Part shown: positions 1 to 64,000 of the stretch, in pieces
How positions within the stretch are numbered: the stretch's first letter is position 1
Layout of the letters: each line of letters opens with the position of its first letter
Source: Streptomyces sp. NBC_01335
GTDB lineage: Bacteria; Actinomycetota; Actinomycetes; Streptomycetales; Streptomycetaceae
DNA length: 64,000 nucleotides
Assembly: GCF_035953295.1 (NCBI RefSeq)
Contig: NZ_CP108370.1
Coordinates: forward strand, 1,550,001 to 1,614,000
Direction: 5' to 3'
The notes under the pieces: generated by a model
What the model saw: only the letters and a program-made list of their open reading frames with translations
Told to the model about the DNA's origin: nothing
Database searches by the model: none
Position numbers and translations under genes: made by a program

Positions 1-207
1 GGTCCCCCTGCGGCGGCGGGCCGACCGGGCACGGAACCCGGGACCCCGCCCCGTGCGGCGGACCCGGCCGAACGGTCCGGGCGCCCGTCGCGCCCGGGGG
101 TACGCCGTTTCGGTGCGGCTTCGGGCGTGACCCGGGCGGCGGATCGTCCGTTGTTCTTGCATGAGCCGGGACCCGCCCGGCCACGCACCGACTCCTAGGA
201 GCGCCCC

Positions 208-990
208 GTGCCCCGCATGCTCGACGTCAGCGAGGACGTACGCGCCGAAATCGGCGACGCCGAAGCAGACCGGCTGCTCGTCGGCGACAACGCCCCGGGC
301 AGCTACGACTGCACCTCCTGCCGCACCCCCGGCAACTCGGAGCAGGAACGCACCAGCACCGTGCTGTTCGTGGGGGACGAGACGGCCGTCCTGGCCTTCG
401 CCCACGCCTCCTGCATCCCGTCCCAGGTCGTGCGCGTCGCCGAGGACCAGCTCCAGGGCGCGGTGCGCAGCATCACCGGCAGCGAACCGCAGAACCCGGA
501 GGGTCTCATGCCCGAACAGGCCGTCCTCGGCATCACCAGCGGACTCGTCCTCATCGAGGACGATCTCCGCCCGGCTCTGGTCGTCGAGCCGACCGGCCCG
601 ATCGCCCGGCCCGGCACCGACGGCAGCAGGGGCGACGAGTTCCTCCAGCTGCTCCTGGAGCAGGGCTTCCGGCACGCCCACGACCTCGACCGGCTGCCCG
701 GGGTGCTGCCCGGCTGGTCGGTGCTGCTGGCCATGGGTCAGCTGCACGCCGTGCTGCAGCCGGGCACCGGCGGCGGCTCCCCCGTCGCCTGGTGGCAGGC
801 GCACCAGCCGCTCCAGGTCACCGACGGCTGGCGGGCGGCGGCCAACAAGTCGCAGCAGGTCCTGGTCTTCGCCGCCCCGGCCGGGGCGATCGGCCAGCAG
901 CCCCGCGAGGACCTGCTGAGGGACGCGCTGGACAAGGCGGCGGTCAACGGTCTGCTCGTCGCCTCCTCGATGCCGCTGGCCGGGACCTGA
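208..990 (+). CDS. Conserved hypothetical protein (260 aa)
   Basis: I do not recognise a named domain. The 260-residue product starts at a GTG preceded by AGGAG at a spacing of six bases, which decides the start against nearby ATGs. It is soluble, has no signal peptide or membrane segment, and carries a Cys-x2-Cys (YDCTSC) near residue 33 followed by a mixed alpha/beta body with several hydrophobic strands. Codon bias is typical of Streptomyces genes, with GC-rich third positions throughout, so it is a real gene. It is followed on the same strand by another unknown gene. Cytoplasmic location is inferred; no function is proposed. Confidence 0.8.
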   Translation: MPRMLDVSEDVRAEIGDAEADRLLVGDNAPGSYDCTSCRTPGNSEQERTSTVLFVGDETAVLAFAHASCIPSQVVRVAEDQLQGAVRSITGSEPQNPEGLMPEQAVLGITSGLVLIEDDLRPALVVEPTGPIARPGTDGSRGDEFLQLLLEQGFRHAHDLDRLPGVLPGWSVLLAMGQLHAVLQPGTGGGSPVAWWQAHQPLQVTDGWRAAANKSQQVLVFAAPAGAIGQQPREDLLRDALDKAAVNGLLVASSMPLAGT

Positions 991-1079
991 TCGTGTCCAC
1001 GCCTCCCGCCGGTCTCCGTCGCGTGGCGTTTTCTCCTCCGGGGCCGCATCCGACGGACGCCGGGGTCGTTGGCCCTTAT

Positions 1080-1448
1080 GTGCACTCATACGACCCACCC
1101 CGCCAGCATCTGAGCCCGATCCCCGGCATGCGCCCGTCCAGGGACTTCCCGGGGGGCTCATCGCCCACCCCGATCTACGACGCGCTGTACTCCGAATACC
1201 TGCGGTCGTTCCGGGCGCTTCCGGGTGACCGAAGCGGCGAGGAGAGTCTGGGCTTCCTGGGCTTCGGCGGTCCGGGCAGGCTCGCCGCCCGCCCGGGGAG
1301 CTTCGGGCACGCCGCTGCCGCCGCGCAGCAGGGGCGTACGGCCGCCCAGAGCGGCGGCTCGGGCGCGGGCGGCGCCTGGCAGCGGGTGGGCCGGCACGCC
1401 GGGCGTCCGCAGCCGGCGGCTCTGCCCCCCGGCTCGCGGGAGCCCTGA
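1080..1448 (+). CDS. Small conserved hypothetical protein, disordered C-terminus
   Basis: A 122-residue product if translation begins at the GTG used here (reads VHSYDPPRQH); an in-frame ATG at 1128 is an equally possible start giving 106 residues. Neither has a strong ribosome binding site. The N-terminal half contains a compact Tyr-rich stretch (PIYDALYSEYLRSFRALPGD) that looks conserved; the rest is Gly/Ala/Arg-rich and probably disordered. No signal peptide or membrane segment. The gene ends 140 bases before the convergent der gene, with a strong shared terminator between them. Function unknown; the reality of the gene rests on codon bias in its first half. Confidence 0.5.
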   Translation: MHSYDPPRQHLSPIPGMRPSRDFPGGSSPTPIYDALYSEYLRSFRALPGDRSGEESLGFLGFGGPGRLAARPGSFGHAAAAAQQGRTAAQSGGSGAGGAWQRVGRHAGRPQPAALPPGSREP

Positions 1449-1514
1449 GGCGGACCGCCGTGGCACCGCCGCTCGCGGAGGTCCTGCGACGGGCCCCGCG
1501 CCAGGTCCCGTACA

Positions 1515-1573
1515 CGTGACGGAGCCCCGGACGCTTCCCTCCCGGTGAGGGGGGCGTCCGGGGCTCCGTCACG
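1515..1573. terminator. Bidirectional terminator, 20-bp stem
   Basis: Perfect inverted repeat CGTGACGGAGCCCCGGACGC (1515-1534) pairing with 1554-1573 across a 19-base loop. It lies between the convergent unknown gene and der, so it can end transcription from both sides. Confidence 0.85.
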
Positions 1574-1587
1574 TTCGGGGCCGCGTG

Positions 1588-3057
1588 CTACTTGTTGCGG
1601 CCGCGCTTCTCGCGCACCCGCACCGAGATGTGGATCGGGGTGCCTTCGAAGCCGAACTCCTCGCGCAGGCGGCGCTCCACGAAGCGGCGGTAGCCGTGCT
1701 CCAGGAAGCCGGAGGCGAAGAGGACGAACCGCGGCGGCTTGGTGCCCGCCTGGGTGCCGAAGAGGATGCGGGGCTGCTTTCCGCCCCGGACCGGGTGCGG
1801 GTGGGAGGCGACGATCTCACCGAGGAAGGCGTTCAGCCGGCCGGTGGGGATACGGGTCTCCCAGCCTTCGAGAGCCGTCTCGATCGCGGGGACCAGCTTC
1901 TCCATGTGGCGGCCGGTCACCGCGGAGACGTTGACGCGCGGCGCCCAGGCGATCTGCGCGAGCTCCGTCTCGATCTCGCGCTCCAGGTAGTAGCGGCGCT
2001 CCTCGTCGAGGGTGTCCCACTTGTTGAAGGCGACGACGAGCGCGCGCCCGGCCTCCACGGCCATGGTGACGATCCGCTGGTCCTGGACGCTGATGGACTC
2101 GCTGGAGTCGATCAGGACGACGGCGACCTCGGCCTTCTCCAGGGCGGCGGCGGTACGCAGCGAGGCGTAGTAGTCCGCTCCTTCCTGGAGGTGCACGCGG
2201 CGGCGGATACCGGCCGTGTCGATGAACTTCCAGGTGATGCCGCCGAGGTTGATCAGCTCGTCGACCGGGTCACGGGTGGTGCCCGCGAGCTCGTTGACGA
2301 CGACGCGGTCCTCGCCCGCGACCTTGTTCAGCAGCGAGGACTTGCCGACGTTCGGGCGGCCGATGAGCGCGATGCGGCGGGGGCCGCCGACGGGGGTGCC
2401 GAAGCGCTGCGCCGGGGCCTCGGGCAGGGCTTCGAGGACGGCGTCCAGCATGTCGCCAGTGCCGCGGCCGTGCAGCGAGGAGACCGGGTGGGGCTCGCCG
2501 AGGCCGAGCGACCAGAGTGCGGTGGCGTCGGCCTCGCCGCTCTGTCCGTCGACCTTGTTGGCGCAGAGCACGACGGGCTTGCCCGCCTTGCGCAGCAGCC
2601 TGACGACGGCCTCGTCGGTGTCGGTCGCGCCGACGGTGGAGTCGACCACGAAGACGACCGCGTCGGCGGTCTCGATGGCGTACTCCGCCTGGGCGGCGAC
2701 GGAGGCGTCGAGCCCCAGCACGTCCTGCTCCCAGCCGCCGGTGTCGACGACCTTGAAGCGGCGTCCGGCCCACTCGGCCTCGTACGTGACGCGGTCACGG
2801 GTGACGCCGGGCTTGTCCTGGACGACGGCCTCGCGGCGGCCGATGATGCGGTTCACCAGCGTCGACTTGCCGACGTTGGGGCGGCCGACGACGGCGAGGA
2901 CGGGCAGCGGGCCCGCTCCCACCTCGTCGAGGGCGCCCTCGATCTCCTCGGGATCGAAGCCTTCCTGCGCGGCGAGCTCCATGAACTCCGCGTACTCGGC
3001 GTCGCCAAGTGCTCCGTGCTCGTGGTCCGAGCCGTCGGAGTGAATCTGGTCGTTCAT
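1588..3057 (-). CDS. der: Ribosome biogenesis GTPase Der (EngA)
   Basis: Der is a double-Era-like GTPase needed for maturation of the 50S subunit. The 489-residue product has two G domains, each with a complete P-loop: GRPNVGKST at residues 58-66 and GRPNVGKSS near residue 230, plus the base-recognition motifs ANKVDG and FNKWDT, and a C-terminal KH-like domain ending in a basic tail (REKRGRNK). About 50 acidic residues precede the first G domain, a common actinobacterial extension. The ATG used has AGGA nine bases upstream; an in-frame ATG nine codons earlier has no better site. It is the last gene of cmk-plsC-der. Its position near the rRNA operon and the rRNA-modifying genes rluB and tlyA is the usual actinobacterial arrangement. 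Confidence 0.97.
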
Positions 3058-3113
3058 GAAGTCCGTTCCTCTGTACGTCATCATCGATGGGCCGCGGTGA
3101 CGCGGCTCACTAC

Positions 3114-3782
3114 TCAGGTCTTGACCGGACGCCCGGTGAGGCGCCTGGCGTCTTCCAGGTGCGCGGCCAGCTTCCGCTGGATCCGCACGGTGGCCTCGTC
3201 CAGGGCCTTGCGGGTCCGGCGTCCGCTGCCGTCGCCCGCGTCGAACGCGTCGCCGAAGACCACGTCCACCCGGCTGCGCAGCGGGGGCAACGCGGATATC
3301 AACCGTCCCCGGGCCTCCGTGCTTCCCAGGACCGCCACGGGGACGATCGGCGCCCCGCCGCGAACCGCGAAGTACGCCAGTCCGGCCCGCAGCGACGCGA
3401 AGTCGCTCTCGCCCCGCGTGCCCTCGGGAAAGATCCCGAGTGCCCCGCCGTCCGCCAGTACGCCGAGCGCCTGGGTGATGGCGGTGCGGTCGGCGGCCGT
3501 ACGGTCCACCTTCAGCTGCCCGATTCCGCGCAGGAACGGGTCGAGGGGGCCGACGAACGCCTCTTTTTTGATCAGGAAGTGCACCGGCCGGGGCGCGGTA
3601 CCCATCAGCATCGGTCCGTCGATGTTGTGCGAGTGGTTCACCGCGAGTATGACGGGTCCGGCGGACGGAACCCGCCAGGCACCGAGGACCCGGGGCTTCC
3701 ACAGCCCGTACATCAGTCCGATACCGATGCCGCGCCCTACGGCCGCTCCGCGTTCGGAGGGCACCGGGGTGGCTTCCGTCAC
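3114..3782 (-). CDS. plsC: 1-acyl-sn-glycerol-3-phosphate acyltransferase (PlsC family)
   Basis: Transfers an acyl chain to lysophosphatidic acid in membrane phospholipid synthesis. The 222-residue product shows the PlsC/LPLAT signatures in order: the HX4D motif (NHSHNIDGP) near residue 51, a substrate-binding block with FPEGTRGES near residue 120, and the later PIVPVAV strand. Translation starts at a GTG that overlaps the stop of cmk by four bases (GTGA), which fixes the start and implies coupled translation. It is a short, mostly globular family member without a clear separate transmembrane segment, so membrane association is inferred from the family. The exact acyl acceptor cannot be read from sequence; paralogues of this family are common in Streptomyces. 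Confidence 0.9.
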
Positions 3783-4462
3783 TTCGCCGCCCGCTTCTCC
3801 TCGACGAGGGTGACGACGCACTCGATGACCTGGTCGAGGGTCAGCTCGGTGGTGTCCACCTCGACGGCGTCGCCGGCCTTGGCGAGCGGGGAGGTCTTGC
3901 GGCCGGAGTCGGCCGCGTCCCGCTTGATCAGGGCTTCCTTGGTGGCGGCGACGTCCGCGCCCTTCAGCTCGCCGCTGCGGCGGGCCGCGCGGGCCTCCGG
4001 CGAGGCGGTGAGGAAGACCTTGAGGTCGGCGTCGGGCAGCACGGTGGTGCCGATGTCCCGGCCCTCCACCACGATGCCCCCGTCGGCGGTCGCGGCGATG
4101 GAGCGCTGGAGCGCCGTGATCAGGGCGCGCACCTCGGGGACCGCGCTGACGGCGCTGACGTTGGAGGTGACCTCCTGCGTACGGATCGGCCCGGAGGCGT
4201 CCTCGCCGTCGACGGTGATCGTGGGGGCGGACGGGTCGGTGCCGGAGACGATCGCGGGCTTGCCGGCGGCGGTCGCGACGGCGGCCGCGTCGGAGACGTC
4301 CACGCCGTTGCTCAGCATCCACCAGGTGATCGCCCGGTACTGCGCGCCGGTGTCCAGGTAGCTCAGGCCGAGCTTGGCGGCGACGGCCTTGGAGGTGCTC
4401 GACTTGCCGGTGCCGGAGGGGCCGTCGATGGCGACGATCACAGCGGAGCTTGCGGTTTCCAC
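3779..4462 (-). CDS. cmk: Cytidylate kinase
   Basis: Phosphorylates CMP/dCMP to the diphosphates with ATP. The product (227 residues from the GTG chosen) begins [21 protein letters not shown], giving the P-loop GPSGTGKSS near residue 15. It continues with the CMP kinase signature [11 protein letters not shown] and the EGRDIGT motif of the NMP-binding region, followed by an LID-like basic stretch (RSGELKGAD ... [22 protein letters not shown]). The start has AGGAAGG upstream at about 11 bases; a GTG five codons earlier is possible but sits directly on that site. Length matches the family. It is translationally coupled to plsC. A 200-bp gap separates it from tyrA upstream on the same strand, so it may have its own promoter. 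Confidence 0.96.
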
Positions 4463-4664
4463 GGCGGTGGGCACCTTCCTGGTACACGGGGCGGGACGGG
4501 CGGGGACCGGGCCGGCCGACGGACGGCCCGGTCCAAGGTTACCGAGTGTGGGGGACACACCTGTACCCCGATCGGACGCATCCCGCCGCGGACCGGGCTC
4601 CGGGCCCGTACCGGACGGCGCTCCGGGGGCGCGTGGGGCCCCGGAGCCGTACGGGACCGGGGGG

Positions 4665-5750
4665 TCAGGGGCGGAGCGACCAGCCGCGCTCGGTGAGGGC
4701 GGAGCCGAGCGCGGCTGCGGCGCTGGGCTCGACCATGAGCTGGACCAGGCCCGCCTGCTGGCCGGTGGCGTGCTCGATCCGGACGTCCTCGATGTTCACC
4801 CCGGCCCGTCCGGCGTCCGCGAAGATCCGGGCCAGCTCGCCGGGGCGGTCGCTGATGAGGACGGCGACGACCTCGTACGAGGCGGGGCCCGCGCCGTGCT
4901 TGCCGGGGACCCGGACACGGCCGGCGTTGCCGCGCCGCAGCACGTCCTCGATGCCCGCCGTGCCCGTACGGCGCTTCTCCTCGTCGGCGGACTGGAGCCC
5001 GCGCAGCGCCCGTACCGTCTCGTCGAGGTCGGTGGCGATGCCGGCGAGCACGTCGGCGACGGGACCGGGGTTGGCGGAGAGGATCTCCACCCACATCCGG
5101 GGGTCGGAGGCGGCGATCCGGGTGACGTCGCGGATGCCCTGCCCGCACAGGCGTACGGCGGTCTCGTCGGCCTCCTCCAGCCGGGCGGCGACCATCGAGG
5201 AGATCAGCTGCGGGGTGTGCGAGACCAGGGCGACGGCCCGGTCGTGCGCGTCGGCGTCCATGACCACGGGGACGGCCTTGCAGACCGCGACCAGCTCCAG
5301 AGCGAGGTTGAGCACCTCGGTGTCCGTGTCCCGGGTCGGGGTGAGGACCCAGGGGCGGCCCTCGAAGAGGTCCCCGGTGGCGGCGAGGGGGCCGGAGCGC
5401 TCCTTGCCGGCCATCGGGTGCGTACCGATGTACGGGGTCAGGTCGAGCCCCAGCGCCTCCAGCTCGCGCCGGGGGCCGCCCTTGACGCTCGCGACGTCGA
5501 GGTACCCGCGGGCGACGCCGTCGCGCATGGCACCGGCCAGCACCGACGCGGTGTGCGCGGGCGGTACGGCGATGACGGCGAGGTCCACCGGGCCCTCCGG
5601 CGGCTCCTCGGTACCGGCCCCGAGCGCCGCGGCGGTGCGGGCGGACGCGGGGTCGTGGTCGGCGAGGTGGACGTGGATGCCACGGCCGGCCAGGGCGAGG
5701 GCGGCGGAGGTGCCGACCAGTCCGGTACCGATGACGAGGGCGGTTCTCAC
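4665..5750 (-). CDS. tyrA: Prephenate dehydrogenase with C-terminal ACT domain
   Basis: Converts prephenate to 4-hydroxyphenylpyruvate with NAD(P)+, the committed step to tyrosine. The 361-residue product starts MRTALVIGTGLVGTSAALAL, a Rossmann dinucleotide motif GxGxxG. The substrate motif THPMAGKERSG follows near residue 115, and a helical dimerisation domain comes after it. The last about 75 residues form an ACT domain (VAVLISDRPGELARIFADAG), which in this family senses an amino acid, probably tyrosine. The ATG overlaps the stop of aroH by four bases, so chorismate mutase and prephenate dehydrogenase are co-translated and catalyse consecutive steps. Feedback control through the ACT domain is inferred from family knowledge. 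Confidence 0.95.
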   Translation of the reverse strand: MRTALVIGTGLVGTSAALALAGRGIHVHLADHDPASARTAAALGAGTEEPPEGPVDLAVIAVPPAHTASVLAGAMRDGVARGYLDVASVKGGPRRELEALGLDLTPYIGTHPMAGKERSGPLAATGDLFEGRPWVLTPTRDTDTEVLNLALELVAVCKAVPVVMDADAHDRAVALVSHTPQLISSMVAARLEEADETAVRLCGQGIRDVTRIAASDPRMWVEILSANPGPVADVLAGIATDLDETVRALRGLQSADEEKRRTGTAGIEDVLRRGNAGRVRVPGKHGAGPASYEVVAVLISDRPGELARIFADAGRAGVNIEDVRIEHATGQQAGLVQLMVEPSAAAALGSALTERGWSLRP

Positions 5751-6112
5751 TGGGCGATGTCCTTGCGGAGGGCGGCGGTGGCGCCGAGGTAGACGTGCTG
5801 GATCCGCGCCCGGGGGCGGTCGGTCTCGATGTGCGCGAGTATCCGGACCACCCGGGGCATGGCCCCCTCGACGTCGAGTTCCTGGGCGCAGATCAGCGGG
5901 ACATCGACGATACCGAGCCCGCGGCGCGCGGCGGCCGCGGGGAAGCCGTTGCGGAGGTCGGGGGTGGCGGTGAACCAGATACTGATGAGGTCCTCGTGGC
6001 TCAGGCCGTTGCGCTCCAGCACGGCGGCGAGCAGGGCGCCCACCCGCTCGTCCATCTCCCCGGACTCGTCCCGGTCCAGCTGGACGGCTCCTCGGACCGC
6101 GCGTACCGCCAC
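5747..6112 (-). CDS. aroH: Chorismate mutase, AroH type
   Basis: Rearranges chorismate to prephenate, feeding tyrA encoded just downstream. The 121-residue product fits the small trimeric AroH family: VRAVRGAVQLDRDE at the start (conserved Arg of the active site), an FTATPDL strand, VPLICAQELDV, and the late RPRARIQHVYLGAAT-like segment ending in LRKDIAQ. The reading frame stays open about 57 codons further upstream, but the GTG used has GAGGGAG eight bases before it and gives the family length, so the extension is not coding. First gene of aroH-tyrA; the 299-bp gap upstream is divergent with the nucleotidyltransferase gene. Confidence 0.93.
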   Translation of the reverse strand: MAVRAVRGAVQLDRDESGEMDERVGALLAAVLERNGLSHEDLISIWFTATPDLRNGFPAAAARRGLGIVDVPLICAQELDVEGAMPRVVRILAHIETDRPRARIQHVYLGATAALRKDIAQ

Positions 6113-6411
6113 GTCGTTCTCCCTCGCTGTTCGTCTCCGTCGACGCTCTGTGGTCAGAGTAGAGCGACGGTCCGGCGGGTGGGACCGGCGTTTCTCTGTG
6201 TGAGACGGGGACGCGGCGGTGGAGGCCGGCCCGGCGACCCGGTCGCTGCCCGCCGAGAGGATCACGGTCAGCGGCGGCTCCATCCGGACGGCGTGAGTCG
6301 GCGGGAGACGGCGGGGCGGGCTTTCAAGATCCGCCGAAGGCGTCCCCGATCATCCGAGCGGAAGGAAAAACTCGCGGCGCCCACACCCCGCCCCCGCGTA
6401 CCCTCACGCCC
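6113..6411. other. Divergent intergenic region
   Basis: Noncoding stretch of 299 bases between aroH (minus) and the nucleotidyltransferase gene (plus). On the plus side a TACCCT hexamer at 6399-6404 lies seven bases before the ATG, compatible with a short or absent leader. On the minus side a TACTCT-like -10 candidate lies about 50 bases before aroH. No convincing operator or RNA structure was seen. Confidence 0.4.
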
Positions 6412-7113
6412 ATGACCAGCCCCGATGCCGCATCGCTCGTCCGCGACCACACCGTCTACTCCTGTGTGATGGGGTCGCGTGCGTTCGGGCTGGCGACCGA
6501 GGGGAGCGACATCGACCGGCGTGGGGTGTTCCTCGCGCCGACCGCCTCGTTCTGGCGGTTCGAGAAGCCGCCGACGCACCTGGACGGTCCCGCGCCGGAG
6601 CAGTTCTCGTGGGAGCTGGAGCGTTTCTGCGAACTGGCCCTGCGCGCCAACCCGAACGTCCTGGAGTGCCTGCACTCCCCGCTGGTGGAGCGGATCGACG
6701 ACACCGGCCGCGAACTCCTCGCGCTGCGGGACGCCTTCCTGTCCCGGGAGGTGTACGCCACCTTCACCCGGTACGCGACGGGTCAGCGCCGGAAGCTGGA
6801 GGCCGACGAGCGGACGCACGGCGCGCCGCGCTGGAAGCACGCCATGCATCTGCTGCGCCTGCTGATGTCGGCCCGGGACCTGCTGCGTACCGGGGTGCTC
6901 ACCATCGATGTCGGCGAGCGGCGGGAGGAGCTGCTCGCGGTGAAGCGGGGCGAGGTGGGGTGGCCCGAGGTGGAGCGCCGGATGACGCGACTGGCCGGGG
7001 AGTGCGAGGGGGCCGTCGGCCGGTCCCCGCTGCCGGACCGGCCCGACCGGGCCCGGGTGGAGGAGTTCCTCGTACGGACCCGGCGGGCCTCGGCGCTGAA
7101 CGGCGGCCGGTAG
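6412..7113 (+). CDS. DNA polymerase beta superfamily nucleotidyltransferase (RlaP-like)
   Basis: The 233-residue product carries the pol-beta nucleotidyltransferase signature GSRAFGLATEGSDIDRRGVF at residues 22-41, in which GSxxxG and the DxD-like SDID bind metal and nucleotide. It matches the RlaP-type family (pol-beta domain followed by a helical bundle), seen here as RKLEADERTHGAPRWKHAMHLLRLL and SARDLLRTG. Such enzymes transfer a nucleoside monophosphate to an unknown acceptor; the family name comes from association with RNA ligases, but no ligase is encoded here. It converges on the NAD salvage operon with only 200 bp between them. The acceptor is unknown. Start ATG has no clear ribosome binding site; see the TACCCT element upstream. 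Confidence 0.82.
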   Translation: MTSPDAASLVRDHTVYSCVMGSRAFGLATEGSDIDRRGVFLAPTASFWRFEKPPTHLDGPAPEQFSWELERFCELALRANPNVLECLHSPLVERIDDTGRELLALRDAFLSREVYATFTRYATGQRRKLEADERTHGAPRWKHAMHLLRLLMSARDLLRTGVLTIDVGERREELLAVKRGEVGWPEVERRMTRLAGECEGAVGRSPLPDRPDRARVEEFLVRTRRASALNGGR

Positions 7114-7313
7114 CCGACCGGCAGAAGGGAGCTCACTCCCCCAGCCGGCGTGGTGACTGGTGATCAGTCAAGGTGCCAGGGAGACGAGTTCATGGCGGAC
7201 CGGGCTCGTAAGCACGACCAGCGGGGAGAGCAGCCCCGCACCACTGCCGCCCGGTATCGCCCCGGCCTCTCCAGATTCAGTGTCCATGGGCCAAGGATCC
7301 CAGAGGCCGCACC

Positions 7314-8336
7314 TCACGAGTCCCAGAGCGCCCCCAGCGACAGCAGGTCGCTCCGGTACTCGATCCGCTCGGCCCACTCCTTGGGCCAGGCCGAGGCTCC
7401 CAGGTGGGCGCCGGCGAGCGCGCCGGTGAGGCAGGCCAGCGAGTCGGAGTCGCCCCGGGTGCAGGCGGCCCGGCGCAGGGCGGTGACGGGTTCCTCGGGG
7501 AAGAGCAGGAAGCAGTGCAGGGCCGTCGCGAGGGCCTCCTCGGCGATCCAGCCGTCCCCCGTGCGCTCGCAGGGGTCGGTCTCCGGGGACGGGTCGCGCA
7601 GGGCGTCCTGGACGCGGGTCAGCACCTCCAGGCACTCGTCCCAGCCGCGCTGGATGTAGGACTGGGCGGAGGCGTCGTGGGTGTGGCGCCAGAGGTCGCC
7701 GAGCCAGCGCTCGTGGTAGCGGCTCCGGTTCTCGTACGCGTAGCTGCGCAGCTGGCCGACGAGGCCGAGGGGCTCGGCGCCTCTGGCCAGCAGGTGGACG
7801 GCGCGGGCCATCAGGTCGGAGGCGGCCAGGGCGGTGGGGTGGCCGTGGGTCAGGGCGGCCTGGAGCTGGGCGGCGCCGGCGCGCTGTTCGTCGCTGAGGC
7901 CGGGGACCAGTCCGACGGGGGCGACCCGCATGTTGGCGCCGCACCCCTTGGAACCGGTCTGGCTGGCTTCCTGCCAGGGGCGGTCGCCGTCGAGGAGCCG
8001 GCAGGCGACCATGCAGGTGCGGCCGGGGGCGCGGTTGTTGTCGGGCGAGTGGTACCAGTCGACGAACTCCTCCCGGACCGGCCGGGCCAGCCGGAGCCCG
8101 GTGAGCGGGCCCCGGTCCATGGCGGTGCGGATGCCCCGTCCGAGGGCAAGGGTCATCTGGGTGTCGTCGGTGACGAACGCGGGCCGGGGCAGTTCCATCG
8201 CGCGCCACGGGCCGCATTTGGCCAGGATGGCGGGCACGTCGTTGAACTCGGTCGGGAAGCCCAGTGCGTCGCCGAGGGCGAGTCCGACGAGCGAGCCGGT
8301 GGCGGCCTGTTTGGTGCGGGTTCTGGTGACGATCAC
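7314..8336 (-). CDS. ADP-ribosylglycohydrolase family protein
   Basis: Hydrolyses ADP-ribose from modified proteins or small molecules (DraG/ARH family). The 340-residue product shows the family start TGSLVGLALGDALGFPTEF, the metal-binding VTDDTQMTLALGRGI (residues about 55-69) and the closing RGDSDSLACLTGALAGAHLG, in which the Asp/Ser positions complete the dinuclear metal site (family consensus GDTDTIA; here GDSDSLA). Length and motif order are canonical. It starts at a GTG overlapping the stop of the NrtR-like gene by four bases, so it is the last gene of the NAD salvage operon. Target (protein, nucleic acid or free ADP-ribosyl compound) is unknown; the operon context suggests recycling of ADP-ribose into NAD. 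Confidence 0.93.
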   Translation of the reverse strand: MIVTRTRTKQAATGSLVGLALGDALGFPTEFNDVPAILAKCGPWRAMELPRPAFVTDDTQMTLALGRGIRTAMDRGPLTGLRLARPVREEFVDWYHSPDNNRAPGRTCMVACRLLDGDRPWQEASQTGSKGCGANMRVAPVGLVPGLSDEQRAGAAQLQAALTHGHPTALAASDLMARAVHLLARGAEPLGLVGQLRSYAYENRSRYHERWLGDLWRHTHDASAQSYIQRGWDECLEVLTRVQDALRDPSPETDPCERTGDGWIAEEALATALHCFLLFPEEPVTALRRAACTRGDSDSLACLTGALAGAHLGASAWPKEWAERIEYRSDLLSLGALWDS

Positions 8337-9100
8337 GGGGTTCTTCCTTCCGGTCGCAGGAGCGGGGGGTGCAGGGCGGTGGCGGTGCCCGCCCGGTAGA
8401 GGGCGGCGGGTTTGCCCCGGCCCCCGGTGCGGCGCGGGGGCCCTTCGACGGCCTCGACGAAGCCGGACGTGGCGAGGACCTTGCGCCGGAAGTTGGGGCG
8501 GTCGAGTGCGGTGCCCCAGACGGTTTCGTAGACCTGCTGGAGTTCGCCGAGGGTGAACTCGGCGGGGCAGAACGCCGTTGCCAGGCAGGTGTATTCGAGC
8601 TTGGATCCGATGCGGTCGTGGGCGTCGGCGAGGATGGTGCCGTGGTCGAAGGCGAGCGGCCCCGGCACCCCGGTGTCCTCCTCGCCGAAGGCCCACCAGC
8701 GGGCGCTGACGGCGTCGCCGCCGCCGCGCGGTTCGGGCAGGTCCGGCAGGAGCGCCGCGTACGCGACGGAGACGACCCGCATCCTCGGGTCGCGGTCCGG
8801 TTCGGTGTAGGTGCGCAGTTGTTCGAGGTGGACCTCGCAGACGGTGTCCTCGTCCAAGCCGGTCTCCTCGGCCAGTTCGCGCCGGGCGGCCTGCGGGGCG
8901 GACTCACGGGGGGCGACGAATCCGCCGGGGAGCGCCCAACGCCCCTTGTACGGTTCCTCGCCGCGTTCCACGAGCAGCACGTGGAGCCGCCCTTCGCGGA
9001 CCGTGAAGACGGCGAGGTCGACGGTGACGGCGAACGGGGTGAAGGCGTACGGGTCGTAGCCCTCCGGGGCCGCCGCGGGTTCAGGGGCCGGGGTGTTCAT
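8333..9100 (-). CDS. NrtR-like regulator: Nudix domain plus winged helix
   Basis: NrtR proteins repress NAD genes and respond to ADP-ribose or a related metabolite through a Nudix-fold sensor. This 255-residue protein has a Nudix domain at residues about 20-150 and then the NrtR-type winged helix (FTLGELQQVYETVWGTALD and the following NFRRKVL). The Nudix box (GFVAPRESAPQAARRELAEE then TGL) matches G-x5-E-x7-REU-x-EE-x-GU completely, so ADP-ribose hydrolysis may be retained, unlike many NrtR members. Its ATG overlaps the stop of nadR (ATGA) and its stop overlaps the ADP-ribosylglycohydrolase start (GTGA). Autoregulation through the palindrome before pnuC is inferred. The C-terminus has a basic Gly/Arg linker and no membrane segment. 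Confidence 0.9.
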   Translation of the reverse strand: MNTPAPEPAAAPEGYDPYAFTPFAVTVDLAVFTVREGRLHVLLVERGEEPYKGRWALPGGFVAPRESAPQAARRELAEETGLDEDTVCEVHLEQLRTYTEPDRDPRMRVVSVAYAALLPDLPEPRGGGDAVSARWWAFGEEDTGVPGPLAFDHGTILADAHDRIGSKLEYTCLATAFCPAEFTLGELQQVYETVWGTALDRPNFRRKVLATSGFVEAVEGPPRRTGGRGKPAALYRAGTATALHPPLLRPEGRTP

Positions 9101-10176
9101 CGTCGCTCCGGGAGTGGGGGGTTGAAGTGCCAGCCGGACGCGAGGAGTTCGTCGACGGCGGCGACGGCGGTGGCGAGCCGCTGTTCGCGGGTGCCGGTGA
9201 TCTCCACGAACCGGCGTCCGGTGCGGGTGAGTTCGGCGCGGAAGCGGTCCGTCATCCAGGGCCGCAGCTCCTCGCCGTCGCGCAGCCCGTCGTCCTCGAA
9301 GGGGACGCCCTCGTGGTCGGTGAGGAGCCACAGGTGGTGGTGGACGCGGTCGGCGGTCTCCTCGACGCGCGGGTTGCGCCCGCCGACGTACCGCTCGTGC
9401 CAGACGGTGGTGGCGAAGGAGTCGGTGTCGCAGAAGAGCACCGGCGATCCGGTCCGTGCGGCGGCCTCCTCGCGGTCGTTCTGGACGGCGGCGATCAGCG
9501 GGAAGTCGCCGGTGGTGAAGACGACGTCCTCCCACTGGGCGCCGGGGTGGTCGGCGCGCAGGGCGGCGAGTTTCTGTTCGCTGAACTCCCGTCCGTACTC
9601 CGGCACGTCGCGTGTCCTGGCCCACACCCCGCCGCGTCGGCGGTAGTGCTCGGCCAGGGCGAGCGTCAGGGTGGTGGTGCCGGTGGACTCGGCGCCGAGC
9701 ACGACGACCCGGCGGGCGAGCGCGGCGCGTACCGGCGGCTCCAGGAAGTCCCAGCAGGCGACGGGGTCCTCGCGGACGGCCGTGCCGGAGACCGGGAAGA
9801 CGGTGCGGTCCGGGTCGACGGAGACGGGCTCGGCACCGAAGCGCCGGGCGAGTTCGTCGCCGTACGCCTCCGAGGAGAAGACGGCGTCCACCCGTTCGGG
9901 GACGGCGGCGGTGAACACCGCCATGTGCGCGTCCCAGACCGCGGGGTCGTGGACGTCCATCCGTATGTCGTCCACCGCCCCGACGACCGTGGCGGCGGGG
10001 TGCGTCTCGCGCATCCAGGCCACCCGGTCGGCGAGCGGCACCGATTCGACCCCGGCGGCGCAGACGAGGACGGTGAGCCGCTCGCAGCGGTCCTGGGCGG
10101 TACGGACGAGGTGGTGGTGGCCTGCGTGCGGCGGGTAGAACTTGCCGAGCACCAGGCCGTGGGCGTACTTCTTCAC
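9097..10176 (-). CDS. nadR: NadR-like NMN adenylyltransferase / nicotinamide riboside kinase
   Basis: Converts nicotinamide riboside imported by PnuC to NMN and NAD. The 359-residue product starts at a GTG (KKYAHGLVLGKFYPPHAGHH): the GKFYPPHAGH motif is the adenylyltransferase nucleotide site, and SGTAVRED near residue 135 is the matching ISSTxIR-type motif. The C-terminal half is a P-loop kinase domain (VVLGAESTGTTTLTLALAEH, near residue 160) with a later DTDSFATTVWHERY. Notably the P-loop reads GAESTGTT: the Walker lysine is replaced by threonine, so the kinase step may work differently or be lost. There is no N-terminal helix-turn-helix, unlike enterobacterial NadR. Start overlaps the pnuC stop by four bases. 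Confidence 0.9.
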   Translation of the reverse strand: MKKYAHGLVLGKFYPPHAGHHHLVRTAQDRCERLTVLVCAAGVESVPLADRVAWMRETHPAATVVGAVDDIRMDVHDPAVWDAHMAVFTAAVPERVDAVFSSEAYGDELARRFGAEPVSVDPDRTVFPVSGTAVREDPVACWDFLEPPVRAALARRVVVLGAESTGTTTLTLALAEHYRRRGGVWARTRDVPEYGREFSEQKLAALRADHPGAQWEDVVFTTGDFPLIAAVQNDREEAAARTGSPVLFCDTDSFATTVWHERYVGGRNPRVEETADRVHHHLWLLTDHEGVPFEDDGLRDGEELRPWMTDRFRAELTRTGRRFVEITGTREQRLATAVAAVDELLASGWHFNPPLPERR

Positions 10177-10844
10177 GCCGCCACCTCCGCGGGTCCGGCC
10201 GGGCGGCCGGCCGCACCCGGGCCCGTCGCGAGGTCGCGCCGCCAGGAGCGCAGCCCGGCCACGCAGAGCGCGAGGAAGCCGACGTAGAGCAGCGAGGTCA
10301 GGTAGAGGCCCTTGTGGGCGTAGAGCGGGATGTAGACGAGGTCGGCGGCGATCCAGAGCCACCAGGACTCGACCCGCTTGCGGCTCTGCCCGTAGGTCGC
10401 CATCAGGGAGAGCGCGGTCGTCAGCGCGTCCCAGAACGGCACGGTCGAGTCGGTGGCGCGGGCGAGCAGGAGAGTCAGCGCGAGGGTCCCCACCACCCCC
10501 GCCGCGAGCAGCCAGGTCCATTCGGCGCGCGGCGTACCGCGTACCGGCAGGACAGGTGCTCCTGGTCCACCCCCGTGGGTCCAGGTCCACCAGCCGTACG
10601 CGGCGAGGGCGATGAAGACGATCTGGAGTCCGGCGTCGGCGTAGAGGCCGGACTGTGCGAAGAGCAGTACGAAGAAGAGGTTGTTGGCGATGCCGACCGG
10701 CCAGTTGGCCAGGTGCTGGCGCACCACGAGCCAGACGCAGAGGGCCCCGCTGCCGAATCCGAGCACCTCGGTCCAGCTGACCGGGGTGTCCAGCCAGGTC
10801 ACCAGGGGTTGCTGCAGGGGGTCGAGAACATCCGCGAGACTCAC
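10173..10844 (-). CDS. pnuC: PnuC nicotinamide riboside transporter
   Basis: Imports nicotinamide riboside across the cell membrane by facilitated diffusion, trapped by downstream phosphorylation. The 223-residue product has about seven hydrophobic segments and the PnuC signatures LANWPVGIANNLFFVLLF (N/W-rich substrate site), YGWWTW and YGQSRKRVESWWLWIAADLV. The GTG start has AAGGAGG five bases upstream, which decides it. A palindrome covering the presumed -10 and transcription start lies directly before the ribosome binding site. First gene of pnuC-nadR-NrtR-ADP-ribosylglycohydrolase; all three junctions overlap by four bases. Confidence 0.94.
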   Translation of the reverse strand: MSLADVLDPLQQPLVTWLDTPVSWTEVLGFGSGALCVWLVVRQHLANWPVGIANNLFFVLLFAQSGLYADAGLQIVFIALAAYGWWTWTHGGGPGAPVLPVRGTPRAEWTWLLAAGVVGTLALTLLLARATDSTVPFWDALTTALSLMATYGQSRKRVESWWLWIAADLVYIPLYAHKGLYLTSLLYVGFLALCVAGLRSWRRDLATGPGAAGRPAGPAEVAA

Positions 10845-10854
10845 GCCCGCCTCC

Positions 10855-10877
10855 TTAATGGTCACTCTGACTATAAA
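10855..10877 (-). promoter_or_regulatory. Palindromic operator (predicted NrtR site) over pnuC -10
   Basis: Near-perfect 23-bp inverted repeat centred on GTCA-CTC-TGAC, with 8 of 10 half-site positions matching. On the coding strand it contains TATAGT (10875-10870), a good -10, and its far edge touches the AAGGAGG of pnuC. A repressor bound here would cover the transcription start. Assignment to the NrtR-like protein encoded in the same operon is inference from context. Confidence 0.65.
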
Positions 10878-10896
10878 GGTGGTCCGGGACATGCGA

Positions 10897-10951
10897 AAGG
10901 CCCGCGGCCGGTTCCGTTCAGAAAGTTCGAACGGAACCGGCCGCGGGCCTT
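10897..10951 (-). terminator. Terminator after rluB, 23-bp perfect stem
   Basis: AAGGCCCGCGGCCGGTTCC... arm at 10897-10919 pairs without mismatch with 10929-10951 around a nine-base loop. It sits 17 bases after the rluB stop and upstream of the pnuC promoter region, insulating the two operons. Confidence 0.9.
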
Positions 10952-10968
10952 CGCAGAGCCGGGAAGGG

Positions 10969-12180
10969 CTACAGACCGACCTCGCGCATCAGCATGCCGA
11001 CCTCGGTGTTGGTCAGGCGGCGCAGCCAGCCGGACTTCTGGTCGCCCAGCGGGATCGGCCCGAAGGACGTCCGCACCAGCCGGTCGACGGGGAAGCCGGC
11101 CTCGGAGAGCATCCGGCGGACGATGTGCTTGCGGCCCTCGTGGAGGGTCACCTCGACCAGGTAGTTCTTGCCGGTGTTCTCGACGACCCGGAAGTGGTCG
11201 GCGCGGGCGTACCCGTCCTCCAGCTGGATGCCGTCCTTGAGCCGCTTGCCCAAATCGCGCGGGAGCGGGCCCTGGATCGCCGCGAGGTACGTCTTCTTCA
11301 CGCCGTACTTCGGGTGGGTGAGGCGGTGGGCGAGCTCACCGTGGTTGGTGAGCATGATGATGCCCTCGGTCTCGGTGTCCAGCCGGCCGACGTGGAAGAG
11401 CCGCGTCTCACGGTTGGTGACGTAGTCGCCGAGGCACTGACGGCCGTCCGGGTCCTCCATCGAGGAGACGACACCGGCCGGCTTGTTCAGCGCGAAGAAG
11501 AGGTACGACTGGGTCGCGACGGTCAGTCCGTCGACCTTGATCTCGTCCTTCTGCGGGTCGACGCGCTTGCCCTGCTCCAGCACGATCTCGCCGTTGACCT
11601 CGACGCGCGCCTGCTCGATCAGCTCCTCGCAGGCCCGCCGCGAGCCCATGCCGGCCCGGGCGAGGACCTTCTGCAGCCGCTCGCCCTCCTGCTCGGCGCC
11701 CGGGTGGGTCCTGACCACCTTGAAGTCCGGCTTGTCCGCGTACCGGTCGCGGTTGCGCTGCTCGATCTTCGCGTCCAGCTCGCGCGGCCGGGCCTGGCCC
11801 GAGGGGCCGCGCCGGAAGCCGCCGCGGGCGTTGCCCGGCTGCGGGGACTTGGGTCCGCCCTTGGCGCCGCCGCGGGCCGAGGCACCGCGGCCCTTGCGCG
11901 CTTCGCTGTCGCCGGCGCCCGACGAACTGGTCGAGGGGCCCACGTCGTAACGGCGCTCCTCCGGGCGGGGGCGGCGCGGACGCTGCTCCTGCTGGTCGTC
12001 GCGCCCGCCTCGGCCCTGGGCCGGCCCGCGACCGCCCTGGCCGCCCTGACCGCGGCCGCCCTGGCCACCGCCCTGACCGCCGCCCTGGGGCTTCCGGAAG
12101 GACCCGCCGCTGCCGCCCCGGGGGTTCCGGTTGCCGCCGCCGCTGCTGCCGCTTCCGCTGTTCCTGCCACTGCTTCGCAT
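10969..12180 (-). CDS. rluB: 23S rRNA pseudouridine synthase RluB, with long basic N-terminal tail
   Basis: Isomerises a uridine in helix 80 of 23S rRNA. The catalytic region occupies roughly residues 160-400: an S4 RNA-binding domain (RLQKVLARAGMGSRRACEEL), then the RsuA/RluB signature GRLDTETEGIIMLTNHGELA with the catalytic Asp, and a late EGRKHIVRRMLSEAGFPVDR. Ahead of it is a 150-residue Gly/Arg/Gln/Ser-rich tail (repeated GGQGG and RGG-like units), probably disordered and RNA-binding. ATG start; its A overlaps the scpB stop (TGATG), a coupled junction. An in-frame TTG one codon earlier is not used. Order parA-scpA-scpB-rluB-cmk-der is conserved in actinobacteria. Confidence 0.95.
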   Translation of the reverse strand: MRSSGRNSGSGSSGGGNRNPRGGSGGSFRKPQGGGQGGGQGGRGQGGQGGRGPAQGRGGRDDQQEQRPRRPRPEERRYDVGPSTSSSGAGDSEARKGRGASARGGAKGGPKSPQPGNARGGFRRGPSGQARPRELDAKIEQRNRDRYADKPDFKVVRTHPGAEQEGERLQKVLARAGMGSRRACEELIEQARVEVNGEIVLEQGKRVDPQKDEIKVDGLTVATQSYLFFALNKPAGVVSSMEDPDGRQCLGDYVTNRETRLFHVGRLDTETEGIIMLTNHGELAHRLTHPKYGVKKTYLAAIQGPLPRDLGKRLKDGIQLEDGYARADHFRVVENTGKNYLVEVTLHEGRKHIVRRMLSEAGFPVDRLVRTSFGPIPLGDQKSGWLRRLTNTEVGMLMREVGL

Positions 12181-12941
12181 CAAAATTCCGTCTTGTCGTC
12201 TGCGTGAGTATCCGGGGTGTCCGGTGCGTCCGGATCGAACGACGGCACACCCTCTAGCGTCTCAGCCTCGATCGCGTCCGCTTCCGGGAGGAAGGGAGCG
12301 AGTTCCGGGAGCTCGTCCAGACCACGCAGGCCCATACGCTCCAGAAAGTAGTTCGTCGTCCTGTACAGGATCGCACCTGTTTCGGGTTCCGTCCCCGCCT
12401 CCTCGACCAGAGCGCGCTGGAGGAGGGTCCGCATGACCCCGTCGCAGTTCACTCCGCGCACCGCCGAGACCCTCGAACGGCTGACCGGCTGGCGGTACGC
12501 GACGACCGCCAGGGTCTCCAGTGCCGCCTGGGTGAGACGGGCCTGCCGGCCGTCCAGGACGAAGCTCTCCACGGCCTCCGCGTAGGCGGGCCGGCTGTAG
12601 AACCGCCAGCCGCCCGCCACCAGTCTCAGATCGAATCCACGGCGCTGGGCGGTGTACTCGTCGGCCAGCTCCCGCAGCGCGAGGGCCACGGCCCTCGGGG
12701 ACCGCTGGAGGACCTTGGCGAGGTGGTCCTCGGTGGCCGGCTCGTCCACGACCATCAGGACCGCCTCCAGGGCGGGCTTCAGCTCCAGGTCCGCGACGCT
12801 CCCGGACCCGGCGGGCCCACCGTCGTGTCCGGGCTCCGCCTCGTCGGCGAACCTCCATGCCCCGCCGTGCCGCGGTGCGCCCCCGTGCACCGGCCCGTCC
12901 GTGACGCCGGCGGATCCACCGGCTCCAGCGACTCCACTCAC
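12180..12941 (-). CDS. scpB: Segregation and condensation protein ScpB
   Basis: Winged-helix kleisin-interacting subunit of the SMC-ScpAB condensin. After a Gly-rich leader of about 50 residues, the 253-residue product shows LKPALEAVLMVVDEPATEDHLAKVL, a first winged helix, then LTQAALETLAVVAYRQPVSR and the ScpB signature SAVRGVNCDGVMRTLLQRAL with the final LYRTTNYFLERMGLRGLDELPEL. Acidic C-terminal tail of about 30 residues. GTG start overlaps the scpA stop by four bases (GTGA), typical for these partners that form a 1:2 complex. Acts on the nucleoid together with SMC, which is not in this window. Confidence 0.95.
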   Translation of the reverse strand: MSGVAGAGGSAGVTDGPVHGGAPRHGGAWRFADEAEPGHDGGPAGSGSVADLELKPALEAVLMVVDEPATEDHLAKVLQRSPRAVALALRELADEYTAQRRGFDLRLVAGGWRFYSRPAYAEAVESFVLDGRQARLTQAALETLAVVAYRQPVSRSRVSAVRGVNCDGVMRTLLQRALVEEAGTEPETGAILYRTTNYFLERMGLRGLDELPELAPFLPEADAIEAETLEGVPSFDPDAPDTPDTHADDKTEF

Positions 12942-14008
12942 GGCTCCACGCCCTCCTCCGCGTCCGGTTCCACGTGCCTGTCGAATTCGTCGGTCACGAC
13001 GGGTTCCGCGTCCTGGCCGCCGCACCACCGCACGAGGAGCTCGCCGAGCGCCTCCTCCTGGTCCAGCGCGACCGCCTTCTCCCGGTACAGCTCCAGCAGT
13101 GCCAGGAAGCGGGCCACCACCGTGAGGGTGTCGGCCGCGTCCTCGGTGAGTTCGCGGAAGCTGGCCCCGCCGGACCGGCGCAGCAGCGCGACCACGATGC
13201 CCGCCTGCTCGCGCACGCTGACCAGCGGGGCGTGGATGTGGTCCACGTACACCTGAGGTTCGGGCCGGGGCTGCATGGCCTTCGCGGCCAGCCGCGCGAA
13301 CCCCTCGGGGCCGATGCTGAGGACGACCTCGGGCAGCAGCGCCGCGTGGTGCGGCTCCAGCCCGACCGTACGGGGGAAGCGGCGCGACTCGGCGTCCAGC
13401 CGGTCGCTGAAGATGTCGGCGACGCGCTTGTACGCCCGGTACTGGAGCAGCCGCGCGAAGAGCAGGTCCCGCGCCTCCAGGAGGGCGAGGTCGGCCTCGT
13501 CCTCCACCTCGGCGGTGGGCAGCAGCCGGGCGGCCTTCAGGTCGAGCAGGGTCGCGGCGACGACCAGGAACTCGGTGGTCTGGTCGAGGTCCCAGTCCGC
13601 GCCCATCGCGCGGATGTGGGCCATGAACTCGTCGGTGACCTTGGAGAGCGCGACCTCGGTCACGTCCAGCCGGTGCCGGGTGATCAGCTGGAGCAGCAGA
13701 TCGAAGGGGCCTTCGAAGTTCGCCAGCCGTACGGTGAACCGCCTGCCGTCCTCCGGAGGCCCCTGAGGGCCCTTCGGCGGCTCCGGAGGCGCGTCGGGCC
13801 CCTCGGGCGCCCCGGACGGCTCCGCAGGCGCTGGAGGCGCGCGCAGCGCCTCGGTCGCCTCGGTCGCCTCGGGGACTGCGGGGACTGCGGAGACCTCGGG
13901 GACTGCGGGTGCCGCTTCTCCCGGCGGCGCCGCTCCGGCCGCCCCCGGCCCACGCCCGAGGGCGCGGCGGCGCGGGGCGGAGGAGTCGTCGGTCGTCGGC
14001 AGCGGCAC
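12938..14008 (-). CDS. scpA: Segregation and condensation protein ScpA (kleisin)
   Basis: Kleisin that bridges SMC heads. The conserved region starts near residue 89 with FTVRLANFEGPFDLLLQLI and continues with helices (FLVVAATLLDLKAARLLP, LLFARLLQYRAYKRVADIF) and a C-terminal winged helix (SFRELTEDAADTLTVVARFLALLELYREKAV). The first about 85 residues are a low-complexity Ala/Pro/Glu tail with short repeats (AVPEVSAVPAVPEATEATEA), far longer than in Bacillus ScpA. ATG start; 144 bases separate it from the RHH gene upstream, so scpA may have its own promoter or be read from parA. Coupled to scpB. Confidence 0.95.
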   Translation of the reverse strand: MPLPTTDDSSAPRRRALGRGPGAAGAAPPGEAAPAVPEVSAVPAVPEATEATEALRAPPAPAEPSGAPEGPDAPPEPPKGPQGPPEDGRRFTVRLANFEGPFDLLLQLITRHRLDVTEVALSKVTDEFMAHIRAMGADWDLDQTTEFLVVAATLLDLKAARLLPTAEVEDEADLALLEARDLLFARLLQYRAYKRVADIFSDRLDAESRRFPRTVGLEPHHAALLPEVVLSIGPEGFARLAAKAMQPRPEPQVYVDHIHAPLVSVREQAGIVVALLRRSGGASFRELTEDAADTLTVVARFLALLELYREKAVALDQEEALGELLVRWCGGQDAEPVVTDEFDRHVEPDAEEGVEP

Positions 14009-14152
14009 GTGAACAGTCCAGGTGTACGGCGGGCGGCGGACCGGCCGTGCCGTCTCGTACGGGCCCGGCGTCCGGCGGGAGCGGGAGCCGGCCGCGCGGG
14101 GCGGGCGGCAGGGTTTGCGGCCCTGCCGGGCAGGCTACCCGCGGCGGACCGC

Positions 14153-14755
14153 TCAGCGGCCGCGCAGCCGCCGTACGAGGATGCTCGCGTCGCCGCGGGA
14201 TTCCAGGTCGGCGAGGACGACGGCGACCGCCTCGCGGACGATGCGCCCGCGGTCGACGGCGAGCCCGTGCTCGCCGCGCAGGACCAGCCGGGCGTGTTCG
14301 AGGTCCATCAGTTCCTCGGCCGAGACGTAGACCGTGATCTTCTCGTCGTGCCGCTCCCGGCCGCTGGGCCGCCGGTTGGCGCCCCTGCCCTGGCCGGTAC
14401 CGCGTCCGCGCTGCTGCTGGGGCGCCCCGGTCTGCTCCTGGGCCGGCGGCCGGCCCTGGGGTCCGGGGCCGGTCCGGGGGACCGTCACGCGCTCGGGGCC
14501 GCCGACGCGTCCACGCGGGTCGACCCCTTCGGCGTCGGGTGCGGAAGCGCCCTCGCGCCCCGTCGGCCGCTCCGGTGGGGCGCCGCCGCCCGCCGGGGAG
14601 GACGGCGCTGCGTCGCCCTCCCCGGCGGGTGCGGGAACCCGTGCCTCGCCGTTCGCCTTGCGCCGCCGCTCCGCCGGGGAGGAGGACTGGAGTCCCATGC
14701 CCCCGGTGGTGCGGAACAGTTCGTCGGCACCGGGCAGACTCACTCGGCGTGACAC
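14153..14755 (-). CDS. Ribbon-helix-helix-like partner of ParA
   Basis: A 200-residue protein whose first about 140 residues are disordered (Pro/Gly/Arg/Gln-rich). The C-terminal 55 residues resemble a ribbon-helix-helix DNA-binding fold: strand KITVYVSAEEL, helix MDLEHARLVLRGEHG, then DRGRIVREAVAVVLADLESRG. It overlaps the end of the ParA gene by 16 bases, as CopG/ParG-type centromere-binding partners often do. I infer that it binds DNA and stimulates the adjacent ParA-like ATPase; this is not established by the sequence. The ATG lies inside the parA coding region, consistent with translational coupling. Function in segregation or sporulation is a hypothesis. Confidence 0.7.
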   Translation of the reverse strand: MSRRVSLPGADELFRTTGGMGLQSSSPAERRRKANGEARVPAPAGEGDAAPSSPAGGGAPPERPTGREGASAPDAEGVDPRGRVGGPERVTVPRTGPGPQGRPPAQEQTGAPQQQRGRGTGQGRGANRRPSGRERHDEKITVYVSAEELMDLEHARLVLRGEHGLAVDRGRIVREAVAVVLADLESRGDASILVRRLRGR

Positions 14756-15900
14756 CGGGCGAGCACCTCCCTGGCGAGCTGTCGGTAGGCGGCGGCGCCG
14801 ACCGAGTTCGACGCGTAGGTGGTGATGGGCTCACCGGCGACCGTGGTCTCCGGGAAGCGCACCGTGCGCCCGATGACCGTGTGGTAGACGTGGTCGTCGA
14901 AGGCCTCCACCACGCGGGCGAGCACCTCGCGGCTGTGCACCGTACGGGAGTCGTACATCGTGGCGAGGATGCCGTCGAGCTCCAGCTCGGGGTTGAGCCG
15001 CTCCTGGACCTTCTCGATGGTCTCGGTGAGGAGCGCCACACCGCGCAGTGCGAAGAACTCGCACTCCAGCGGCACGATCACCTTGTGAGCGGCCGTCAGG
15101 GCGTTCACGGTGAGCAGGCCGAGCGAGGGCTGGCAGTCGATCACGATGTAGTCGTAGTCGGCCATCAGCGGCTTGAGCGCGCGCTGCAGGGTCGACTCGC
15201 GGGCCACCTCGCTGACGAGCTGCACCTCGGCGGCGGACAGGTCGATGTTGCTGGGCAGCAGGTCCATGTTGGGGACCGCGGTCTTCAGCAGTACCTCGTC
15301 GGCCGACATGCCCCGCTCCATGAGCAGGTTGTAGACGGTGAGGTCCAGCTCCATCGGGTTGACGCCGAGGCCGACCGAGAGGGCGCCCTGCGGGTCGAAG
15401 TCGACGAGCAGGACACGGCGTCCGTACTCGGCGAGCGCGGCACCCAGGTTGATGGTCGAGGTGGTCTTGCCCACCCCGCCCTTCTGGTTGCACATCGCGA
15501 TGATCTTGGCGGGACCGTGTTCGGTCAGCGGTCCCGGGATCGGGAAGTAGGGCAAGGGGCGCCCGGTCGGGCCGATCCGCTCACGGCGCTGGCGCGCCGC
15601 GTCGGGGGCGAGTGTGGCCGCGTACTCCGGATCGGGTTCGTACTCGGCGTCGGGGTCGTAGAAGTGCCCCTCGGGCATCTCGGCGAAGTCGGCGAGGTGG
15701 GCGGTGTCGCGGCCACTCTCGTTGCCGGCCATGGCGTTCACGTGTAGGCCGTCCATCATCTGGGGGGGCGTCGTCATGTGCTGGTGGGTCGCGAAGGTGC
15801 GGACCGCGACGGAGCCGACAGCTTCGAGCCCGTTCGGGCCCTGACCCCGTGCAGGCATCCCTGGTTGACCACCCCCGGGAGTAAATGTCGACTCATTCAC
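14740..15900 (-). CDS. ParA-like ATPase (orphan Soj/MinD-type partition protein)
   Basis: Walker-type cytoskeletal ATPase. After 128 residues of variable, acidic, His/Met-rich N-terminus comes the deviant Walker A CNQKGGVGKTTSTIN, with both lysines, then the switch LVDFDPQGALSVGLG and Walker B DYIVIDCQPSLGLLTVNAL, and a C-terminal helix. Length (386) exceeds typical Soj (about 260) because of the N-terminal extension. The ATG follows an in-frame TGA, so no other start is possible; AAGGAGG lies 15 bases upstream. This is not the parAB locus near oriC: there is no parB, and it precedes an RHH protein and scpAB. The order matches the parA-like gene before scpA in mycobacteria. Confidence 0.9.
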   Translation of the reverse strand: MNESTFTPGGGQPGMPARGQGPNGLEAVGSVAVRTFATHQHMTTPPQMMDGLHVNAMAGNESGRDTAHLADFAEMPEGHFYDPDAEYEPDPEYAATLAPDAARQRRERIGPTGRPLPYFPIPGPLTEHGPAKIIAMCNQKGGVGKTTSTINLGAALAEYGRRVLLVDFDPQGALSVGLGVNPMELDLTVYNLLMERGMSADEVLLKTAVPNMDLLPSNIDLSAAEVQLVSEVARESTLQRALKPLMADYDYIVIDCQPSLGLLTVNALTAAHKVIVPLECEFFALRGVALLTETIEKVQERLNPELELDGILATMYDSRTVHSREVLARVVEAFDDHVYHTVIGRTVRFPETTVAGEPITTYASNSVGAAAYRQLAREVLARCHAE

Positions 15901-16238
15901 AAGTCGTCTTACCTCCTTGGATGCGACCAGGAAACTTATCGATAGGTCAGCGTGGCACCATGCCGACGATGGGCGACTCTATGGCGTGTCACCGGTCCGC
16001 AGCAACACAATCCGCCGGACCCGGCCCGATGTGTCTGCAATCGAACACCCTCCTGTCAAGGGTGCACGGGGAGCAAGGCGCGCTTTTCACGAGGGAACGA
16101 ATCGGGAGAAGCCGGACGTTCAGCGCGAGTTGACCAGCACCTCCGGAGCCCCGGCGCACGACCGGCCGGACCCTGACGCACAAGGTCCGGCCGGAGGTGC
16201 GGGATTGACGGAACGACGCGCGGAACGAGGCCGGCCCG
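15901..16238. other. Intergenic region between ald and parA-like gene
   Basis: 338 bases with no credible coding frame. Contains the ald terminator at its right end and, on the minus strand, a TTGACA hexamer (16054-16049) followed 17 bases later by a poor AGACAC -10, which is a weak promoter candidate for the parA-like gene. The AAGGAGG of that gene is at its left edge. Confidence 0.4.
16162..16194 (-). terminator. Terminator after ald
   Basis: CCGGCCGGACC (16162-16172) pairs perfectly with 16184-16194 around an 11-base loop, 45 bases past the ald stop codon. GC-rich stem without a clear T-run, as is common in Streptomyces. Confidence 0.7.
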
Positions 16239-17354
16239 TCAGCCGACGAGCGAGCTCAGCTCGACGTGCGGAAGGTCGTGCGCGTCGGCCACCTCGCGGT
16301 AAACCACTTGCCCGTCATGGGTGTTGAGGCCCTTGGCCAGCGCGGAGTCACGGCGCAGCGCCTCGACCCAGCCCCGGTTGGCCAGCTCGACGATGTACGG
16401 GAGCGTGGCGTTGGTGAGGGCGTAGGTGGAGGTGTTCGGAACCGCGCCGGGCATGTTCGCGACGCAGTAGAACACCGAGCCGTGGACCGTGAAGGTCGGT
16501 TCGGCGTGCGTGGTCGGGTGCGAGTCCTCGAAGCAGCCGCCCTGGTCGATCGCAATGTCGACAAGAACACTTCCGGGCTTCATCTTGGCGACGAGCTCGT
16601 TGGTGACCAACTTCGGGGCCTTCGCGCCCGGGATGAGGACGGCACCGATGACGAGGTCGGCCTCGACGACCGCCTTCTCCAGTTCGAAGGCGTTGGAGAC
16701 CACAGTCTGCACCCGGGTCCCGAAGACCTTGTCGGCCTCGCGCAGCTTGCTGACGTCACGGTCGAGCAGGGTGACGTGGAAGCCGAGCCCCACGGCGATC
16801 TGGGTGGCGTTCCAGCCGGAGACGCCGCCGCCGATGACGACCGCCCTGGCGGCGGCCGTGCCGGGGACGCCGCCGGGCAGCACGCCCCGGCCGCCCGCCG
16901 AGCGCATCAGGTGGTACGCGCCGACCTGCGGGGCCAGCCGGCCCGCGACCTCGGACATGGGGGCGAGCAGCGGCAGTGCGCGGTTCGCGGTCTCGACGGT
17001 CTCGTACGCGATGGCGGTGGTGCCGGACTCCAGCAGCGCGTCGGCGCACGCGCGGGAGGCGGCGAGGTGGAGGTAGGTGAAGAGGGTCTGGCCCTTGCGC
17101 AGCCGGTGGTACTCCTCGGCGACCGGCTCCTTGACCTTGAGCAGCAGGTCGGCCGCGGCCCAGACCTCGTCGGCGGTGGGCAGGATGCGCGCCCCGGCGG
17201 CGGTGTACTCCTCGTCCGTGATGGACGAGCCCGCGCCGGCGTTCCGTTCGACGACGACCTCGTGGCCGTGGCGGACCAGCTCGTGCACTCCGGCGGGCGT
17301 GATCGCCACCCGGAACTCGTTGTTCTTGACTTCGCGGGGGATGCCGACCTTCAC
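16239..17354 (-). CDS. ald: Alanine dehydrogenase
   Basis: NAD-dependent interconversion of L-alanine and pyruvate plus ammonium. The 371-residue product begins VKVGIPREVKNNEFRVAITP, the family N-terminal signature with the catalytic Lys (K-VKEPVAEEY later) and His (THDLHLAASR-type block, here FTYLHLAASR). The NAD site is VIGGGVSGWNATQIAVGLG near residue 168. Length equals that of known actinobacterial enzymes when the second of two GTG codons is used; the first, three codons earlier, sits only three bases from AAGGA. It lies downstream of a STAND protein gene. In Streptomyces such enzymes serve alanine catabolism; regulation is not visible here. Confidence 0.96.
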   Translation of the reverse strand: MKVGIPREVKNNEFRVAITPAGVHELVRHGHEVVVERNAGAGSSITDEEYTAAGARILPTADEVWAAADLLLKVKEPVAEEYHRLRKGQTLFTYLHLAASRACADALLESGTTAIAYETVETANRALPLLAPMSEVAGRLAPQVGAYHLMRSAGGRGVLPGGVPGTAAARAVVIGGGVSGWNATQIAVGLGFHVTLLDRDVSKLREADKVFGTRVQTVVSNAFELEKAVVEADLVIGAVLIPGAKAPKLVTNELVAKMKPGSVLVDIAIDQGGCFEDSHPTTHAEPTFTVHGSVFYCVANMPGAVPNTSTYALTNATLPYIVELANRGWVEALRRDSALAKGLNTHDGQVVYREVADAHDLPHVELSSLVG

Positions 17355-17532
17355 GTCGATCACGGTCCTTGGCTCGGAGGGGCGCCCGGCAGCGGACGGT
17401 CGGCCAAGGGCCGGATGTACGCCGTTTTGCACGGACTCGCACAGAAATGCGCAGCACCCGCGAGGACATCGCGGGGACATGCGGCAGAGCCAGTCTAATG
17501 AAGGACTTCCCGCTGTCTAGCCTTGCAAAGAA

Positions 17533-19653
17533 CTAATTTTCGACCGGGACGCCAATGTTTTCGCAGGCAGATCCTTCCTCGCCCAGCAGCCTCTCCGCCG
17601 TCGCCCGGTGCAGCGCTGCGGCAGCGGGGTCGCCGAGCCGGTCCAGGGTGTCGGCCAGCCGCAGCTGCAGAGCCGCCTGGAGCCGCACGTCCTCGGCCTG
17701 CCGGGCCAGGTCGACCGCCTCCCGGCAGGTGCGCAGCGAGTCGTGCGGGCGGCCCGCGTACTCCTGGACCCTGGCCGCCTCGCTGAGCGCCCTGGCCTGG
17801 GCGGGAAGGTCGCCGAGCCTGCGCAGGCCGGCCGCGGCGGCCCGCCAGTTGCGCAGCGCCTCGCCGTACCGCCCGGCGTACGCGTGCACCGCGCCGAGCC
17901 GCCCGTAGAGCCGCGCCTCGCCCTCCCGGTCGCCCTGTGCGAGGCGCTGCGCGAGCGCCCGGCCGTACCAGTCGGAGGCGCGCGGGTAGTCCCCCAGCTC
18001 GGCGTAGGCGCCTCCGACGGACTCCATGGCGCGGCCGGTGGCGTACAGGTCCTTCGCCTCCCGCCCGGCGTCCAGCGCGGCGCGGTAGCGGGTCAGGGCG
18101 GTGCGGGTGCGGCCGGTGGAGGCGTCGAGGTCGGCGAGGTTGAGCAGCGCGGCGGCGCGCTCCCGGTGCAGCCCCCGGCGCTCCGCCACGTCGAGCACCA
18201 GGCCGTGCAGCCCGTACAGCTCGGGGGCGGCGGCCTCCGTGCCGAGGTGGGCCGCGAGCGCCCGCACCAGGGCGGCGACCAGGCGGCGGGCGAGGGTGTC
18301 CAGCTCTCCGTCCGCCACCGCCATGCGGGCGGCGGCCACCAGCGAGGGCAGCCTGACGCGCAGCCAGACGGCGGCCTCCTCCGGGCCGGGGAACCGGAGC
18401 GCCTTGGGGAGCCCGGCGAGCTTGCGTCGGGCCGGGGAGCCCTCCGGATCGGTGACCGCCCGGCAGGAGTGGAGCAGCCGTACGGTGCGCTCCAGCATCC
18501 GGGCCCGGGCCAGCTCGGTCTCGGCCGGCCGGTCGCGTTCCTCCAGGAGCGCCCGCACCAGGGGCGCGAGGCAGCCCGGTACCTCGTACTGGGGCTCGGC
18601 GGCGCCGTCGGTACGCAGCAGGCCGAGGCCGACGAAGTCGTCGAGGGTCCGGCGGGCGGCGGAGACGGAGCAGCCGGCCAGCGCGGAGGCGGTGTGCGCG
18701 TCGGCGAGGCCGGCGGGCGCGAGCGCGAGCAGTCGCAGCATCCGGGCGGGGGTCTCCAGCAGGGCGTCGTGCGCCATCCGGAAGGCGCGGGCCAGCGGGC
18801 GGGCGCCCACCGGCTGGTCGGTGTCCTCCGGGGTCCCCCGCAGGTGCTGGGTGGCGTCGGCGACGGAGGCGGTCGGACGGGCGGCGATCCACCCCGCGAC
18901 GAGCAGCAGCGCCGCGGGCTGCCCGCCGCACTCCTCCACGAGGGTCTCGGCGGTCCGGGGGTCCACGGTGATCCGCACCTGGCCGATCACCCCGGCGAGG
19001 AGGCGCACGGCTGAGCCGGTGTCCAGCCCGCCGATGGTGCAGGGGCGGACGTCGGGGACGCCGGTCAGCGGGCCGGTAGCGGTGGCCAGCACCAGGCAGC
19101 CGGGGCCGTCCGGCAGGAGGGGGTCCACCTGCTCGGCGTCCACCGCGTCGTCGAGCACGAGCAGCAGCCGCCGCACGGCGAGGGCCTCGCGGACCATCTC
19201 GGTGAGCTCGTCGGCGTCCGCGCCGGGCGGGGCGGCGAGGGAGAGCAGGCCGAGGATCTCGCGGGCGGTGCGTTCGGGAGGCACCGGGGTGCCGCCGGAG
19301 TCGGTCAGGGCGACACGCAGCACACCGTCCGGGTAGTCGCCGCTTCCGGTACCGGGCGCGGCCCAGGGCAGCGGGCCCGTGGAGCCGCCGGTGGGGGGCG
19401 TTCGGGTCAGGGTGTGGGCGAAGGCGGCGGCGAGGGCGCTGCGCCCGGATCCGGCGCGTCCGGCGATCAGCAGGACGCGGGCGCGGGCCGCCTTGCGGCC
19501 GGCCAGGGTGTTCAGCCCGGCCCGTTCGATGTCCTCCTGAAGGGCCTTCAACTCGCGTTGACGGCCGAAAAGTTCGGGTGGGGCCGTGCGGGAGGGCTCC
19601 TCGGTGCGGGGCGCTCGGGCCGGGCCGCTGGTGTCCACCGCCTGATCCGTCAC
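17533..19653 (-). CDS. STAND-type NTPase with tetratricopeptide repeats
   Basis: A 706-residue AfsR/NLR-like protein without a DNA-binding domain. Order: short linker; NB-ARC-like NTPase (residues about 40-290) with P-loop GRAGSGRSAL and Walker B RRLLLVLDDAVDAEQVD; a winged-helix segment (MLRLLALAPAGLADAHTASALAGCS); then about ten helical repeats, the last five clear TPRs (for example YATGRAMESVGGAYAELGDY, GEARLYGRLGAVHAYAGRY). The P-loop lysine is arginine. GTG start with GGAG ten bases upstream; a GTG eight codons earlier is the alternative. No membrane segment. Likely a cytoplasmic signal-transducing scaffold; ligand and partner unknown. It precedes ald on the same strand, 178 bases away. 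Confidence 0.85.
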   Translation of the reverse strand: MTDQAVDTSGPARAPRTEEPSRTAPPELFGRQRELKALQEDIERAGLNTLAGRKAARARVLLIAGRAGSGRSALAAAFAHTLTRTPPTGGSTGPLPWAAPGTGSGDYPDGVLRVALTDSGGTPVPPERTAREILGLLSLAAPPGADADELTEMVREALAVRRLLLVLDDAVDAEQVDPLLPDGPGCLVLATATGPLTGVPDVRPCTIGGLDTGSAVRLLAGVIGQVRITVDPRTAETLVEECGGQPAALLLVAGWIAARPTASVADATQHLRGTPEDTDQPVGARPLARAFRMAHDALLETPARMLRLLALAPAGLADAHTASALAGCSVSAARRTLDDFVGLGLLRTDGAAEPQYEVPGCLAPLVRALLEERDRPAETELARARMLERTVRLLHSCRAVTDPEGSPARRKLAGLPKALRFPGPEEAAVWLRVRLPSLVAAARMAVADGELDTLARRLVAALVRALAAHLGTEAAAPELYGLHGLVLDVAERRGLHRERAAALLNLADLDASTGRTRTALTRYRAALDAGREAKDLYATGRAMESVGGAYAELGDYPRASDWYGRALAQRLAQGDREGEARLYGRLGAVHAYAGRYGEALRNWRAAAAGLRRLGDLPAQARALSEAARVQEYAGRPHDSLRTCREAVDLARQAEDVRLQAALQLRLADTLDRLGDPAAAALHRATAERLLGEEGSACENIGVPVEN

Positions 19654-19825
19654 GAGCCACGCTCCACTTCGCCGCACCCGGTGCCCGCCGGAGTTCCGGC
19701 GGGCCTTTCGAGCCTAGTTCAGCGGTGCCGCCGATCAGGGCGGAGCGGGGCGGAGACATCGCCCGATCGGATCAGCGATTCTTACGATCGTCCGACGGGC
19801 AACCTGGCACGGAACGACAGGCGGC

Positions 19826-20452
19826 CTACGCCTCGAACGGCCGGGCCGGCCAGGGGGATTCCGCCGGGCGCAGCGAGCCCTCGCCGTCCCCCGCGCGGGC
19901 GGCGGTCAGCGCCAGGACCCCCATGACCATGCAGCTGTTGTGCAGTTCGCCCGCGAGGACGCCCCGCACCAGATCCGCCAGCGGGACCCGCGCCTGCTCC
20001 ATGTCGGCCTCCTCCTCGGAGACCTCGAACCGCTCGCCGACCGCCTCGGAGAGGTCGCGGGCGAGGAAGATGCGGACCGCCTCGTCCGAACCGCCGGGAC
20101 TGGTGTAGACGTCGGTCAGGACCCGCCAGTCCTCAGCCTTGACGTGCGCCTCCTCGTACAGCTCGCGCTGGGCGGCGGCCAGCGGGTTCTCGCCGGGGAC
20201 GTCGAGCAGTCCGGCCGGGATCTCCCAGAGCTTCTGGCGCACCGGGTGGCGGTACTGACGCAGCACCAGGACGTGGTCCTCCTCGTCGATCGCCAGGATC
20301 GCGACGGAGCCGGGGTGGACCTGGTAGTCCCGTCCGACGACCGTGCCGTCGGGCATCACGACGTCGTCGGTGCGGACGCTGGTCTTGTTGCCGGTGAAGG
20401 GCGTCACCGTCGCGGTGACCTGCCATTCCTCGGCCCTGTCCTGGATGCCCAT
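19826..20452 (-). CDS. ADP-ribose pyrophosphatase (Nudix hydrolase)
   Basis: Cleaves ADP-ribose to AMP and ribose 5-phosphate. The 208-residue product shows the ADPRase lead-in VLVLRQYRHPVRQKLWEIPAG and a Nudix box (GLLDVPGENPLAAAQRELYE then EA) with the one-residue insertion usual for this subfamily; the last Gly of the box is His. Start ATG has GGGAGG six bases upstream. It lies downstream of pyrG on the same strand with a strong terminator between, so it is probably transcribed on its own. pyrG followed by this Nudix gene is a conserved actinobacterial pair. Substrate is inferred from family motifs, not proven. Confidence 0.92.
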   Translation of the reverse strand: MGIQDRAEEWQVTATVTPFTGNKTSVRTDDVVMPDGTVVGRDYQVHPGSVAILAIDEEDHVLVLRQYRHPVRQKLWEIPAGLLDVPGENPLAAAQRELYEEAHVKAEDWRVLTDVYTSPGGSDEAVRIFLARDLSEAVGERFEVSEEEADMEQARVPLADLVRGVLAGELHNSCMVMGVLALTAARAGDGEGSLRPAESPWPARPFEA

Positions 20453-20480
20453 CTGCGTCCTCCCGCGTCACGAACGAAAA

Positions 20481-20517
20481 ACCGGGGTACCCGTCCTCGG
20501 CGGACGCGTACCCCGGT
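20481..20517 (-). terminator. Intrinsic terminator after pyrG
   Basis: ACCGGGGTAC (20481-20490) pairs with 20508-20517; the loop region can pair further (CCGTCC with GGACGC, imperfectly). On the minus strand the stem is followed by a TTTTT run, a classic rho-independent terminator 20 bases after the pyrG stop. Confidence 0.9.
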
Positions 20518-20536
20518 CAACGGTAATGCCTCGGGA

Positions 20537-22201
<1,665 letters not shown>

Positions 22202-22620
22202 AGCCAAGAGGGGGCTCCCGTGGTAGCGAATCTGGGGTACGTACCGGCTGCCGAACCGGAGATTCCGGGGGTGCCGTCGCTGCGGTTCGGGGGCCTCGTC
22301 CGCTCTCGCGTACGACCACCGGTCCACGGGCTACCAGCCTAACAGCGACCTGGAGAGCCTGCTTCCGGTCACAGGCCCCGCACGAGCACCACGTTTCCTC
22401 CGTACCCGTCCCACGCCCCACCCGTTCGGCGCCGACAAGATCCCTGAACCGTCGCGCGGATCACATCGGTGCGTCGTATCCTGCTCGGACACTCGCTGAC
22501 GAGCGGGACGGTCGGCCCGCGGCACCACCCCCGCCCGCTCCCGCCGGTCCAAAGGGCTCTATCGACCCCTCCTGAACACTTCCCTATTCCGCAGCAAGCG
22601 CCCCCTCAGCGGGGCGACAC
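22202..22620. other. Divergent noncoding region pyrG / GH15 gene
   Basis: 419 bases with no supported gene. On the minus strand a TAGGCT hexamer about 135 bases before pyrG resembles a streptomycete -10 but lacks a good -35. On the plus strand a TATCCT near 22477 is a weak candidate for the GH15 gene. No obvious inverted repeat of operator quality was found. Confidence 0.35.
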
Positions 22621-24474
22621 ATGGCCGTTCGACTGGAGACGCACGTGGCCGGGCGCATCGAGGATTACGCACTCATCGGAGACATGCAGACAGCGGCGCT
22701 GGTCTGCCGGGACGGCACGGTCGACTGGCTCTGCCTGCCGCGCTTCGATTCCCACGCCATCTTCGCGGGACTTCTGGGTACCGAGGAGCACGGCTTCTGG
22801 CGCCTGGGGCCGCTGGAGCCCTCGTCCGAGGGCGCCGGCGGTGCCGAGGCCGCCGCCGAACCGCCCTCCGCGGACCGGCGGCGCTATCGCGGCGACTCCC
22901 TCATCCTGGAGTCGGAGTGGGACACGCCGCGCGGCACCGTACGCGTGATCGATTTCATGCCGCCCCGTGACGGCGCCCCCCAGCTCATCCGGATCGTGGA
23001 GGGCGTCAGCGGCCGGGTGACGATGCGCTCGTCGCTGCGGATGCGGTTCAGCTACGGCCGGATCACCCCCTGGGTGCACAAGGTGGACAGCCGCACCGTC
23101 GCCGTGGCCGGACCGGACTCCGTCTGGCTGGACACGCAGGCGGAGACGTACGGCAAGGACCTGACGACGTACTCCGACTTCACGGTCTCCCCCGGCGACC
23201 GCGTCGCCTTCACGATCAGCTGGCAGCCCTCGCACCACCAGCCGCCCGCCCTGCCGGAGCCGGAGGGCTCGCTGGAGGCGACCGAGCGGTTCTGGGAGGA
23301 GTGGGTCGCGCAGTGTACGTACCACGGCCCCTACCGGGAGGCAGTGATCCGCTCGCTCATCACCCTGAAGGCGCTCACCTACGCGCCGACCGGTGGCATC
23401 GTCGCCGCGCCGACCACCTCGCTGCCCGAGGAGATCGGGGGCGTCCGCAACTGGGACTACCGCTACACCTGGCTCCGCGACGCCGCGATCACCCTCTCCT
23501 CGCTGCTGCGCACCGGCTACCGCGAGGAGGCCCGCGCCTGGCGCGAGTGGCTGCTGCGGGCCGTCGCGGGCGACCCGGAGAACCTGCAGATCATGTACGG
23601 CATCGCCGGCGAGCGTGAGCTCGGCGAGGCGGAGCTGGACTGGCTGCCCGGTTACGAGAACTCCGGCCCGGTCCGCGTCGGCAACGGCGCGGCGGACCAG
23701 CTCCAGCTCGACGTGTACGGCGAGGTCACCGAGGCGCTCCACCTGGCGCACATGACGGGCCTGACCCGCAACGACTACGCCATGGGCCTCCAGCTCAAGC
23801 TGATCAGCTACCTGGAGCAGCACTGGTACGAACCGGACGAGGGCATCTGGGAGGTGCGCGGCCCCCGCCGGCACTTCGTGCACTCCAAGGTGATGGCCTG
23901 GGTCGCGGTCGACCGGACGATCAAGCTGATCGAGTCCGGCGACGTGGAAGGCCCACTGGAGCGGTGGCGCGAGCTGCGCGACGACATCCACCGCGACGTC
24001 TGCGACCGGGGCTACGACCCCGAGCGCAACACCTTCACGCAGTCCTACGGCTCGAAGGAACTGGACGCCTCGCTGCTGCTGATCCCGCAGATGGGCTTCC
24101 TCCCGCCGGACGACAAGCGGGTCATCGGCACGATCGAGGCCATCCAGCGCGAGCTGTCGACCGAGGACGGGTTCGTGCTGCGCTACCCGACCTCCGGCGA
24201 CGACGCGGGCGTGGACGGCCTGGAGGGCGACGAGGGCGCGTTCCTCGCCTGCTCCTTCTGGCTGGCGGACGACCTGGCGATGATCGGCCGGGTCGACGAG
24301 GCCCGCCAGCTCTTCGAGAAGCTGCTCTCGCTCCGCAACGACCTGGGGCTGCTCGCCGAGGAGTGGGACTCCCGGCTCCAGCGCCAGGTGGGCAACTTCC
24401 CGCAGGCGTTCAGCCACGTCCCGCTCATCGACACCGCGCTGCGGCTGACGGCCAGCGGGGCGTACGCGGGCTGA
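22621..24474 (+). CDS. Glycoside hydrolase family 15 protein, probable trehalase
   Basis: The 617-residue product belongs to GH15 in the branch that includes mycobacterial trehalase: RIEDYALIGDMQTAALVCRD at the start, an N-terminal beta-sandwich, then an (alpha/alpha)6 barrel with WDYRYTWLRDAAITLSSLL near residue 285, LQLDVYGEVTEALHLA, and the catalytic-base region LLAEEWDSRLQRQVGNFPQA. No signal peptide, so cytoplasmic, fitting hydrolysis of intracellular trehalose; glucoamylase activity on other alpha-glucans is the alternative. A GTG eight codons downstream (VAGRIEDY) has a better site (GGAG, eight bases) and may be the true start. Followed by a flavoprotein oxidase gene on the same strand. 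Confidence 0.88.
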   Translation: MAVRLETHVAGRIEDYALIGDMQTAALVCRDGTVDWLCLPRFDSHAIFAGLLGTEEHGFWRLGPLEPSSEGAGGAEAAAEPPSADRRRYRGDSLILESEWDTPRGTVRVIDFMPPRDGAPQLIRIVEGVSGRVTMRSSLRMRFSYGRITPWVHKVDSRTVAVAGPDSVWLDTQAETYGKDLTTYSDFTVSPGDRVAFTISWQPSHHQPPALPEPEGSLEATERFWEEWVAQCTYHGPYREAVIRSLITLKALTYAPTGGIVAAPTTSLPEEIGGVRNWDYRYTWLRDAAITLSSLLRTGYREEARAWREWLLRAVAGDPENLQIMYGIAGERELGEAELDWLPGYENSGPVRVGNGAADQLQLDVYGEVTEALHLAHMTGLTRNDYAMGLQLKLISYLEQHWYEPDEGIWEVRGPRRHFVHSKVMAWVAVDRTIKLIESGDVEGPLERWRELRDDIHRDVCDRGYDPERNTFTQSYGSKELDASLLLIPQMGFLPPDDKRVIGTIEAIQRELSTEDGFVLRYPTSGDDAGVDGLEGDEGAFLACSFWLADDLAMIGRVDEARQLFEKLLSLRNDLGLLAEEWDSRLQRQVGNFPQAFSHVPLIDTALRLTASGAYAG

Positions 24475-24661
24475 CCCGCCACTTCCGCACGCGCGCCCCG
24501 GCCACCCTTCCGTGGTGGCCGGGACGCTGCGCGTCGGGGACCGGGTCTCCTCCCGTGCCCTGGGGTTCTCCCACCGGGCCCGGGGGGTTCTCCGCCGGGC
24601 TCTCCCCCCGCCCCGGGACTACGCTGGGAAGGTACGTTTCTGCCCCTCGGAAGGGGGCATC

Positions 24662-26050
24662 ATGACGCCCCGCACTCTGTTCGACAGCTCTCTCGCCGCA
24701 CTGCGGGAGGGGTTCTCCGGCGCGATCCACACCCCCGAGGACGAGGGGTACGACGAGGCACGCGCCGTCTTCAACGGCATGATCGACCGCCGTCCCGCCC
24801 TGATCGCCCAGTGCGCGTCCGCCGAGGACGTCGCCTCGGCCCTGCGGTGCGCCCGCGCGGAGGAGCTGGAGATCGCCGTCCGCGGCGGTGGCCACAGCGT
24901 GGCGGGCATGGCGTCGAGCGAGGGCGGGCTCGTCGTCGATCTGCGCCGCATGCACGAGGTGACCGTCGACCGCGAAGCGGGCACCGCCCGGGTGGGCGGC
25001 GGTGCCACCATGAGCCATCTGGACCGTGCCACCGAGCCGTTCGCGCTGGCCACCACGGGTGGGCGGGCGTCGACGACCGGGGTCGGCGGCTTCACGCTGG
25101 GCGGCGGATCGGGCTGGCTGGAGCGGAGGTTCGGGCTGGCCTGCGACAATCTGCTCGCCGCCGAGGTGGTCACGGCCGACGGCTCCCTGGTCCGGGCGAG
25201 CGAGCGGGAGAACCAGGACCTGTTCTGGGCGCTGCGCGGCGGCGGCGGGAACTTCGGCGTCGCCACCTCGCTGACGCTCCGTCTGCACGAGCTGCCCGCC
25301 ATGAGCATGGCGCTGCTCTTCTTCCGCCCCGAGGACGGCCCGGAGGCCGTCACCGCCTTCCGCGACCTGATGGCGTCGGCGCCCGAGGAGGCCGGCGGAG
25401 GCTGCCTCTATCTGACCGGTCCGCCCGAGGACTTCGTGCCTCCGCAACTCGTCGGCAAGCCCGTCTGCGCGGTCCTGCTCACCTGGGCCGGTACGGAGGA
25501 CGGACTGCGGGAGGTCGCCGCACCGCTGCTGGCCCTCCCCCACGAGGCGGAGGTCGTCGCCGGGATTCCGTACGCGGACCTCCAGTGCATGCTGGACGAT
25601 CCGCCGGGCCGGCGGAACTACTGGTCGGCCGAGTACCTGGGCGCCTTCCCCGACGAGGCGGTGACCGCGTTCTGCGCGACGGCGGGCGCCATGCCCGTAC
25701 CGTCCGGGTCGCAGCACATCCTCTTCCCGCTGGGCGGGGCCGTGGCGCGCGGGCCTGCCGATCTGCCCGTGCGGTGGCGTTCATCGCCCTGGGTCGTGCA
25801 CCCCTTCGGCATCTGGGACGACCCGGCCGACGACGCGCAGGCCCGGCACTGGGTCCACGAGGCGCGCGCCGGGGTCCGGCCCTGGGCGGACGACGCGGTG
25901 TACCTCAACTTCATCGGCCAGGAGGGGCACGAGCGCGTCGTCGCCGCGTACGGCGAGGAGAACTACGCGCGGCTCGCCGGGGTGAAGCGCCGTTACGACC
26001 CCGACAACATGTTCCGCCTCAACCACAACATCGAGCCCGCCACATCCTGA
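24662..26050 (+). CDS. FAD-linked oxidase, berberine-bridge-enzyme-like
   Basis: A 462-residue FAD oxidoreductase of the PCMH/BBE type. The FAD domain has AVRGGGHSVAGMASSEGGLV near residue 78; the His of GGHS is the usual 8-alpha covalent FAD anchor. The second anchor, a Cys in the later G-x-C segment of bicovalent enzymes, is absent (GGRASTTGVGGFTLGGGSGW). The C-terminal BBE segment ends YDPDNMFRLNHNIEP. AAGGGGG six bases before the ATG supports the start. No signal peptide. Substrate unknown: homologues oxidise sugars, alkaloids or polyketides. It sits between a trehalase-like gene and a convergent glycosyltransferase gene, so a sugar substrate is possible but unproven. Confidence 0.9.
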   Translation: MTPRTLFDSSLAALREGFSGAIHTPEDEGYDEARAVFNGMIDRRPALIAQCASAEDVASALRCARAEELEIAVRGGGHSVAGMASSEGGLVVDLRRMHEVTVDREAGTARVGGGATMSHLDRATEPFALATTGGRASTTGVGGFTLGGGSGWLERRFGLACDNLLAAEVVTADGSLVRASERENQDLFWALRGGGGNFGVATSLTLRLHELPAMSMALLFFRPEDGPEAVTAFRDLMASAPEEAGGGCLYLTGPPEDFVPPQLVGKPVCAVLLTWAGTEDGLREVAAPLLALPHEAEVVAGIPYADLQCMLDDPPGRRNYWSAEYLGAFPDEAVTAFCATAGAMPVPSGSQHILFPLGGAVARGPADLPVRWRSSPWVVHPFGIWDDPADDAQARHWVHEARAGVRPWADDAVYLNFIGQEGHERVVAAYGEENYARLAGVKRRYDPDNMFRLNHNIEPATS

Positions 26051-26062
26051 GAGACCGTCAGG

Positions 26063-27157
26063 TCAGTGGGTCCGGGTGAGCGGCTGCGCCAACTCGTCGT
26101 AGACCGTGAGGACATGGGTGATGGTGTCCTCCTCGGTGGGCCAGCCCGTCGCCTGCGCCCGGCCCTCGGCGGCCAGCAGGGCGCGCCGGTCCGGGTCGCG
26201 GAGCAGCCCCGAGATCGCCCGCGCGAGCGCGTCGGGGTCGCCGTACGGGACGAGTTCGGCAGCGTCGCCCACGAGTTCGGGGATGCCGCCGACAGCGGTG
26301 GCGACCAGCGGCGTACCGGCCCGCAGCGCGTCCTGCGCGAGGTGGGAGCGGGCCTCCCAGCGGCTGGGGATCACCACGAGGTCGGCCGCACCGACGAGTT
26401 CGGGAACGTCGTCGCGGGCACCGATCAGCCGGACGGGCAACCGCTCGCCCTTGATGCGGCGTTGCAGGGCGGCCCGCTCGCGGCCCTCTCCGGCGACGAC
26501 CACCTGGGGCACCGGGTCGAGGGCGCCCAGGAGCCGGACGGCGTCGAGCAGGACCCCGTATCCGTGACGTGGCATCAGGCTTCCGGCGGCGAGCACCAAC
26601 GGGTTTCCCACCGCGCCGAGTTCGGCGCGGACCTTGGCGAGGTGCGCCGGGTCGGCGGCGGTACGGGGGACGGGTGCGGCGACCGGTGCCAGCCGGGCGT
26701 CCCGGGCGCCCCTGCGGCGGGCCCGGTCCACCAGGTCGGACGAGGTACCGAGCAGGACGGCGGACGCCCGGGCCGCCCGGACCTCCAGCAGATGCCGCAC
26801 GCGCCTGCGGGCGCCCTCGGCGTGGCCCCGGCCGTGCCAGGTCACGACCAGCGGGACGCGCAGGCCGCCGAGGGCGGCGGCGGCGCGGACGGCCGCGTGC
26901 GGGCCGTGCGCGTGCACGACGTCCGCGCCGAGACAGGCGGAGCGCAGGGCGGCCATGGAGACCGGGTCGCCGCGCCGGGGCACCGCGGCGAAGCGGGCGC
27001 CGGTCGCGGAGAAGTCGTGGACCAGGTCCACGGCGGCGGGCGCGCAGACGGTGACCTGCACCCCCCGCGCGATCAACCCGGCGGCGAGCGACCCGACGTG
27101 GGCGCCGCTGCCGGCACCTCCACCGCCCAGGACCTGCACCGTTCGCAGCTGTGACAC
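26063..27157 (-). CDS. Glycosyltransferase family 4 protein
   Basis: GT-B fold transferase of 364 residues. The N-terminal Rossmann domain starts LRTVQVLGGGGAGSGAHVGSL (donor/acceptor loop) and includes ADVVHAHGPHAAVRA. The C-terminal domain has LVLAAGSLMPRHGYGVLLDA, then VVAGEGRERAALQ, and the GT4 E-x7-E-like donor site PSRWEARSHLAQDALRAGTP followed by VATAVGGIPELV. GTG start with GGGAG ten bases upstream. Only 12 bases separate its stop from the convergent oxidase gene. No membrane segment. Donor and acceptor unknown. It occupies the place between recN and pyrG where mycobacteria have steA and steB. Confidence 0.9.
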   Translation of the reverse strand: MSQLRTVQVLGGGGAGSGAHVGSLAAGLIARGVQVTVCAPAAVDLVHDFSATGARFAAVPRRGDPVSMAALRSACLGADVVHAHGPHAAVRAAAALGGLRVPLVVTWHGRGHAEGARRRVRHLLEVRAARASAVLLGTSSDLVDRARRRGARDARLAPVAAPVPRTAADPAHLAKVRAELGAVGNPLVLAAGSLMPRHGYGVLLDAVRLLGALDPVPQVVVAGEGRERAALQRRIKGERLPVRLIGARDDVPELVGAADLVVIPSRWEARSHLAQDALRAGTPLVATAVGGIPELVGDAAELVPYGDPDALARAISGLLRDPDRRALLAAEGRAQATGWPTEEDTITHVLTVYDELAQPLTRTH

Positions 27158-27302
27158 GTCGATTGGCTCCCGGACTTCCCGCGTCGTTGAGGGGTGCGTG
27201 CCACGGCGGGCACAGCCCCAAGGATGCCAGTCCGTACGGGCGTTGCCGACCGCCGGAACGTTGCTGCACCCCCGTCCAGGCGACAACCGGCCGTTCCGTA
27301 CC

Positions 27303-27316
27303 ACTCGCACGAGTGA
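27303..27316. promoter_or_regulatory. 14-bp palindrome, possible operator
   Basis: CACTCG-CA-CGAGTG is a perfect inverted repeat about 150 bases before the GT4 gene and just after a terminator, a plausible repressor site. No cognate regulator is apparent nearby. Confidence 0.3.
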
Positions 27317-27334
27317 TGGCCACGACGAAAAACC

Positions 27335-27367
27335 GACGCCCGGGACGCCCTGGACGCCCGGCGTCGC
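27335..27367 (-). terminator. Second terminator downstream of recN
   Basis: CGACGCCCGGG pairs with CCCGGCGTCG (one bulged base); on the minus strand the stem is followed by GGTTTTTCG. It backs up the hairpin next to the recN stop codon. Confidence 0.7.
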
Positions 27368-27447
27368 GCCGGAACGCAACCCGCCGCTCCCGCGCATCCC
27401 GGCGCGCCGGAGCGCCGGGGTGCGCGGGGTACGCAGGGGGTGCTTCC

Positions 27448-27514
27448 AGGGCGCGTCTTCACACCGCCGTCGTTCGGCCGGAGCCCGGCGGACGGCAGTG
27501 TGTAGACGCGCCCT
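27448..27514 (-). terminator. Long hairpin at the recN stop codon
   Basis: Arm 27448-27471 (AGGGCGCGTCTTCACAC...) pairs with 27491-27514 with two mismatches around a 19-base loop. The right arm reaches the last base of the recN stop codon. Confidence 0.7.
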
Positions 27515-29268
27515 CAGGCGCCGTCCGCCCGTGCGGTGGCCAGCAGCTCCTCCGCGTGGGCACGGGCCGTCTGGGAGTCCTCCTGGCCCGCGAGCATCCG
27601 GGAGAGTTCGCGTACCCGGTCCTCGCCCTCCAGGACGGTGACCCCGCTGCTGGTCACCGAGCCGTCCACGGTCTTCTCGACGAGCAGCTGGCGGTCGGCG
27701 AACGCGGCCACCTGCGGGAGGTGGGTCACGACGACGACCTGGGCGGTCCTGGCGAGTTTGGCGAGGCGACGGCCGACCTCCACCGCCGCCTTGCCGCCGA
27801 CGCCCGCGTCGACCTCGTCGAAGAGGTACGTGGGCACGGGGTCGGAGCCCGCGAAGACGACCTCCACGGCGAGCATCACCCGGGAGAGCTCACCGCCCGA
27901 GGCGCCCCGGGCGATCGGCCGGGGCTGGGCGCCGGGGTGCGGGGCGAGCAGCAGCTCGACCTCGTCGGCGCCGGCCGGGCCGTAGACGACGCTGCGGCCG
28001 CCCACGTCGATGCCGGAGGCCTCGTCGGGCGCGTCGGTCTGCCGGATGGCGAAGGAGACGCGGGCGTGCGGCATCGCGAGGGACGCCAGCTCCTCGGTGA
28101 CGGCCGCCGCGAAGCGGGCCGCCGCTTCGGTGCGGGCGTCGGTGAGGGCCTGGCCCAGCTCGGAGAGCTCCTCGCGCAGGGCGTCGCGCTCGTCGGTGAG
28201 TTCACCGATCCGGTCGTCGTCGCCCTCCAGCTCGGTGAGGCGCGCGGCGCCCGCCTCGGCCCAGGCGAGCACGGCGCCGATGTCCTCGCCGTACTTGCGG
28301 GTGAGCGCGGTGAGCGCGGCCCGGCGCTCCTCCACCGAGGCGAGGCGCAGCGGGTCCGCGTCGAGCTGGTCGGCGTATCCGGCGAGGTCTCCGGAGACGT
28401 CGGCGAGCAGGATGGAGATCTCCCCGATGCGGTCCGCGAGGGCGGCGAGGGCGGGGTCGTGGGAGCGTACGGCGTCCAGTGAACGGCCGGCCGCGGCCAC
28501 GACGGTCGTGGCGTCCACGACCTCCTGGTCCTCGGGGTTCCCGGCCAGCGCGGTGTGCGCGAGGGCGGCGGCGGAGGCGAGGGCCTCGGCGTGCCCGAGG
28601 CGCTCGGCCTCGGCGGCGAGTTCGGTGTCCTCCCCGGGCAGCGGTTCGACGGCCGCGATCTCGTCGAGGCCGAAGCGCAGCAGATCCGCCTCCTGGGCCC
28701 GCTCCCGGGCCCGGGTGGTGATCTCGTCCAGCTCCACGACGACGGCGCGCAGCCGGCGGTAGGCGGCCGCGTACTCGGCGTGCGGCACGGCGACGCCGTC
28801 GCCCGCGTACCGGTCCAGGGCCTGCCGTTGCCGGGCGGGCTTGAGCAGCCCCTGCTGGTCGGTCTGGCCGTGCACGGCGACGAGCTCGTCGGCGAGTTCG
28901 GCGAGCACCCCGACGGGCACGGATCTGCCCCCGAGGTGGGCCCGTGAGCGGCCCTCCGCCGAGACGGTACGGCTGATCAGCAGCGCGCCGTCCTCGATCT
29001 CCGCACCGGCCTCCTCGGCCCGCAGGGCGACCGTGTCGCCGTCCTTGACCGTGATCCGTCCTTCGACCACCGCGGCCTTCGCACCGATCCGCACCAGGGC
29101 GGGATCGGCACGTCCGCCGAGCAGCAGCCCGAGGCTCGTGACGACCATGGTCTTGCCCGCACCGGTCTCACCCGTGACCGCGGTGAATCCGGGCGACAGC
29201 TCGACCACGGCATCGTCGATGACTCCGAGCGACCGTATCCGCATCTCCTCCAACACGGACACGACCAT
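27514..29268 (-). CDS. recN: DNA repair protein RecN
   Basis: SMC-like ATPase acting early in double-strand break repair. The 584-residue product starts (MVVSVLEEM)RIRSLGVIDDAVVEL, then Walker A GETGAGKTMVVTSLGLLLGG, a long coiled-coil middle (residues about 160-370, rich in Ala/Glu/Leu heptads), and at the C-terminus the ABC signature GASGGELSRVMLAVE and Walker B TYLFDEVDAGVGGKAAVEVG with VTHLPQVAAFADRQLLVEK. The ATG used is preceded by no clear ribosome binding site; the internal ATG eight codons later (MRIRSLG) is the alternative. Last gene of the small protein-tlyA-nadK-recN cluster, 127 bases after nadK. No obvious LexA box was noticed in that gap. Confidence 0.95.
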   Translation of the reverse strand: MVVSVLEEMRIRSLGVIDDAVVELSPGFTAVTGETGAGKTMVVTSLGLLLGGRADPALVRIGAKAAVVEGRITVKDGDTVALRAEEAGAEIEDGALLISRTVSAEGRSRAHLGGRSVPVGVLAELADELVAVHGQTDQQGLLKPARQRQALDRYAGDGVAVPHAEYAAAYRRLRAVVVELDEITTRARERAQEADLLRFGLDEIAAVEPLPGEDTELAAEAERLGHAEALASAAALAHTALAGNPEDQEVVDATTVVAAAGRSLDAVRSHDPALAALADRIGEISILLADVSGDLAGYADQLDADPLRLASVEERRAALTALTRKYGEDIGAVLAWAEAGAARLTELEGDDDRIGELTDERDALREELSELGQALTDARTEAAARFAAAVTEELASLAMPHARVSFAIRQTDAPDEASGIDVGGRSVVYGPAGADEVELLLAPHPGAQPRPIARGASGGELSRVMLAVEVVFAGSDPVPTYLFDEVDAGVGGKAAVEVGRRLAKLARTAQVVVVTHLPQVAAFADRQLLVEKTVDGSVTSSGVTVLEGEDRVRELSRMLAGQEDSQTARAHAEELLATARADGA

Positions 29269-29395
29269 ACGAGGTTTCACCGCCCCCGTGCGACGGCCCC
29301 CGTCCGCGACGCGCCCGCAGGGGTCCGCGCACGGCCCCGGCCCACCGGCCCGGGACGGGTGTCCGGGGCCGGTGCCGGGGCCGTGCGCGGCCTCG

Positions 29396-30307
29396 TCACT
29401 GCGGCAGGCCGCGCCATCCGGAGACCGGCAGCGCGAACTTCGCGACCAGCCGGTCGGTGAACGACGCGTGGTGCAGCCGTGCCAGCCGTACGGGTACCGC
29501 TCCGCGCCGCACCTCGACGCGGGCGCCGGCGGGCAGCTCCACGTTCCGGCGGCCGTCGCACCAGAGGACCCCGTGCGGGGTGTGCGGCTGGACCTCCACC
29601 GCGAGCACCGACGTGGGCGAGGTGACCAGCGGCTTGGCGAACAGGGCGTGCGCGCTGATCGGCACCATCAGCAGGGCCTCGACCTCGGGCCAGACGACGG
29701 GACCGCCGGCGGAGAACGCGTAGGCGGTCGAGCCGGTGGGGGTCGCGCAGACGATCCCGTCGCAGCCGAACCCGGTGACCGGCCGGCCGTCGATCTCCAG
29801 GACGACCTCCAGCATCCTTTCGGGCGAAACCTTCTGCACGGCCGCCTCGTTGAGCGCCCAGTCGGTGTGCACGACCGCGCCGTTGCTGTGCACCACGACG
29901 TCGAGCGTCATGCGCTCCTCGACCTCGTACGCCCGGGTCACCACGCGGGCGACCACCCGGTCGAGGTCGTCGCGTTCGGCCTCCGCGAGGAACCCGACCC
30001 GGCCGAGGTTGACCCCGAGCATGGGGACGCCCGAGGCGCGCGAGATCTCCGCCCCGCGCAGCAGGGTGCCGTCACCACCGAGCACGATCAGCAGTTCGCA
30101 CCCGTCCACGGCGGCGGGGGTCGCCTCGGCGACCGTCTCCACCGCGGCCGGGAGCGGCAGGTCGGCCGCCTCGGCCTCCAGGACCCGCACGCCGAGGCCG
30201 TTGCGCAGCAGTCCCTGCACCACGAGCTCCGCACTGCGGATCGCGGCCGGACGGCCGGTATGCGCCAAAAGGAAGACTGTTCGTGCCGTACTTGTCGTCG
30301 TCGTCAA
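29396..30307 (-). CDS. nadK: NAD kinase
   Basis: Phosphorylates NAD to NADP. The 303-residue product has the NAD kinase GGDG motif in LLIVLGGDGTLLRGAEISR, the NExx segment ALNEAAVQK, and the GSTAY motif in CATPTGSTAYAFSAGGPVV. Translation starts at a TTG whose last two bases are the first two of the tlyA stop (TTGA), so the start is fixed by coupling. Length matches the family. Part of the conserved tlyA-nadK-recN operon. With the pnuC-nadR operon 20 kb away it completes salvage of nicotinamide riboside to NADP. Confidence 0.96.
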   Translation of the reverse strand: MTTTTSTARTVFLLAHTGRPAAIRSAELVVQGLLRNGLGVRVLEAEAADLPLPAAVETVAEATPAAVDGCELLIVLGGDGTLLRGAEISRASGVPMLGVNLGRVGFLAEAERDDLDRVVARVVTRAYEVEERMTLDVVVHSNGAVVHTDWALNEAAVQKVSPERMLEVVLEIDGRPVTGFGCDGIVCATPTGSTAYAFSAGGPVVWPEVEALLMVPISAHALFAKPLVTSPTSVLAVEVQPHTPHGVLWCDGRRNVELPAGARVEVRRGAVPVRLARLHHASFTDRLVAKFALPVSGWRGLPQ

Positions 30308-31119
30308 CGAGGCCCCTCCGCCACTGCACGGTCCACATCTGCCGGATCCAGTTCGGGTGCGCCGGCCCGCAGCCACAGAAAGTACTCGACGTTCCCCGAG
30401 GGGCCGGGCAGCGGACTGGCCGTCACCCCGCGCACCCCGAGCCCCAGCGCCCCCGCCCGGCGCGCGACTTCGCGTACCGCCTCGGCGCGCAGCTCGGGGC
30501 TGCGCACCACCCCGCCGCTGCCGAGCCGTTCCTTGCCGACCTCGAACTGCGGCTTGACCATGAGGACCAGGTCGGCGTCGGGGGCGGCGCAGCGCACCAG
30601 CGCGGGCAGTACGAGCCCCAGCGGAATGAACGAGAGGTCGCCGACGACCAGGTCGACCGGCAGCCCGTCGATGTCGTCGAGGGTCAGTTCGCGCACGTTG
30701 GTGCGGTCCTTGACGACGACCCGCTCGTCCGACTGGAGCGACCAGGCGAGCTGTCCGTAGCCGACGTCGACGGCGAGGACCTGCCGGGCCCCGGCGCGCA
30801 GCAGCACGTCGGTGAAGCCGCCGGTGGACGCCCCGGCGTCCAGCGCGCGGCGGCCCTCCACCTCCAGGCCCAGCGGGACGAACGCGGCGAAGGCGCCGGC
30901 GAGCTTGTGCCCGCCGCGCGAGACGTACTCGGGATCGCTCTCGTCCTTGGCCACGACCACGGGGGCGCTGGTCTCCACCTGGGTGGCCGGTTTGGTCGCC
31001 ACCAGGCCGCGTACGGAGACGCGTCCCGCGGCGATCAGCTGGCTCGCGTGCTCGCGCGAGCGGGCGAGCTTGCGGTGTACCAGCTCTGCGTCGAGGCGGC
31101 GACGGGCCACTCCTGCCAC
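30304..31119 (-). CDS. tlyA: TlyA family rRNA 2'-O-methyltransferase
   Basis: In mycobacteria TlyA methylates C1409 of 16S and C1920 of 23S rRNA at the 2'-hydroxyl, and its loss gives capreomycin resistance. The 271-residue product has an N-terminal S4 RNA-binding domain (RRLDAELVHRKLARSREHAS then IAAGRVSV), the linker VSRGGHKLAGA, and an FtsJ-like methyltransferase domain with the SAM motif ALDAGASTGGFTDVLLRAGA, then DVGYGQLAWSL and MVKPQFEVGKE (catalytic Lys). Start at GTG; a second in-frame GTG three codons on is possible. Old annotations call this haemolysin; the rRNA role is better supported. Eight bases separate it from the gene upstream. Confidence 0.94.
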   Translation of the reverse strand: MAGVARRRLDAELVHRKLARSREHASQLIAAGRVSVRGLVATKPATQVETSAPVVVAKDESDPEYVSRGGHKLAGAFAAFVPLGLEVEGRRALDAGASTGGFTDVLLRAGARQVLAVDVGYGQLAWSLQSDERVVVKDRTNVRELTLDDIDGLPVDLVVGDLSFIPLGLVLPALVRCAAPDADLVLMVKPQFEVGKERLGSGGVVRSPELRAEAVREVARRAGALGLGVRGVTASPLPGPSGNVEYFLWLRAGAPELDPADVDRAVAEGPR

Positions 31120-31127
31120 GGTTACGT

Positions 31128-31496
31128 TCAGCTCCTGTTGTCGTACGGGGGTGCGGGTGCGGGCCCTGCGTCCAGCGCGGTCAGCGTGGAGCGCAGCCCA
31201 CGGTGTACATCCTCGTACACCTCGGTGTGTCCGTCCGCCGCGAGGTGGTCGGCGTCGGCCAGGCGCTCCAGCGCGGCGTCGACGGCGGCGTTCCCGGTGG
31301 GGGTGCGGACGACGCCGAGGGGGGCGGGCGCGGCGGGCGCGTGGGAGGGGGCGGTGCCGGGCCCTGCCGCCTCCTCGCCGGGTCCTCCTGCCGCCTCCTC
31401 GCCGGGGGCGGCCGTCCCGTCGCCGGGGGCGGTGCCGGGGGCAGCCGGGGGTGCCTGCGCGGGCGCCGTTCCGGGCCCCGTCGTCAAGTCGCTCAT
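31128..31496 (-). CDS. Small conserved protein, first gene of the tlyA operon
   Basis: A 122-residue protein. The first 65 residues are Pro/Gly/Ala/Glu low complexity; the last 55 form a compact helical segment (GNAAVDAALERLADADHLAA, then TEVYEDVHRGLRSTLTALD) that looks conserved and amphipathic. No signal peptide or membrane helix. It is eight bases before tlyA and almost certainly co-transcribed with tlyA-nadK-recN. The ATG lies six bases after TAGCGT on the minus strand, predicting a leaderless mRNA. Function unknown. Confidence 0.75.
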   Translation of the reverse strand: MSDLTTGPGTAPAQAPPAAPGTAPGDGTAAPGEEAAGGPGEEAAGPGTAPSHAPAAPAPLGVVRTPTGNAAVDAALERLADADHLAADGHTEVYEDVHRGLRSTLTALDAGPAPAPPYDNRS

Positions 31497-31502
31497 GCGG
31501 GA

Positions 31503-31508
31503 ACGCTA
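31503..31508 (-). promoter_or_regulatory. -10 element of the tlyA operon, leaderless geometry
   Basis: TAGCGT followed by exactly six bases and then ATG (31496), so the expected transcription start is the A of the start codon. No Shine-Dalgarno sequence is present. No good -35 was identified. Confidence 0.5.
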
Positions 31509-31538
31509 CCCCGGTGGGCTGGGGTACCGTCGATCACG

Positions 31539-31886
31539 ATGGCGACCATGGCAGAGTGCCGCAGCGCACTGGACAGACTTTCCGACAATCTCGCGGGCGC
31601 GGACGGAGACGTGCGCAGCGCCGCCTCCCTGGACCGCTCGCTGAGCTGTCACATCAAGGACCTCGATGTGACGTTCACCGGCCGGCTCACGGACGGCCGC
31701 ATCCGGGTGCTCGACACCGTCGAGGGCCCGCCCCCCGAGAAGGCCGAGATCAGACTGGCGATGACCGGCGACGACCTGGTCGCGCTGGTGGACGGCGACC
31801 TGAACTTCGCCAAGGCGTGGGGGGCGGGCCGGGTCCGCCTGGAGGCGGGGTTCCGGGACCTGCTCAAGCTGAGATCGCTGCTCTGA
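31539..31886 (+). CDS. SCP2 sterol-binding domain protein
   Basis: A 115-residue protein consisting of one SCP2-like domain: amphipathic N-terminal helix (MAECRSALDRLSDNLAG), beta strands CHIKDLDVTFTGRLTDGRIR and EIRLAMTGDDLVALVDGDLN, and the last helix FAKAWGAGRVRLEAGFRDLL. SCP2 folds bind lipids; in bacteria the ligand is generally unknown. Either ATG (31539, or 31548 three codons later) could start it; neither has a good ribosome binding site, and a TACCGT hexamer eight bases upstream suggests a very short leader. It is divergent from the tlyA operon and convergent with the HAD phosphatase gene. Confidence 0.85.
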   Translation: MATMAECRSALDRLSDNLAGADGDVRSAASLDRSLSCHIKDLDVTFTGRLTDGRIRVLDTVEGPPPEKAEIRLAMTGDDLVALVDGDLNFAKAWGAGRVRLEAGFRDLLKLRSLL

Positions 31887-32019
31887 GGCCCGTACGGGAC
31901 GCCTGAGACGGGCACGTCCGGGCCGGGCATCACCCGTCCCAGGAGCCCGGGCCGGGCTTCACCGTCCCAGGGGCCCGGTCGCCGCCCCCGCCACCTCCGC
32001 CTCCGCCTCCGACCCGCCG

Positions 32020-33057
32020 TCAGAGACCCAGGCGGGCGACGGCCTTCCCCGCGTCGAGGGTGCACGCCCCGGTGCCGCCGGCGGTCCACGCGGCGCCGCA
32101 GAGTGCCCGCAGCCCGTCGATCGCGTCGAGGGCGTCCCCCTCGCCGTCGAGGACCAGCTCCTGCCCGCGTGACGACGCGGTCCACCCGCCGCAGCGGGCC
32201 GTACCGTCCTCCACCGTCACCTCGGGCTGCCCGGTGAGCAGCCCACGCAGGTCCCGGTCGACGTACGTCGGACGGTGCTCGGGCACCGCCGCGACCAGCT
32301 GGGCGGCGTCGGTCACCCCGGTCAGCACCAGCAGCGAGTCCACTCCGCCGTTGAACGCGCCCTCGATGTCGGTGTCCAGGCGGTCGCCGACGACGAGCGG
32401 GCGCTCGGCCCCGGTACGCAGCACGGTCTCCCGGTGCATCGGGGGCAGCGGCTTGCCCGCGACCTGCGGCTCGGCGCCGGTCGCGATCCGGACGACCTGG
32501 ACCGCCGCGCCGTTGCCGGGGGCGATGCCCCGGGCGCTGGGGATGGTCAGGTCGGTGTTGGACGCGAACCAGGGCAGGCCCCGGTTGATCGCGTACGAGG
32601 CCTCGGCAAACCGCGACCAGGGAAAGTCCGGGCCACCGTACCCCTGCGCCACCGCCACCGGGTCGTCGTCCGCCGAGTCGACCGGGACGAGCCCGCGCTC
32701 CTCCAGGGCGACCCGCAGCCCCTCGCCGCCGATGGCGAGGACCCGCGCGCCCGCCGGAAGCTGGTCCGCGACCAGCCGGGCGACGGCCTGCGCCGAGGTG
32801 ATCACGTCCGTCGGCTCGGCGGGCACCCCCAGCTCGGTCAGGTGGGCCGCCACCGCGGCGGGTGTCCGCAGCGCGTTGTTGGTGACGTACGCGAGGTGCA
32901 TCCCGCCGTTCCGCGCGGTGGTGAGCGACTCGACGGCGTGGCCGATCGCCTGGCCGCCCGCGTACACGACCCCGTCGAGGTCGAGCAGAGCCGTGTCGTA
33001 CGCCTCGCTCAGCGGCGTACCGCTGCCGAGCGGCCGGGACGTGTCCTGCTGACTCAT
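32020..33057 (-). CDS. HAD-IIA family phosphatase (NagD/PGP-like)
   Basis: The 345-residue product has all HAD motifs: DLDGVVYAGG (residues about 26-35, nucleophile Asp), YVTNNALRTP (motif II), GKPLPPMHRETV (motif III Lys) and VVGDRLDTDIEGAFNGGVDS (motif IV), with a C2-type cap between motifs II and III. A last 80-residue segment (TVEDGTARCGGWTASSRGQE and onward) is an extra domain frequent in actinobacterial members. ATG with GAGGAG nine bases upstream. Family enzymes remove phosphate from small metabolites such as 2-phosphoglycolate, glycerol phosphate or pyridoxal phosphate; the substrate here is unknown. Divergent from the DUF1015 gene across 71 bases. Confidence 0.9.
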   Translation of the reverse strand: MSQQDTSRPLGSGTPLSEAYDTALLDLDGVVYAGGQAIGHAVESLTTARNGGMHLAYVTNNALRTPAAVAAHLTELGVPAEPTDVITSAQAVARLVADQLPAGARVLAIGGEGLRVALEERGLVPVDSADDDPVAVAQGYGGPDFPWSRFAEASYAINRGLPWFASNTDLTIPSARGIAPGNGAAVQVVRIATGAEPQVAGKPLPPMHRETVLRTGAERPLVVGDRLDTDIEGAFNGGVDSLLVLTGVTDAAQLVAAVPEHRPTYVDRDLRGLLTGQPEVTVEDGTARCGGWTASSRGQELVLDGEGDALDAIDGLRALCGAAWTAGGTGACTLDAGKAVARLGL

Positions 33058-33116
33058 TGTGTTCGCTCCTCGTTCGATGCCTCTGCCCCGATCATCCCGC
33101 ATCGGCACCCCGCGCC

Positions 33117-33122
33117 TACGAT
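33117..33122 (+). promoter_or_regulatory. -10 element of the DUF1015 gene, leaderless geometry
   Basis: TACGAT, then six bases (GCGGGG), then the ATG at 33129, with no ribosome binding site. The distance places the transcription start on the start codon. Confidence 0.5.
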
Positions 33123-33128
33123 GCGGGG

Positions 33129-34487
33129 ATGGACACATCGGGGCACGCCGGGAAGGAGCACACCGGAAAGGCGGGGCACACCGCGAAGGGCCGCGCCGCG
33201 AAGGCACGCTTCGGGGAGGGCCGCTCCGGGGAGGGGCTGCGCCTGTTCCCCTTCCGCGGCGTGCGTTACGTCCCCGAGCGGGTGGGCAGCCTCGCCGCGG
33301 TGACGTCCCCGCCGTACGACGTGGTGGTGCGTCCGGACGGCCTGCACCACCTGGAGTCGGCGGACCCGCACAACATCGTGCGGCTGATCCTGCCTCAGGA
33401 CGGCTCCCCCGCAGCCCGCAACCGGCTGGCGGCCCGGACCCTGGACGAGTGGCTCGCCGAGGGCGTGCTCGCCACCGATCCCGAACCCGCGCTCTACGTC
33501 TACGAGCAGCGCGGCAACGGCATCCTCCAGCGCGGCCTGATCGGCACCCTGGCGCTCTCCCCCGCCACCGACCGGGTCGTCCTCCCGCACGAGGAGGTGA
33601 TGGACCACGTCGTGGCGGACCGGGCCGCCCTGATGCGCGCCACCGGCGCCCACCTCGAACCGCTGCTCCTCACCTATCCGGGTGACGGTACGGAGTCCGG
33701 CGCGGCGGCGGTCGTCGAGCGGGCGGCCCGGCGGCCCCCGCTGCTCACCACCACGACGGAGAACGGGCTGCGGCACCGGCTGTGGGCCGTCACCGATCCG
33801 GCGGAGCAGGCCGAGGCCGCCGCCGATCTCCTGCCCCGCCAGGCCCTCATCGCGGACGGCCACCACCGGTGGGCCACCTATCTGCGGCTCCAGCAGGAGC
33901 AGAGCTCCCCCGGGCCGTGGGACTTCGGCCTGGTCCTCCTGGTCGACACCGCCCGCTACCCGCTCCAGGTACGCGCGATCCACCGGGTGCTCCGCCGGCT
34001 CGCCCCCGCCGACGCCCTGGCCGCGCTCGGCGGCCGGTTCCGGGTGCGGGAGGTGGCGGGCCCGCTGCCCCGGGCGCTCGGCGCGCTCGCCGCCGCGTCC
34101 GAGGAGGGCAACGCCTATCTGCTGGCGGGCGACGGCACGTACCGCCTCCTGGACCGGGCGGACCCCGCCCTGCTCGCCCGTACGGTCCCAGCGGGCCGCC
34201 CCGAGGCCTGGCGCACCCTGGACGCGACGGTGCTGCACGAGACGCTGCTCGACCGGGTCTGGCGCCTCCCGGACACCGCCGAGGAGATCGCGTACCTCCA
34301 CGACCCGGCGGCCGCGGTCGAGCAGGCCGAACGGTCCGGCGGTACGGCCGTCCTGATGCATCCGGTACGCGAGTCCGTCGTCCGCGACCTCGCCCGGCAG
34401 GGCGTCACCATGCCGCGCAAGTCGACGTCCTTCGGCCCGAAACCGGCCACCGGCCTGGTGATGCGGAGACTCGCCTCCACCGACTGA
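33129..34487 (+). CDS. DUF1015 family protein
   Basis: A 452-residue protein of the widespread DUF1015 family, whose function I cannot state. Conserved features: RLFPFRGVRYVPERVGSLAA and SPPYDVV near the N-terminus (shared by the family), an internal VLPHEEVMDHVVADRAAL, and the diagnostic LIADGHHRWATYLRLQQEQ near residue 240, where the HH pair is probably catalytic or metal-binding. The C-terminus includes MPRKSTSFGPKPATGLVMR. The first 35 residues are a Lys/Gly/Ala-rich tail that may be disordered. No membrane segment. It stands alone, divergent from a HAD phosphatase and convergent with the TPR gene. Predicted leaderless mRNA. Confidence 0.85.
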   Translation: MDTSGHAGKEHTGKAGHTAKGRAAKARFGEGRSGEGLRLFPFRGVRYVPERVGSLAAVTSPPYDVVVRPDGLHHLESADPHNIVRLILPQDGSPAARNRLAARTLDEWLAEGVLATDPEPALYVYEQRGNGILQRGLIGTLALSPATDRVVLPHEEVMDHVVADRAALMRATGAHLEPLLLTYPGDGTESGAAAVVERAARRPPLLTTTTENGLRHRLWAVTDPAEQAEAAADLLPRQALIADGHHRWATYLRLQQEQSSPGPWDFGLVLLVDTARYPLQVRAIHRVLRRLAPADALAALGGRFRVREVAGPLPRALGALAAASEEGNAYLLAGDGTYRLLDRADPALLARTVPAGRPEAWRTLDATVLHETLLDRVWRLPDTAEEIAYLHDPAAAVEQAERSGGTAVLMHPVRESVVRDLARQGVTMPRKSTSFGPKPATGLVMRRLASTD

Positions 34488-34521
34488 ACGGCTCCCCCGG
34501 ACCCGCTGCGGATACGGATAC

Positions 34522-34560
34522 GAAGAAGGGCGGCACCCCCGAGGAGTGCCGCCCTTCTTC
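34522..34560. terminator. Bidirectional terminator, 15-bp stem
   Basis: GAAGAAGGGCGGCAC (34522-34536) pairs perfectly with 34546-34560 around a nine-base loop and is followed on the plus strand by TCTTC-type pyrimidines. It separates the convergent DUF1015 and TPR genes. Confidence 0.9.
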
Positions 34561-34612
34561 TCCGTGCTACCTGCTGACCGCCGCCGCTACCGGCTGCGCG
34601 GTGCGTACCGGG

Positions 34613-37087
34613 TCAGGCCTTGGCCGGACCGTCGGCGCCGGGCTGCTCGGTGCTCTGCTCAGCCACCGGGGTCGTCTCGGCGGCCGCGTCGGCGCGGTCG
34701 GCCCAGGCGTTCAGCTCGTCGGTGTCGTCCTCGTCCTCGTCGTCGACGTCGTCGCGGTCGTCACCCTCGATGTCGTCGTCGGCGATGTCCACCGCGATGT
34801 CCGTGTCCTGAACGGCGGGGGCCGCGTGCTGCTCGGCCGGGACCGTGGCGGGAACGTCCTCCTCGTCGCCGTCCAGGGCGTCCACGAACTCGACTCCGTC
34901 CAGCTCGGCGAGCCGGTCGGAGGCGTCGGTCGCGCCGTCCTTGTCGGACTCGATGGCCTTGGCGAACCACTCGCGGGCCTCGTCCTCACGGCCCGCCTCC
35001 AGGAGCGCGTCGGCGTACGCGTAGCGCAGGCGCGGGGTCCACGGGTGAACGGCGTTGGAGGCCAGCTCGGGGCTCTGGAGGGTGACGATGGCGGCATCGA
35101 TCTGCCCCATGTCACGGCGGGCACCGGCGGCCACCAGGCGCATCTCGACCTGGCCGGCCTTGTCCAGCTTCTGGACCTCGGGCTCACCCGCCATCGCCAT
35201 GGCACGCTCGGGGCGGCCGAGGCCGCGCTCGCAGTCCGCCATGACGGGCCACAGCTCCACGGAGCCGGTCATCCGCTTGGCGGCACGGAACTCGGCCAGC
35301 GCCTCCCCGTACTTCTGCGTGGCGTACGCGGCGAAGCCGGCCGCCTCACGGACGGCGGCGACGCGCGAGGCGAGCCGGAGGGCGACGCGGGAGTACCCGT
35401 ACGCCTCCTCGGGGTCCTCGTCGATGAGCCGGGCGACCATGACGAGGTTGCGCGCGACGTCCTCGGCGAGGGTCTTCGGCAGGCTCAGGAGCTCCTGCCG
35501 GACCTCCTTGTCGATCTCGAAGCCCGTGACGTCGTCGGGGATGGGCAGCCGCTTGATGGGCTCGCGGTCACGATCGCCCTGGTAGCCGCCGCGGTCGTCC
35601 CGACCCCGGTAGCCGCCACGGTCGTCGTCACGGCGCGGGCCGCGGTCGTCACGGCGGAAACCGCCACCGGAGCCGGAGCCGCCGCGGTTGTCGTCACGGC
35701 GGAAGCCACCGCGGTCGTCGTCACGGCGGGGGGCGCTGCGGTCGTCGTCACGGCGGGGGGCACGGTCGTCGCGGCGGAAACCGCCACCCGAGCCGGAGCC
35801 GCCACGGTTGTCGTCGCGGCGGAAACCACCACCGGAGGGGCGGTCGTCGTCGCGGCGCGGGCCGCGCGGGCGGTCGTCACGGCGCTCGAAACCGCCCGGA
35901 CGCCCACCACGGTCGTCATCGCGACGAGGAGCGCGGTCATCGCGCTGACCGCGGAAGCCACCGCGGTCGTCGTCACGGCGGGGGGCACGGTCATCGCGGC
36001 GGAAACCACCACCGGAGCCGGAGCCACCGCGGTTGTCGTCACGGCGGAAGCCGCCACCGGAGCCGGAGCCACCGCGGTTGTCGTCACGGCGGAAGCCGCC
36101 ACGGTCGTCGTCACGGCGCGGGGCACGGTCGTCACGGCGGAAACCACCGCCGGAGGGGCGGTCGTCACGGCGCTCGAAACCGCCCGGACGCCCACCACGG
36201 TCGTCATCACGGCGCGGCGCACGGTCGTCGCGACGGAACCCACCGCCGGAGCCCGAGCCACCACGGTCGTCGCGGCGGAACCCGCCACCGGAGCCCGAGC
36301 CACCACGGTCGTCGCGGCGGAACCCGCCACCGGAGCCGGAGCCACCGCGGTTGTCGTCACGGCGGAAGCCGCCACGGTCGTCGTCACGGCGCGGGGCACG
36401 GTCGTCACGGCGGAAACCACCGCCGGAGGGGCGGTCGTCACGGCGCTCGAAACCGCCCGGACGCCCACCACGGTCGTCATCACGGCGCGGCGCACGGTCG
36501 TCGCGACGGAACCCACCGCCGGAGCCCGAGCCACCACGGTCGTCGCGGCGGAACCCGCCACCGGAGCCGGAGCCACCGCGGTTGTCGTCACGGCGGAAGC
36601 CGCCACGGTCGTCGTCACGGCGCGGGGCACGGTCGTCACGGCGGAAACCACCGCCGGAGGGGCGGTCGTCACGGCGCTCGAAACCGCCCGGACGCCCACC
36701 ACGGTCGTCATCACGGCGCGGCGCACGGTCGTCGCGACGGAAACCGCCACCGGAACCGGAACCACCACGGTTGTCATCACGACGGAAACCGCCACCGGAA
36801 CCACCACGGTTGTCATCACGACGGAAACCGCCACCGGAACCACCACGGTTGTCATCACGGCGGAAACCGCCACCGGAACCGGAACCACCACGGTTGTCAT
36901 CACGGCGGAAACCGCCACCGGAACCGGAACCACCACGGTTGTCATCACGGCGGAAACCGCCACGGTCATTGTCACGGCGCGGGGCGGCGGAGCGGTCGTC
37001 ACGACCGCCGCGGAAGCCGGCCCTGTCGCCACCGTCCCGGCGACGCGGCTCGCGATCCGGACGATCGTCGGGAGAGTTGGTGGACAT
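34613..37087 (-). CDS. TPR protein with giant Arg/Asp/Gly tandem-repeat N-terminus
   Basis: An 824-residue protein in two parts. Residues about 30-505 are made almost only of repeats such as FRRDDNRGGSGSGGG and FRRDDRAPRRDDDRGG, a polyampholyte RGG-like disordered region. Residues 510-824 form a helical TPR-like domain (PIPDDVTGFEIDKEVRQELL, AGFAAYATQKYGEALAEFRA, RLRYAYADALLEAGREDEAR) followed by a very acidic tail (DIEGDDRDDVDDEDEDDTDE). The start MSTNSPDDRPDRE follows a frame open upstream only by four codons; no membrane or signal segment. It is transcribed in the same direction as the rRNA operon, immediately downstream of its terminator. Function unknown; RNA binding or condensate formation is an inference from composition and position. 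Confidence 0.85.
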   Translation of the reverse strand: MSTNSPDDRPDREPRRRDGGDRAGFRGGRDDRSAAPRRDNDRGGFRRDDNRGGSGSGGGFRRDDNRGGSGSGGGFRRDDNRGGSGGGFRRDDNRGGSGGGFRRDDNRGGSGSGGGFRRDDRAPRRDDDRGGRPGGFERRDDRPSGGGFRRDDRAPRRDDDRGGFRRDDNRGGSGSGGGFRRDDRGGSGSGGGFRRDDRAPRRDDDRGGRPGGFERRDDRPSGGGFRRDDRAPRRDDDRGGFRRDDNRGGSGSGGGFRRDDRGGSGSGGGFRRDDRGGSGSGGGFRRDDRAPRRDDDRGGRPGGFERRDDRPSGGGFRRDDRAPRRDDDRGGFRRDDNRGGSGSGGGFRRDDNRGGSGSGGGFRRDDRAPRRDDDRGGFRGQRDDRAPRRDDDRGGRPGGFERRDDRPRGPRRDDDRPSGGGFRRDDNRGGSGSGGGFRRDDRAPRRDDDRSAPRRDDDRGGFRRDDNRGGSGSGGGFRRDDRGPRRDDDRGGYRGRDDRGGYQGDRDREPIKRLPIPDDVTGFEIDKEVRQELLSLPKTLAEDVARNLVMVARLIDEDPEEAYGYSRVALRLASRVAAVREAAGFAAYATQKYGEALAEFRAAKRMTGSVELWPVMADCERGLGRPERAMAMAGEPEVQKLDKAGQVEMRLVAAGARRDMGQIDAAIVTLQSPELASNAVHPWTPRLRYAYADALLEAGREDEAREWFAKAIESDKDGATDASDRLAELDGVEFVDALDGDEEDVPATVPAEQHAAPAVQDTDIAVDIADDDIEGDDRDDVDDEDEDDTDELNAWADRADAAAETTPVAEQSTEQPGADGPAKA
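35575..37000 (-). repeat. Coding tandem-repeat array with 231/273-bp higher-order units
   Basis: About 1.4 kb of 42-48-bp units encoding 14-16 residue repeats. They are grouped in larger blocks: the marker CGGACGCCCACCACGGTCG recurs at 36185, 36458 and 36689, spacing 273 and 231 bp (91 and 77 codons), the difference being one extra 14-codon unit. A further diverged copy is near 35909. Because every period is a multiple of three, other frames are open too. Confidence 0.9.
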
Positions 37088-37161
37088 GGGTACGACTCCT
37101 GTCTTTGGGTACTGCAAACATTCTCGCGCAGCCGACCTAACGACGCGCTTCGGGAAAACAA

Positions 37162-37205
37162 AAGGACCCTTGGTCCCAGCGTGAACGCTGGGACCAAGGG
37201 TCCTT
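37162..37205 (-). terminator. rRNA operon terminator
   Basis: AAGGACCCTTGGTCCCAGCG (37162-37181) pairs perfectly over 20 bp with 37186-37205 around TGAA; on the minus strand it is followed by TTTTGTTTT. It lies eight bases past the 5S rRNA 3' end. Confidence 0.95.
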
Positions 37206-37212
37206 GAAAGAT

Positions 37213-37332
37213 TGTTCGGCGGCGTCCTACTCTCCCACAGGGTCCCCCCTGCAGTACCATCGGCGCTGAAAGGCTTAGCTTCCGGGTTCGGAATGTAACC
37301 GGGCGTTTCCCTAACGCAATGACCACCGAAAC
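37213..37332 (-). rRNA. rrf: 5S ribosomal RNA
   Basis: About 120 nt. Recognised by the 5' GTTTCGGTGGTCATTGCG, the loop CCGAACCCGGAAGCTAAG, and the 3' GGAGAGTAGGACGCCGCCGA, which pair as in actinobacterial 5S. Ends are estimated to within two or three bases. Last gene of the operon. Confidence 0.95.
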
Positions 37333-37440
37333 CCTATCGGGTTCTAGCGAACAAGCACACTTTTCAATTAAGTAGTGAAGCTGTTCAACCGGAAGCGACT
37401 GTTCGCAACCCGGGAACAACACAGTGAACGCGAGCAACTG
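37333..37440 (-). other. 23S-5S spacer
   Basis: About 108 nt, no tRNA. Relatively AT-rich (contains CTACTTAATTGAAAAGTGTG on the transcribed strand), as in other Streptomyces rRNA operons; presumably contains processing sites. Confidence 0.7.
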
Positions 37441-42402
<4,962 letters not shown>

Positions 42403-43083
42403 TGTTTTCCCGTAATCGGGATCACAACACGAGAGCGGAACGACCAGGTCGGAATATGACCGGTCGTTCACAGCGTCCTCGCTGTTGTTGCCCACCAGGC
42501 GGTTAAGCACCGGTAGGACTTTTCAAAGGAACCACCAACCTGCCGAAGCAGGCCGGGGTATCAACATATCTGGCGTTGACTTTTGGCACGCTGTTGAGTT
42601 CTCAAGGAACGGACGCTTCCTTCGGTCCCGTTTCACCGGGGCCCTCCGGGCGCTTCCCTTCGTTCTTGCGTTTCCGACTCTATCAGACTCTTATCTGTCC
42701 GATTCCCGGTCGAAGCGGGTCAAGCGGTTTTCGCTTTCCAGTTCTTCGCTTTCGCGTTTCCCTTTCCGGCGAGTCCGACCTTACCAGACTCTCTTTCGTT
42801 CCGTTTCCGGTCCGAGTTTGACTCCGGCGGCCTGTCGGGGGCCTTTGCCTCATGTCTGCCTTTCGGCTTCCTTTTGGCGATGCCGCTACCGTAGTCCATT
42901 TCCGCGACGACTCATAATCGAGCGTTCGAAGCGAAATTCGGACATGCCGAATTCGCACCCGTCAGGGCGGATCGAAGGTAGTGGTTGGCCGCATCGAGGC
43001 CAGTCGGTGTGGTCCGGAGGACCGGTCCGACAACTGCACCCGTGTAAAGCGGCTCGGACTACATTAGGGACTGCCCGAGGCCG
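42403..43083 (-). promoter_or_regulatory. rRNA operon leader and downstream promoters
   Basis: Noncoding region of 681 bases. Next to 16S is the leader with the hairpin CCTGC-TTCGG-CAGG type sequences and the conserved TTGAGAACTCAACAGCGTGCC (about 42607-42587). Further upstream the 18-base block GAGTCTG(A/G)TA(G/A)(A/G)GTCGGA occurs twice, at 42690-42673 and 42791-42774, giving -10-like TAGAGT and TAAGGT 101 bases apart. These are probably two of the tandem promoters usual for streptomycete rRNA operons. Their -35 boxes are not obvious. Confidence 0.7.
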
Positions 43084-43089
43084 CGTCAA
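43061..43089 (-). promoter_or_regulatory. Upstream rRNA promoter, TTGACG-N17-TAATGT
   Basis: -35 TTGACG (43089-43084), a 17-base spacer and -10 TAATGT (43066-43061): the best match to a principal sigma factor promoter in the window. Expected start near 43053, giving a leader of about 650 nt before 16S. The TGA inside the -35 is the stop codon of the 3-methyladenine glycosylase gene. Confidence 0.8.
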
Positions 43090-43739
43090 GTCCGGCGGCG
43101 CCGCGGGGTGTGGGCCCGGTAGGGGCTCACGGTCGGGTCGCCGTCGATCCAGAAGCGCCAGGGCTGATGGGCGCCGTCGCCGCCCACGCCGGTACGCGGG
43201 CCGCTCCGCACCTGGTCACGCGCTGGCGGGGTGCCGTACAGGACGGACATCGGCTCCGGCGGGCCGGCGACGACGTCGCTTCCGTCGAGCGCCCGGTCGA
43301 CCGAGAGAGCGGTCGCCAGACGGGCCGGGCCTTTGGCGAGTTCTCGGTCGTGCCGGGCCGAAAGTCGACGGGGACGGGCCAGATCGGCACCGGTACGGAT
43401 CTCACCGGCCCGCAGCAGCACTCCGCTCGCCCACCCCTCCGGGCCGCACACCAGGTTCAGGCAGTGCCACATCCCGTACGTGAAGTAGACGTACGCGTGG
43501 CCCGGCGGGCCGTACATCACGCCGTTGCGGGCCGTTCTGCCGCGGAAGGCGTGCGAACCGGGATCGATCTCGCCCGCGTACGCCTCCACCTCGGTCAGAC
43601 GCAGCTCGATGGGTCCCTCGGCGGTGCGCCGTACCAGCGTGCGGCCGAGCAGGTCCGGGGCGACGTCCAGGACGTCGCGGTCGAAGAAGTCCCGCGTCAG
43701 CGGCGCGCGGTCCGGGAGATCCGTCGTGGCGTCGTTCAT
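43086..43739 (-). CDS. DNA-3-methyladenine glycosylase (AAG/MPG family)
   Basis: Base excision repair enzyme removing alkylated purines. The 217-residue product shows the family core: [40 protein letters not shown] (catalytic Glu in VEAY), [20 protein letters not shown] and [20 protein letters not shown]. The late [16 protein letters not shown] block is the DNA-contact region. Length is normal. ATG start; a TACCCT hexamer eight bases upstream suggests a short leader. The gene reads straight into the rRNA operon promoter, its stop codon being part of the -35 box, so read-through transcription could feed the rRNA operon. Confidence 0.95.
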
Positions 43740-43828
43740 GGCGACCGAGGGTACTGGCCGAACGGTGGGGGGAACCGGCTACGGTCAGGGCGCGTATGTA
43801 GGGGTCAGACACCTGTAAGGAGAAAACC

Positions 43829-44611
43829 ATGGGCTTCAAGCGGCTCCTCGCGAGCATGGGCGCCGGCGGCGCGTCGGTGGAGACGGAGCTCATCGAGCTC
43901 AACGTCGTCCCCGGTGGCGTCGTCCAGGGCGAGGTGCGGGTCCAGGGTGGGTCCGTCGCCCAGCAGATCCAGGGCCTCTCGGTCGGTCTGCAGGCGCGGG
44001 TCGAGGTGGAAGGGAACGACCAGGAGCTCAAGCAGGACATCGAGTTCACCAAGCTGCGGCTCGGCGGGGCGTTCGAGGTACAGGCCGGTGCGGTCCACGT
44101 GGTGCCGTTCGGGCTGGAGATCCCGTGGGAGACGCCCATCACCACGTTCGCGGGGCAGAGCCTGCACGGCATGAACATCGGGGTGACGACGGAGCTGGAC
44201 ATCGCCCGCGCGCTGGACTCCGGTGACCTGGACCCGATCAACGTCCACCCGCTCCCCGCCCAGCAGGTGATCCTGGACGCCTTCGGGCAGCTCGGCTTCC
44301 GTTTCCGCAGCGCGGACATGGAGCGCGGCCACATCCGCGGGACGCGCCAGCAGCTGCCGTTCTACCAGGAGATCGAGTTCGTACCGCCGCAGCAGTACCG
44401 CGGTCTGAACCAGGTCGAGCTGTCCTTCGTCGCGGACGACCGCGAGATGGACGTCGTCCTGGAGATGGACAAGAAGGCGGGGCTGTTCAGCGAGGGCAGC
44501 GACTCGTACCGCTCCTTCCGTGTCGGTCTGAACGACTTCCACCAGACCGACTGGGCGGCCTACCTCAACCAGTGGCTGGCCCAGGTGGGCGGTCAGCGCA
44601 ACTGGCTGTGA
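43829..44611 (+). CDS. Spo0M-like sporulation control protein
   Basis: The 260-residue product is a Spo0M/SpoOM family protein with an arrestin-like beta-sandwich: MGFKRLLASMGAGGASVETE (conserved start), the repeated strands GVVQGEVRVQGGSVAQQIQG and VEVEGNDQELKQDIEFTKLR, then VPFGLEIPWETPITTFAGQS. The C-terminal part contains VELSFVADDREMDVVLEMDK. AAGGAG seven bases before the ATG supports the start. Cytoplasmic. Bacillus Spo0M affects entry into sporulation; in Streptomyces the role is less clear. It stands alone between the divergent glycosylase gene and a PEBP gene. Confidence 0.92.
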   Translation: MGFKRLLASMGAGGASVETELIELNVVPGGVVQGEVRVQGGSVAQQIQGLSVGLQARVEVEGNDQELKQDIEFTKLRLGGAFEVQAGAVHVVPFGLEIPWETPITTFAGQSLHGMNIGVTTELDIARALDSGDLDPINVHPLPAQQVILDAFGQLGFRFRSADMERGHIRGTRQQLPFYQEIEFVPPQQYRGLNQVELSFVADDREMDVVLEMDKKAGLFSEGSDSYRSFRVGLNDFHQTDWAAYLNQWLAQVGGQRNWL

Positions 44612-44742
44612 CACCTCCTCCCGGACCGTCGTCCGCCGGGTCGTGCCGGGGCCCGGACGGGCGTCCGGCATGATCCGTGGGAGACGTCCAGGTCCCGGTG
44701 GGGAGCGCCCCGCCGGGACCGTACCGAAGGAAAGGTGCTGAT

Positions 44743-45276
44743 GTGACCGCAGCGAAGAAGGCCCCGCTCCCGCACGACTTCCACCCCGAGGTGCCCGCGT
44801 TCACCGTGGTGAGCGACGACATCGCGCCGGGTGCCGTGCTGGCGGACGCGCAGGTGTACGCGGAGGGCAACACCTCCCCGCAGCTGCGCTGGGAGGGATT
44901 CCCGGCCGGCACGAAAAGCTTCGCCGTGACGTGCTTCGACCCGGACGCCCCCACCGGCAGCGGTTTCTGGCACTGGGTTCTGTTCGACATCCCGGCCTCG
45001 GTCACCGAACTGCCGGCCGGTGCGGGCAGCGGTGCTTTCGCCGGGCTGCCCGAGGGAGCCGTGCAGGCGCGCAACGACTACGGGTCGAAGGACTTCGGCG
45101 GTGCGGCTCCTCCGGCCGGTGATAACCACCGCTACGTCTTCACGGTGTACGCCGTGGACACGGAGAAGCTCGGGCCGGACAGCGACACGTCCCCGGCCGC
45201 GGTCGGATTCAACCTGCGTTTCCACACGCTGGGCCGCGCACAGCTGATCGGTGAGTACGCCGCCCCCGAAAGCTGA
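44743..45276 (+). CDS. YbhB/YbcL (Raf kinase inhibitor-like, PEBP) family protein
   Basis: A 177-residue PEBP-fold protein: [40 protein letters not shown], the ligand-pocket motif [20 protein letters not shown], and [17 protein letters not shown] (family GxHRYxF). The GTG start has GAAGGAAAGG upstream and matches the family length; an ATG two bases earlier is in another frame. No signal peptide. Bacterial members bind unknown anions or lipids; no enzymatic role is assigned. Followed by a strong intrinsic terminator. Confidence 0.92.
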
Positions 45277-45292
45277 GCGTTCTTCTCCCGTT

Positions 45293-45337
45293 TGCCCTGC
45301 CCCGGTCTTGGAGAGATCTGGGCAGGGCACTTTTTAT
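45293..45337 (+). terminator. Intrinsic terminator with T-run
   Basis: TGCCCTGCCC pairs with GGGCAGGGCA (45320-45329), with partial inner pairing (GGTCT/AGATC), followed by CTTTTTATT. Ends the PEBP gene. Confidence 0.92.
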
Positions 45338-45418
45338 TGCGTTGTCCCGCACGGCCCGTCCGGCCAGAGTTGGTCCGGGCCCGCCGGGGGGCGGGCGGCA
45401 CAAGGGGAGGCGGGCAGG

Positions 45419-45931
45419 ATGCGTGACACGTTGGTTCTCAACGCGAGCTTCGAGCCGCTGTCGACGGTGACCCTCAACCGCGCGGTGGTCCTCGTCCTGA
45501 CGGACAAGGCGGTCGTCGAGCAGGCGGATCCCGGCCTTCGGATGCGTGGTGCCGCCGTCGACATCCCGGTGCCCCGCGTGATCAGGCTCTGCAGGTACGT
45601 ACGCGTGCCGTTCCGAAGACAGGCGCCGTGGTCGAGACGGGGAGTCCTCATACGTGACCAGCACCGTTGCGCGTACTGCGGGCGGCGGGCGTCCACCGTG
45701 GACCACGTGGTGCCGCGGGCGCAGGGCGGTCAGGACACCTGGCTGAACACGGTGGCGTCCTGCGCGGAGGACAACCACCGCAAGGCGGCCCGGACGCCGG
45801 AGCAGGCCCAGATGCCGTTGCTGCGCCAGCCGTTCGTCCCCTCGCCGGCCGAGGCGATGCTGCTGGCGATGGCGTCGGCCGACCGTTCCTCGCTGCCGGA
45901 CTGGCTGGACCGGGACCGTACCGCGGCCTGA
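45419..45931 (+). CDS. HNH endonuclease family protein
   Basis: A 170-residue actinobacterial HNH protein. The N-terminal half (DTLVLNASFEPLSTVTLNRA, DKAVVEQAD) is a conserved non-nuclease domain. The HNH zinc-finger nuclease follows: HRCAYCGRRASTVDHVVPRA (Cys pair, first catalytic His), then GGQDTWLNTVASCAEDNHRK (Asn, Cys, His). All key residues are present, so it may cut DNA, though no restriction or phage context exists. GGGGAGG about eight bases before the ATG fixes the start. The gene family is widely conserved next to housekeeping genes; target unknown. Confidence 0.9.
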   Translation: MRDTLVLNASFEPLSTVTLNRAVVLVLTDKAVVEQADPGLRMRGAAVDIPVPRVIRLCRYVRVPFRRQAPWSRRGVLIRDQHRCAYCGRRASTVDHVVPRAQGGQDTWLNTVASCAEDNHRKAARTPEQAQMPLLRQPFVPSPAEAMLLAMASADRSSLPDWLDRDRTAA

Positions 45932-46024
45932 CCGCGGGAGTCGCGCGTGCGCCACGAGGTCCTGGGGCCGCCGCGCAGGTCCTGGGGCCGCCCGAGTCCG
46001 ATCGCCGTACGCCCGATGGCGTAC

Positions 46025-46059
46025 CGGAAGCCCGTCTCCATGGGGGAGGCGGGCTTCCG
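46025..46059. terminator. Bidirectional terminator
   Basis: CGGAAGCCCGTCTCC (46025-46039) pairs with 46045-46059 (one G-T pair) around five bases. It separates the convergent HNH and TSUP permease genes and ends four bases before the permease stop codon. Confidence 0.85.
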
Positions 46060-46063
46060 CGCG

Positions 46064-46831
46064 TCAGCGGAGCAGCAGTTGGACGAGGGCGCAGATTCCC
46101 ACCGCCACGACGAGGCATCGCAGCACGGTGGGGCTGAGGCGGCGGCCGACCCGGGCGCCGATCTGGCCGCCGAGGGTGGAGCCGACCGCGATGAGCAGGA
46201 CGGCGGTCCAGTCGAAGTCGGCGACGAAGAGGAAGAAGAGCGCGGCGACGCTGTTGACGACGGCGGCCAGGACGTTCTTGACGGCGTTGAGGCGCTGCAT
46301 GGTGTCGTCGATCAGCATGCTCATCAGGGAGAGGTAGATGATCCCCTGGGCGGCCGTGAAGTAGCCGCCGTAGACGCTGGCGAGGACGAGGCCGACGGCG
46401 AGCAGCGGGCCGCCCTCGGGGTGGGCGGGGGCGCCGGAGCGTTCACGGCGGCGCTGTACGGCCTTGCTGATGCGGGGCTGGAGCACGATCAGCACCAGGG
46501 CGAGGGTGACCAGGACCGGGACGATGGTCTCGAACGCGGTGGAGGGCAGGGCCAGCAGGAGGGTGGCGCCGGCGAGTCCGCCGATCAGGCAGCTGACGCC
46601 CAGCCTGATGACGCGTGGGCGTTGGCCCTTGAGCTCCTCGCGGTAGCCGATCGCCCCGCTGACGGAGCCGGGTACGAGGCCGAGGGCGTTGGAGACGGTG
46701 GCGGTGACCGGCGGCAGGCCGACGGCGAGCAGTACGGGGAAGGTGATCAACGTGCCTGATCCGACAATGGTGTTGATCGTTCCCGCGGCGGTGCCGGCGG
46801 CGAGGACGGCGAGCATTTCCCAGAGGGACAT
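46064..46831 (-). CDS. TSUP (TauE/SafE) family membrane permease
   Basis: A 255-residue integral membrane protein with about eight hydrophobic helices in two repeats. First repeat: AAGTAAGTINTIVGSGTLIT (the family GxxxGxxxGxG-like signature) and ATVSNALGLVPGSVSGAIGY; second: ASVYGGYFTAAQGIIYLSLM and NAVKNVLAAVVNSVAALFFL. Family members export sulfite, sulfoacetate or related organic anions; the substrate is unknown here. The ATG has AAGGAG five bases upstream. No sulfur genes adjoin it. Single-gene unit. Confidence 0.92.
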   Translation of the reverse strand: MSLWEMLAVLAAGTAAGTINTIVGSGTLITFPVLLAVGLPPVTATVSNALGLVPGSVSGAIGYREELKGQRPRVIRLGVSCLIGGLAGATLLLALPSTAFETIVPVLVTLALVLIVLQPRISKAVQRRRERSGAPAHPEGGPLLAVGLVLASVYGGYFTAAQGIIYLSLMSMLIDDTMQRLNAVKNVLAAVVNSVAALFFLFVADFDWTAVLLIAVGSTLGGQIGARVGRRLSPTVLRCLVVAVGICALVQLLLR

Positions 46832-47005
46832 GCCACTCCTTCGGTGAGCGTTGACGCATCCCCGCCATGAAGGTCGGGGTGCCGCACCGATCATGCACGA
46901 AGGCCCGGGGCGGGTCGGACGGGGGCCCCGCGAAGGGGGTTCCGCCGTCCGGCCGGGCCACCGGGCCGTGTGCGCCGGAGGCGCCGTGTGCGCCGGAGGG
47001 CGGGG

Positions 47006-47950
47006 TCAGTCGACCGGGGGCTCCTCGCGGCGCTCCTTGCTCGGGCGGGAGCCGCCGGTGTCGAAGCCCGGTACGCCGCCGCCGAGGTTGCCGAAGGCGC
47101 CGCTGAGGCCCTTGAGGGCGTCACCGATCTCGCTGGGCACGATCCAGAGCTTGTTGGCGTCGCCCTCGGCGATCTTCGGCAGCATCTGGAGGTACTGGTA
47201 CGAGAGGAGCTTCTGGTCCGGGTCCCCGGCGTGGATGGACTCGAAGACGGTCCGGATGGCCTGGGCCTCGCCCTCGGCGCGCAGGGCGGCGGCCTTGGCG
47301 TCACCTTCGGCGCGCAGGATCGAGGACTGCTTCTCGCCCTCGGCGGTGAGGATCTGGGACTGCCGGATGCCTTCGGCGGTGAGGATCGCGGCGCGCTTGT
47401 CGCGGTCGGCGCGCATCTGCTTCTCCATCGAGTCCTGGATGGAGGTGGGCGGTTCGATGGCCTTGAGCTCCACGCGGTTGACGCGGATGCCCCACTTGCC
47501 GGTGGCCTCGTCCAGGACGCCGCGCAGGGCCGCGTTGATCTCCTCGCGGGAGGTCAGGGTCCGCTCCAGGTCCATGCCGCCGATGATGTTGCGGAGGGTG
47601 GTGACGGTGAGCTGCTCGATCGCCTGGATGTAGCTGGCGACTTCGTACGTCGCGGCGCGGGCGTCCGTCACCTGGTAGTAGATGACCGTGTCGATGTTGA
47701 CGACCAGGTTGTCCTGGGTGATCACCGGCTGCGGCGGGAAGGGCACGACCTGCTCGCGGAGGTCGATGCGGTTGCGGATGGAGTCGATGAACGGGACGAC
47801 GATGTTCAGCCCCGCGTTGAGCGTGCGGGTGTAGCGCCCGAAGCGCTCGACGATGGCGGCGCTGGCCTGCGGAATGATCTGGATCGTCTTGATCAGGGCG
47901 ATGAAGACGAGCACCACCAAAATGATCAGGACGATGATGACCGGTTGCAT
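47006..47950 (-). CDS. SPFH/Band 7 (stomatin-like) membrane protein
   Basis: A 314-residue stomatin/QmcA-type protein: one N-terminal membrane helix (residues 1-20, VIIVLIILVVLVFIALI), the SPFH domain (IIPQASAAIVERFGRYTRTL, VITQDNLVVNIDTVIYYQVT, LRNIIGGMDLERTLTSREEI) and a long charged coiled coil with repeats ILTAEGIRQSQ / ILTAEGEKQSS / ILRAEGDAKAA. Such proteins form ring-shaped oligomers organising membrane microdomains. ATG with GAGG upstream; a TTG four codons earlier is possible. It is 132 bases downstream of the NfeD gene on the same strand; SPFH and NfeD proteins are known partners. Confidence 0.94.
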   Translation of the reverse strand: MQPVIIVLIILVVLVFIALIKTIQIIPQASAAIVERFGRYTRTLNAGLNIVVPFIDSIRNRIDLREQVVPFPPQPVITQDNLVVNIDTVIYYQVTDARAATYEVASYIQAIEQLTVTTLRNIIGGMDLERTLTSREEINAALRGVLDEATGKWGIRVNRVELKAIEPPTSIQDSMEKQMRADRDKRAAILTAEGIRQSQILTAEGEKQSSILRAEGDAKAAALRAEGEAQAIRTVFESIHAGDPDQKLLSYQYLQMLPKIAEGDANKLWIVPSEIGDALKGLSGAFGNLGGGVPGFDTGGSRPSKERREEPPVD

Positions 47951-48082
47951 CGTGTGCCTCAAGCCCTTCGATAGCCGACGGATCCTGGTGATCGGGTCGC
48001 GCTCTCACTGTGACGGACCGGGCGAGCCGACATGATCGACTTCGAGTGTCGCAGAACTCGCCCTGCCGCGCGGCCGGTTCGG

Positions 48083-48505
48083 TCACATGACGACGGCGGT
48101 GGCCCCGTCGATCTCGACGACGTCGACCTGTTGGCCCGGCTCGAAGCTCTGGGTGTCGTCGAGGGCGCGGGCGGACCAGACCTCGCCCGCCAGCTTGATG
48201 CGCCCGCCGTCGCCGTCGACGCGTTCGAGCACGACGGCCCGGCGGCCCTTCAACGCGTCGATCCCGGAGGAGAATTGGGGGCCGTCGCCCCGATGGCGCG
48301 CGGCGACCACGCGCACCACGGCGACCAGCGCGACGGAGACGACGACGAACACCAGCACTTGGGCCACGATGCCGCCGCCGAGGGCGGCGACGATCGCCCC
48401 CGCGACGGCGCCGACCGCGAACATCCCGAACTCCGGCATGGCGGTGAGGACCAGGGGAATGCCCAGCCCCACCGCCGCGATCAGCCACCACACCCACGCG
48501 TCCAT
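48083..48505 (-). CDS. NfeD-like membrane protein
   Basis: A 140-residue protein of the short NfeD class, partner of SPFH proteins. Two or three membrane segments (VWWLIAAVGLGIPLVLTAM, FGMFAVGAVAGAIVAALGGG, VLVFVVVSVALVAVVRVV) precede a cytoplasmic OB-fold domain (GRRAVVLERVDGDGGRIKLA, GEVWSARAL, VDVVEIDGATAVV). No protease domain, unlike long NfeD. The ATG is exactly six bases after TACCAT on the minus strand and lacks a ribosome binding site, predicting a leaderless mRNA. First gene of the NfeD-SPFH pair. Confidence 0.92.
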   Translation of the reverse strand: MDAWVWWLIAAVGLGIPLVLTAMPEFGMFAVGAVAGAIVAALGGGIVAQVLVFVVVSVALVAVVRVVAARHRGDGPQFSSGIDALKGRRAVVLERVDGDGGRIKLAGEVWSARALDDTQSFEPGQQVDVVEIDGATAVVM

Positions 48506-48511
48506 GTCGTC

Positions 48512-48517
48512 ATGGTA
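48512..48517 (-). promoter_or_regulatory. -10 element of the NfeD gene, leaderless geometry
   Basis: TACCAT, six bases (GACGAC), then ATG at 48505. No Shine-Dalgarno sequence in between. Confidence 0.5.
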
Positions 48518-48605
48518 GGACCGCGTGTGCCCCAGGGACAGGGGCCCTGTGGGGCGGGATCCGGCCACGGGTGTCCGACGGATACGGGTGTCCGACGGAT
48601 ACGGG

Positions 48606-48654
48606 GCCGGACACCACTCAGGCGGTGTCCGGCGGATCGAGGCCGGACACCGCC
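48606..48654 (-). terminator. Two alternative hairpins after the ABC ATPase gene
   Basis: GCCGGACACC (48606-48615) can pair with GGTGTCCGGC (48624-48633), but the latter, extended as GGCGGTGTCCGGC (48621-48633), can instead pair over 13 bp with GCCGGACACCGCC (48642-48654). The folds are mutually exclusive. Just beyond, GGGTGTCCGACGGATAC occurs twice in tandem (about 48567-48601). Most simply a terminator for the minus-strand ATPase gene. Confidence 0.65.
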
Positions 48655-48673
48655 TGGGACAGGGGTGGTCCGC

Positions 48674-49471
48674 CTACGACAGCGGCAGTCCGCGCGCGGT
48701 GTAGCGGTCGCCCTGGTGCTCGACGACGAGCGGCAGGCCGAAGCAGCGGGAGAGGTTGCGCGAGGTGAGCTCGGTCTCCATGGGGCCGGCGGCGAGCACC
48801 TTGCCCTGGCGGATCATCAGGACGTGGGTGAATCCCGGCGCGATCTCCTCGACGTGGTGGGTCACCATGATCATGGAGGGGGCGTACGGGTCACGGGCCA
48901 GGCGGCCGAGGCGGCGCACCAGGTCCTCGCGTCCGCCGAGGTCGAGTCCGGCGGCGGGCTCGTCGAGCAGGAGCAGCTCGGGGTCGGTCATCATCGCGCG
49001 GGCGATCAGGGTGCGCTTGCGCTCGCCCTCGGAGAGGGTCCCGAACTTGCGGTCGAGGTAGTCGTTCATGCCGAGCCGGTCGAGGAAGGCGCGGGCGCGC
49101 TGCTCGTCGACGTCCTCGTAGTCCTCGTGCCAGGTCGCCGTCATGCCGTACGCGGCGGTGAGCACCGCCTGCAGGACGGTGAGGCGCTTGGGGAGCTTCT
49201 CCGCCATGGCGGCGCCGGCGATGCCGATGCGCGGGCGGAGCTCGAAGACGTCGGTGCCGACGCCGCCGAGCTGCTCACCGAGGACCCTGGCGGTTCCGGT
49301 GGACGGGAAGAGGTAGCTGGAGGCGATGTTGAGCAGCGTCGTCTTGCCGGCGCCGTTCGGGCCGAGGATGACCCAGCGCTCCCCCTCCTTGACCGACCAG
49401 GAGACGTCTTCCACCAGAGCGCGTCCGTCGCGGACCACGGATACGTCCACCAGCTCCAGTACATCGCTCAT
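48674..49471 (-). CDS. ABC transporter ATP-binding protein
   Basis: A 265-residue ABC ATPase: Walker A VILGPNGAGKTTLLNIASS near residue 36, Q-loop region ELRPRIGIAGAAMAEKLPKR, signature GTLSEGERKRTLIARAMMTD and Walker B LLLLDEPAAGLDLGGREDLV, then MIMVTHHVEEIAPGF (H-loop). It belongs to the single-domain group resembling MolC/ModF-like ATPases; no membrane or binding-protein gene is adjacent, so it may work with distant partners or not in transport. ATG start without a strong ribosome binding site. Divergent from the gene at 49617. Confidence 0.92.
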   Translation of the reverse strand: MSDVLELVDVSVVRDGRALVEDVSWSVKEGERWVILGPNGAGKTTLLNIASSYLFPSTGTARVLGEQLGGVGTDVFELRPRIGIAGAAMAEKLPKRLTVLQAVLTAAYGMTATWHEDYEDVDEQRARAFLDRLGMNDYLDRKFGTLSEGERKRTLIARAMMTDPELLLLDEPAAGLDLGGREDLVRRLGRLARDPYAPSMIMVTHHVEEIAPGFTHVLMIRQGKVLAAGPMETELTSRNLSRCFGLPLVVEHQGDRYTARGLPLS

Positions 49472-49604
49472 GAGCGCGTTGTCTCCCCATGCAGTGTCGA
49501 GATCGTCGCGTGCCGGAGGGCACAGCTCCCACGCAAAACTTACGCCACCCCGGGAGCGCTCCGGCCGCGAGGTCCGTTCCCGCCGGGGAGCGTGCGGCAG
49601 CTCT

Positions 49605-49610
49605 TAGGCT
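49605..49610 (+). promoter_or_regulatory. -10 element, leaderless geometry
   Basis: TAGGCT, six bases (GTTCCC), then the ATG at 49617 of the conserved hypothetical gene; no ribosome binding site. Confidence 0.5.
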
Positions 49611-49616
49611 GTTCCC

Positions 49617-50405
49617 ATGCTTTCGGAACCACGCTCAGGGCTGCTGGCAGCCTGGGGAAACGCGCTGCTCGCCGGATTGGTGTCTCCGGACGACGCGGCG
49701 GACGCGATCGTCGGAGAGGACGCGGTGCACCGCGTCGAGGGACTGCCCGGTGAGGCGGGGCCCGTGGGGCTCACGCTGGCGCTGGGGCGGCTGCGGGGGC
49801 TGGGGGTGACGGGTTACCGGGTGGCGCTGCCGGCCCCGGGGCATCCGCTGGGGCTGAGCGGTCCGCCGGAGTTCAACGCCCGGGCGCTGGAGACCGGGGA
49901 GGCGGTCGTCGCCTCCGGGGCGGCGTACGGGCTGGTTCCGGAGGTGACCGAGGCCGGGCCGCCCGGTGATCTCCACGTCGAGGTGGTGTGGCGGGTCACA
50001 CCCGTGCGGGAGGCCCCGCCGGCGGACGTGCCGTCGCTGGGCGAGGCGGAGCGGGAACTCGCGGAGGCGCTGCGGGACGCGACGGCGCTGCTGTCGCGGC
50101 TGGACGTGGCGGGCTCCGGGCCGGTGGCCGAGGCGGCCGTCGACGCCTACCGGGCGCGGGCGGAGCGCGGGCGCGAGGTGCTGGCCCCGGGGTACCCGCC
50201 GCGGGCGGTACGCGTGCTGGAGCTGGCCCGGCGGGTGGGGCTGCTGATCACGCTGGCGTACGAGAACGGGCACGGCGGCGCGGTGAGCGCTTCCGAGATC
50301 GCGGCCCGGGGCGAGGCGCTGCGTCCGGTGGAGCGGGTGGCGCGCAGGGCGCAGGTGGCCGCGTACAACGCGTACGTGGAGGAGGGCGAGCGGGGACGGC
50401 GGTAG
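49617..50405 (+). CDS. Conserved actinobacterial hypothetical protein (262 aa)
   Basis: Not recognised beyond being a conserved streptomycete protein. Two parts are visible: an N-terminal alpha/beta region (LLAAWGNALLAGLVSPDDAA, VGLTLALGRLRGLGVTGYRV, PGHPLGLSGPPEFNARALET) and a C-terminal helical region (EAERELAEALRDATALLSRL, RAVRVLELARRVGLLITLAY, RPVERVARRAQVAAYNAYVE). No signal peptide, membrane helix or metal motif. Codon use is typical. Predicted leaderless mRNA from the TAGGCT six bases before the ATG. Convergent with the response regulator gene across a 134-bp GC-rich gap containing duplicated GGGCCGGCCGCGG. Confidence 0.78.
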   Translation: MLSEPRSGLLAAWGNALLAGLVSPDDAADAIVGEDAVHRVEGLPGEAGPVGLTLALGRLRGLGVTGYRVALPAPGHPLGLSGPPEFNARALETGEAVVASGAAYGLVPEVTEAGPPGDLHVEVVWRVTPVREAPPADVPSLGEAERELAEALRDATALLSRLDVAGSGPVAEAAVDAYRARAERGREVLAPGYPPRAVRVLELARRVGLLITLAYENGHGGAVSASEIAARGEALRPVERVARRAQVAAYNAYVEEGERGRR

Positions 50406-50539
50406 GAGCTCCCGCCCGGCCGCTCCGGGGTGGCCCGGCGTAGGCGCTCTCCTGCCTGAGGGCTCCGGGGTGGCCCGCCATCACGGGCGGTCCACCGCCC
50501 CGGGCCGGCCGCGGGCCCCGGGCCGGCCGCGGCCCCGGG

Positions 50540-51184
50540 TCAGCCCGCCATTCCGTGGCGTACGGCCCAGAGGGCGGCCTGGGTGCGGTCGGCCAGGTCC
50601 AGCTTCATCAGGATGTTCGAGACGTGGGTCTTGACGGTCTTCTCGGACAGCACCAGCGCCCGGGCGATCTCACGGTTGGACCGGCCGTCCGCGATGAGCC
50701 CGAGCACCTCGCGCTCCCGCTCGGTGAGGGTGGTGCCCCGGCCCGTACCGCCGCCGCCGTCCTCCTGGGCGAGGAGCGCTCCGGCCACCTCGGGCTGGAG
50801 CAGGACGTGGCCCGCGTGGACGGAGCGGATGGCGCCGGCCAGGGCGTCGGGGTCGACGTCCTTGTAGACGTACCCGGAGGCTCCGGCGCGCAGGGCGGGG
50901 ACGACGGTCCGCTGCTCGGTGAAGCTGGTGACGACGAGGACCCGCGCGGGGTTGGCCAGCTCGCGGAGCTTGCGCAGCGCCTCGATGCCGTCCGTGCCGG
51001 GCATCTTGATGTCCATCAGCACCACGTCGGGGTGGAGCGCCTCGGCCTGGGCGACGCCCTCGGCGCCGTCGGATGCCTCTCCGACGACCTCTATGTCGTC
51101 CTGCACCTCAAGGAAGGTGCGCAGCCCGCGCCGGACGACCTGGTGGTCGTCGACCAGCAGGACGCGGATGGTCTTGTCAGCCAC
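50540..51184 (-). CDS. LuxR/NarL-family response regulator
   Basis: A 214-residue two-component regulator. The receiver domain (residues 6-125) has acidic pocket VDDH, phospho-acceptor D58 in VVLMDIKMPGTDG, Thr/Ser in VVTSFTE and Lys in GYVYKDVD. The C-terminal helix-turn-helix reads LTEREREVLGLIADGRSNRE, IARALVLSEKTVKTHVSNIL. The GTG start lies within the last codons of the kinase gene (8-base overlap), showing coupling and partnership. Target genes unknown; the palindromes upstream of the divergent transglycosylase gene are candidates. Confidence 0.95.
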   Translation of the reverse strand: MADKTIRVLLVDDHQVVRRGLRTFLEVQDDIEVVGEASDGAEGVAQAEALHPDVVLMDIKMPGTDGIEALRKLRELANPARVLVVTSFTEQRTVVPALRAGASGYVYKDVDPDALAGAIRSVHAGHVLLQPEVAGALLAQEDGGGGTGRGTTLTEREREVLGLIADGRSNREIARALVLSEKTVKTHVSNILMKLDLADRTQAALWAVRHGMAG

Positions 51185-52322
51185 CGGGGACCTCCATCTC
51201 GATCGTGGCGCCCCTTCCGGGCGCCGATTCCACGCTGAGGGTGCCGCCGACGCTGTGCGCGCGGTGGCTCATCGAGACGAGGCCCAGGTGCCGGCCCGCC
51301 TGGCGGACCGCCGTGGGGTCGAACCCCTGGCCGTCGTCGGTGATCCGCAGCACGGTGCCCGCGCCGCGCCGGGTCAGGGCGACGGTGACGCGGGCGCCGC
51401 CGGAGTGGCGCAGCGCGTTGTGCAGGGACTCCTGCGCGACGCGCAGCAGCGCCTCCTCCTGGGCCGCGGGCAGCGCCCGTACGCCGTGGCTCTCGAAGGT
51501 GACCCGCGCGCTCTGCGCCCGGTCGAGGACCTGGACCTGGGTACGGAGGGTGGCGACGAGGCCGTCCTCGTCGAGTGCGGCGGGGCGGAGCTCGACGACG
51601 GCGGCGCGGAGTTCGTCCACGGCCTCGGCGGCGAGGGCGGCGACCTGCTGGAGCTCGCCCTTGGCGCGCGCGGGGTCGCGGTCGACCAGGGCGGCGGCGG
51701 CCTGGGCGGTCAGCCGCAGGGAGAAGAGCTTCTGGCTGACGGCGTCGTGCAGCTCGTGGGCGAGGCGGGAGCGCTCCTCGGCGATGGTGAGCTCGCGGCT
51801 GCGCTCGTAGAGGCGGGCGTTGGTGAGGGCGATGGCGGCGTGCTGGGCGAGGATCGAGAGGAGTTCCTCGTCCTCGGCGGTGAAGCCGCAGCTCCCCTCG
51901 GGTTTGGGGCACCTCTTGTTGGCCAGGTAGAGCGCGCCGATGGTCTCGTCGCCGTCCTGGATGGGGAGGCCGAGGAAGTCGGACATGTCGGGGTGGGCGT
52001 CGGGCCAGCCGCCGAAGCGGGGGTCCTTGCGGACGTCGCTGAGCCGCTCGGGCTTCGCCTCGTGGAGCATCGCGGCGAGGATGCCGTGCTGCCGGGGCAG
52101 CGGGCCGATCGCCTTCCACTGTTCGTCGCTGACGCCGTCGACGACGAACTGGGCGAAGCCCCCGTGGTCGTCGGGGACGCCCAGCGCCGCGTACTCGGCG
52201 TCCAGCAGCTCGCGGGCGGAGGCGACGATCGTCTTCAGGACGTCGCGCATGTCCAGCTGCCGGTTCATCTCGAGCAGCGCGGCGCTCACTGCGGCGAGAC
52301 CCGACGGTCGGAGGTGGCTCAT
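51177..52322 (-). CDS. GAF-domain sensor histidine kinase (HisKA_3)
   Basis: A 381-residue cytoplasmic kinase. A GAF domain covers residues about 27-170 and contains two Cys (CPKPEGSC, 138 and 145) in the segment GALYLANKRCPKPEGSCGFT. The dimerisation/phospho-acceptor domain follows (RSRLAHELHDAVSQKLFSLR, His192), and the HATPase has ALRHSGGARVTVAL, ITDDGQGFDP and HLGLVSMSHRAHSVGGTLSV. No membrane segment, so it senses an internal signal, perhaps redox or a small ligand through the GAF domain. The ATG is seven bases after TACCGT on the minus strand, a probable very short leader. Partner of the response regulator downstream. Confidence 0.94.
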   Translation of the reverse strand: MSHLRPSGLAAVSAALLEMNRQLDMRDVLKTIVASARELLDAEYAALGVPDDHGGFAQFVVDGVSDEQWKAIGPLPRQHGILAAMLHEAKPERLSDVRKDPRFGGWPDAHPDMSDFLGLPIQDGDETIGALYLANKRCPKPEGSCGFTAEDEELLSILAQHAAIALTNARLYERSRELTIAEERSRLAHELHDAVSQKLFSLRLTAQAAAALVDRDPARAKGELQQVAALAAEAVDELRAAVVELRPAALDEDGLVATLRTQVQVLDRAQSARVTFESHGVRALPAAQEEALLRVAQESLHNALRHSGGARVTVALTRRGAGTVLRITDDGQGFDPTAVRQAGRHLGLVSMSHRAHSVGGTLSVESAPGRGATIEMEVPGG

Positions 52323-52492
52323 ACGCCTCACGGTACCGGCGGCGCACGGGACCCGTATCGGCCTGTGGACGGCGCCGACCGGGCCTTCGGGCGTAGGTCC
52401 CGGGGCCCCCGCGCGGCCGGGCCCGCCGAGGGTGTGCGCCCGCCGCCGTCCGGCTCCGGGACCTCGTTCCCCAACGTCGGGAAAACCGCTGA
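52323..52492. other. Promoter-proximal region of the kinase gene
   Basis: 170 bases of noncoding DNA. TACCGT (52335-52330, minus) is the likely -10 of the kinase gene. A small palindrome CCCAACGTCGGG lies at about 52470-52481. No other element recognised. Confidence 0.4.
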
Positions 52493-52522
52493 CACTGCGA
52501 GTTGCTCTTGCAACGCGCAGTG
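52493..52522. promoter_or_regulatory. 30-bp palindrome, operator or hairpin
   Basis: CACTGCGAGTTGC-TCTT-GCAACGCGCAGTG: 12 of 13 base pairs match around a four-base loop. It lies about midway in the divergent region between the kinase and transglycosylase genes. Either a dimeric regulator site (a LuxR-type regulator is encoded next door) or an RNA hairpin. Confidence 0.6.
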
Positions 52523-52567
52523 AGACCGGCGGCCCGGCCATGTGAGCCCACGCATAGGACTCACGTC

Positions 52568-52671
52568 ACGTACGAAGCCCGTTAGTGGATGAATAAGGGT
52601 GATTTAACCCGTCATGACGGGCCTCGACGAAACGGACATAAGACTCTGATCCACTAGACGGCTTCGTACGT
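52568..52671 (+). promoter_or_regulatory. Long-range stem structure, possible structured RNA
   Basis: ACGTACGAAGCC (52568-52579) pairs with 52660-52671; after a 3x3 mismatch TAGTGGAT (52583-52590) pairs with ATCCACTA (52649-52656), enclosing 58 bases. The interior holds GGGT-GATTTA-ACCC and the perfect palindrome CCCGTCATGACGGG (52608-52621). The interior is AT-richer than its surroundings. It precedes the promoter candidate of the transglycosylase gene, so it is either DNA-level regulation or part of a longer transcript. Confidence 0.55.
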
Positions 52672-52678
52672 CACACCT

Positions 52679-52707
52679 TTGCCAGGGCATTTTGCGGTCG
52701 CTAAGAA
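52679..52707 (+). promoter_or_regulatory. Promoter candidate for the transglycosylase gene
   Basis: TTGCCA, 17 bases, TAAGAA (then T). Expected start near 52714, giving an untranslated leader of about 83 bases with GAAGAGG 12 bases before the ATG. Confidence 0.5.
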
Positions 52708-52796
52708 TTGCATTTCCACCTGACAGAGAGGCGCACCGCCACTCTCCGTCCTGGCGCCCCGCGAGGGGTTCCAACGATTCGAAGAGGTACGTCTGC

Positions 52797-53585
52797 ATGT
52801 CCGCGTCCCGCATATTTGACCGAACCCGTCGTCTGAACAAGACGCAGAAGCTGTCCGTCGCCGGCGTCTCCGCGCTGGGTGTTGCCGCCCTGACGTTCTC
52901 GCTGGTTCCCAGCAGCGCCCAGGCCGAGAGCACCAACGCCTCCGTGGCGTCGTCCCCGGTCGTCTTCGCGTCGGCAGCCGACTCGGCTCAGGCCAAGGCC
53001 GTGCAGGACAGCGTGATCGAGCAGAACTCGACCGCCGCGAAGCTGGTGAAGGCCGCCGACGCCGTCAAGGCGAAGGACGAGGCCGCCCGCACCAAGGCCG
53101 TCGCCGACGCGAAGGCGCTGACCGACGCGAAGGCGCTGGAGCGTGCCGAGGCCGCGGCGAAGGTGAAGGCCGCCGACGCGGCGAAGGCCAAGGCCAAGTC
53201 CGACGCCGCGCAGCGCTCGTCCAACGAGTCCGCCAGCCGCTCCGCCGAGCGGAAGCCGGTCTACGCCGAGAACCTGGACGGCTGGATCCGCGAGTCCCTC
53301 GCGATCATGAAGGAGAAGGGCATCCCCGGTACGTACGAGGGGCTGCACCGCAACATCATCCGCGAGTCCAGCGGTAACCCGCGCGCCATCAACGACTGGG
53401 ACATCAACGCCCGGAACGGCGTCCCGTCGATCGGTCTGCTCCAGATCATCAAGCCGACCTTCGACTACTACCACGTCGCGGGCACGGTCCACAGCCAGTA
53501 CGACCCGGTCGCCAACATCACCGCCTCGGCCAACTACGCGGCCGACAAGTACGGCTCGATCGACAACGTCGACAGCGCGTACTGA
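52797..53585 (+). CDS. Secreted lytic transglycosylase-like (SLT) protein
   Basis: A 262-residue exported protein. Signal peptide: basic RRLNKTQK, hydrophobic VAGVSALGVAALTFSLVP, Ala-x-Ala site at SSAQAES near residue 42. Then a Lys/Ala-rich coiled coil (residues 60-150: AKLVKAADAVKAKDEAARTK and similar), and a C-terminal SLT domain with the catalytic Glu in HRNIIRESSGNPRAINDWD and GVPSIGLLQIIKPTFDYYHV, ending in NYAADKYGSIDNVDSAY. It should cleave peptidoglycan outside the membrane. Such enzymes in Streptomyces act in germination and growth. Upstream region is unusually structured. Followed by a strong terminator. Confidence 0.92.
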   Translation: MSASRIFDRTRRLNKTQKLSVAGVSALGVAALTFSLVPSSAQAESTNASVASSPVVFASAADSAQAKAVQDSVIEQNSTAAKLVKAADAVKAKDEAARTKAVADAKALTDAKALERAEAAAKVKAADAAKAKAKSDAAQRSSNESASRSAERKPVYAENLDGWIRESLAIMKEKGIPGTYEGLHRNIIRESSGNPRAINDWDINARNGVPSIGLLQIIKPTFDYYHVAGTVHSQYDPVANITASANYAADKYGSIDNVDSAY

Positions 53586-53637
53586 CCGGCTCCTCGCGGC
53601 AGGACCGCGGGCCCAAGGTCTGAGCACGGCTGAAACC

Positions 53638-53677
53638 GCCGGAGGGCGGCACCCCGAGTGGGGTGCCGCCCTCCGGC
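53638..53677. terminator. Bidirectional terminator, 18-bp stem
   Basis: GCCGGAGGGCGGCACCCC (53638-53655), loop GAGT, perfect complement 53660-53677. Between the convergent transglycosylase and FHA-ABC genes. Confidence 0.92.
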
Positions 53678-53720
53678 GCGTCCGCGTACCCGGGCACGGC
53701 CGGGAGCGCGAGGCCGTCCC

Positions 53721-56327
53721 CTACTTGCGCATGACCTCGGGCTCGTGGCGGCGCAGCAGCCGGGCGACCACGAAGCCGCAGACGGCACCGAACGCCACCA
53801 GCACCGCGAGGTCGGTGGCCCACACGCCCGCCGAGTGCTCCCAGAGCGGGTCCAGGTCGGTGGGGTTCTCAGCGTCCCACGGTGGCATGAGACGGGAGAG
53901 GTCGAGCGTGGCGCCCGCCGCGGACACGCCCCAGCGCGACGGCGCCAGCCAGGCGAGCTGTTCCAGGCCGGGAGAGTCGAAGATCTGGAAGAGCACCCCG
54001 GCGAAGACGACCTGCACGATCGCGAACATGACGAGCAGCGGCATGGTCTTCTCGGCGGTCTTCACCAGCGAGGAGATGACCAGGCCGACCATCACCGAGG
54101 CGAAGCCGAGCGCCATGATCGAGACACAGATCTCGACGGCCGGCGGCATGACGAGCCCTTCCTCCGGCAGCTGCCGGCCGTGGAGACCGATGGCGCAGAT
54201 GATGACGCCCTGCAGCATCGTGATCACGCCGAGGACGATGACCTTGGACATCAGGTACGCCGACCGGGAGAGGCCGGTGGCCCGTTCCCGTTCGTAGATG
54301 ATGCGTTCCTTGATCAGTTCTCGCACGGAGTTCGCCGCACCGGCGAGGCTTATGCCGACCGCGAGGACCAGCACGATCGAACCGGCCTTGCCGTTGTACT
54401 TCTGGGGGCCGGCGGGGGCGACCAGGCCGAGCTTGGCCGGGATGACCATGGCGAGGGCGCCCAGGACTACGGGCATCATGACCATCAGGCACAGGAAAAA
54501 CTTGTCGGACGCCAGGACCGAGACGTACCGGCGGATCAGGGTCCACAGCTGTGTCGCCCAGCCCTGAGGCTTGGGCGGGCGCAGCTGCTGCGGGGGTGCC
54601 GTGTTCACGGGCTGCGCGGCGACGGCGTCGATGTCGGCGGCGTACATCTGGTAGTGCTGCGAGCCCCGCCAGCGGCCCGCCCAGTCGTAGTCGCGGTAGT
54701 TCTCGAAGGCGGAGAAGACGTCGGCCCAGGTGTCGTAGCCGAAGAAGTTGAGCGCTTCCTCCGGCGGCCCGAAGTACGCCACCGCACCGCCGGGTGCCAT
54801 GACGATCAGCTTGTCGCAGATCGCCAGCTCGGCGACGGAGTGGGTGACGACGAGGACCGTACGGCCGTCGTCGGCGAGGCCGCGCAGCAGCTGCATCACG
54901 TCGCGGTCCATGCCCGGGTCGAGGCCCGAGGTCGGCTCGTCCAGGAAGAGCAGCGACGGCTTGGTCAGCAGCTCCAGGGCGACCGAGACGCGCTTGCGCT
55001 GACCGCCGGAGAGGGAGGTGACCAGCTTGTCCTTGTGGATGTCGAGCTTCAGCTCGACGAGGACCTCGTGGATGCGGGCCTGGCGCTCGGCCTCGGTGGT
55101 GTCGGCGGGGAAGCGGAGCTTGGCCGCGTACTTCAGGGCCTTGGTGACCGAGAGCTCCTTGTGCAGGATGTCGTCCTGCGGGACGAGCCCGATGCGCTGG
55201 CGCAGCTCGGCGAACTGCTTGTAGAGGTCACGGTTGTCGTAGAGGACGTCGCCCTGGTCGGCGGGCCGGTAGCCGGTGAGCGCCTTGAGCAGGGTGGACT
55301 TGCCGGAGCCGGACGGCCCGATCACCGCGACCAGCGACTTCTCGGGGACCCCGAAGGAGACGTCCTTGAGGATCTGCTTGCCGCCGTCGACCGTCACCGT
55401 GAGGTGGCGGGCGGAGAAGGAGACCTCACCGGTGTCGACGAACTCCTCCAGCCGGTCGCCGACCAGCCGGAAGGTGGAGTGGCCGACGCCGACGATGTCG
55501 TTCGGCCCGAGGAACGCGGAACCGGACTTCTGGAGCTGCTGGCCGTTGACGTACGTGCCGTTGTGCGAGCCGAGGTCGCGGATCTCGAAGCGGCCGTCGG
55601 GGGTCGCGTGGAACTCGGCGTGGAGGCGCGAGACCTGGAGGTCCGAGACGACGAGCTCGTTCTCCAGGGCACGGCCGATGCGCATGACCCGGCCGATCGC
55701 CAGCTGGTGGAAGGTGGTCGGGCTGCGGTCGCTGTGCACCGGTCCCCCGGCACCCTCGAAGGGCCCCTGCTGGTGCGGGACCTGGGCCACCCGGTCCTGC
55801 GCCTGCGCTCCCCAGTCCTGCGCCGCCCGGTCCTGCGGATGCTGCTGCCAGGCCTGCTGCGGCGCGGGCGCGACGGGAGGCTGGTACGGGGCGGCCTGCG
55901 GCTGGTACGGCGCCGCCTGCTGGGCCTGCGCCACCGGCGGCTGGTACGGAGCCTGCTGGGCCGGGGCCTGCTGGTACGCGGCCTGCTGGGCCGGTCCGGC
56001 CTGCGCCGGCGGCGGCGCGGCGGCGGGAGCGGTCAGGGCGACCCTGGGTCCGTCGTTGGCGTTGCCGAGGCGCACTTCGGTGCCGGGGCCGATCTCCGCC
56101 CGCTGCACCCGGTCGCCCCGCACATAGGTGCCGTTGGTGCTGCCGTGGTCCTCGATGAACCAGCCGTGACCTCCCCAGGCGATCGTGGCGTGCCGCCACG
56201 AGACCCGGGCGTCCTCGAACGTCAGGTCCCCCTGCGGATCACGTCCGAGCGTGTACGACCTGGACGGATCGAGCGTCCAGGTTCTGCCATTCAGTTCCAG
56301 TACGAGTTCTGGCACTCCGCGCCCCAC
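53721..56327 (-). CDS. FHA-FHA-ABC transporter (Rv1747-like)
   Basis: An 868-residue fusion: FHA domain 1 (SYTLGRDPQGDLTFEDARVS, then GSTNGTYVRG); a Gln/Ala/Pro/Tyr-rich linker of about 110 residues (YQQAPAQQAPYQPP-like repeats); FHA domain 2 (RVMRIGRALENELVVSDLQV, then GSHNGTYVNG); an ABC ATPase with Walker A IGPSGSGKSTLLKALTG near residue 338, signature TSLSGGQRKRVSVALELLTK and Walker B LLFLDEPTSGLDPGM; and six membrane helices of the ABC2 type. FHA domains read phosphothreonine, so a Ser/Thr kinase probably regulates export, as PknF does for Rv1747. The GTG chosen has GGGGGA six bases upstream; a GTG four codons later (VPELVLEL) is the alternative. Confidence 0.93.
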   Translation of the reverse strand: MGRGVPELVLELNGRTWTLDPSRSYTLGRDPQGDLTFEDARVSWRHATIAWGGHGWFIEDHGSTNGTYVRGDRVQRAEIGPGTEVRLGNANDGPRVALTAPAAAPPPAQAGPAQQAAYQQAPAQQAPYQPPVAQAQQAAPYQPQAAPYQPPVAPAPQQAWQQHPQDRAAQDWGAQAQDRVAQVPHQQGPFEGAGGPVHSDRSPTTFHQLAIGRVMRIGRALENELVVSDLQVSRLHAEFHATPDGRFEIRDLGSHNGTYVNGQQLQKSGSAFLGPNDIVGVGHSTFRLVGDRLEEFVDTGEVSFSARHLTVTVDGGKQILKDVSFGVPEKSLVAVIGPSGSGKSTLLKALTGYRPADQGDVLYDNRDLYKQFAELRQRIGLVPQDDILHKELSVTKALKYAAKLRFPADTTEAERQARIHEVLVELKLDIHKDKLVTSLSGGQRKRVSVALELLTKPSLLFLDEPTSGLDPGMDRDVMQLLRGLADDGRTVLVVTHSVAELAICDKLIVMAPGGAVAYFGPPEEALNFFGYDTWADVFSAFENYRDYDWAGRWRGSQHYQMYAADIDAVAAQPVNTAPPQQLRPPKPQGWATQLWTLIRRYVSVLASDKFFLCLMVMMPVVLGALAMVIPAKLGLVAPAGPQKYNGKAGSIVLVLAVGISLAGAANSVRELIKERIIYERERATGLSRSAYLMSKVIVLGVITMLQGVIICAIGLHGRQLPEEGLVMPPAVEICVSIMALGFASVMVGLVISSLVKTAEKTMPLLVMFAIVQVVFAGVLFQIFDSPGLEQLAWLAPSRWGVSAAGATLDLSRLMPPWDAENPTDLDPLWEHSAGVWATDLAVLVAFGAVCGFVVARLLRRHEPEVMRK

Positions 56328-56624
56328 TTGTCGTCCCCCGATATTCCCCCGCTGTGCGGAAGCCCAGGGATGCTGAACATCGGGGGGCACTATTGCAGGC
56401 GGACTCCCCGATCCGAAAGCCGGGCGCCCCGGGGCGCGTTGGCGGGGACGGGTTCCGGGCGGCGCGGCGGGCCCCGCGGAGGTGTTCCGGCAGGTGCCTC
56501 GGGCGGTGTCCGTGGCGGGGCCACCAGCGGGGCGGCGGGCGGTCCCGCAGGTCGCGGGGCCGGGTGTCCGCTACTCGGGACGGCGTGCCGGGGCCTCAGG
56601 GGCGACCGATACGGTGGAACCACC

Positions 56625-57881
56625 ATGAGCGCATCTCAGCCATCTCCGTCTCCCTCGTCCTCCGAGCTCCCCGGGTCCCGTCCGGGCAGCGACTCCCCCA
56701 CTCTTCTCGTGAAGATCTTCGGGAAGGACCGTCCCGGTATCACCGCCGGGCTTTTCGACACGCTCGCCGCCTACGCGGTGGACGTCGTGGACATCGAGCA
56801 GGTGGTCACCCGTGGCCGGATCGTGCTGTGCGCACTGGTGACCACCCCGACCGCCGGAGGCACCACCGAGGGCGATCTGCGGGCGACCGTGCACAGCTGG
56901 GCCGAGTCCCTGAAGCTGCAGGCCGAGATCATCTCGGGGACGGGTGACAACCCTTCGCGCGGCGACGGCCGTTCCCACGTGACCGTGCTGGGCAACCCGC
57001 TGACCGCCGAGTCGACCGCCGCCATAGCGGCCAGGATCACTTCGACCGGCGCCAACATCGACCGGATCTTCCGGCTCGCGAAGTACCCGGTGACGGCCGT
57101 CGAGTTCGCGGTCTCCGGAGCGGGTACCGAGGAGCTGCGGACCGCGCTGGCGGTCGGGGCGGCGCAGATCGGTGTGGACGTGGCGGTGATGTCGGCCGGT
57201 CTGAGCCGCCGGGCGCAGCGCCTGGTGGTGATGGACGTGGACTCGACGCTGATCCAGGACGAGGTGATCGAGCTCTTCGCCGCGCACGCCGGCTGCGAGA
57301 AGGAGGTCGCCGCGGTGACCGAGCAGGCGATGCGCGGGGAGCTGGACTTCGAGCAGTCCCTGCACGCCCGGGTCGCCCTGCTGGCCGGACTCGACGAGTC
57401 CGTCGTGGAGAAGGTGCGCGCGGAGGTCCGGCTGACCCCCGGGGCCCGTACCCTCATCCGTACGCTGAAGCGGCTCGGCTACCAGGTCGGCGTGGTGTCG
57501 GGCGGGTTCACCCAGGTCACGGACGACCTCAAGGAGCGGCTGGGGCTGGACTTCGCCTCCGCCAACACCCTGGAGATCGTCGACGGGAAGCTCACCGGAC
57601 GGGTCGTGGGCGACATCGTGGACCGGGCGGGCAAGGCCCGGCTGCTGCGCAGCTTCGCCGAGCAGGCGGGCGTTCCGCTGGCGCAGACGGTGGCGATCGG
57701 CGACGGCGCCAACGACCTGGACATGCTGAACACCGCGGGTCTCGGCGTGGCGTTCAACGCCAAGCCGGTCGTCCGGCAGGCGGCGCACACGGCGGTGAAC
57801 GTGCCGTTCCTGGACACCGTGCTCTATCTGCTGGGCATCACCCGTGAAGAGGTCGAGGCGGCGGACGCCCCGGGCGCCTGA
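56625..57881 (+). CDS. serB: Phosphoserine phosphatase with two ACT domains
   Basis: Last step of serine synthesis. The 418-residue product starts with a Ser/Pro-rich tail, then two ACT domains (LLVKIFGKDRPGITAGLFDT at about 27 and HVTVLGNPLTAESTAAIAAR at about 117), and a HAD phosphatase domain: MDVDSTLIQDEVIELFAAHA (nucleophile D204, acid D206), VGVVSGGFTQVTDDLKERLG, DRAGKARLLRSF and AIGDGANDLDMLNTAGLGVA. Longer than E. coli SerB because of the second ACT domain, as in mycobacteria. ATG start without a clear ribosome binding site; TACGGT lies nine bases upstream. Single gene, ended by a 23-bp terminator. Confidence 0.95.
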   Translation: MSASQPSPSPSSSELPGSRPGSDSPTLLVKIFGKDRPGITAGLFDTLAAYAVDVVDIEQVVTRGRIVLCALVTTPTAGGTTEGDLRATVHSWAESLKLQAEIISGTGDNPSRGDGRSHVTVLGNPLTAESTAAIAARITSTGANIDRIFRLAKYPVTAVEFAVSGAGTEELRTALAVGAAQIGVDVAVMSAGLSRRAQRLVVMDVDSTLIQDEVIELFAAHAGCEKEVAAVTEQAMRGELDFEQSLHARVALLAGLDESVVEKVRAEVRLTPGARTLIRTLKRLGYQVGVVSGGFTQVTDDLKERLGLDFASANTLEIVDGKLTGRVVGDIVDRAGKARLLRSFAEQAGVPLAQTVAIGDGANDLDMLNTAGLGVAFNAKPVVRQAAHTAVNVPFLDTVLYLLGITREEVEAADAPGA

Positions 57882-57971
57882 GAACGACCCGCCTCGGACG
57901 CCGCGGGCACCTGCGGACGATCCGCCTCGGACGTCCCCCGCGCCTGGGGACGCTCCGCCCGTCCCCCGTAC

Positions 57972-58024
57972 GTACGGAAAGGGCCCCGGCGCGCGCACGC
58001 GGCGCGCCGGGGCCCTTTCCGTAC
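57972..58024. terminator. Bidirectional terminator, 23-bp perfect stem
   Basis: GTACGGAAAGGGCCCCGGCG... (57972-57994) pairs without mismatch with 58002-58024 around seven bases. Between convergent serB and the SixA-like gene. Confidence 0.95.
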
Positions 58025-58035
58025 CGTGGAACCGG

Positions 58036-58554
58036 TCAGTCGATGGGCGTCCAGTAGTCGGTGAGCCTGCCCGCGCCGAGCTCGACGCTCTTCCACGTGC
58101 CGGGGAACTCCAGGACGGCGTAGGCGGCGGTCGCGAAGCCGTCCCTGGTCAGCCGGGCCAGCACATCGCCCTCGGCCGAGCCCGCGAGGGCGTCCGCCGC
58201 GCCGTGCATCCCCGGGTTGTGGCCGATGACGAGCAGGTTGCGCACCTCGTCGGGGGTCTCGTTGAAGAGGGCGACGAGTTCGCCGAGGGAGGCGTCGTAC
58301 AGCCGCTCCTCGTACACGGTCCTGGGGCGCTGCTCGAACTCGTGGACCGCCAGCTTCCAGGTCTCCCGCGTCCTGGCGGCGGTCGAGCACAGGGCAAGGT
58401 CGAAGTCGATGCCGGAATCGGCGAGCTTCCGTCCGGCCACGGGCGCGTCCTTGCGTCCGCGCTCCGCGAGCGGCCGCTCGTGATCGGAGGCCTGCGACCA
58501 TTCCGCCTTCGCGTGCCGGAGAAGAACGATCCTGCGAGGTGTGTCGACGCTCAT
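58036..58554 (-). CDS. SixA-like histidine phosphatase
   Basis: A 172-residue histidine phosphatase superfamily member. The RHG-type motif is IVLLRHAKAEWSQASDHERP (catalytic His near residue 14), followed by RPLAERGRKDAP, CSTAARTRETWKL, the acid in YEERLYDASLGELVALFNET, and VIGHNPGMHGAADAL with the second His. This matches the SixA group, which removes phosphate from phospho-His on signalling proteins; the substrate here is unknown. ATG start. No signal peptide. Convergent with serB; 90 bases upstream is a small membrane protein gene on the same strand. Confidence 0.92.
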   Translation of the reverse strand: MSVDTPRRIVLLRHAKAEWSQASDHERPLAERGRKDAPVAGRKLADSGIDFDLALCSTAARTRETWKLAVHEFEQRPRTVYEERLYDASLGELVALFNETPDEVRNLLVIGHNPGMHGAADALAGSAEGDVLARLTRDGFATAAYAVLEFPGTWKSVELGAGRLTDYWTPID

Positions 58555-58644
58555 GTCGTTCAGCTTCGCACGAATCTGCGCCCCGGGCGCAGGGTGTTGA
58601 CGGGCTCGACCGCCAGGGGTGACGGGGAGGGCCCTCAGGGGCCT

Positions 58645-58851
58645 TCAGTAGGACAGCTGATCGAGCGCGCGCTCGACGAACCGGCCGAAACCGGGGTCGG
58701 CGGGGGCGGCCTGCGCCTGCTCCGGGTCGGTGATCATGAGCAGCAGCACGGCGAACGCGAGCACCGGCAGCGCCAGCGCCCACCAGGGCAGTCGCACCGG
58801 TGCCCCGGCGGCCGGCCCTCGCGCGGACCGGGGGTTCGTACGGGCCGGCAT
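58645..58851 (-). CDS. Small single-pass membrane protein (68 aa)
   Basis: Starts MPARTNPRSARGPAAGAPVR, then one hydrophobic helix LPWWALALPVLAFAVLLLM (residues about 21-40) and a short soluble tail (QAQAAPADPGFGRFVERALD). GAGG a few bases before the ATG supports translation. Positive-inside rule predicts a cytoplasmic N-terminus. Too small for a clear family; it is followed by the SixA-like gene on the same strand. Function unknown. Confidence 0.75.
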   Translation of the reverse strand: MPARTNPRSARGPAAGAPVRLPWWALALPVLAFAVLLLMITDPEQAQAAPADPGFGRFVERALDQLSY

Positions 58852-59124
58852 GGCCGCCTCCGAGGGTCGTGGGTTCCTTTACCCAGAACCTACGGAAGCG
58901 CGGACGGGCCGCCCATCCGGTGACCCACCCACTCGACCCTGAACCTGGCCCCCTAGGGGATGGTGGGGCTGTCCCCACCCCTCCGCCGGAGGCACCCGCC
59001 CGCGCGGGGCGTACGGCCGCGCGGGACGGCCGGCCACGATCGTCGGGGCGCGGGCGTCAAGGCGCGGGCGTCAAGGCGCGAACACCGAGGCGCGGCGTCA
59101 GGGCGCGAACACCGAGGCGCGGCG
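58852..59124. other. Noncoding gap with tandem repeats
   Basis: 273 bases. The right half is occupied by the GGCGCG-based tandem repeats listed separately; the left half is GC-rich sequence with no recognisable gene or promoter. Confidence 0.4.
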
Positions 59125-59146
59125 TCAGGGCGCGAACACCGAGGCG
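59047..59146. repeat. Short tandem repeats derived from a gene end
   Basis: GGCGCGGGCGTCAA occurs twice in tandem (59047-59074), then a 27-bp unit beginning GGCGCGAACACCGAGGCGCG twice (59075-59101 and 59102-59128) plus 18 bases of a third. The third, partial unit encodes the C-terminus ASVFA of the 38-residue protein; the other copies repeat that gene end, stop codon included. Confidence 0.85.
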
Positions 59147-59241
59147 ATGACTCCGATGATCACAGTGATGAGAAGCATGGCCCCGAGCACGAGGAGAAGC
59201 TTCTTCTGGCCGTTCTGGGGATGCGGATCGAGCACTGGCAT
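59125..59241 (-). CDS. Tiny membrane protein next to MFS transporter (SGM_5486-like)
   Basis: A 38-residue protein: short polar start MPVLDPHPQNGQKK, then a single membrane helix LLLVLGAMLLITVIIGVIAS and the end VFAP. It is 17 bases downstream of the MFS gene on the same strand, so it is co-transcribed with it. It resembles the small family named SGM_5486 transporter-associated proteins, recognised from memory. Probably a transporter accessory subunit. No strong ribosome binding site; translational coupling is likely. Its last codons lie within tandem repeats. Confidence 0.75.
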   Translation of the reverse strand: MPVLDPHPQNGQKKLLLVLGAMLLITVIIGVIASVFAP

Positions 59242-59258
59242 GAGGCAAGTCTCGCATC

Positions 59259-60566
59259 TCACCCGTGGCCGTCGATCGTCCGGTCCCGTCCGGCGAACAC
59301 ACCCACCACGATCTGCGGAACCATCAGTGCCGCCATGAAGGCGATGGGCAGGCCCCAGCCGCCACTGCGCTCGTTGAGCACGCCGACGAGCAGCGGGCCG
59401 GGAATCGAGATCAGATACCCGGTGGACTGGGCGAACACCGAGAGCCGGGCCACGCCCGCGCCGGTACGGGTACGCATGCCGATCATGGTGAGGGCGAGCG
59501 GGAAGGAGCAGTTGGAGATGCCGAGCAGCACCGCCCAGAACCAGGCGCCGCCCGCCGGCGCGAGGTAGAGGCCCGCGTACCCGGCGAGGCCGCAGGCCCC
59601 CAGGAAGAGGACGATCGGGCCCTGGTTGCGCATCCCGGCGGCGACCCGGGGGATGACGAAGGCGAGCGGCACGCCCATGACCATGGTGATGGCGAGCAGT
59701 ACGCCCGCCGTGCTCGCGGAGATCCCCGCGTCCCGGAAGATCTGCGGCATCCACCCCATGGTGATGTACGCGGCGGTGGACTGGAGCCCGAAGTAGCAGG
59801 CGAGGGCCCAGGCGGTCGGGATCCTGGTGATCTTGAAGTCGACGGCCGCCTGCTGCGGGACCGCCGCGGCCGCCCCCGCGGTGGCGCCCGCGCGGCTGCG
59901 GACCACCAGCGGGATCCAGACCAGTACGGCGAGGACGCCGAGCGTGGCCCAGACGGCGAGGCCGGCCCGCCAGTTGCCGCCCAGCGCGTCGGTCACCGGC
60001 ACGGTGGCCGCGGCCGCCAGGGCGGTGCCGAAGGCGAGGGCCATCGAGTAGAGGCCGGTCATCGATCCGACGCGGTCGGGGAACCAGCGCTTGACGATCA
60101 CCGGCATCAGGACGTTGCCCACCGCGATGCCCATCAGCGCGAGCGTGCTGGCGAGCAGGAATCCGACGGTGGAGCCGGTGAAGGGGCGGATCAGCAGGCC
60201 GGCGGTGATCGCGACCATGCCCGCGAGGACGACGGCGGCGGGGCCGAAGCGGCGGGCGAGGCGGGGGGCGGTGATCCCGAACACCGCGAAGCAGAGCTGC
60301 GGCACCGAGGTGAGGGCGCCGGCGACTCCGCCGCTCATGTGGAGCCCGTCGCGCACCTCTTCGAGGAGCGAGCCCAGGCTGGTGATGGCCGGGCGGAGGT
60401 TGAGCGCGGCCAGGACGAGGCCCGCGGCGAGCAGGCGCGGCAGCCACGGGGAGGCTGCCGCGGGGGCGCCCGCGGCGGAGGGCGCGGACTTCGGGACGGT
60501 CGGATCGGGCCCCCGTGCCGGGGTCGCGGCGGCCGGGTCGGGTGTCTCGGTGACGTCTTCCAGCAT
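59259..60566 (-). CDS. MFS transporter, CynX/NimT family
   Basis: A 435-residue major facilitator with 12 predicted helices. After a disordered 42-residue Pro/Ala tail: LAAGLVLAALNLRPAITSLG (the CynX family start with NLRP), FAVFGITAPRLARRFGPAAV (motif A-like loop), LMGIAVGNVLMPVIVKRWFP, and in the second half YFGLQSTAAYITMGWMPQIF and SNCSFPLALTMIGMRTRT. Family members handle cyanate, nitroimidazole or other small anions, often as exporters; substrate unknown. The ATG is six bases after TATGAT, so the mRNA should be leaderless. Divergent from a GntR regulator with a palindrome in the promoter spacer. Confidence 0.93.
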   Translation of the reverse strand: MLEDVTETPDPAAATPARGPDPTVPKSAPSAAGAPAAASPWLPRLLAAGLVLAALNLRPAITSLGSLLEEVRDGLHMSGGVAGALTSVPQLCFAVFGITAPRLARRFGPAAVVLAGMVAITAGLLIRPFTGSTVGFLLASTLALMGIAVGNVLMPVIVKRWFPDRVGSMTGLYSMALAFGTALAAAATVPVTDALGGNWRAGLAVWATLGVLAVLVWIPLVVRSRAGATAGAAAAVPQQAAVDFKITRIPTAWALACYFGLQSTAAYITMGWMPQIFRDAGISASTAGVLLAITMVMGVPLAFVIPRVAAGMRNQGPIVLFLGACGLAGYAGLYLAPAGGAWFWAVLLGISNCSFPLALTMIGMRTRTGAGVARLSVFAQSTGYLISIPGPLLVGVLNERSGGWGLPIAFMAALMVPQIVVGVFAGRDRTIDGHG

Positions 60567-60572
60567 GGTGCC

Positions 60573-60601
60573 ATCATAGAATCATGGGATGATTGCTTGT
60601 C
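60573..60601 (-). promoter_or_regulatory. MFS gene promoter, leaderless
   Basis: -10 TATGAT (60578-60573), then six bases and the ATG (60566). The -35 is weak: GACAAG at 17 bases or TGGACA at 19 bases. The whole spacer is filled by the palindrome AATCAT-GGG-ATGATT. Confidence 0.6.
60580..60594. promoter_or_regulatory. GntR operator candidate
   Basis: AATCAT-GGG-ATGATT, a perfect 6+6 inverted repeat with a third ATCAT half-site at 60573-60577. It lies between -35 and -10 of the MFS promoter and 222 bases before the GntR gene, so the divergent regulator is the obvious ligand (inference). Confidence 0.65.
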
Positions 60602-60816
60602 CACCCCGGCGCGACGGCGCTCCGGGGGTGCGGACACCACCGAAGACGGCGCCCCCGGGGGCGCGGACACCACCCACGACGGCGCGCCCGGCGCGTGGAC
60701 GCCCCGGGCGCGCCTGACAGAATCCGGACCACGCCTCACCGCACCCCGGAAGCCGGGAGGTTTCCGGGCCACCGAGGGCTCGGAGCACTGCGGAGCACTG
60801 CCGAACAAGGAGTCTC
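60595..60816. other. Leader region of the GntR gene
   Basis: 222 bases containing two direct repeats: CGGACACCACC ... GACGGCGC twice (about 60639 and 60670), and CGGAGCACTG twice in tandem (60781-60800). No clear promoter; AAGGAG lies four bases before the GntR start. Confidence 0.45.
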
Positions 60817-61491
60817 ATGGCGCTGACGTCCCCCCGGCGCTCGGCACTCGCCGACCAGGTGATTGCCCAGCTGAGGAACCAGATCACCTCGGGCGAGTGG
60901 CCCGTCGGCTCCCGCATCCCCACCGAACCCGAGCTGGTCGAGCAGCTCGGTGTGGCCCGGAACACGGTCCGTGAGGCGGTGCGCGCCCTCGCCCACAACG
61001 GCCTGCTGGACATCCGCCAGGGCTCGGGTACGTACGTGGTGGCCACCAGCGAGCTGGCCGGGGTGATGCAACGGCGCTTCGCGACCGCCGATCCGCGCCA
61101 CGTGTCCGAGCTCCGGTCGGTCCTGGAGTCGTCGGCGGCGCGGCTGGCGGCCGGGCGGCGCACCGACCGGGACCTCAAGCAGATGGACGCCCTGCTGGCG
61201 CGGCGCGAGGAGACCTGGGTGGCGGGGGACGCGGAGGGCTTCGTCGAGGCCGACGCCACCTTGCACCATGCGATCGTGGCCGCCGCGCACAACGACGTAC
61301 TGACCGGGATCTACGCGGACCTGGGCGACGTGCTGCGCGACTACCTGCGCGGTGACGTGGGCCCGGAGCTGCGGCCGGAGGACCTCATGGACCACGGGCG
61401 GCTGGTCGAGGCGATCCGCGAGGGCGACGCCCGGAGGGCGGCCGAGGAGGCGGGGAGCCACGCGCTGCACTGCCCGCCCGAAGGGCCCTGA
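60817..61491 (+). CDS. FadR-subfamily GntR transcriptional regulator
   Basis: A 224-residue regulator. The N-terminal winged helix (residues 8-75) reads LADQVIAQLRNQITSGEWPV, GSRIPTEPELVEQLGVARNT, VREAVRALAHNGLLDIRQGS, GTYV, the classic GntR pattern. The C-terminal FCD domain (ELRSVLESSAARLAAGRRTD, EADATLHHAIVAAAHNDVLT, DHGRLVEAIREGDARRAAEE) has the Asp/His/His positions that bind a metal in many members; the inducer is probably a carboxylate. AAGGAG four bases upstream fixes the ATG. Divergent from the MFS transporter gene, which it most likely represses. Confidence 0.94.
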   Translation: MALTSPRRSALADQVIAQLRNQITSGEWPVGSRIPTEPELVEQLGVARNTVREAVRALAHNGLLDIRQGSGTYVVATSELAGVMQRRFATADPRHVSELRSVLESSAARLAAGRRTDRDLKQMDALLARREETWVAGDAEGFVEADATLHHAIVAAAHNDVLTGIYADLGDVLRDYLRGDVGPELRPEDLMDHGRLVEAIREGDARRAAEEAGSHALHCPPEGP

Positions 61492-61527
61492 CCGGAAGGG
61501 CCCGGCCCCAAGGCCCCCGGGCCGCGC

Positions 61528-61917
61528 TCAGACGGCGTCCGGCGTCGCGCTGTGGGTGACCCAGGCGGTGGCCACCTCTTTCCAGCAGCGGTCCTGGAGC
61601 CGGACCGTACGCCCCGGTTCGACGACGACCGCCGCGCCGTCGCCGTCCACGTCCCACCACCGGGTGCACTCCGTGTGCAGCCGGACGTGGTCGAGGGAGG
61701 GGTACGGGTTGTGGCAGTAGGCGATCACCAGGGAGCCCTCGACCGTGGTGCGGCACTCCGATCCGGCGGGCTCCGGGGACGGTGCGCGGGTGCCCGAGCC
61801 CTCGGATCCGGCGGCTCCGCCCGAGCCTGCGACGTGGACACCGACCGGGACCACGAGGGCAGCGACGGCTGCGGCGGATCCGAGCAGGACCCAGGTGCGG
61901 CGACGCGTGGGACGCAC
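61528..61917 (-). CDS. Small secreted or membrane-anchored protein (129 aa)
   Basis: Begins with Arg-rich RPTRRRTW and a hydrophobic segment VLLGSAAAVAALVVPVGVHV (signal peptide or anchor), then a Ser/Gly/Pro linker and a compact C-terminal domain with four Cys (SECRTTVEG, AYCHNPYPSL, HTECTRWWD, QDRCWKEVA) likely paired as disulfides outside the cell. GTG start with GGGGAGG eight bases upstream. Acts outside the membrane by inference; no family recognised. Convergent with the GntR gene with only 36 bases between. Confidence 0.75.
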   Translation of the reverse strand: MRPTRRRTWVLLGSAAAVAALVVPVGVHVAGSGGAAGSEGSGTRAPSPEPAGSECRTTVEGSLVIAYCHNPYPSLDHVRLHTECTRWWDVDGDGAAVVVEPGRTVRLQDRCWKEVATAWVTHSATPDAV

Positions 61918-62180
61918 GGCGTTCTCCTCCCCGCAGCCTGACCAGAGTCCGGTTCCTCCACATTCTGCGGGGGATCGGCGGTCTTTTCGACCCGGGGAGT
62001 CACGGACCGTGCACGGGCGAGCACCCGGACGTGCCCCGTACGCGACTTCCCGGCCCGGTTCGCCCGGCCCGGTTCGCCGTGCGGGACACGCACCGGGACA
62101 CCGACCGGAACGCGCGTCGGCCGCGCACCCTCCGGAGGAGAACCGGATGCGGGTGCGCGGCCGACAGGGGTCCGTACGGG
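61918..62180. other. Gap upstream of the secreted protein gene
   Basis: 263 noncoding bases, holding the fabI terminator at the right and GC-rich sequence with short ACCGGG/CCCGGT repeats at about 62045-62110. No further element recognised. Confidence 0.35.
62116..62165 (-). terminator. Terminator after fabI
   Basis: GTCGGCCGCGCACCC (62116-62130) pairs perfectly with 62151-62165; the 20-base loop itself forms TCCGG/CCGGA. It begins 16 bases after the fabI stop codon. Confidence 0.9.
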
Positions 62181-62948
62181 TCAGGCGCCGATCATGTGCA
62201 CGCCGCCGTCGACGTGGATGATCTCGCCCGTGGTCTTCGGGAAGAAGTCCGACAGCAGGGCGACGACGCCCCGGCCGGCGGGCTCCGGGTCGGTCATGTC
62301 CCAGGCCAGCGGCGACCGGGTGTCCCAGACCTTCGCGAGGTCGCCGAAGCCCGGGATGGACTTCGCGGCCATGGAGCCGAGGGGGCCCGCGGAGATCAGG
62401 TTGCAGCGGATGTTGTCCGAGCCCAGGTCACGGGCGAGGTAGCGGGAGGTGGCCTCCAGCGCGGCCTTCGCCGGGCCCATCCAGTCGTACTGCGGCCACG
62501 CGAACTGCGCGTCGAAGGTGAGGCCGACGATCGAGCCGCCCTCGGCCATCAGCGGCTTGCAGGCCATGGCGAGCGACTTCAGCGAGAACGCCGAGACGTG
62601 CATCGCGGTGGCGACCGACTCGAACGGGGTGTTCAGGAAGTTGCCGCCGAGGGCGTCCTGCGGCGCGAAGCCGATGGAGTGGACGACGCCGTCCAGCGTG
62701 CCGAGCTCGTCGCGGACCAGACCGGCGAGCCGGTCGAGGTGCTCGGCGTTGGTGACGTCGAGTTCGAGGACCTTCGCGGGCTTGGGGAGCTTCTTGGCGA
62801 TGCGCTCCGTCAGGGTGGGGCGGGGGAAGGCGGTGAGGATGATCTCCGCACCCTGCTCCTGGGCCACCTTGGCGGTGTGGAACGCGATGGAGGACTCCAT
62901 CAGCACCCCGGTGATGAGGATGCGCTTGCCGTCGAGAATTCCGCTCAT
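62181..62948 (-). CDS. fabI: Enoyl-ACP reductase (NADH), FabI/InhA type
   Basis: Final reduction of the fatty-acid elongation cycle. The 255-residue SDR protein has the FabI-type nucleotide site GKRILITGVLMESSIAFHTA, DVTNAEHL, GVVHSIGFAPQDALGGNFLN, and the catalytic Y-x6-K pair in PQYDWMGPAKAALEATSRYL; the C-terminus GRGVVALLSDFFPKTTGEII, HVDGGVHMIGA is typical. Closest in style to mycobacterial InhA, the isoniazid and triclosan target. ATG start. Five bases separate it from fabG upstream, so both are co-transcribed. Confidence 0.96.
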   Translation of the reverse strand: MSGILDGKRILITGVLMESSIAFHTAKVAQEQGAEIILTAFPRPTLTERIAKKLPKPAKVLELDVTNAEHLDRLAGLVRDELGTLDGVVHSIGFAPQDALGGNFLNTPFESVATAMHVSAFSLKSLAMACKPLMAEGGSIVGLTFDAQFAWPQYDWMGPAKAALEATSRYLARDLGSDNIRCNLISAGPLGSMAAKSIPGFGDLAKVWDTRSPLAWDMTDPEPAGRGVVALLSDFFPKTTGEIIHVDGGVHMIGA

Positions 62949-62953
62949 GGTGA

Positions 62954-63673
62954 TCAGTGACCCATGCCCAATCCGCCGTCAACGGGGATGACGGCTCCAG
63001 TGATGTACGACGCGTCGTCGGAGGCGAGGAAGCGGACCGCCGCGGCGACCTCCGCGGGCCGCGCGTAGCGGCCGAGCGGGACCTGGGCGACGATGCCCTT
63101 GCGCTGGTCCTCGGTGAGCACCTGCGTCATGTCGGTGTCGACAAAACCGGGCGCGACGACGTTGAAAGTGATGTTCCGCGAGCCGAGTTCGCGGGCCAGC
63201 GACCGGGCGAACCCGACCAGTCCGGCCTTGGAGGCGGCGTAGTTGGCCTGACCGGCCGAGCCGAGGAGGCCCACGACGGAGGAGATGAGGACCACGCGGC
63301 CCTTCTTCGCGCGCAGCATGGCGCGGTTGGCGCGCTTGACCACACGGAAGGTGCCGGTGAGGTTGGTGTCGACGACGGAGGTGAAGTCCTCCTCCGACAT
63401 CCGCATGAGGAGCTGGTCCTTGGTGATGCCGGCGTTGGCCACCAGCACCTCGACGGAGCCCTGCTTCTCCTCGATCTCCTTGTAGGCCTGCTCCACCTGC
63501 TCGGCGTCGGTGATGTCGCAGCGGACCGCGAGAACACCCGCCTCGGCGAGTTCCTGAGGCGGCTCGCCGGAGCGGTAAGTGATCGCCACCTTGTCGCCGT
63601 TGTCGACGAAGGCGCGGGCGATGGCGAGGCCGATGCCCCGGTTTCCTCCGGTGACGAGAACCGAGCGGCTCAA
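62954..63673 (-). CDS. fabG: 3-oxoacyl-ACP reductase
   Basis: NADPH-dependent reduction of beta-ketoacyl-ACP. The 239-residue SDR product shows VLVTGGNRGIGLAIARAFVD, NAGITKDQLLMRMSEEDF, and the catalytic triad VLISSVVGLLGSAGQANYAA, SKAGL (Ser, Tyr, Lys), with the NVVAPGFVDTDMT loop and end YITGAVIPVDGGLGMGH. It starts at a TTG (SRSVLVTGG), with GGTGATC just upstream as a poor ribosome binding site; no ATG or GTG is available nearby. Paired with fabI as in mycobacteria (mabA-inhA). A TAGGTT hexamer about 40 bases upstream is a -10 candidate. Confidence 0.95.
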   Translation of the reverse strand: MSRSVLVTGGNRGIGLAIARAFVDNGDKVAITYRSGEPPQELAEAGVLAVRCDITDAEQVEQAYKEIEEKQGSVEVLVANAGITKDQLLMRMSEEDFTSVVDTNLTGTFRVVKRANRAMLRAKKGRVVLISSVVGLLGSAGQANYAASKAGLVGFARSLARELGSRNITFNVVAPGFVDTDMTQVLTEDQRKGIVAQVPLGRYARPAEVAAAVRFLASDDASYITGAVIPVDGGLGMGH

Positions 63674-63863
63674 CGGATCACCCTTTCCTTGACGGTCTGG
63701 TACGTCGAAAACCTATCGGTACGGTGCGGTGTACGGAGAATCGGGCCCTGACAGTGGCTCGTGCGAGGTGCTGTGGGGTTCCCACAGTCGGAACAGCTCA
63801 TGAGAGGTGTACGGCGCGACTCCGGTTCTCGGGGGACAAGCGTTCACGCCGGAACCGCCGACT

Positions 63864-64000
63864 CTATTCGGCCCGCAGATCCGCGCTGGTCAGCTCCGCG
63901 CAGAGCTCTGCCAGCGTCGCGTCGCGCAGCACCGAACGGTGAGACAGGATGTTCCGCACCTTGACCAGCAGCCGGAGCAACGTGGCCTCATGTTCGGGCA
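63864..64000 (-). CDS. C-terminal end of an unidentified protein (partial)
   Basis: Runs off the right edge of the window. The last 45 residues are visible and read PEHEATLLRLLVKVRNILSH, then RSVLRDATLAELCAELTSAD, ending LRAE before TAG. Helical, Leu-rich, no membrane segment. Codon use fits. The protein is upstream of fabG on the same strand, 190 bases away. Function cannot be judged from this fragment. Confidence 0.6.
   Translation of the reverse strand, partial: PEHEATLLRLLVKVRNILSHRSVLRDATLAELCAELTSADLRAE

Follow-up and report, generated by a model that had tools for sequence, protein, structure and literature searches.

A predicted NrtR-type regulator as constant partner of an ADP-ribosylglycohydrolase gene in Streptomyces, with apparent exchange for a paralogue

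The gene of a predicted NrtR-family regulator (nrtR1) and the ADP-ribosylglycohydrolase gene draG are adjacent, at most 131 bases apart, in all 78 Streptomyces genomes found to carry nrtR1 (121 genus genomes surveyed; nrtR1 called from a match at E<=1e-85). In Streptomyces sp. NBC_01335 the pair belongs to a minus-strand operon, pnuC-nadR-nrtR-draG, spanning positions 7314-10878 of the window (the whole stretch of 64,000 nucleotides analysed). It is likely that NrtR1 acts as an ADP-ribose-sensing repressor of its own operon, with draG as primary target, the NAD salvage genes as an add-on and the paralogue NrtR2 as a substitute where nrtR1 is missing.

Operon, predicted operator and encoded proteins

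The gene identities suggested by an earlier, sequence-only reading were borne out by profile matches (Table 1), and the three successive 4-base overlaps it described are all present (10173-10176, GTGA; 9097-9100, ATGA; 8333-8336, GTGA). Judged from their arrangement, these overlaps allow translational coupling and, by extension, perhaps the lockstep translation proposed. The GTG start of pnuC was picked for its Shine-Dalgarno sequence AAGGAGG; an ATG in the same frame is present further upstream, at 10892. The product of the second gene stays below the TIGR01526 equivalog cut-off (341 bits) and is therefore labelled NadR-like; residues 6-329 cover most of the model and, since the match begins at residue 6, the protein should lack the N-terminal HTH. 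Flanking genes scanned were rluB, scpA, chorismate mutase, prephenate dehydrogenase, cmk and rlaP. The inverted repeat after rluB is the probable end of the rluB transcript and was missed by a terminator scan that requires a T run.

Table 1. Positions of genes, sites and domains of the operon region in the window
Feature	Position	Strand	Basis
pnuC, nicotinamide riboside transporter	10173..10844	-	PF04973 3e-58; TIGR01528 over cut-off
nadR-like, NMN adenylyltransferase / ribosylnicotinamide kinase	9097..10176	-	PF13521; TIGR01526 190 bits
nrtR1, Nudix sensor and winged-helix repressor (predicted)	8333..9100	-	PF00293, PF21906 (NrtR_WHD)
draG, ADP-ribosylglycohydrolase (ARH/DraG fold)	7314..8336	-	PF03747 1.2e-67
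Predicted operator CTTTATAGTCA-GAG-TGACCATTAAG (23-base palindrome 10855-10877)	10854..10878	-	conservation, genome-wide uniqueness
Promoter-like TTCGCA-16-TATAGT, -10 within predicted operator	10870..10897	-	consensus match alone
Complete Nudix box, residues 60-82	8855..8923	-	key residues conserved
Predicted recognition helix, residues 201-210, with Arg205	8471..8500	-	model and alignment
Perfect inverted repeat, 23-base arms, 9-base spacer, after rluB	10897..10951	-	sequence repeat

The palindrome proposed as operator was found as described, with 16 of its 23 positions equal to their own reverse complement. It had been said to cover the -10 box and the start, which holds for the -10 hexamer TATAGT and the likely transcription start, but not for the pnuC start codon, located 10 bases away; the predicted operator extends from the -10 hexamer to the Shine-Dalgarno sequence. 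The promoter-like element was the sole match in a scan of 10700-11050 (1 found versus a mean of 0.0, sd 0.1, in shuffles). Allowing up to 3 mismatches, the predicted operator is a single site in the 8.36-Mb genome, and 83 of the 121 genus genomes have a match with no more than 2 mismatches (reversed-pattern control, 0). When its conservation in relatives was checked, it was retained in 23 of 24 loci of a first set and ahead of the operon in all 77 related loci for which upstream DNA was available, with pnuC or nrtR at the head; these numbers, like those on linkage, are drawn from related genomes and are non-independent. Conservation of the left arm may be due in part to the -10 box. As in the NrtR family, the candidate operator precedes the NAD-gene operon of the regulator itself. 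The expectation that the same palindrome would precede other NAD genes failed in this genome, and its role as a general NAD-gene operator there was rejected: it occurs once, and nadA bears a different site of the NrtR2 type.

NrtR1 has the N-terminal Nudix domain and winged helix of NrtR regulators (PF00293 and PF21906 both over cut-off) and reaches 125 of the 400 bits demanded by the NF050029 equivalog. Nearest to its structure model (pLDDT 78) are AraR 5bs6 and SoNrtR 3gz6/3gz5 (prob 1.00). The Nudix box, claimed to be complete, is intact and conforms in sequence to the pattern of active Nudix hydrolases, GX5EX7REUXEEXGU. An alignment was built from 128 of the 132 loci with an nrtR match, in three groups, plus NrtR1 of the window and NrtR2 of the same genome, the latter entered twice (L203 and L207, <66% identity, and the partial L214 and L136 were left out). 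G60, E66, R74, E75, E78 and E79 are present in 114 of 114 NrtR1 rows and in 11 of 11 NrtR2 rows (representing 10 loci), and G81 in 113 of 114 NrtR1 rows. Residue 205 is Arg in all 114 NrtR1 rows and His in NrtR2.

The draG product combines PF03747 with the DD and GDxD motifs of ARH/DraG proteins; DDTQM and GDSDS are intact, and at least 130 of the 131 rows preserve them. Both the NrtR1 and the DraG rows include the same genomes repeated from two collections. The enzyme probably strips ADP-ribose off molecules. It shares with DraG of the Rhodospirillum rubrum DraG-DraT system the ADP_ribosyl_GH fold, its DDT and GDxD motifs aligning with those of solved DraG chains, but differs in scoring far below the TIGR02662 (DRAG equivalog) cut-off (74.3 versus 337 bits). 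A search for DraT in the own genome gave 0 matches, the control search being likewise silent everywhere.

Constancy of nrtR-draG and apparent exchange of the regulator

Among the other 43 genus genomes, which have no nrtR1, draG is present in 21, and draG homologues at E<=1e-60 occur in 99 of the 121 genomes, mostly 69-89% identical. In relatives the locus usually occupies the same chromosomal place, after rluB. Of the 80 nearest loci, 57 contain both pnuC and nadR and 18 neither, at the thresholds used; in two genomes (L221, L225) pnuC-nadR is sited elsewhere, where the predicted operator is present, too. Being variable among relatives while nrtR-draG is constant, pnuC-nadR was rejected as the defining part of the operon. 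The label of an NAD salvage operon thus fits with respect to the genes present but not as the main function, whereas the suggested tie between the hydrolase and the regulator pointed in the right direction and is tighter than thought. Whether nrtR-draG linkage extends widely across bacteria was also considered. A survey of the class covered its 30 best NrtR_WHD loci: a draG neighbour occurs in 5 of 5 from the same genus and in 0 of 25 others. The window draG served as tblastn query (E 1e-4) against flanks of 1.5 kb, so that divergent hydrolases could have been overlooked. L058 is a close nrtR that comes from another family; both draG and the predicted operator are missing from its neighbourhood. 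The pairing of an ADP-ribosylglycohydrolase with a Nudix-HTH protein is claimed generally for other lineages in PMC9503650.

Fourteen genomes without nrtR1 possess draG in the usual place, and 12 of them bear a predicted operator of another type just before it, TTTATyGTCA-N3-TGACrATAAA or similar (13-16 of 16 positions), which differs from the NrtR1-type operator mainly by one base per half-site; no place elsewhere in these 14 loci scores above 10 of 16. Its half-site is that of the NrtR2 operator itself, seen in 20 of 20 cases. No site was found before the two other usual-place draG genes (G009, G026) or before four draG genes lying elsewhere, and NrtR2 was not found in 2 of the 12 exchange genomes (G017 and G126, about 1140 and 1420 contigs). 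On the draG tree the exchange state needs 5 changes, but only 2 of them are forced by well-supported branches, and two long branches meet there. Since the operator at nrtR1-less draG resembles that of NrtR2, draG seems to have been kept under NrtR-type control through regulator exchange.

Sites of the NrtR2 type also precede nadA (29 of 30 loci versus 3 of 89 comparison windows) and an SPFH gene (24 of 24 versus 0 of 95); the counts for nadA and NrtR2 describe rather than test, because the consensus strings were drawn from the same loci. Allowing 3 mismatches, the NrtR2 pattern matched 9 sites in the own genome versus 1 for the reversed control; the five sites other than L080-L083 were examined. 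No report on NrtR together with SPFH was found in the literature searched.

Proposed regulation and competing explanations

We infer that NrtR1 represses its operon by occupying the -10 box. Rising ADP-ribose, marking NAD breakdown or de-ADP-ribosylation of modified molecules, would bind to the Nudix domain and take NrtR1 off the DNA, so that DraG is produced, along with PnuC and NadR, where present, which would use nicotinamide riboside to regenerate NAD. The regulator, whose Nudix box is complete, may in addition hydrolyse ADP-ribose and thereby end the signal. The paralogue NrtR2 is the probable regulator of nadA (de novo NAD synthesis), of its own gene and of the SPFH gene, acting via a near-identical operator, and would control draG in the absence of nrtR1. 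DraG may itself be a source of the inducer; a loop in which the ADP-ribose it releases induces the operon is plausible and not new in kind, as a 2022 paper (PMC9503650, section 3.8) suggested induction by released ADP-ribose for other operons that encode an ADP-ribosylglycohydrolase. According to passages in PMC4666351 and PMC6800001, ADP-ribose counters DNA binding by NrtR of Shewanella, Synechocystis, S. suis and M. smegmatis; the NrtR1 ligand could also be NAD, because the family member NdnR of C. glutamicum responds to NAD (PMC4666351).

Known NrtRs, including that of M. smegmatis, resemble NrtR1 in the Nudix and winged-helix architecture, the palindromic operator and the neighbouring NAD genes (e.g., nadR-pnuC-nrtR in S. 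suis; PMC6800001). In contrast, the constant partner of NrtR1 is an ADP-ribosylglycohydrolase, its Nudix box is complete and invariant, whereas that of NAD-type NrtRs is called impaired in PMC4666351, and its operator reads TATAGTCA-N3-TGACTATA versus GTTTTCGA-N7-TCGAAAAC in Mycobacterium. M. smegmatis NrtR is described in PMC6800001 as having lost Nudix activity, the prototype NrtR as bifunctional. A plain NAD-shortage regulon has close to an even chance. Here the regulator would sense ADP-ribose or NAD arising through any NAD-consuming enzyme, DraG would be a housekeeping enzyme induced along with salvage, and its product would not be the signal, leaving no loop. It would agree with the common service of NrtR regulators to NAD genes (as presented in PMC6800001 and PMC4666351), with the NrtR2-type sites before nadA and with the finding that, of the 30 best NrtR_WHD loci, 25 lie outside the genus and 12 of these have nadA beside nrtR, but leaves unexplained why draG, not pnuC-nadR, is constant and why an operator of the NrtR type precedes draG in genomes that lack nrtR1. 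This explanation is compatible with most of the preferred one, and the likelihoods assigned here are non-exclusive.

The ARG-centred operons of PMC9503650 (section 3.8) likewise couple a hydrolase to a Nudix-HTH repressor, with the proposed induction by released ADP-ribose, and, as among the flanking genes scanned here, feature no transferase. Those with Nudix- or WYL-HTH regulators are associated in that section with phosphatases, chaperones, REases and rapid turnover, and taken as anti-viral. A corresponding counter-measure against foreign ADP-ribosylating enzymes of phages or toxins is distinctly improbable for Streptomyces: the hydrolase-regulator pairing is common to both and an RlaP (RNA-repair family) gene lies next door, with another following draG in the same orientation in 42 of 80 loci, but the Streptomyces operon includes NAD salvage genes, has a usual fixed place and occurs widely across the genus with similar draG sequences, and no phosphatase, chaperone, nuclease or other effector partner was found among the flanking genes scanned. 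Because of this fixed place, wide presence and lack of such partners, rapid turnover, a hallmark in the section cited, is not seen.

The RlaP genes beside draG would also suit a DraG that removes ADP-ribose from nucleic acids (e.g., RNA phosphate ends) instead of proteins, in RNA repair with RlaP, as would SCO5809 of S. coelicolor, an ARH-like protein among the hydrolases acting on RNA phosphate-end ADP-ribose (according to PMC11833690). This is unlikely, as rlaP of the window is convergent and outside the operon and SCO5809 is listed as a homologue separate from SCO1766 among the seven or eight DraG/ARH homologues of S. coelicolor (PMC5087735, PMC9411070).

Beyond the preferred reading of NrtR1 as a repressor with draG as primary target, a self-limiting circuit (DraG frees ADP-ribose, NrtR1 is released and destroys ADP-ribose) combined with selected, repeated hand-over of draG to NrtR2 is rather doubtful. 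Nudix hydrolysis would then let the regulator time its own response, selection would keep draG inside the circuit and repeatedly compensate absence of nrtR1, and hand-over would involve a single base changed in each arm of the operator, with Arg/His at residue 205 as its counterpart in the recognition helix.

Significance for Streptomyces

SCO1766 of S. coelicolor is, by the locus order, presumably the orthologue of the window draG. It belongs to several uncharacterised DraG/ARH homologues of that species listed in PMC5087735 and PMC9411070, in the main texts of which a search for the term NrtR gave no occurrence. A partial literature search found no report on NrtR with draG in Streptomyces; it did not cover Rodionov 2008 and Huang 2009, which may list Streptomyces sites. 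The present locus supplies one such DraG homologue with a candidate regulator, a predicted operator and a testable signal. ADP-ribosylated proteins reportedly change during Streptomyces development, as the title of a 1996 study by Shima has it. Unexpectedly, the SPFH gene becomes a candidate for membership in the NAD regulon. Apparently, a target has been exchanged between the paralogous repressors NrtR1 and NrtR2, providing a natural case of two such repressors told apart, as it seems, by a single base in each operator arm and a single residue of the helix.

Operon architecture and the predicted NrtR1 operator

The genes pnuC, nadR, nrtR1 and draG (Table) are joined by a 4-base overlap at every junction (GTGA, ATGA and GTGA), as the sequence-only reading had described. 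Pfam and NCBIfam concur with the names of the four products; NadR and DraG fall below the strict equivalog cut-offs, however, and are therefore classified here only as NadR-like and as a protein of the ARH/DraG fold, short of proven NadR or DraG. The stretch upstream of the operon, between rluB and pnuC, contains an inverted repeat whose 23-base arms match perfectly. An RlaP gene (PF10127, RNA repair nucleotidyltransferase family) is convergent with draG; 42 of 80 related loci have a second one, located 3' of draG and in the same orientation as it.

Table. Positions of the operon, its predicted operator and genes mentioned in the text (window coordinates unless prefixed by G000, the own genome)
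Feature	Position	Strand	Basis
pnuC	10173-10844	minus	
nadR	9097-10176	minus	
nrtR1	8333-9100	minus	
draG	7314-8336	minus	
Predicted operator, 25-base imperfect palindrome	10854-10878	minus	sequence
RlaP gene	6412-7113	plus	
nadA (L248)	G000:C1:2019914-2021107		
SPFH/Band_7 gene (L308), outside the window	G000:C1:7261639-7262649		

The predicted operator contains the -10 box of the sole promoter-like match in 10700-11050, abuts the Shine-Dalgarno sequence and is the only site in the whole genome (8.36 Mb) with up to 3 mismatches from the consensus. At up to 2 mismatches the consensus is matched in 83 of 121 genus genomes and the reversed pattern in none, i.e., the occurrence of the operator exceeds chance. 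These 83 include 74 of the 78 genomes with nrtR1 (E<=1e-85), where the match may also lie outside the operon; the other four have a weaker site (G025, G083, G127) or are cut at a contig end (G028).

The proposed palindrome proved to be conserved upstream of related operons: among the 80 nearest draG loci, every record of which is named Streptomyces, the operator, scored from 15 of 20 matching positions upwards, was present in all 77 with upstream DNA (L129, L136 and L191 were counted as lacking such DNA, although L191 also has a site). TTTAT, GTC, GAC, T20 and the final two A are invariant across 78 collected sites, with positions 18, 19 and 21 in the right arm varying most. A first survey covered 25 close nrtR loci, 24 of them with upstream DNA; the operator was present in 23, the sole locus without it (L058) belonging to another family. 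Tandem operators, overlapping and about 15-16 bases apart, were observed 5' of nrtR in L047, L052 and L054.

By a 400-base criterion, nrtR is located immediately 5' of draG in 79 of the 80 draG loci; only in L158 does its match start farther away, 1063 bases upstream. Both pnuC and nadR are present in 57 loci, nadR alone in 4, pnuC alone in 1 and, by the thresholds used, neither in 18. Of these 18, L129 and L136 are truncated on the upstream side, and the pnuC matches of L143 and L150 are weaker or shorter. Where pnuC-nadR is missing, the operator sits 5' of nrtR; in L046 just a 37-residue pnuC match remains behind it. Two genomes (G119, G024) carry pnuC-nadR elsewhere, likewise with the operator and, in G024, with a second nrtR. 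Across the 121 genomes, which are relatives and give counts that are not independent, draG (E<=1e-60) was detected in 99 and nrtR1 in 78; all of the latter possess draG, and no more than 131 bases separate the nrtR1 match from the draG match. The Fisher value calculated for this linkage does not correct for the relatedness of the genomes.

NrtR1, NrtR2 and NrtR2-type sites

Residue 205, within the predicted recognition helix (201-210), is Arg in 114/114 NrtR1 rows and His in 11/11 rows (10 loci) of the paralogue NrtR2, and the wing likewise differs. The complete Nudix box ascribed to the regulator was recovered, its residues being invariant in both types; this conservation speaks for a retained role, either in catalysis or in ligand and metal binding. 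In contrast, three changes in the Nudix motif and no activity are described for M. smegmatis NrtR in a passage of PMC6800001, and for NrtR proteins that regulate NAD metabolism a passage of the Bacteroides AraR paper (PMC4666351) regards the motif as impaired; on the other side, PMC6800001 also calls the prototypic NrtR bifunctional. A third NrtR group (L069-L073; 48-54% identity, residue 205 Tyr, His or Ser) occurs in a few genomes; the NrtR1-type operator is absent from four of these five loci and weakly matched in L073.

NrtR2 was detected in 20 of 22 genomes queried, and its predicted operator is present 5' of nrtR2 in 20/20 nrtR2 loci. Allowing up to 3 mismatches, nine sites in the own genome (four being L080-L083) fit the NrtR2 pattern, versus one for the reversed control. 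NrtR2-type sites were present 5' of nadA in 29 of 30 loci, from which the nadA consensus itself was derived, versus 3 of 89 comparison windows of the same loci. Upstream of the own-genome nadA two such palindromes are located 34 bases apart, a spacing kept in most genus loci. In the NrtR2-pattern scan, sites were further found 5' of an SPFH/Band_7 gene (24/24 loci versus 0/95 comparison windows), and nrtR is arranged head to head with the same gene in three loci from other orders of the class. The own-genome SPFH/Band_7 gene has tandem sites, and an SPFH gene of G133 (L222) that shares this N-terminus carries an NrtR1-type and an NrtR2-type site in its promoter. None of the papers in the collection searched mentions NrtR together with SPFH.

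Apparent exchange of the regulator at draG

At E<=1e-85, 21 genomes possess draG and lack nrtR1. Three of them do have an nrtR adjoining draG (G070, 65% identity; G143, part aligned; G104), and in four draG is located elsewhere (two partial), with no site found. In the remaining 14, draG occupies its usual place after rluB and nrtR is absent; 12 of these carry a putative exchange site, a palindrome TTTATyGTCA-N3-TGACrATAAA or similar (13-16 of 16 positions) starting 14-71 bases 5' of draG, and G009 and G026 have none there. Every other position scanned in the 14 loci scores at most 10/16. The main difference between this palindrome and the NrtR1 operator concerns the base before GTC (A versus C/T); its half-site is that of the operator 5' of nrtR2. 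The two genomes in which NrtR2 was not found, G017 and G126, are heavily fragmented assemblies, both among the 12.

In a draG phylogeny built with a quick method, five changes are needed to account for the exchange state, two of them forced by strongly supported branches. NrtR2 control of draG could be the older state, since some exchange rows are basal under midpoint rooting. In G104 (L207, between rluB and draG) nrtR1 is out of frame where the initial winged-helix helices are encoded, and the operator combines one NrtR2-type arm with an arm (ATGGTC) of a kind found in some NrtR1 sites. This nrtR1 may thus be decaying and the locus caught between states, albeit as a single case with a possible sequencing error.

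Proposed control by ADP-ribose

The results on operon, operators and exchange are sequence-based. Following the known behaviour of the NrtR family, NrtR1 would repress its own operon by occupying the -10 box and would be freed from the operator by ADP-ribose. A 2022 paper (PMC9503650, section 3.8) put forward induction by the hydrolase product for operons that encode this pair of proteins and that it views as anti-viral. Compared with the operons of that section, the Streptomyces locus has no phosphatase or chaperone partner in the flanks scanned; it has a usual fixed place and NAD salvage genes. It is attractive to infer that here, too, the product of DraG would be the inducer of the operon.
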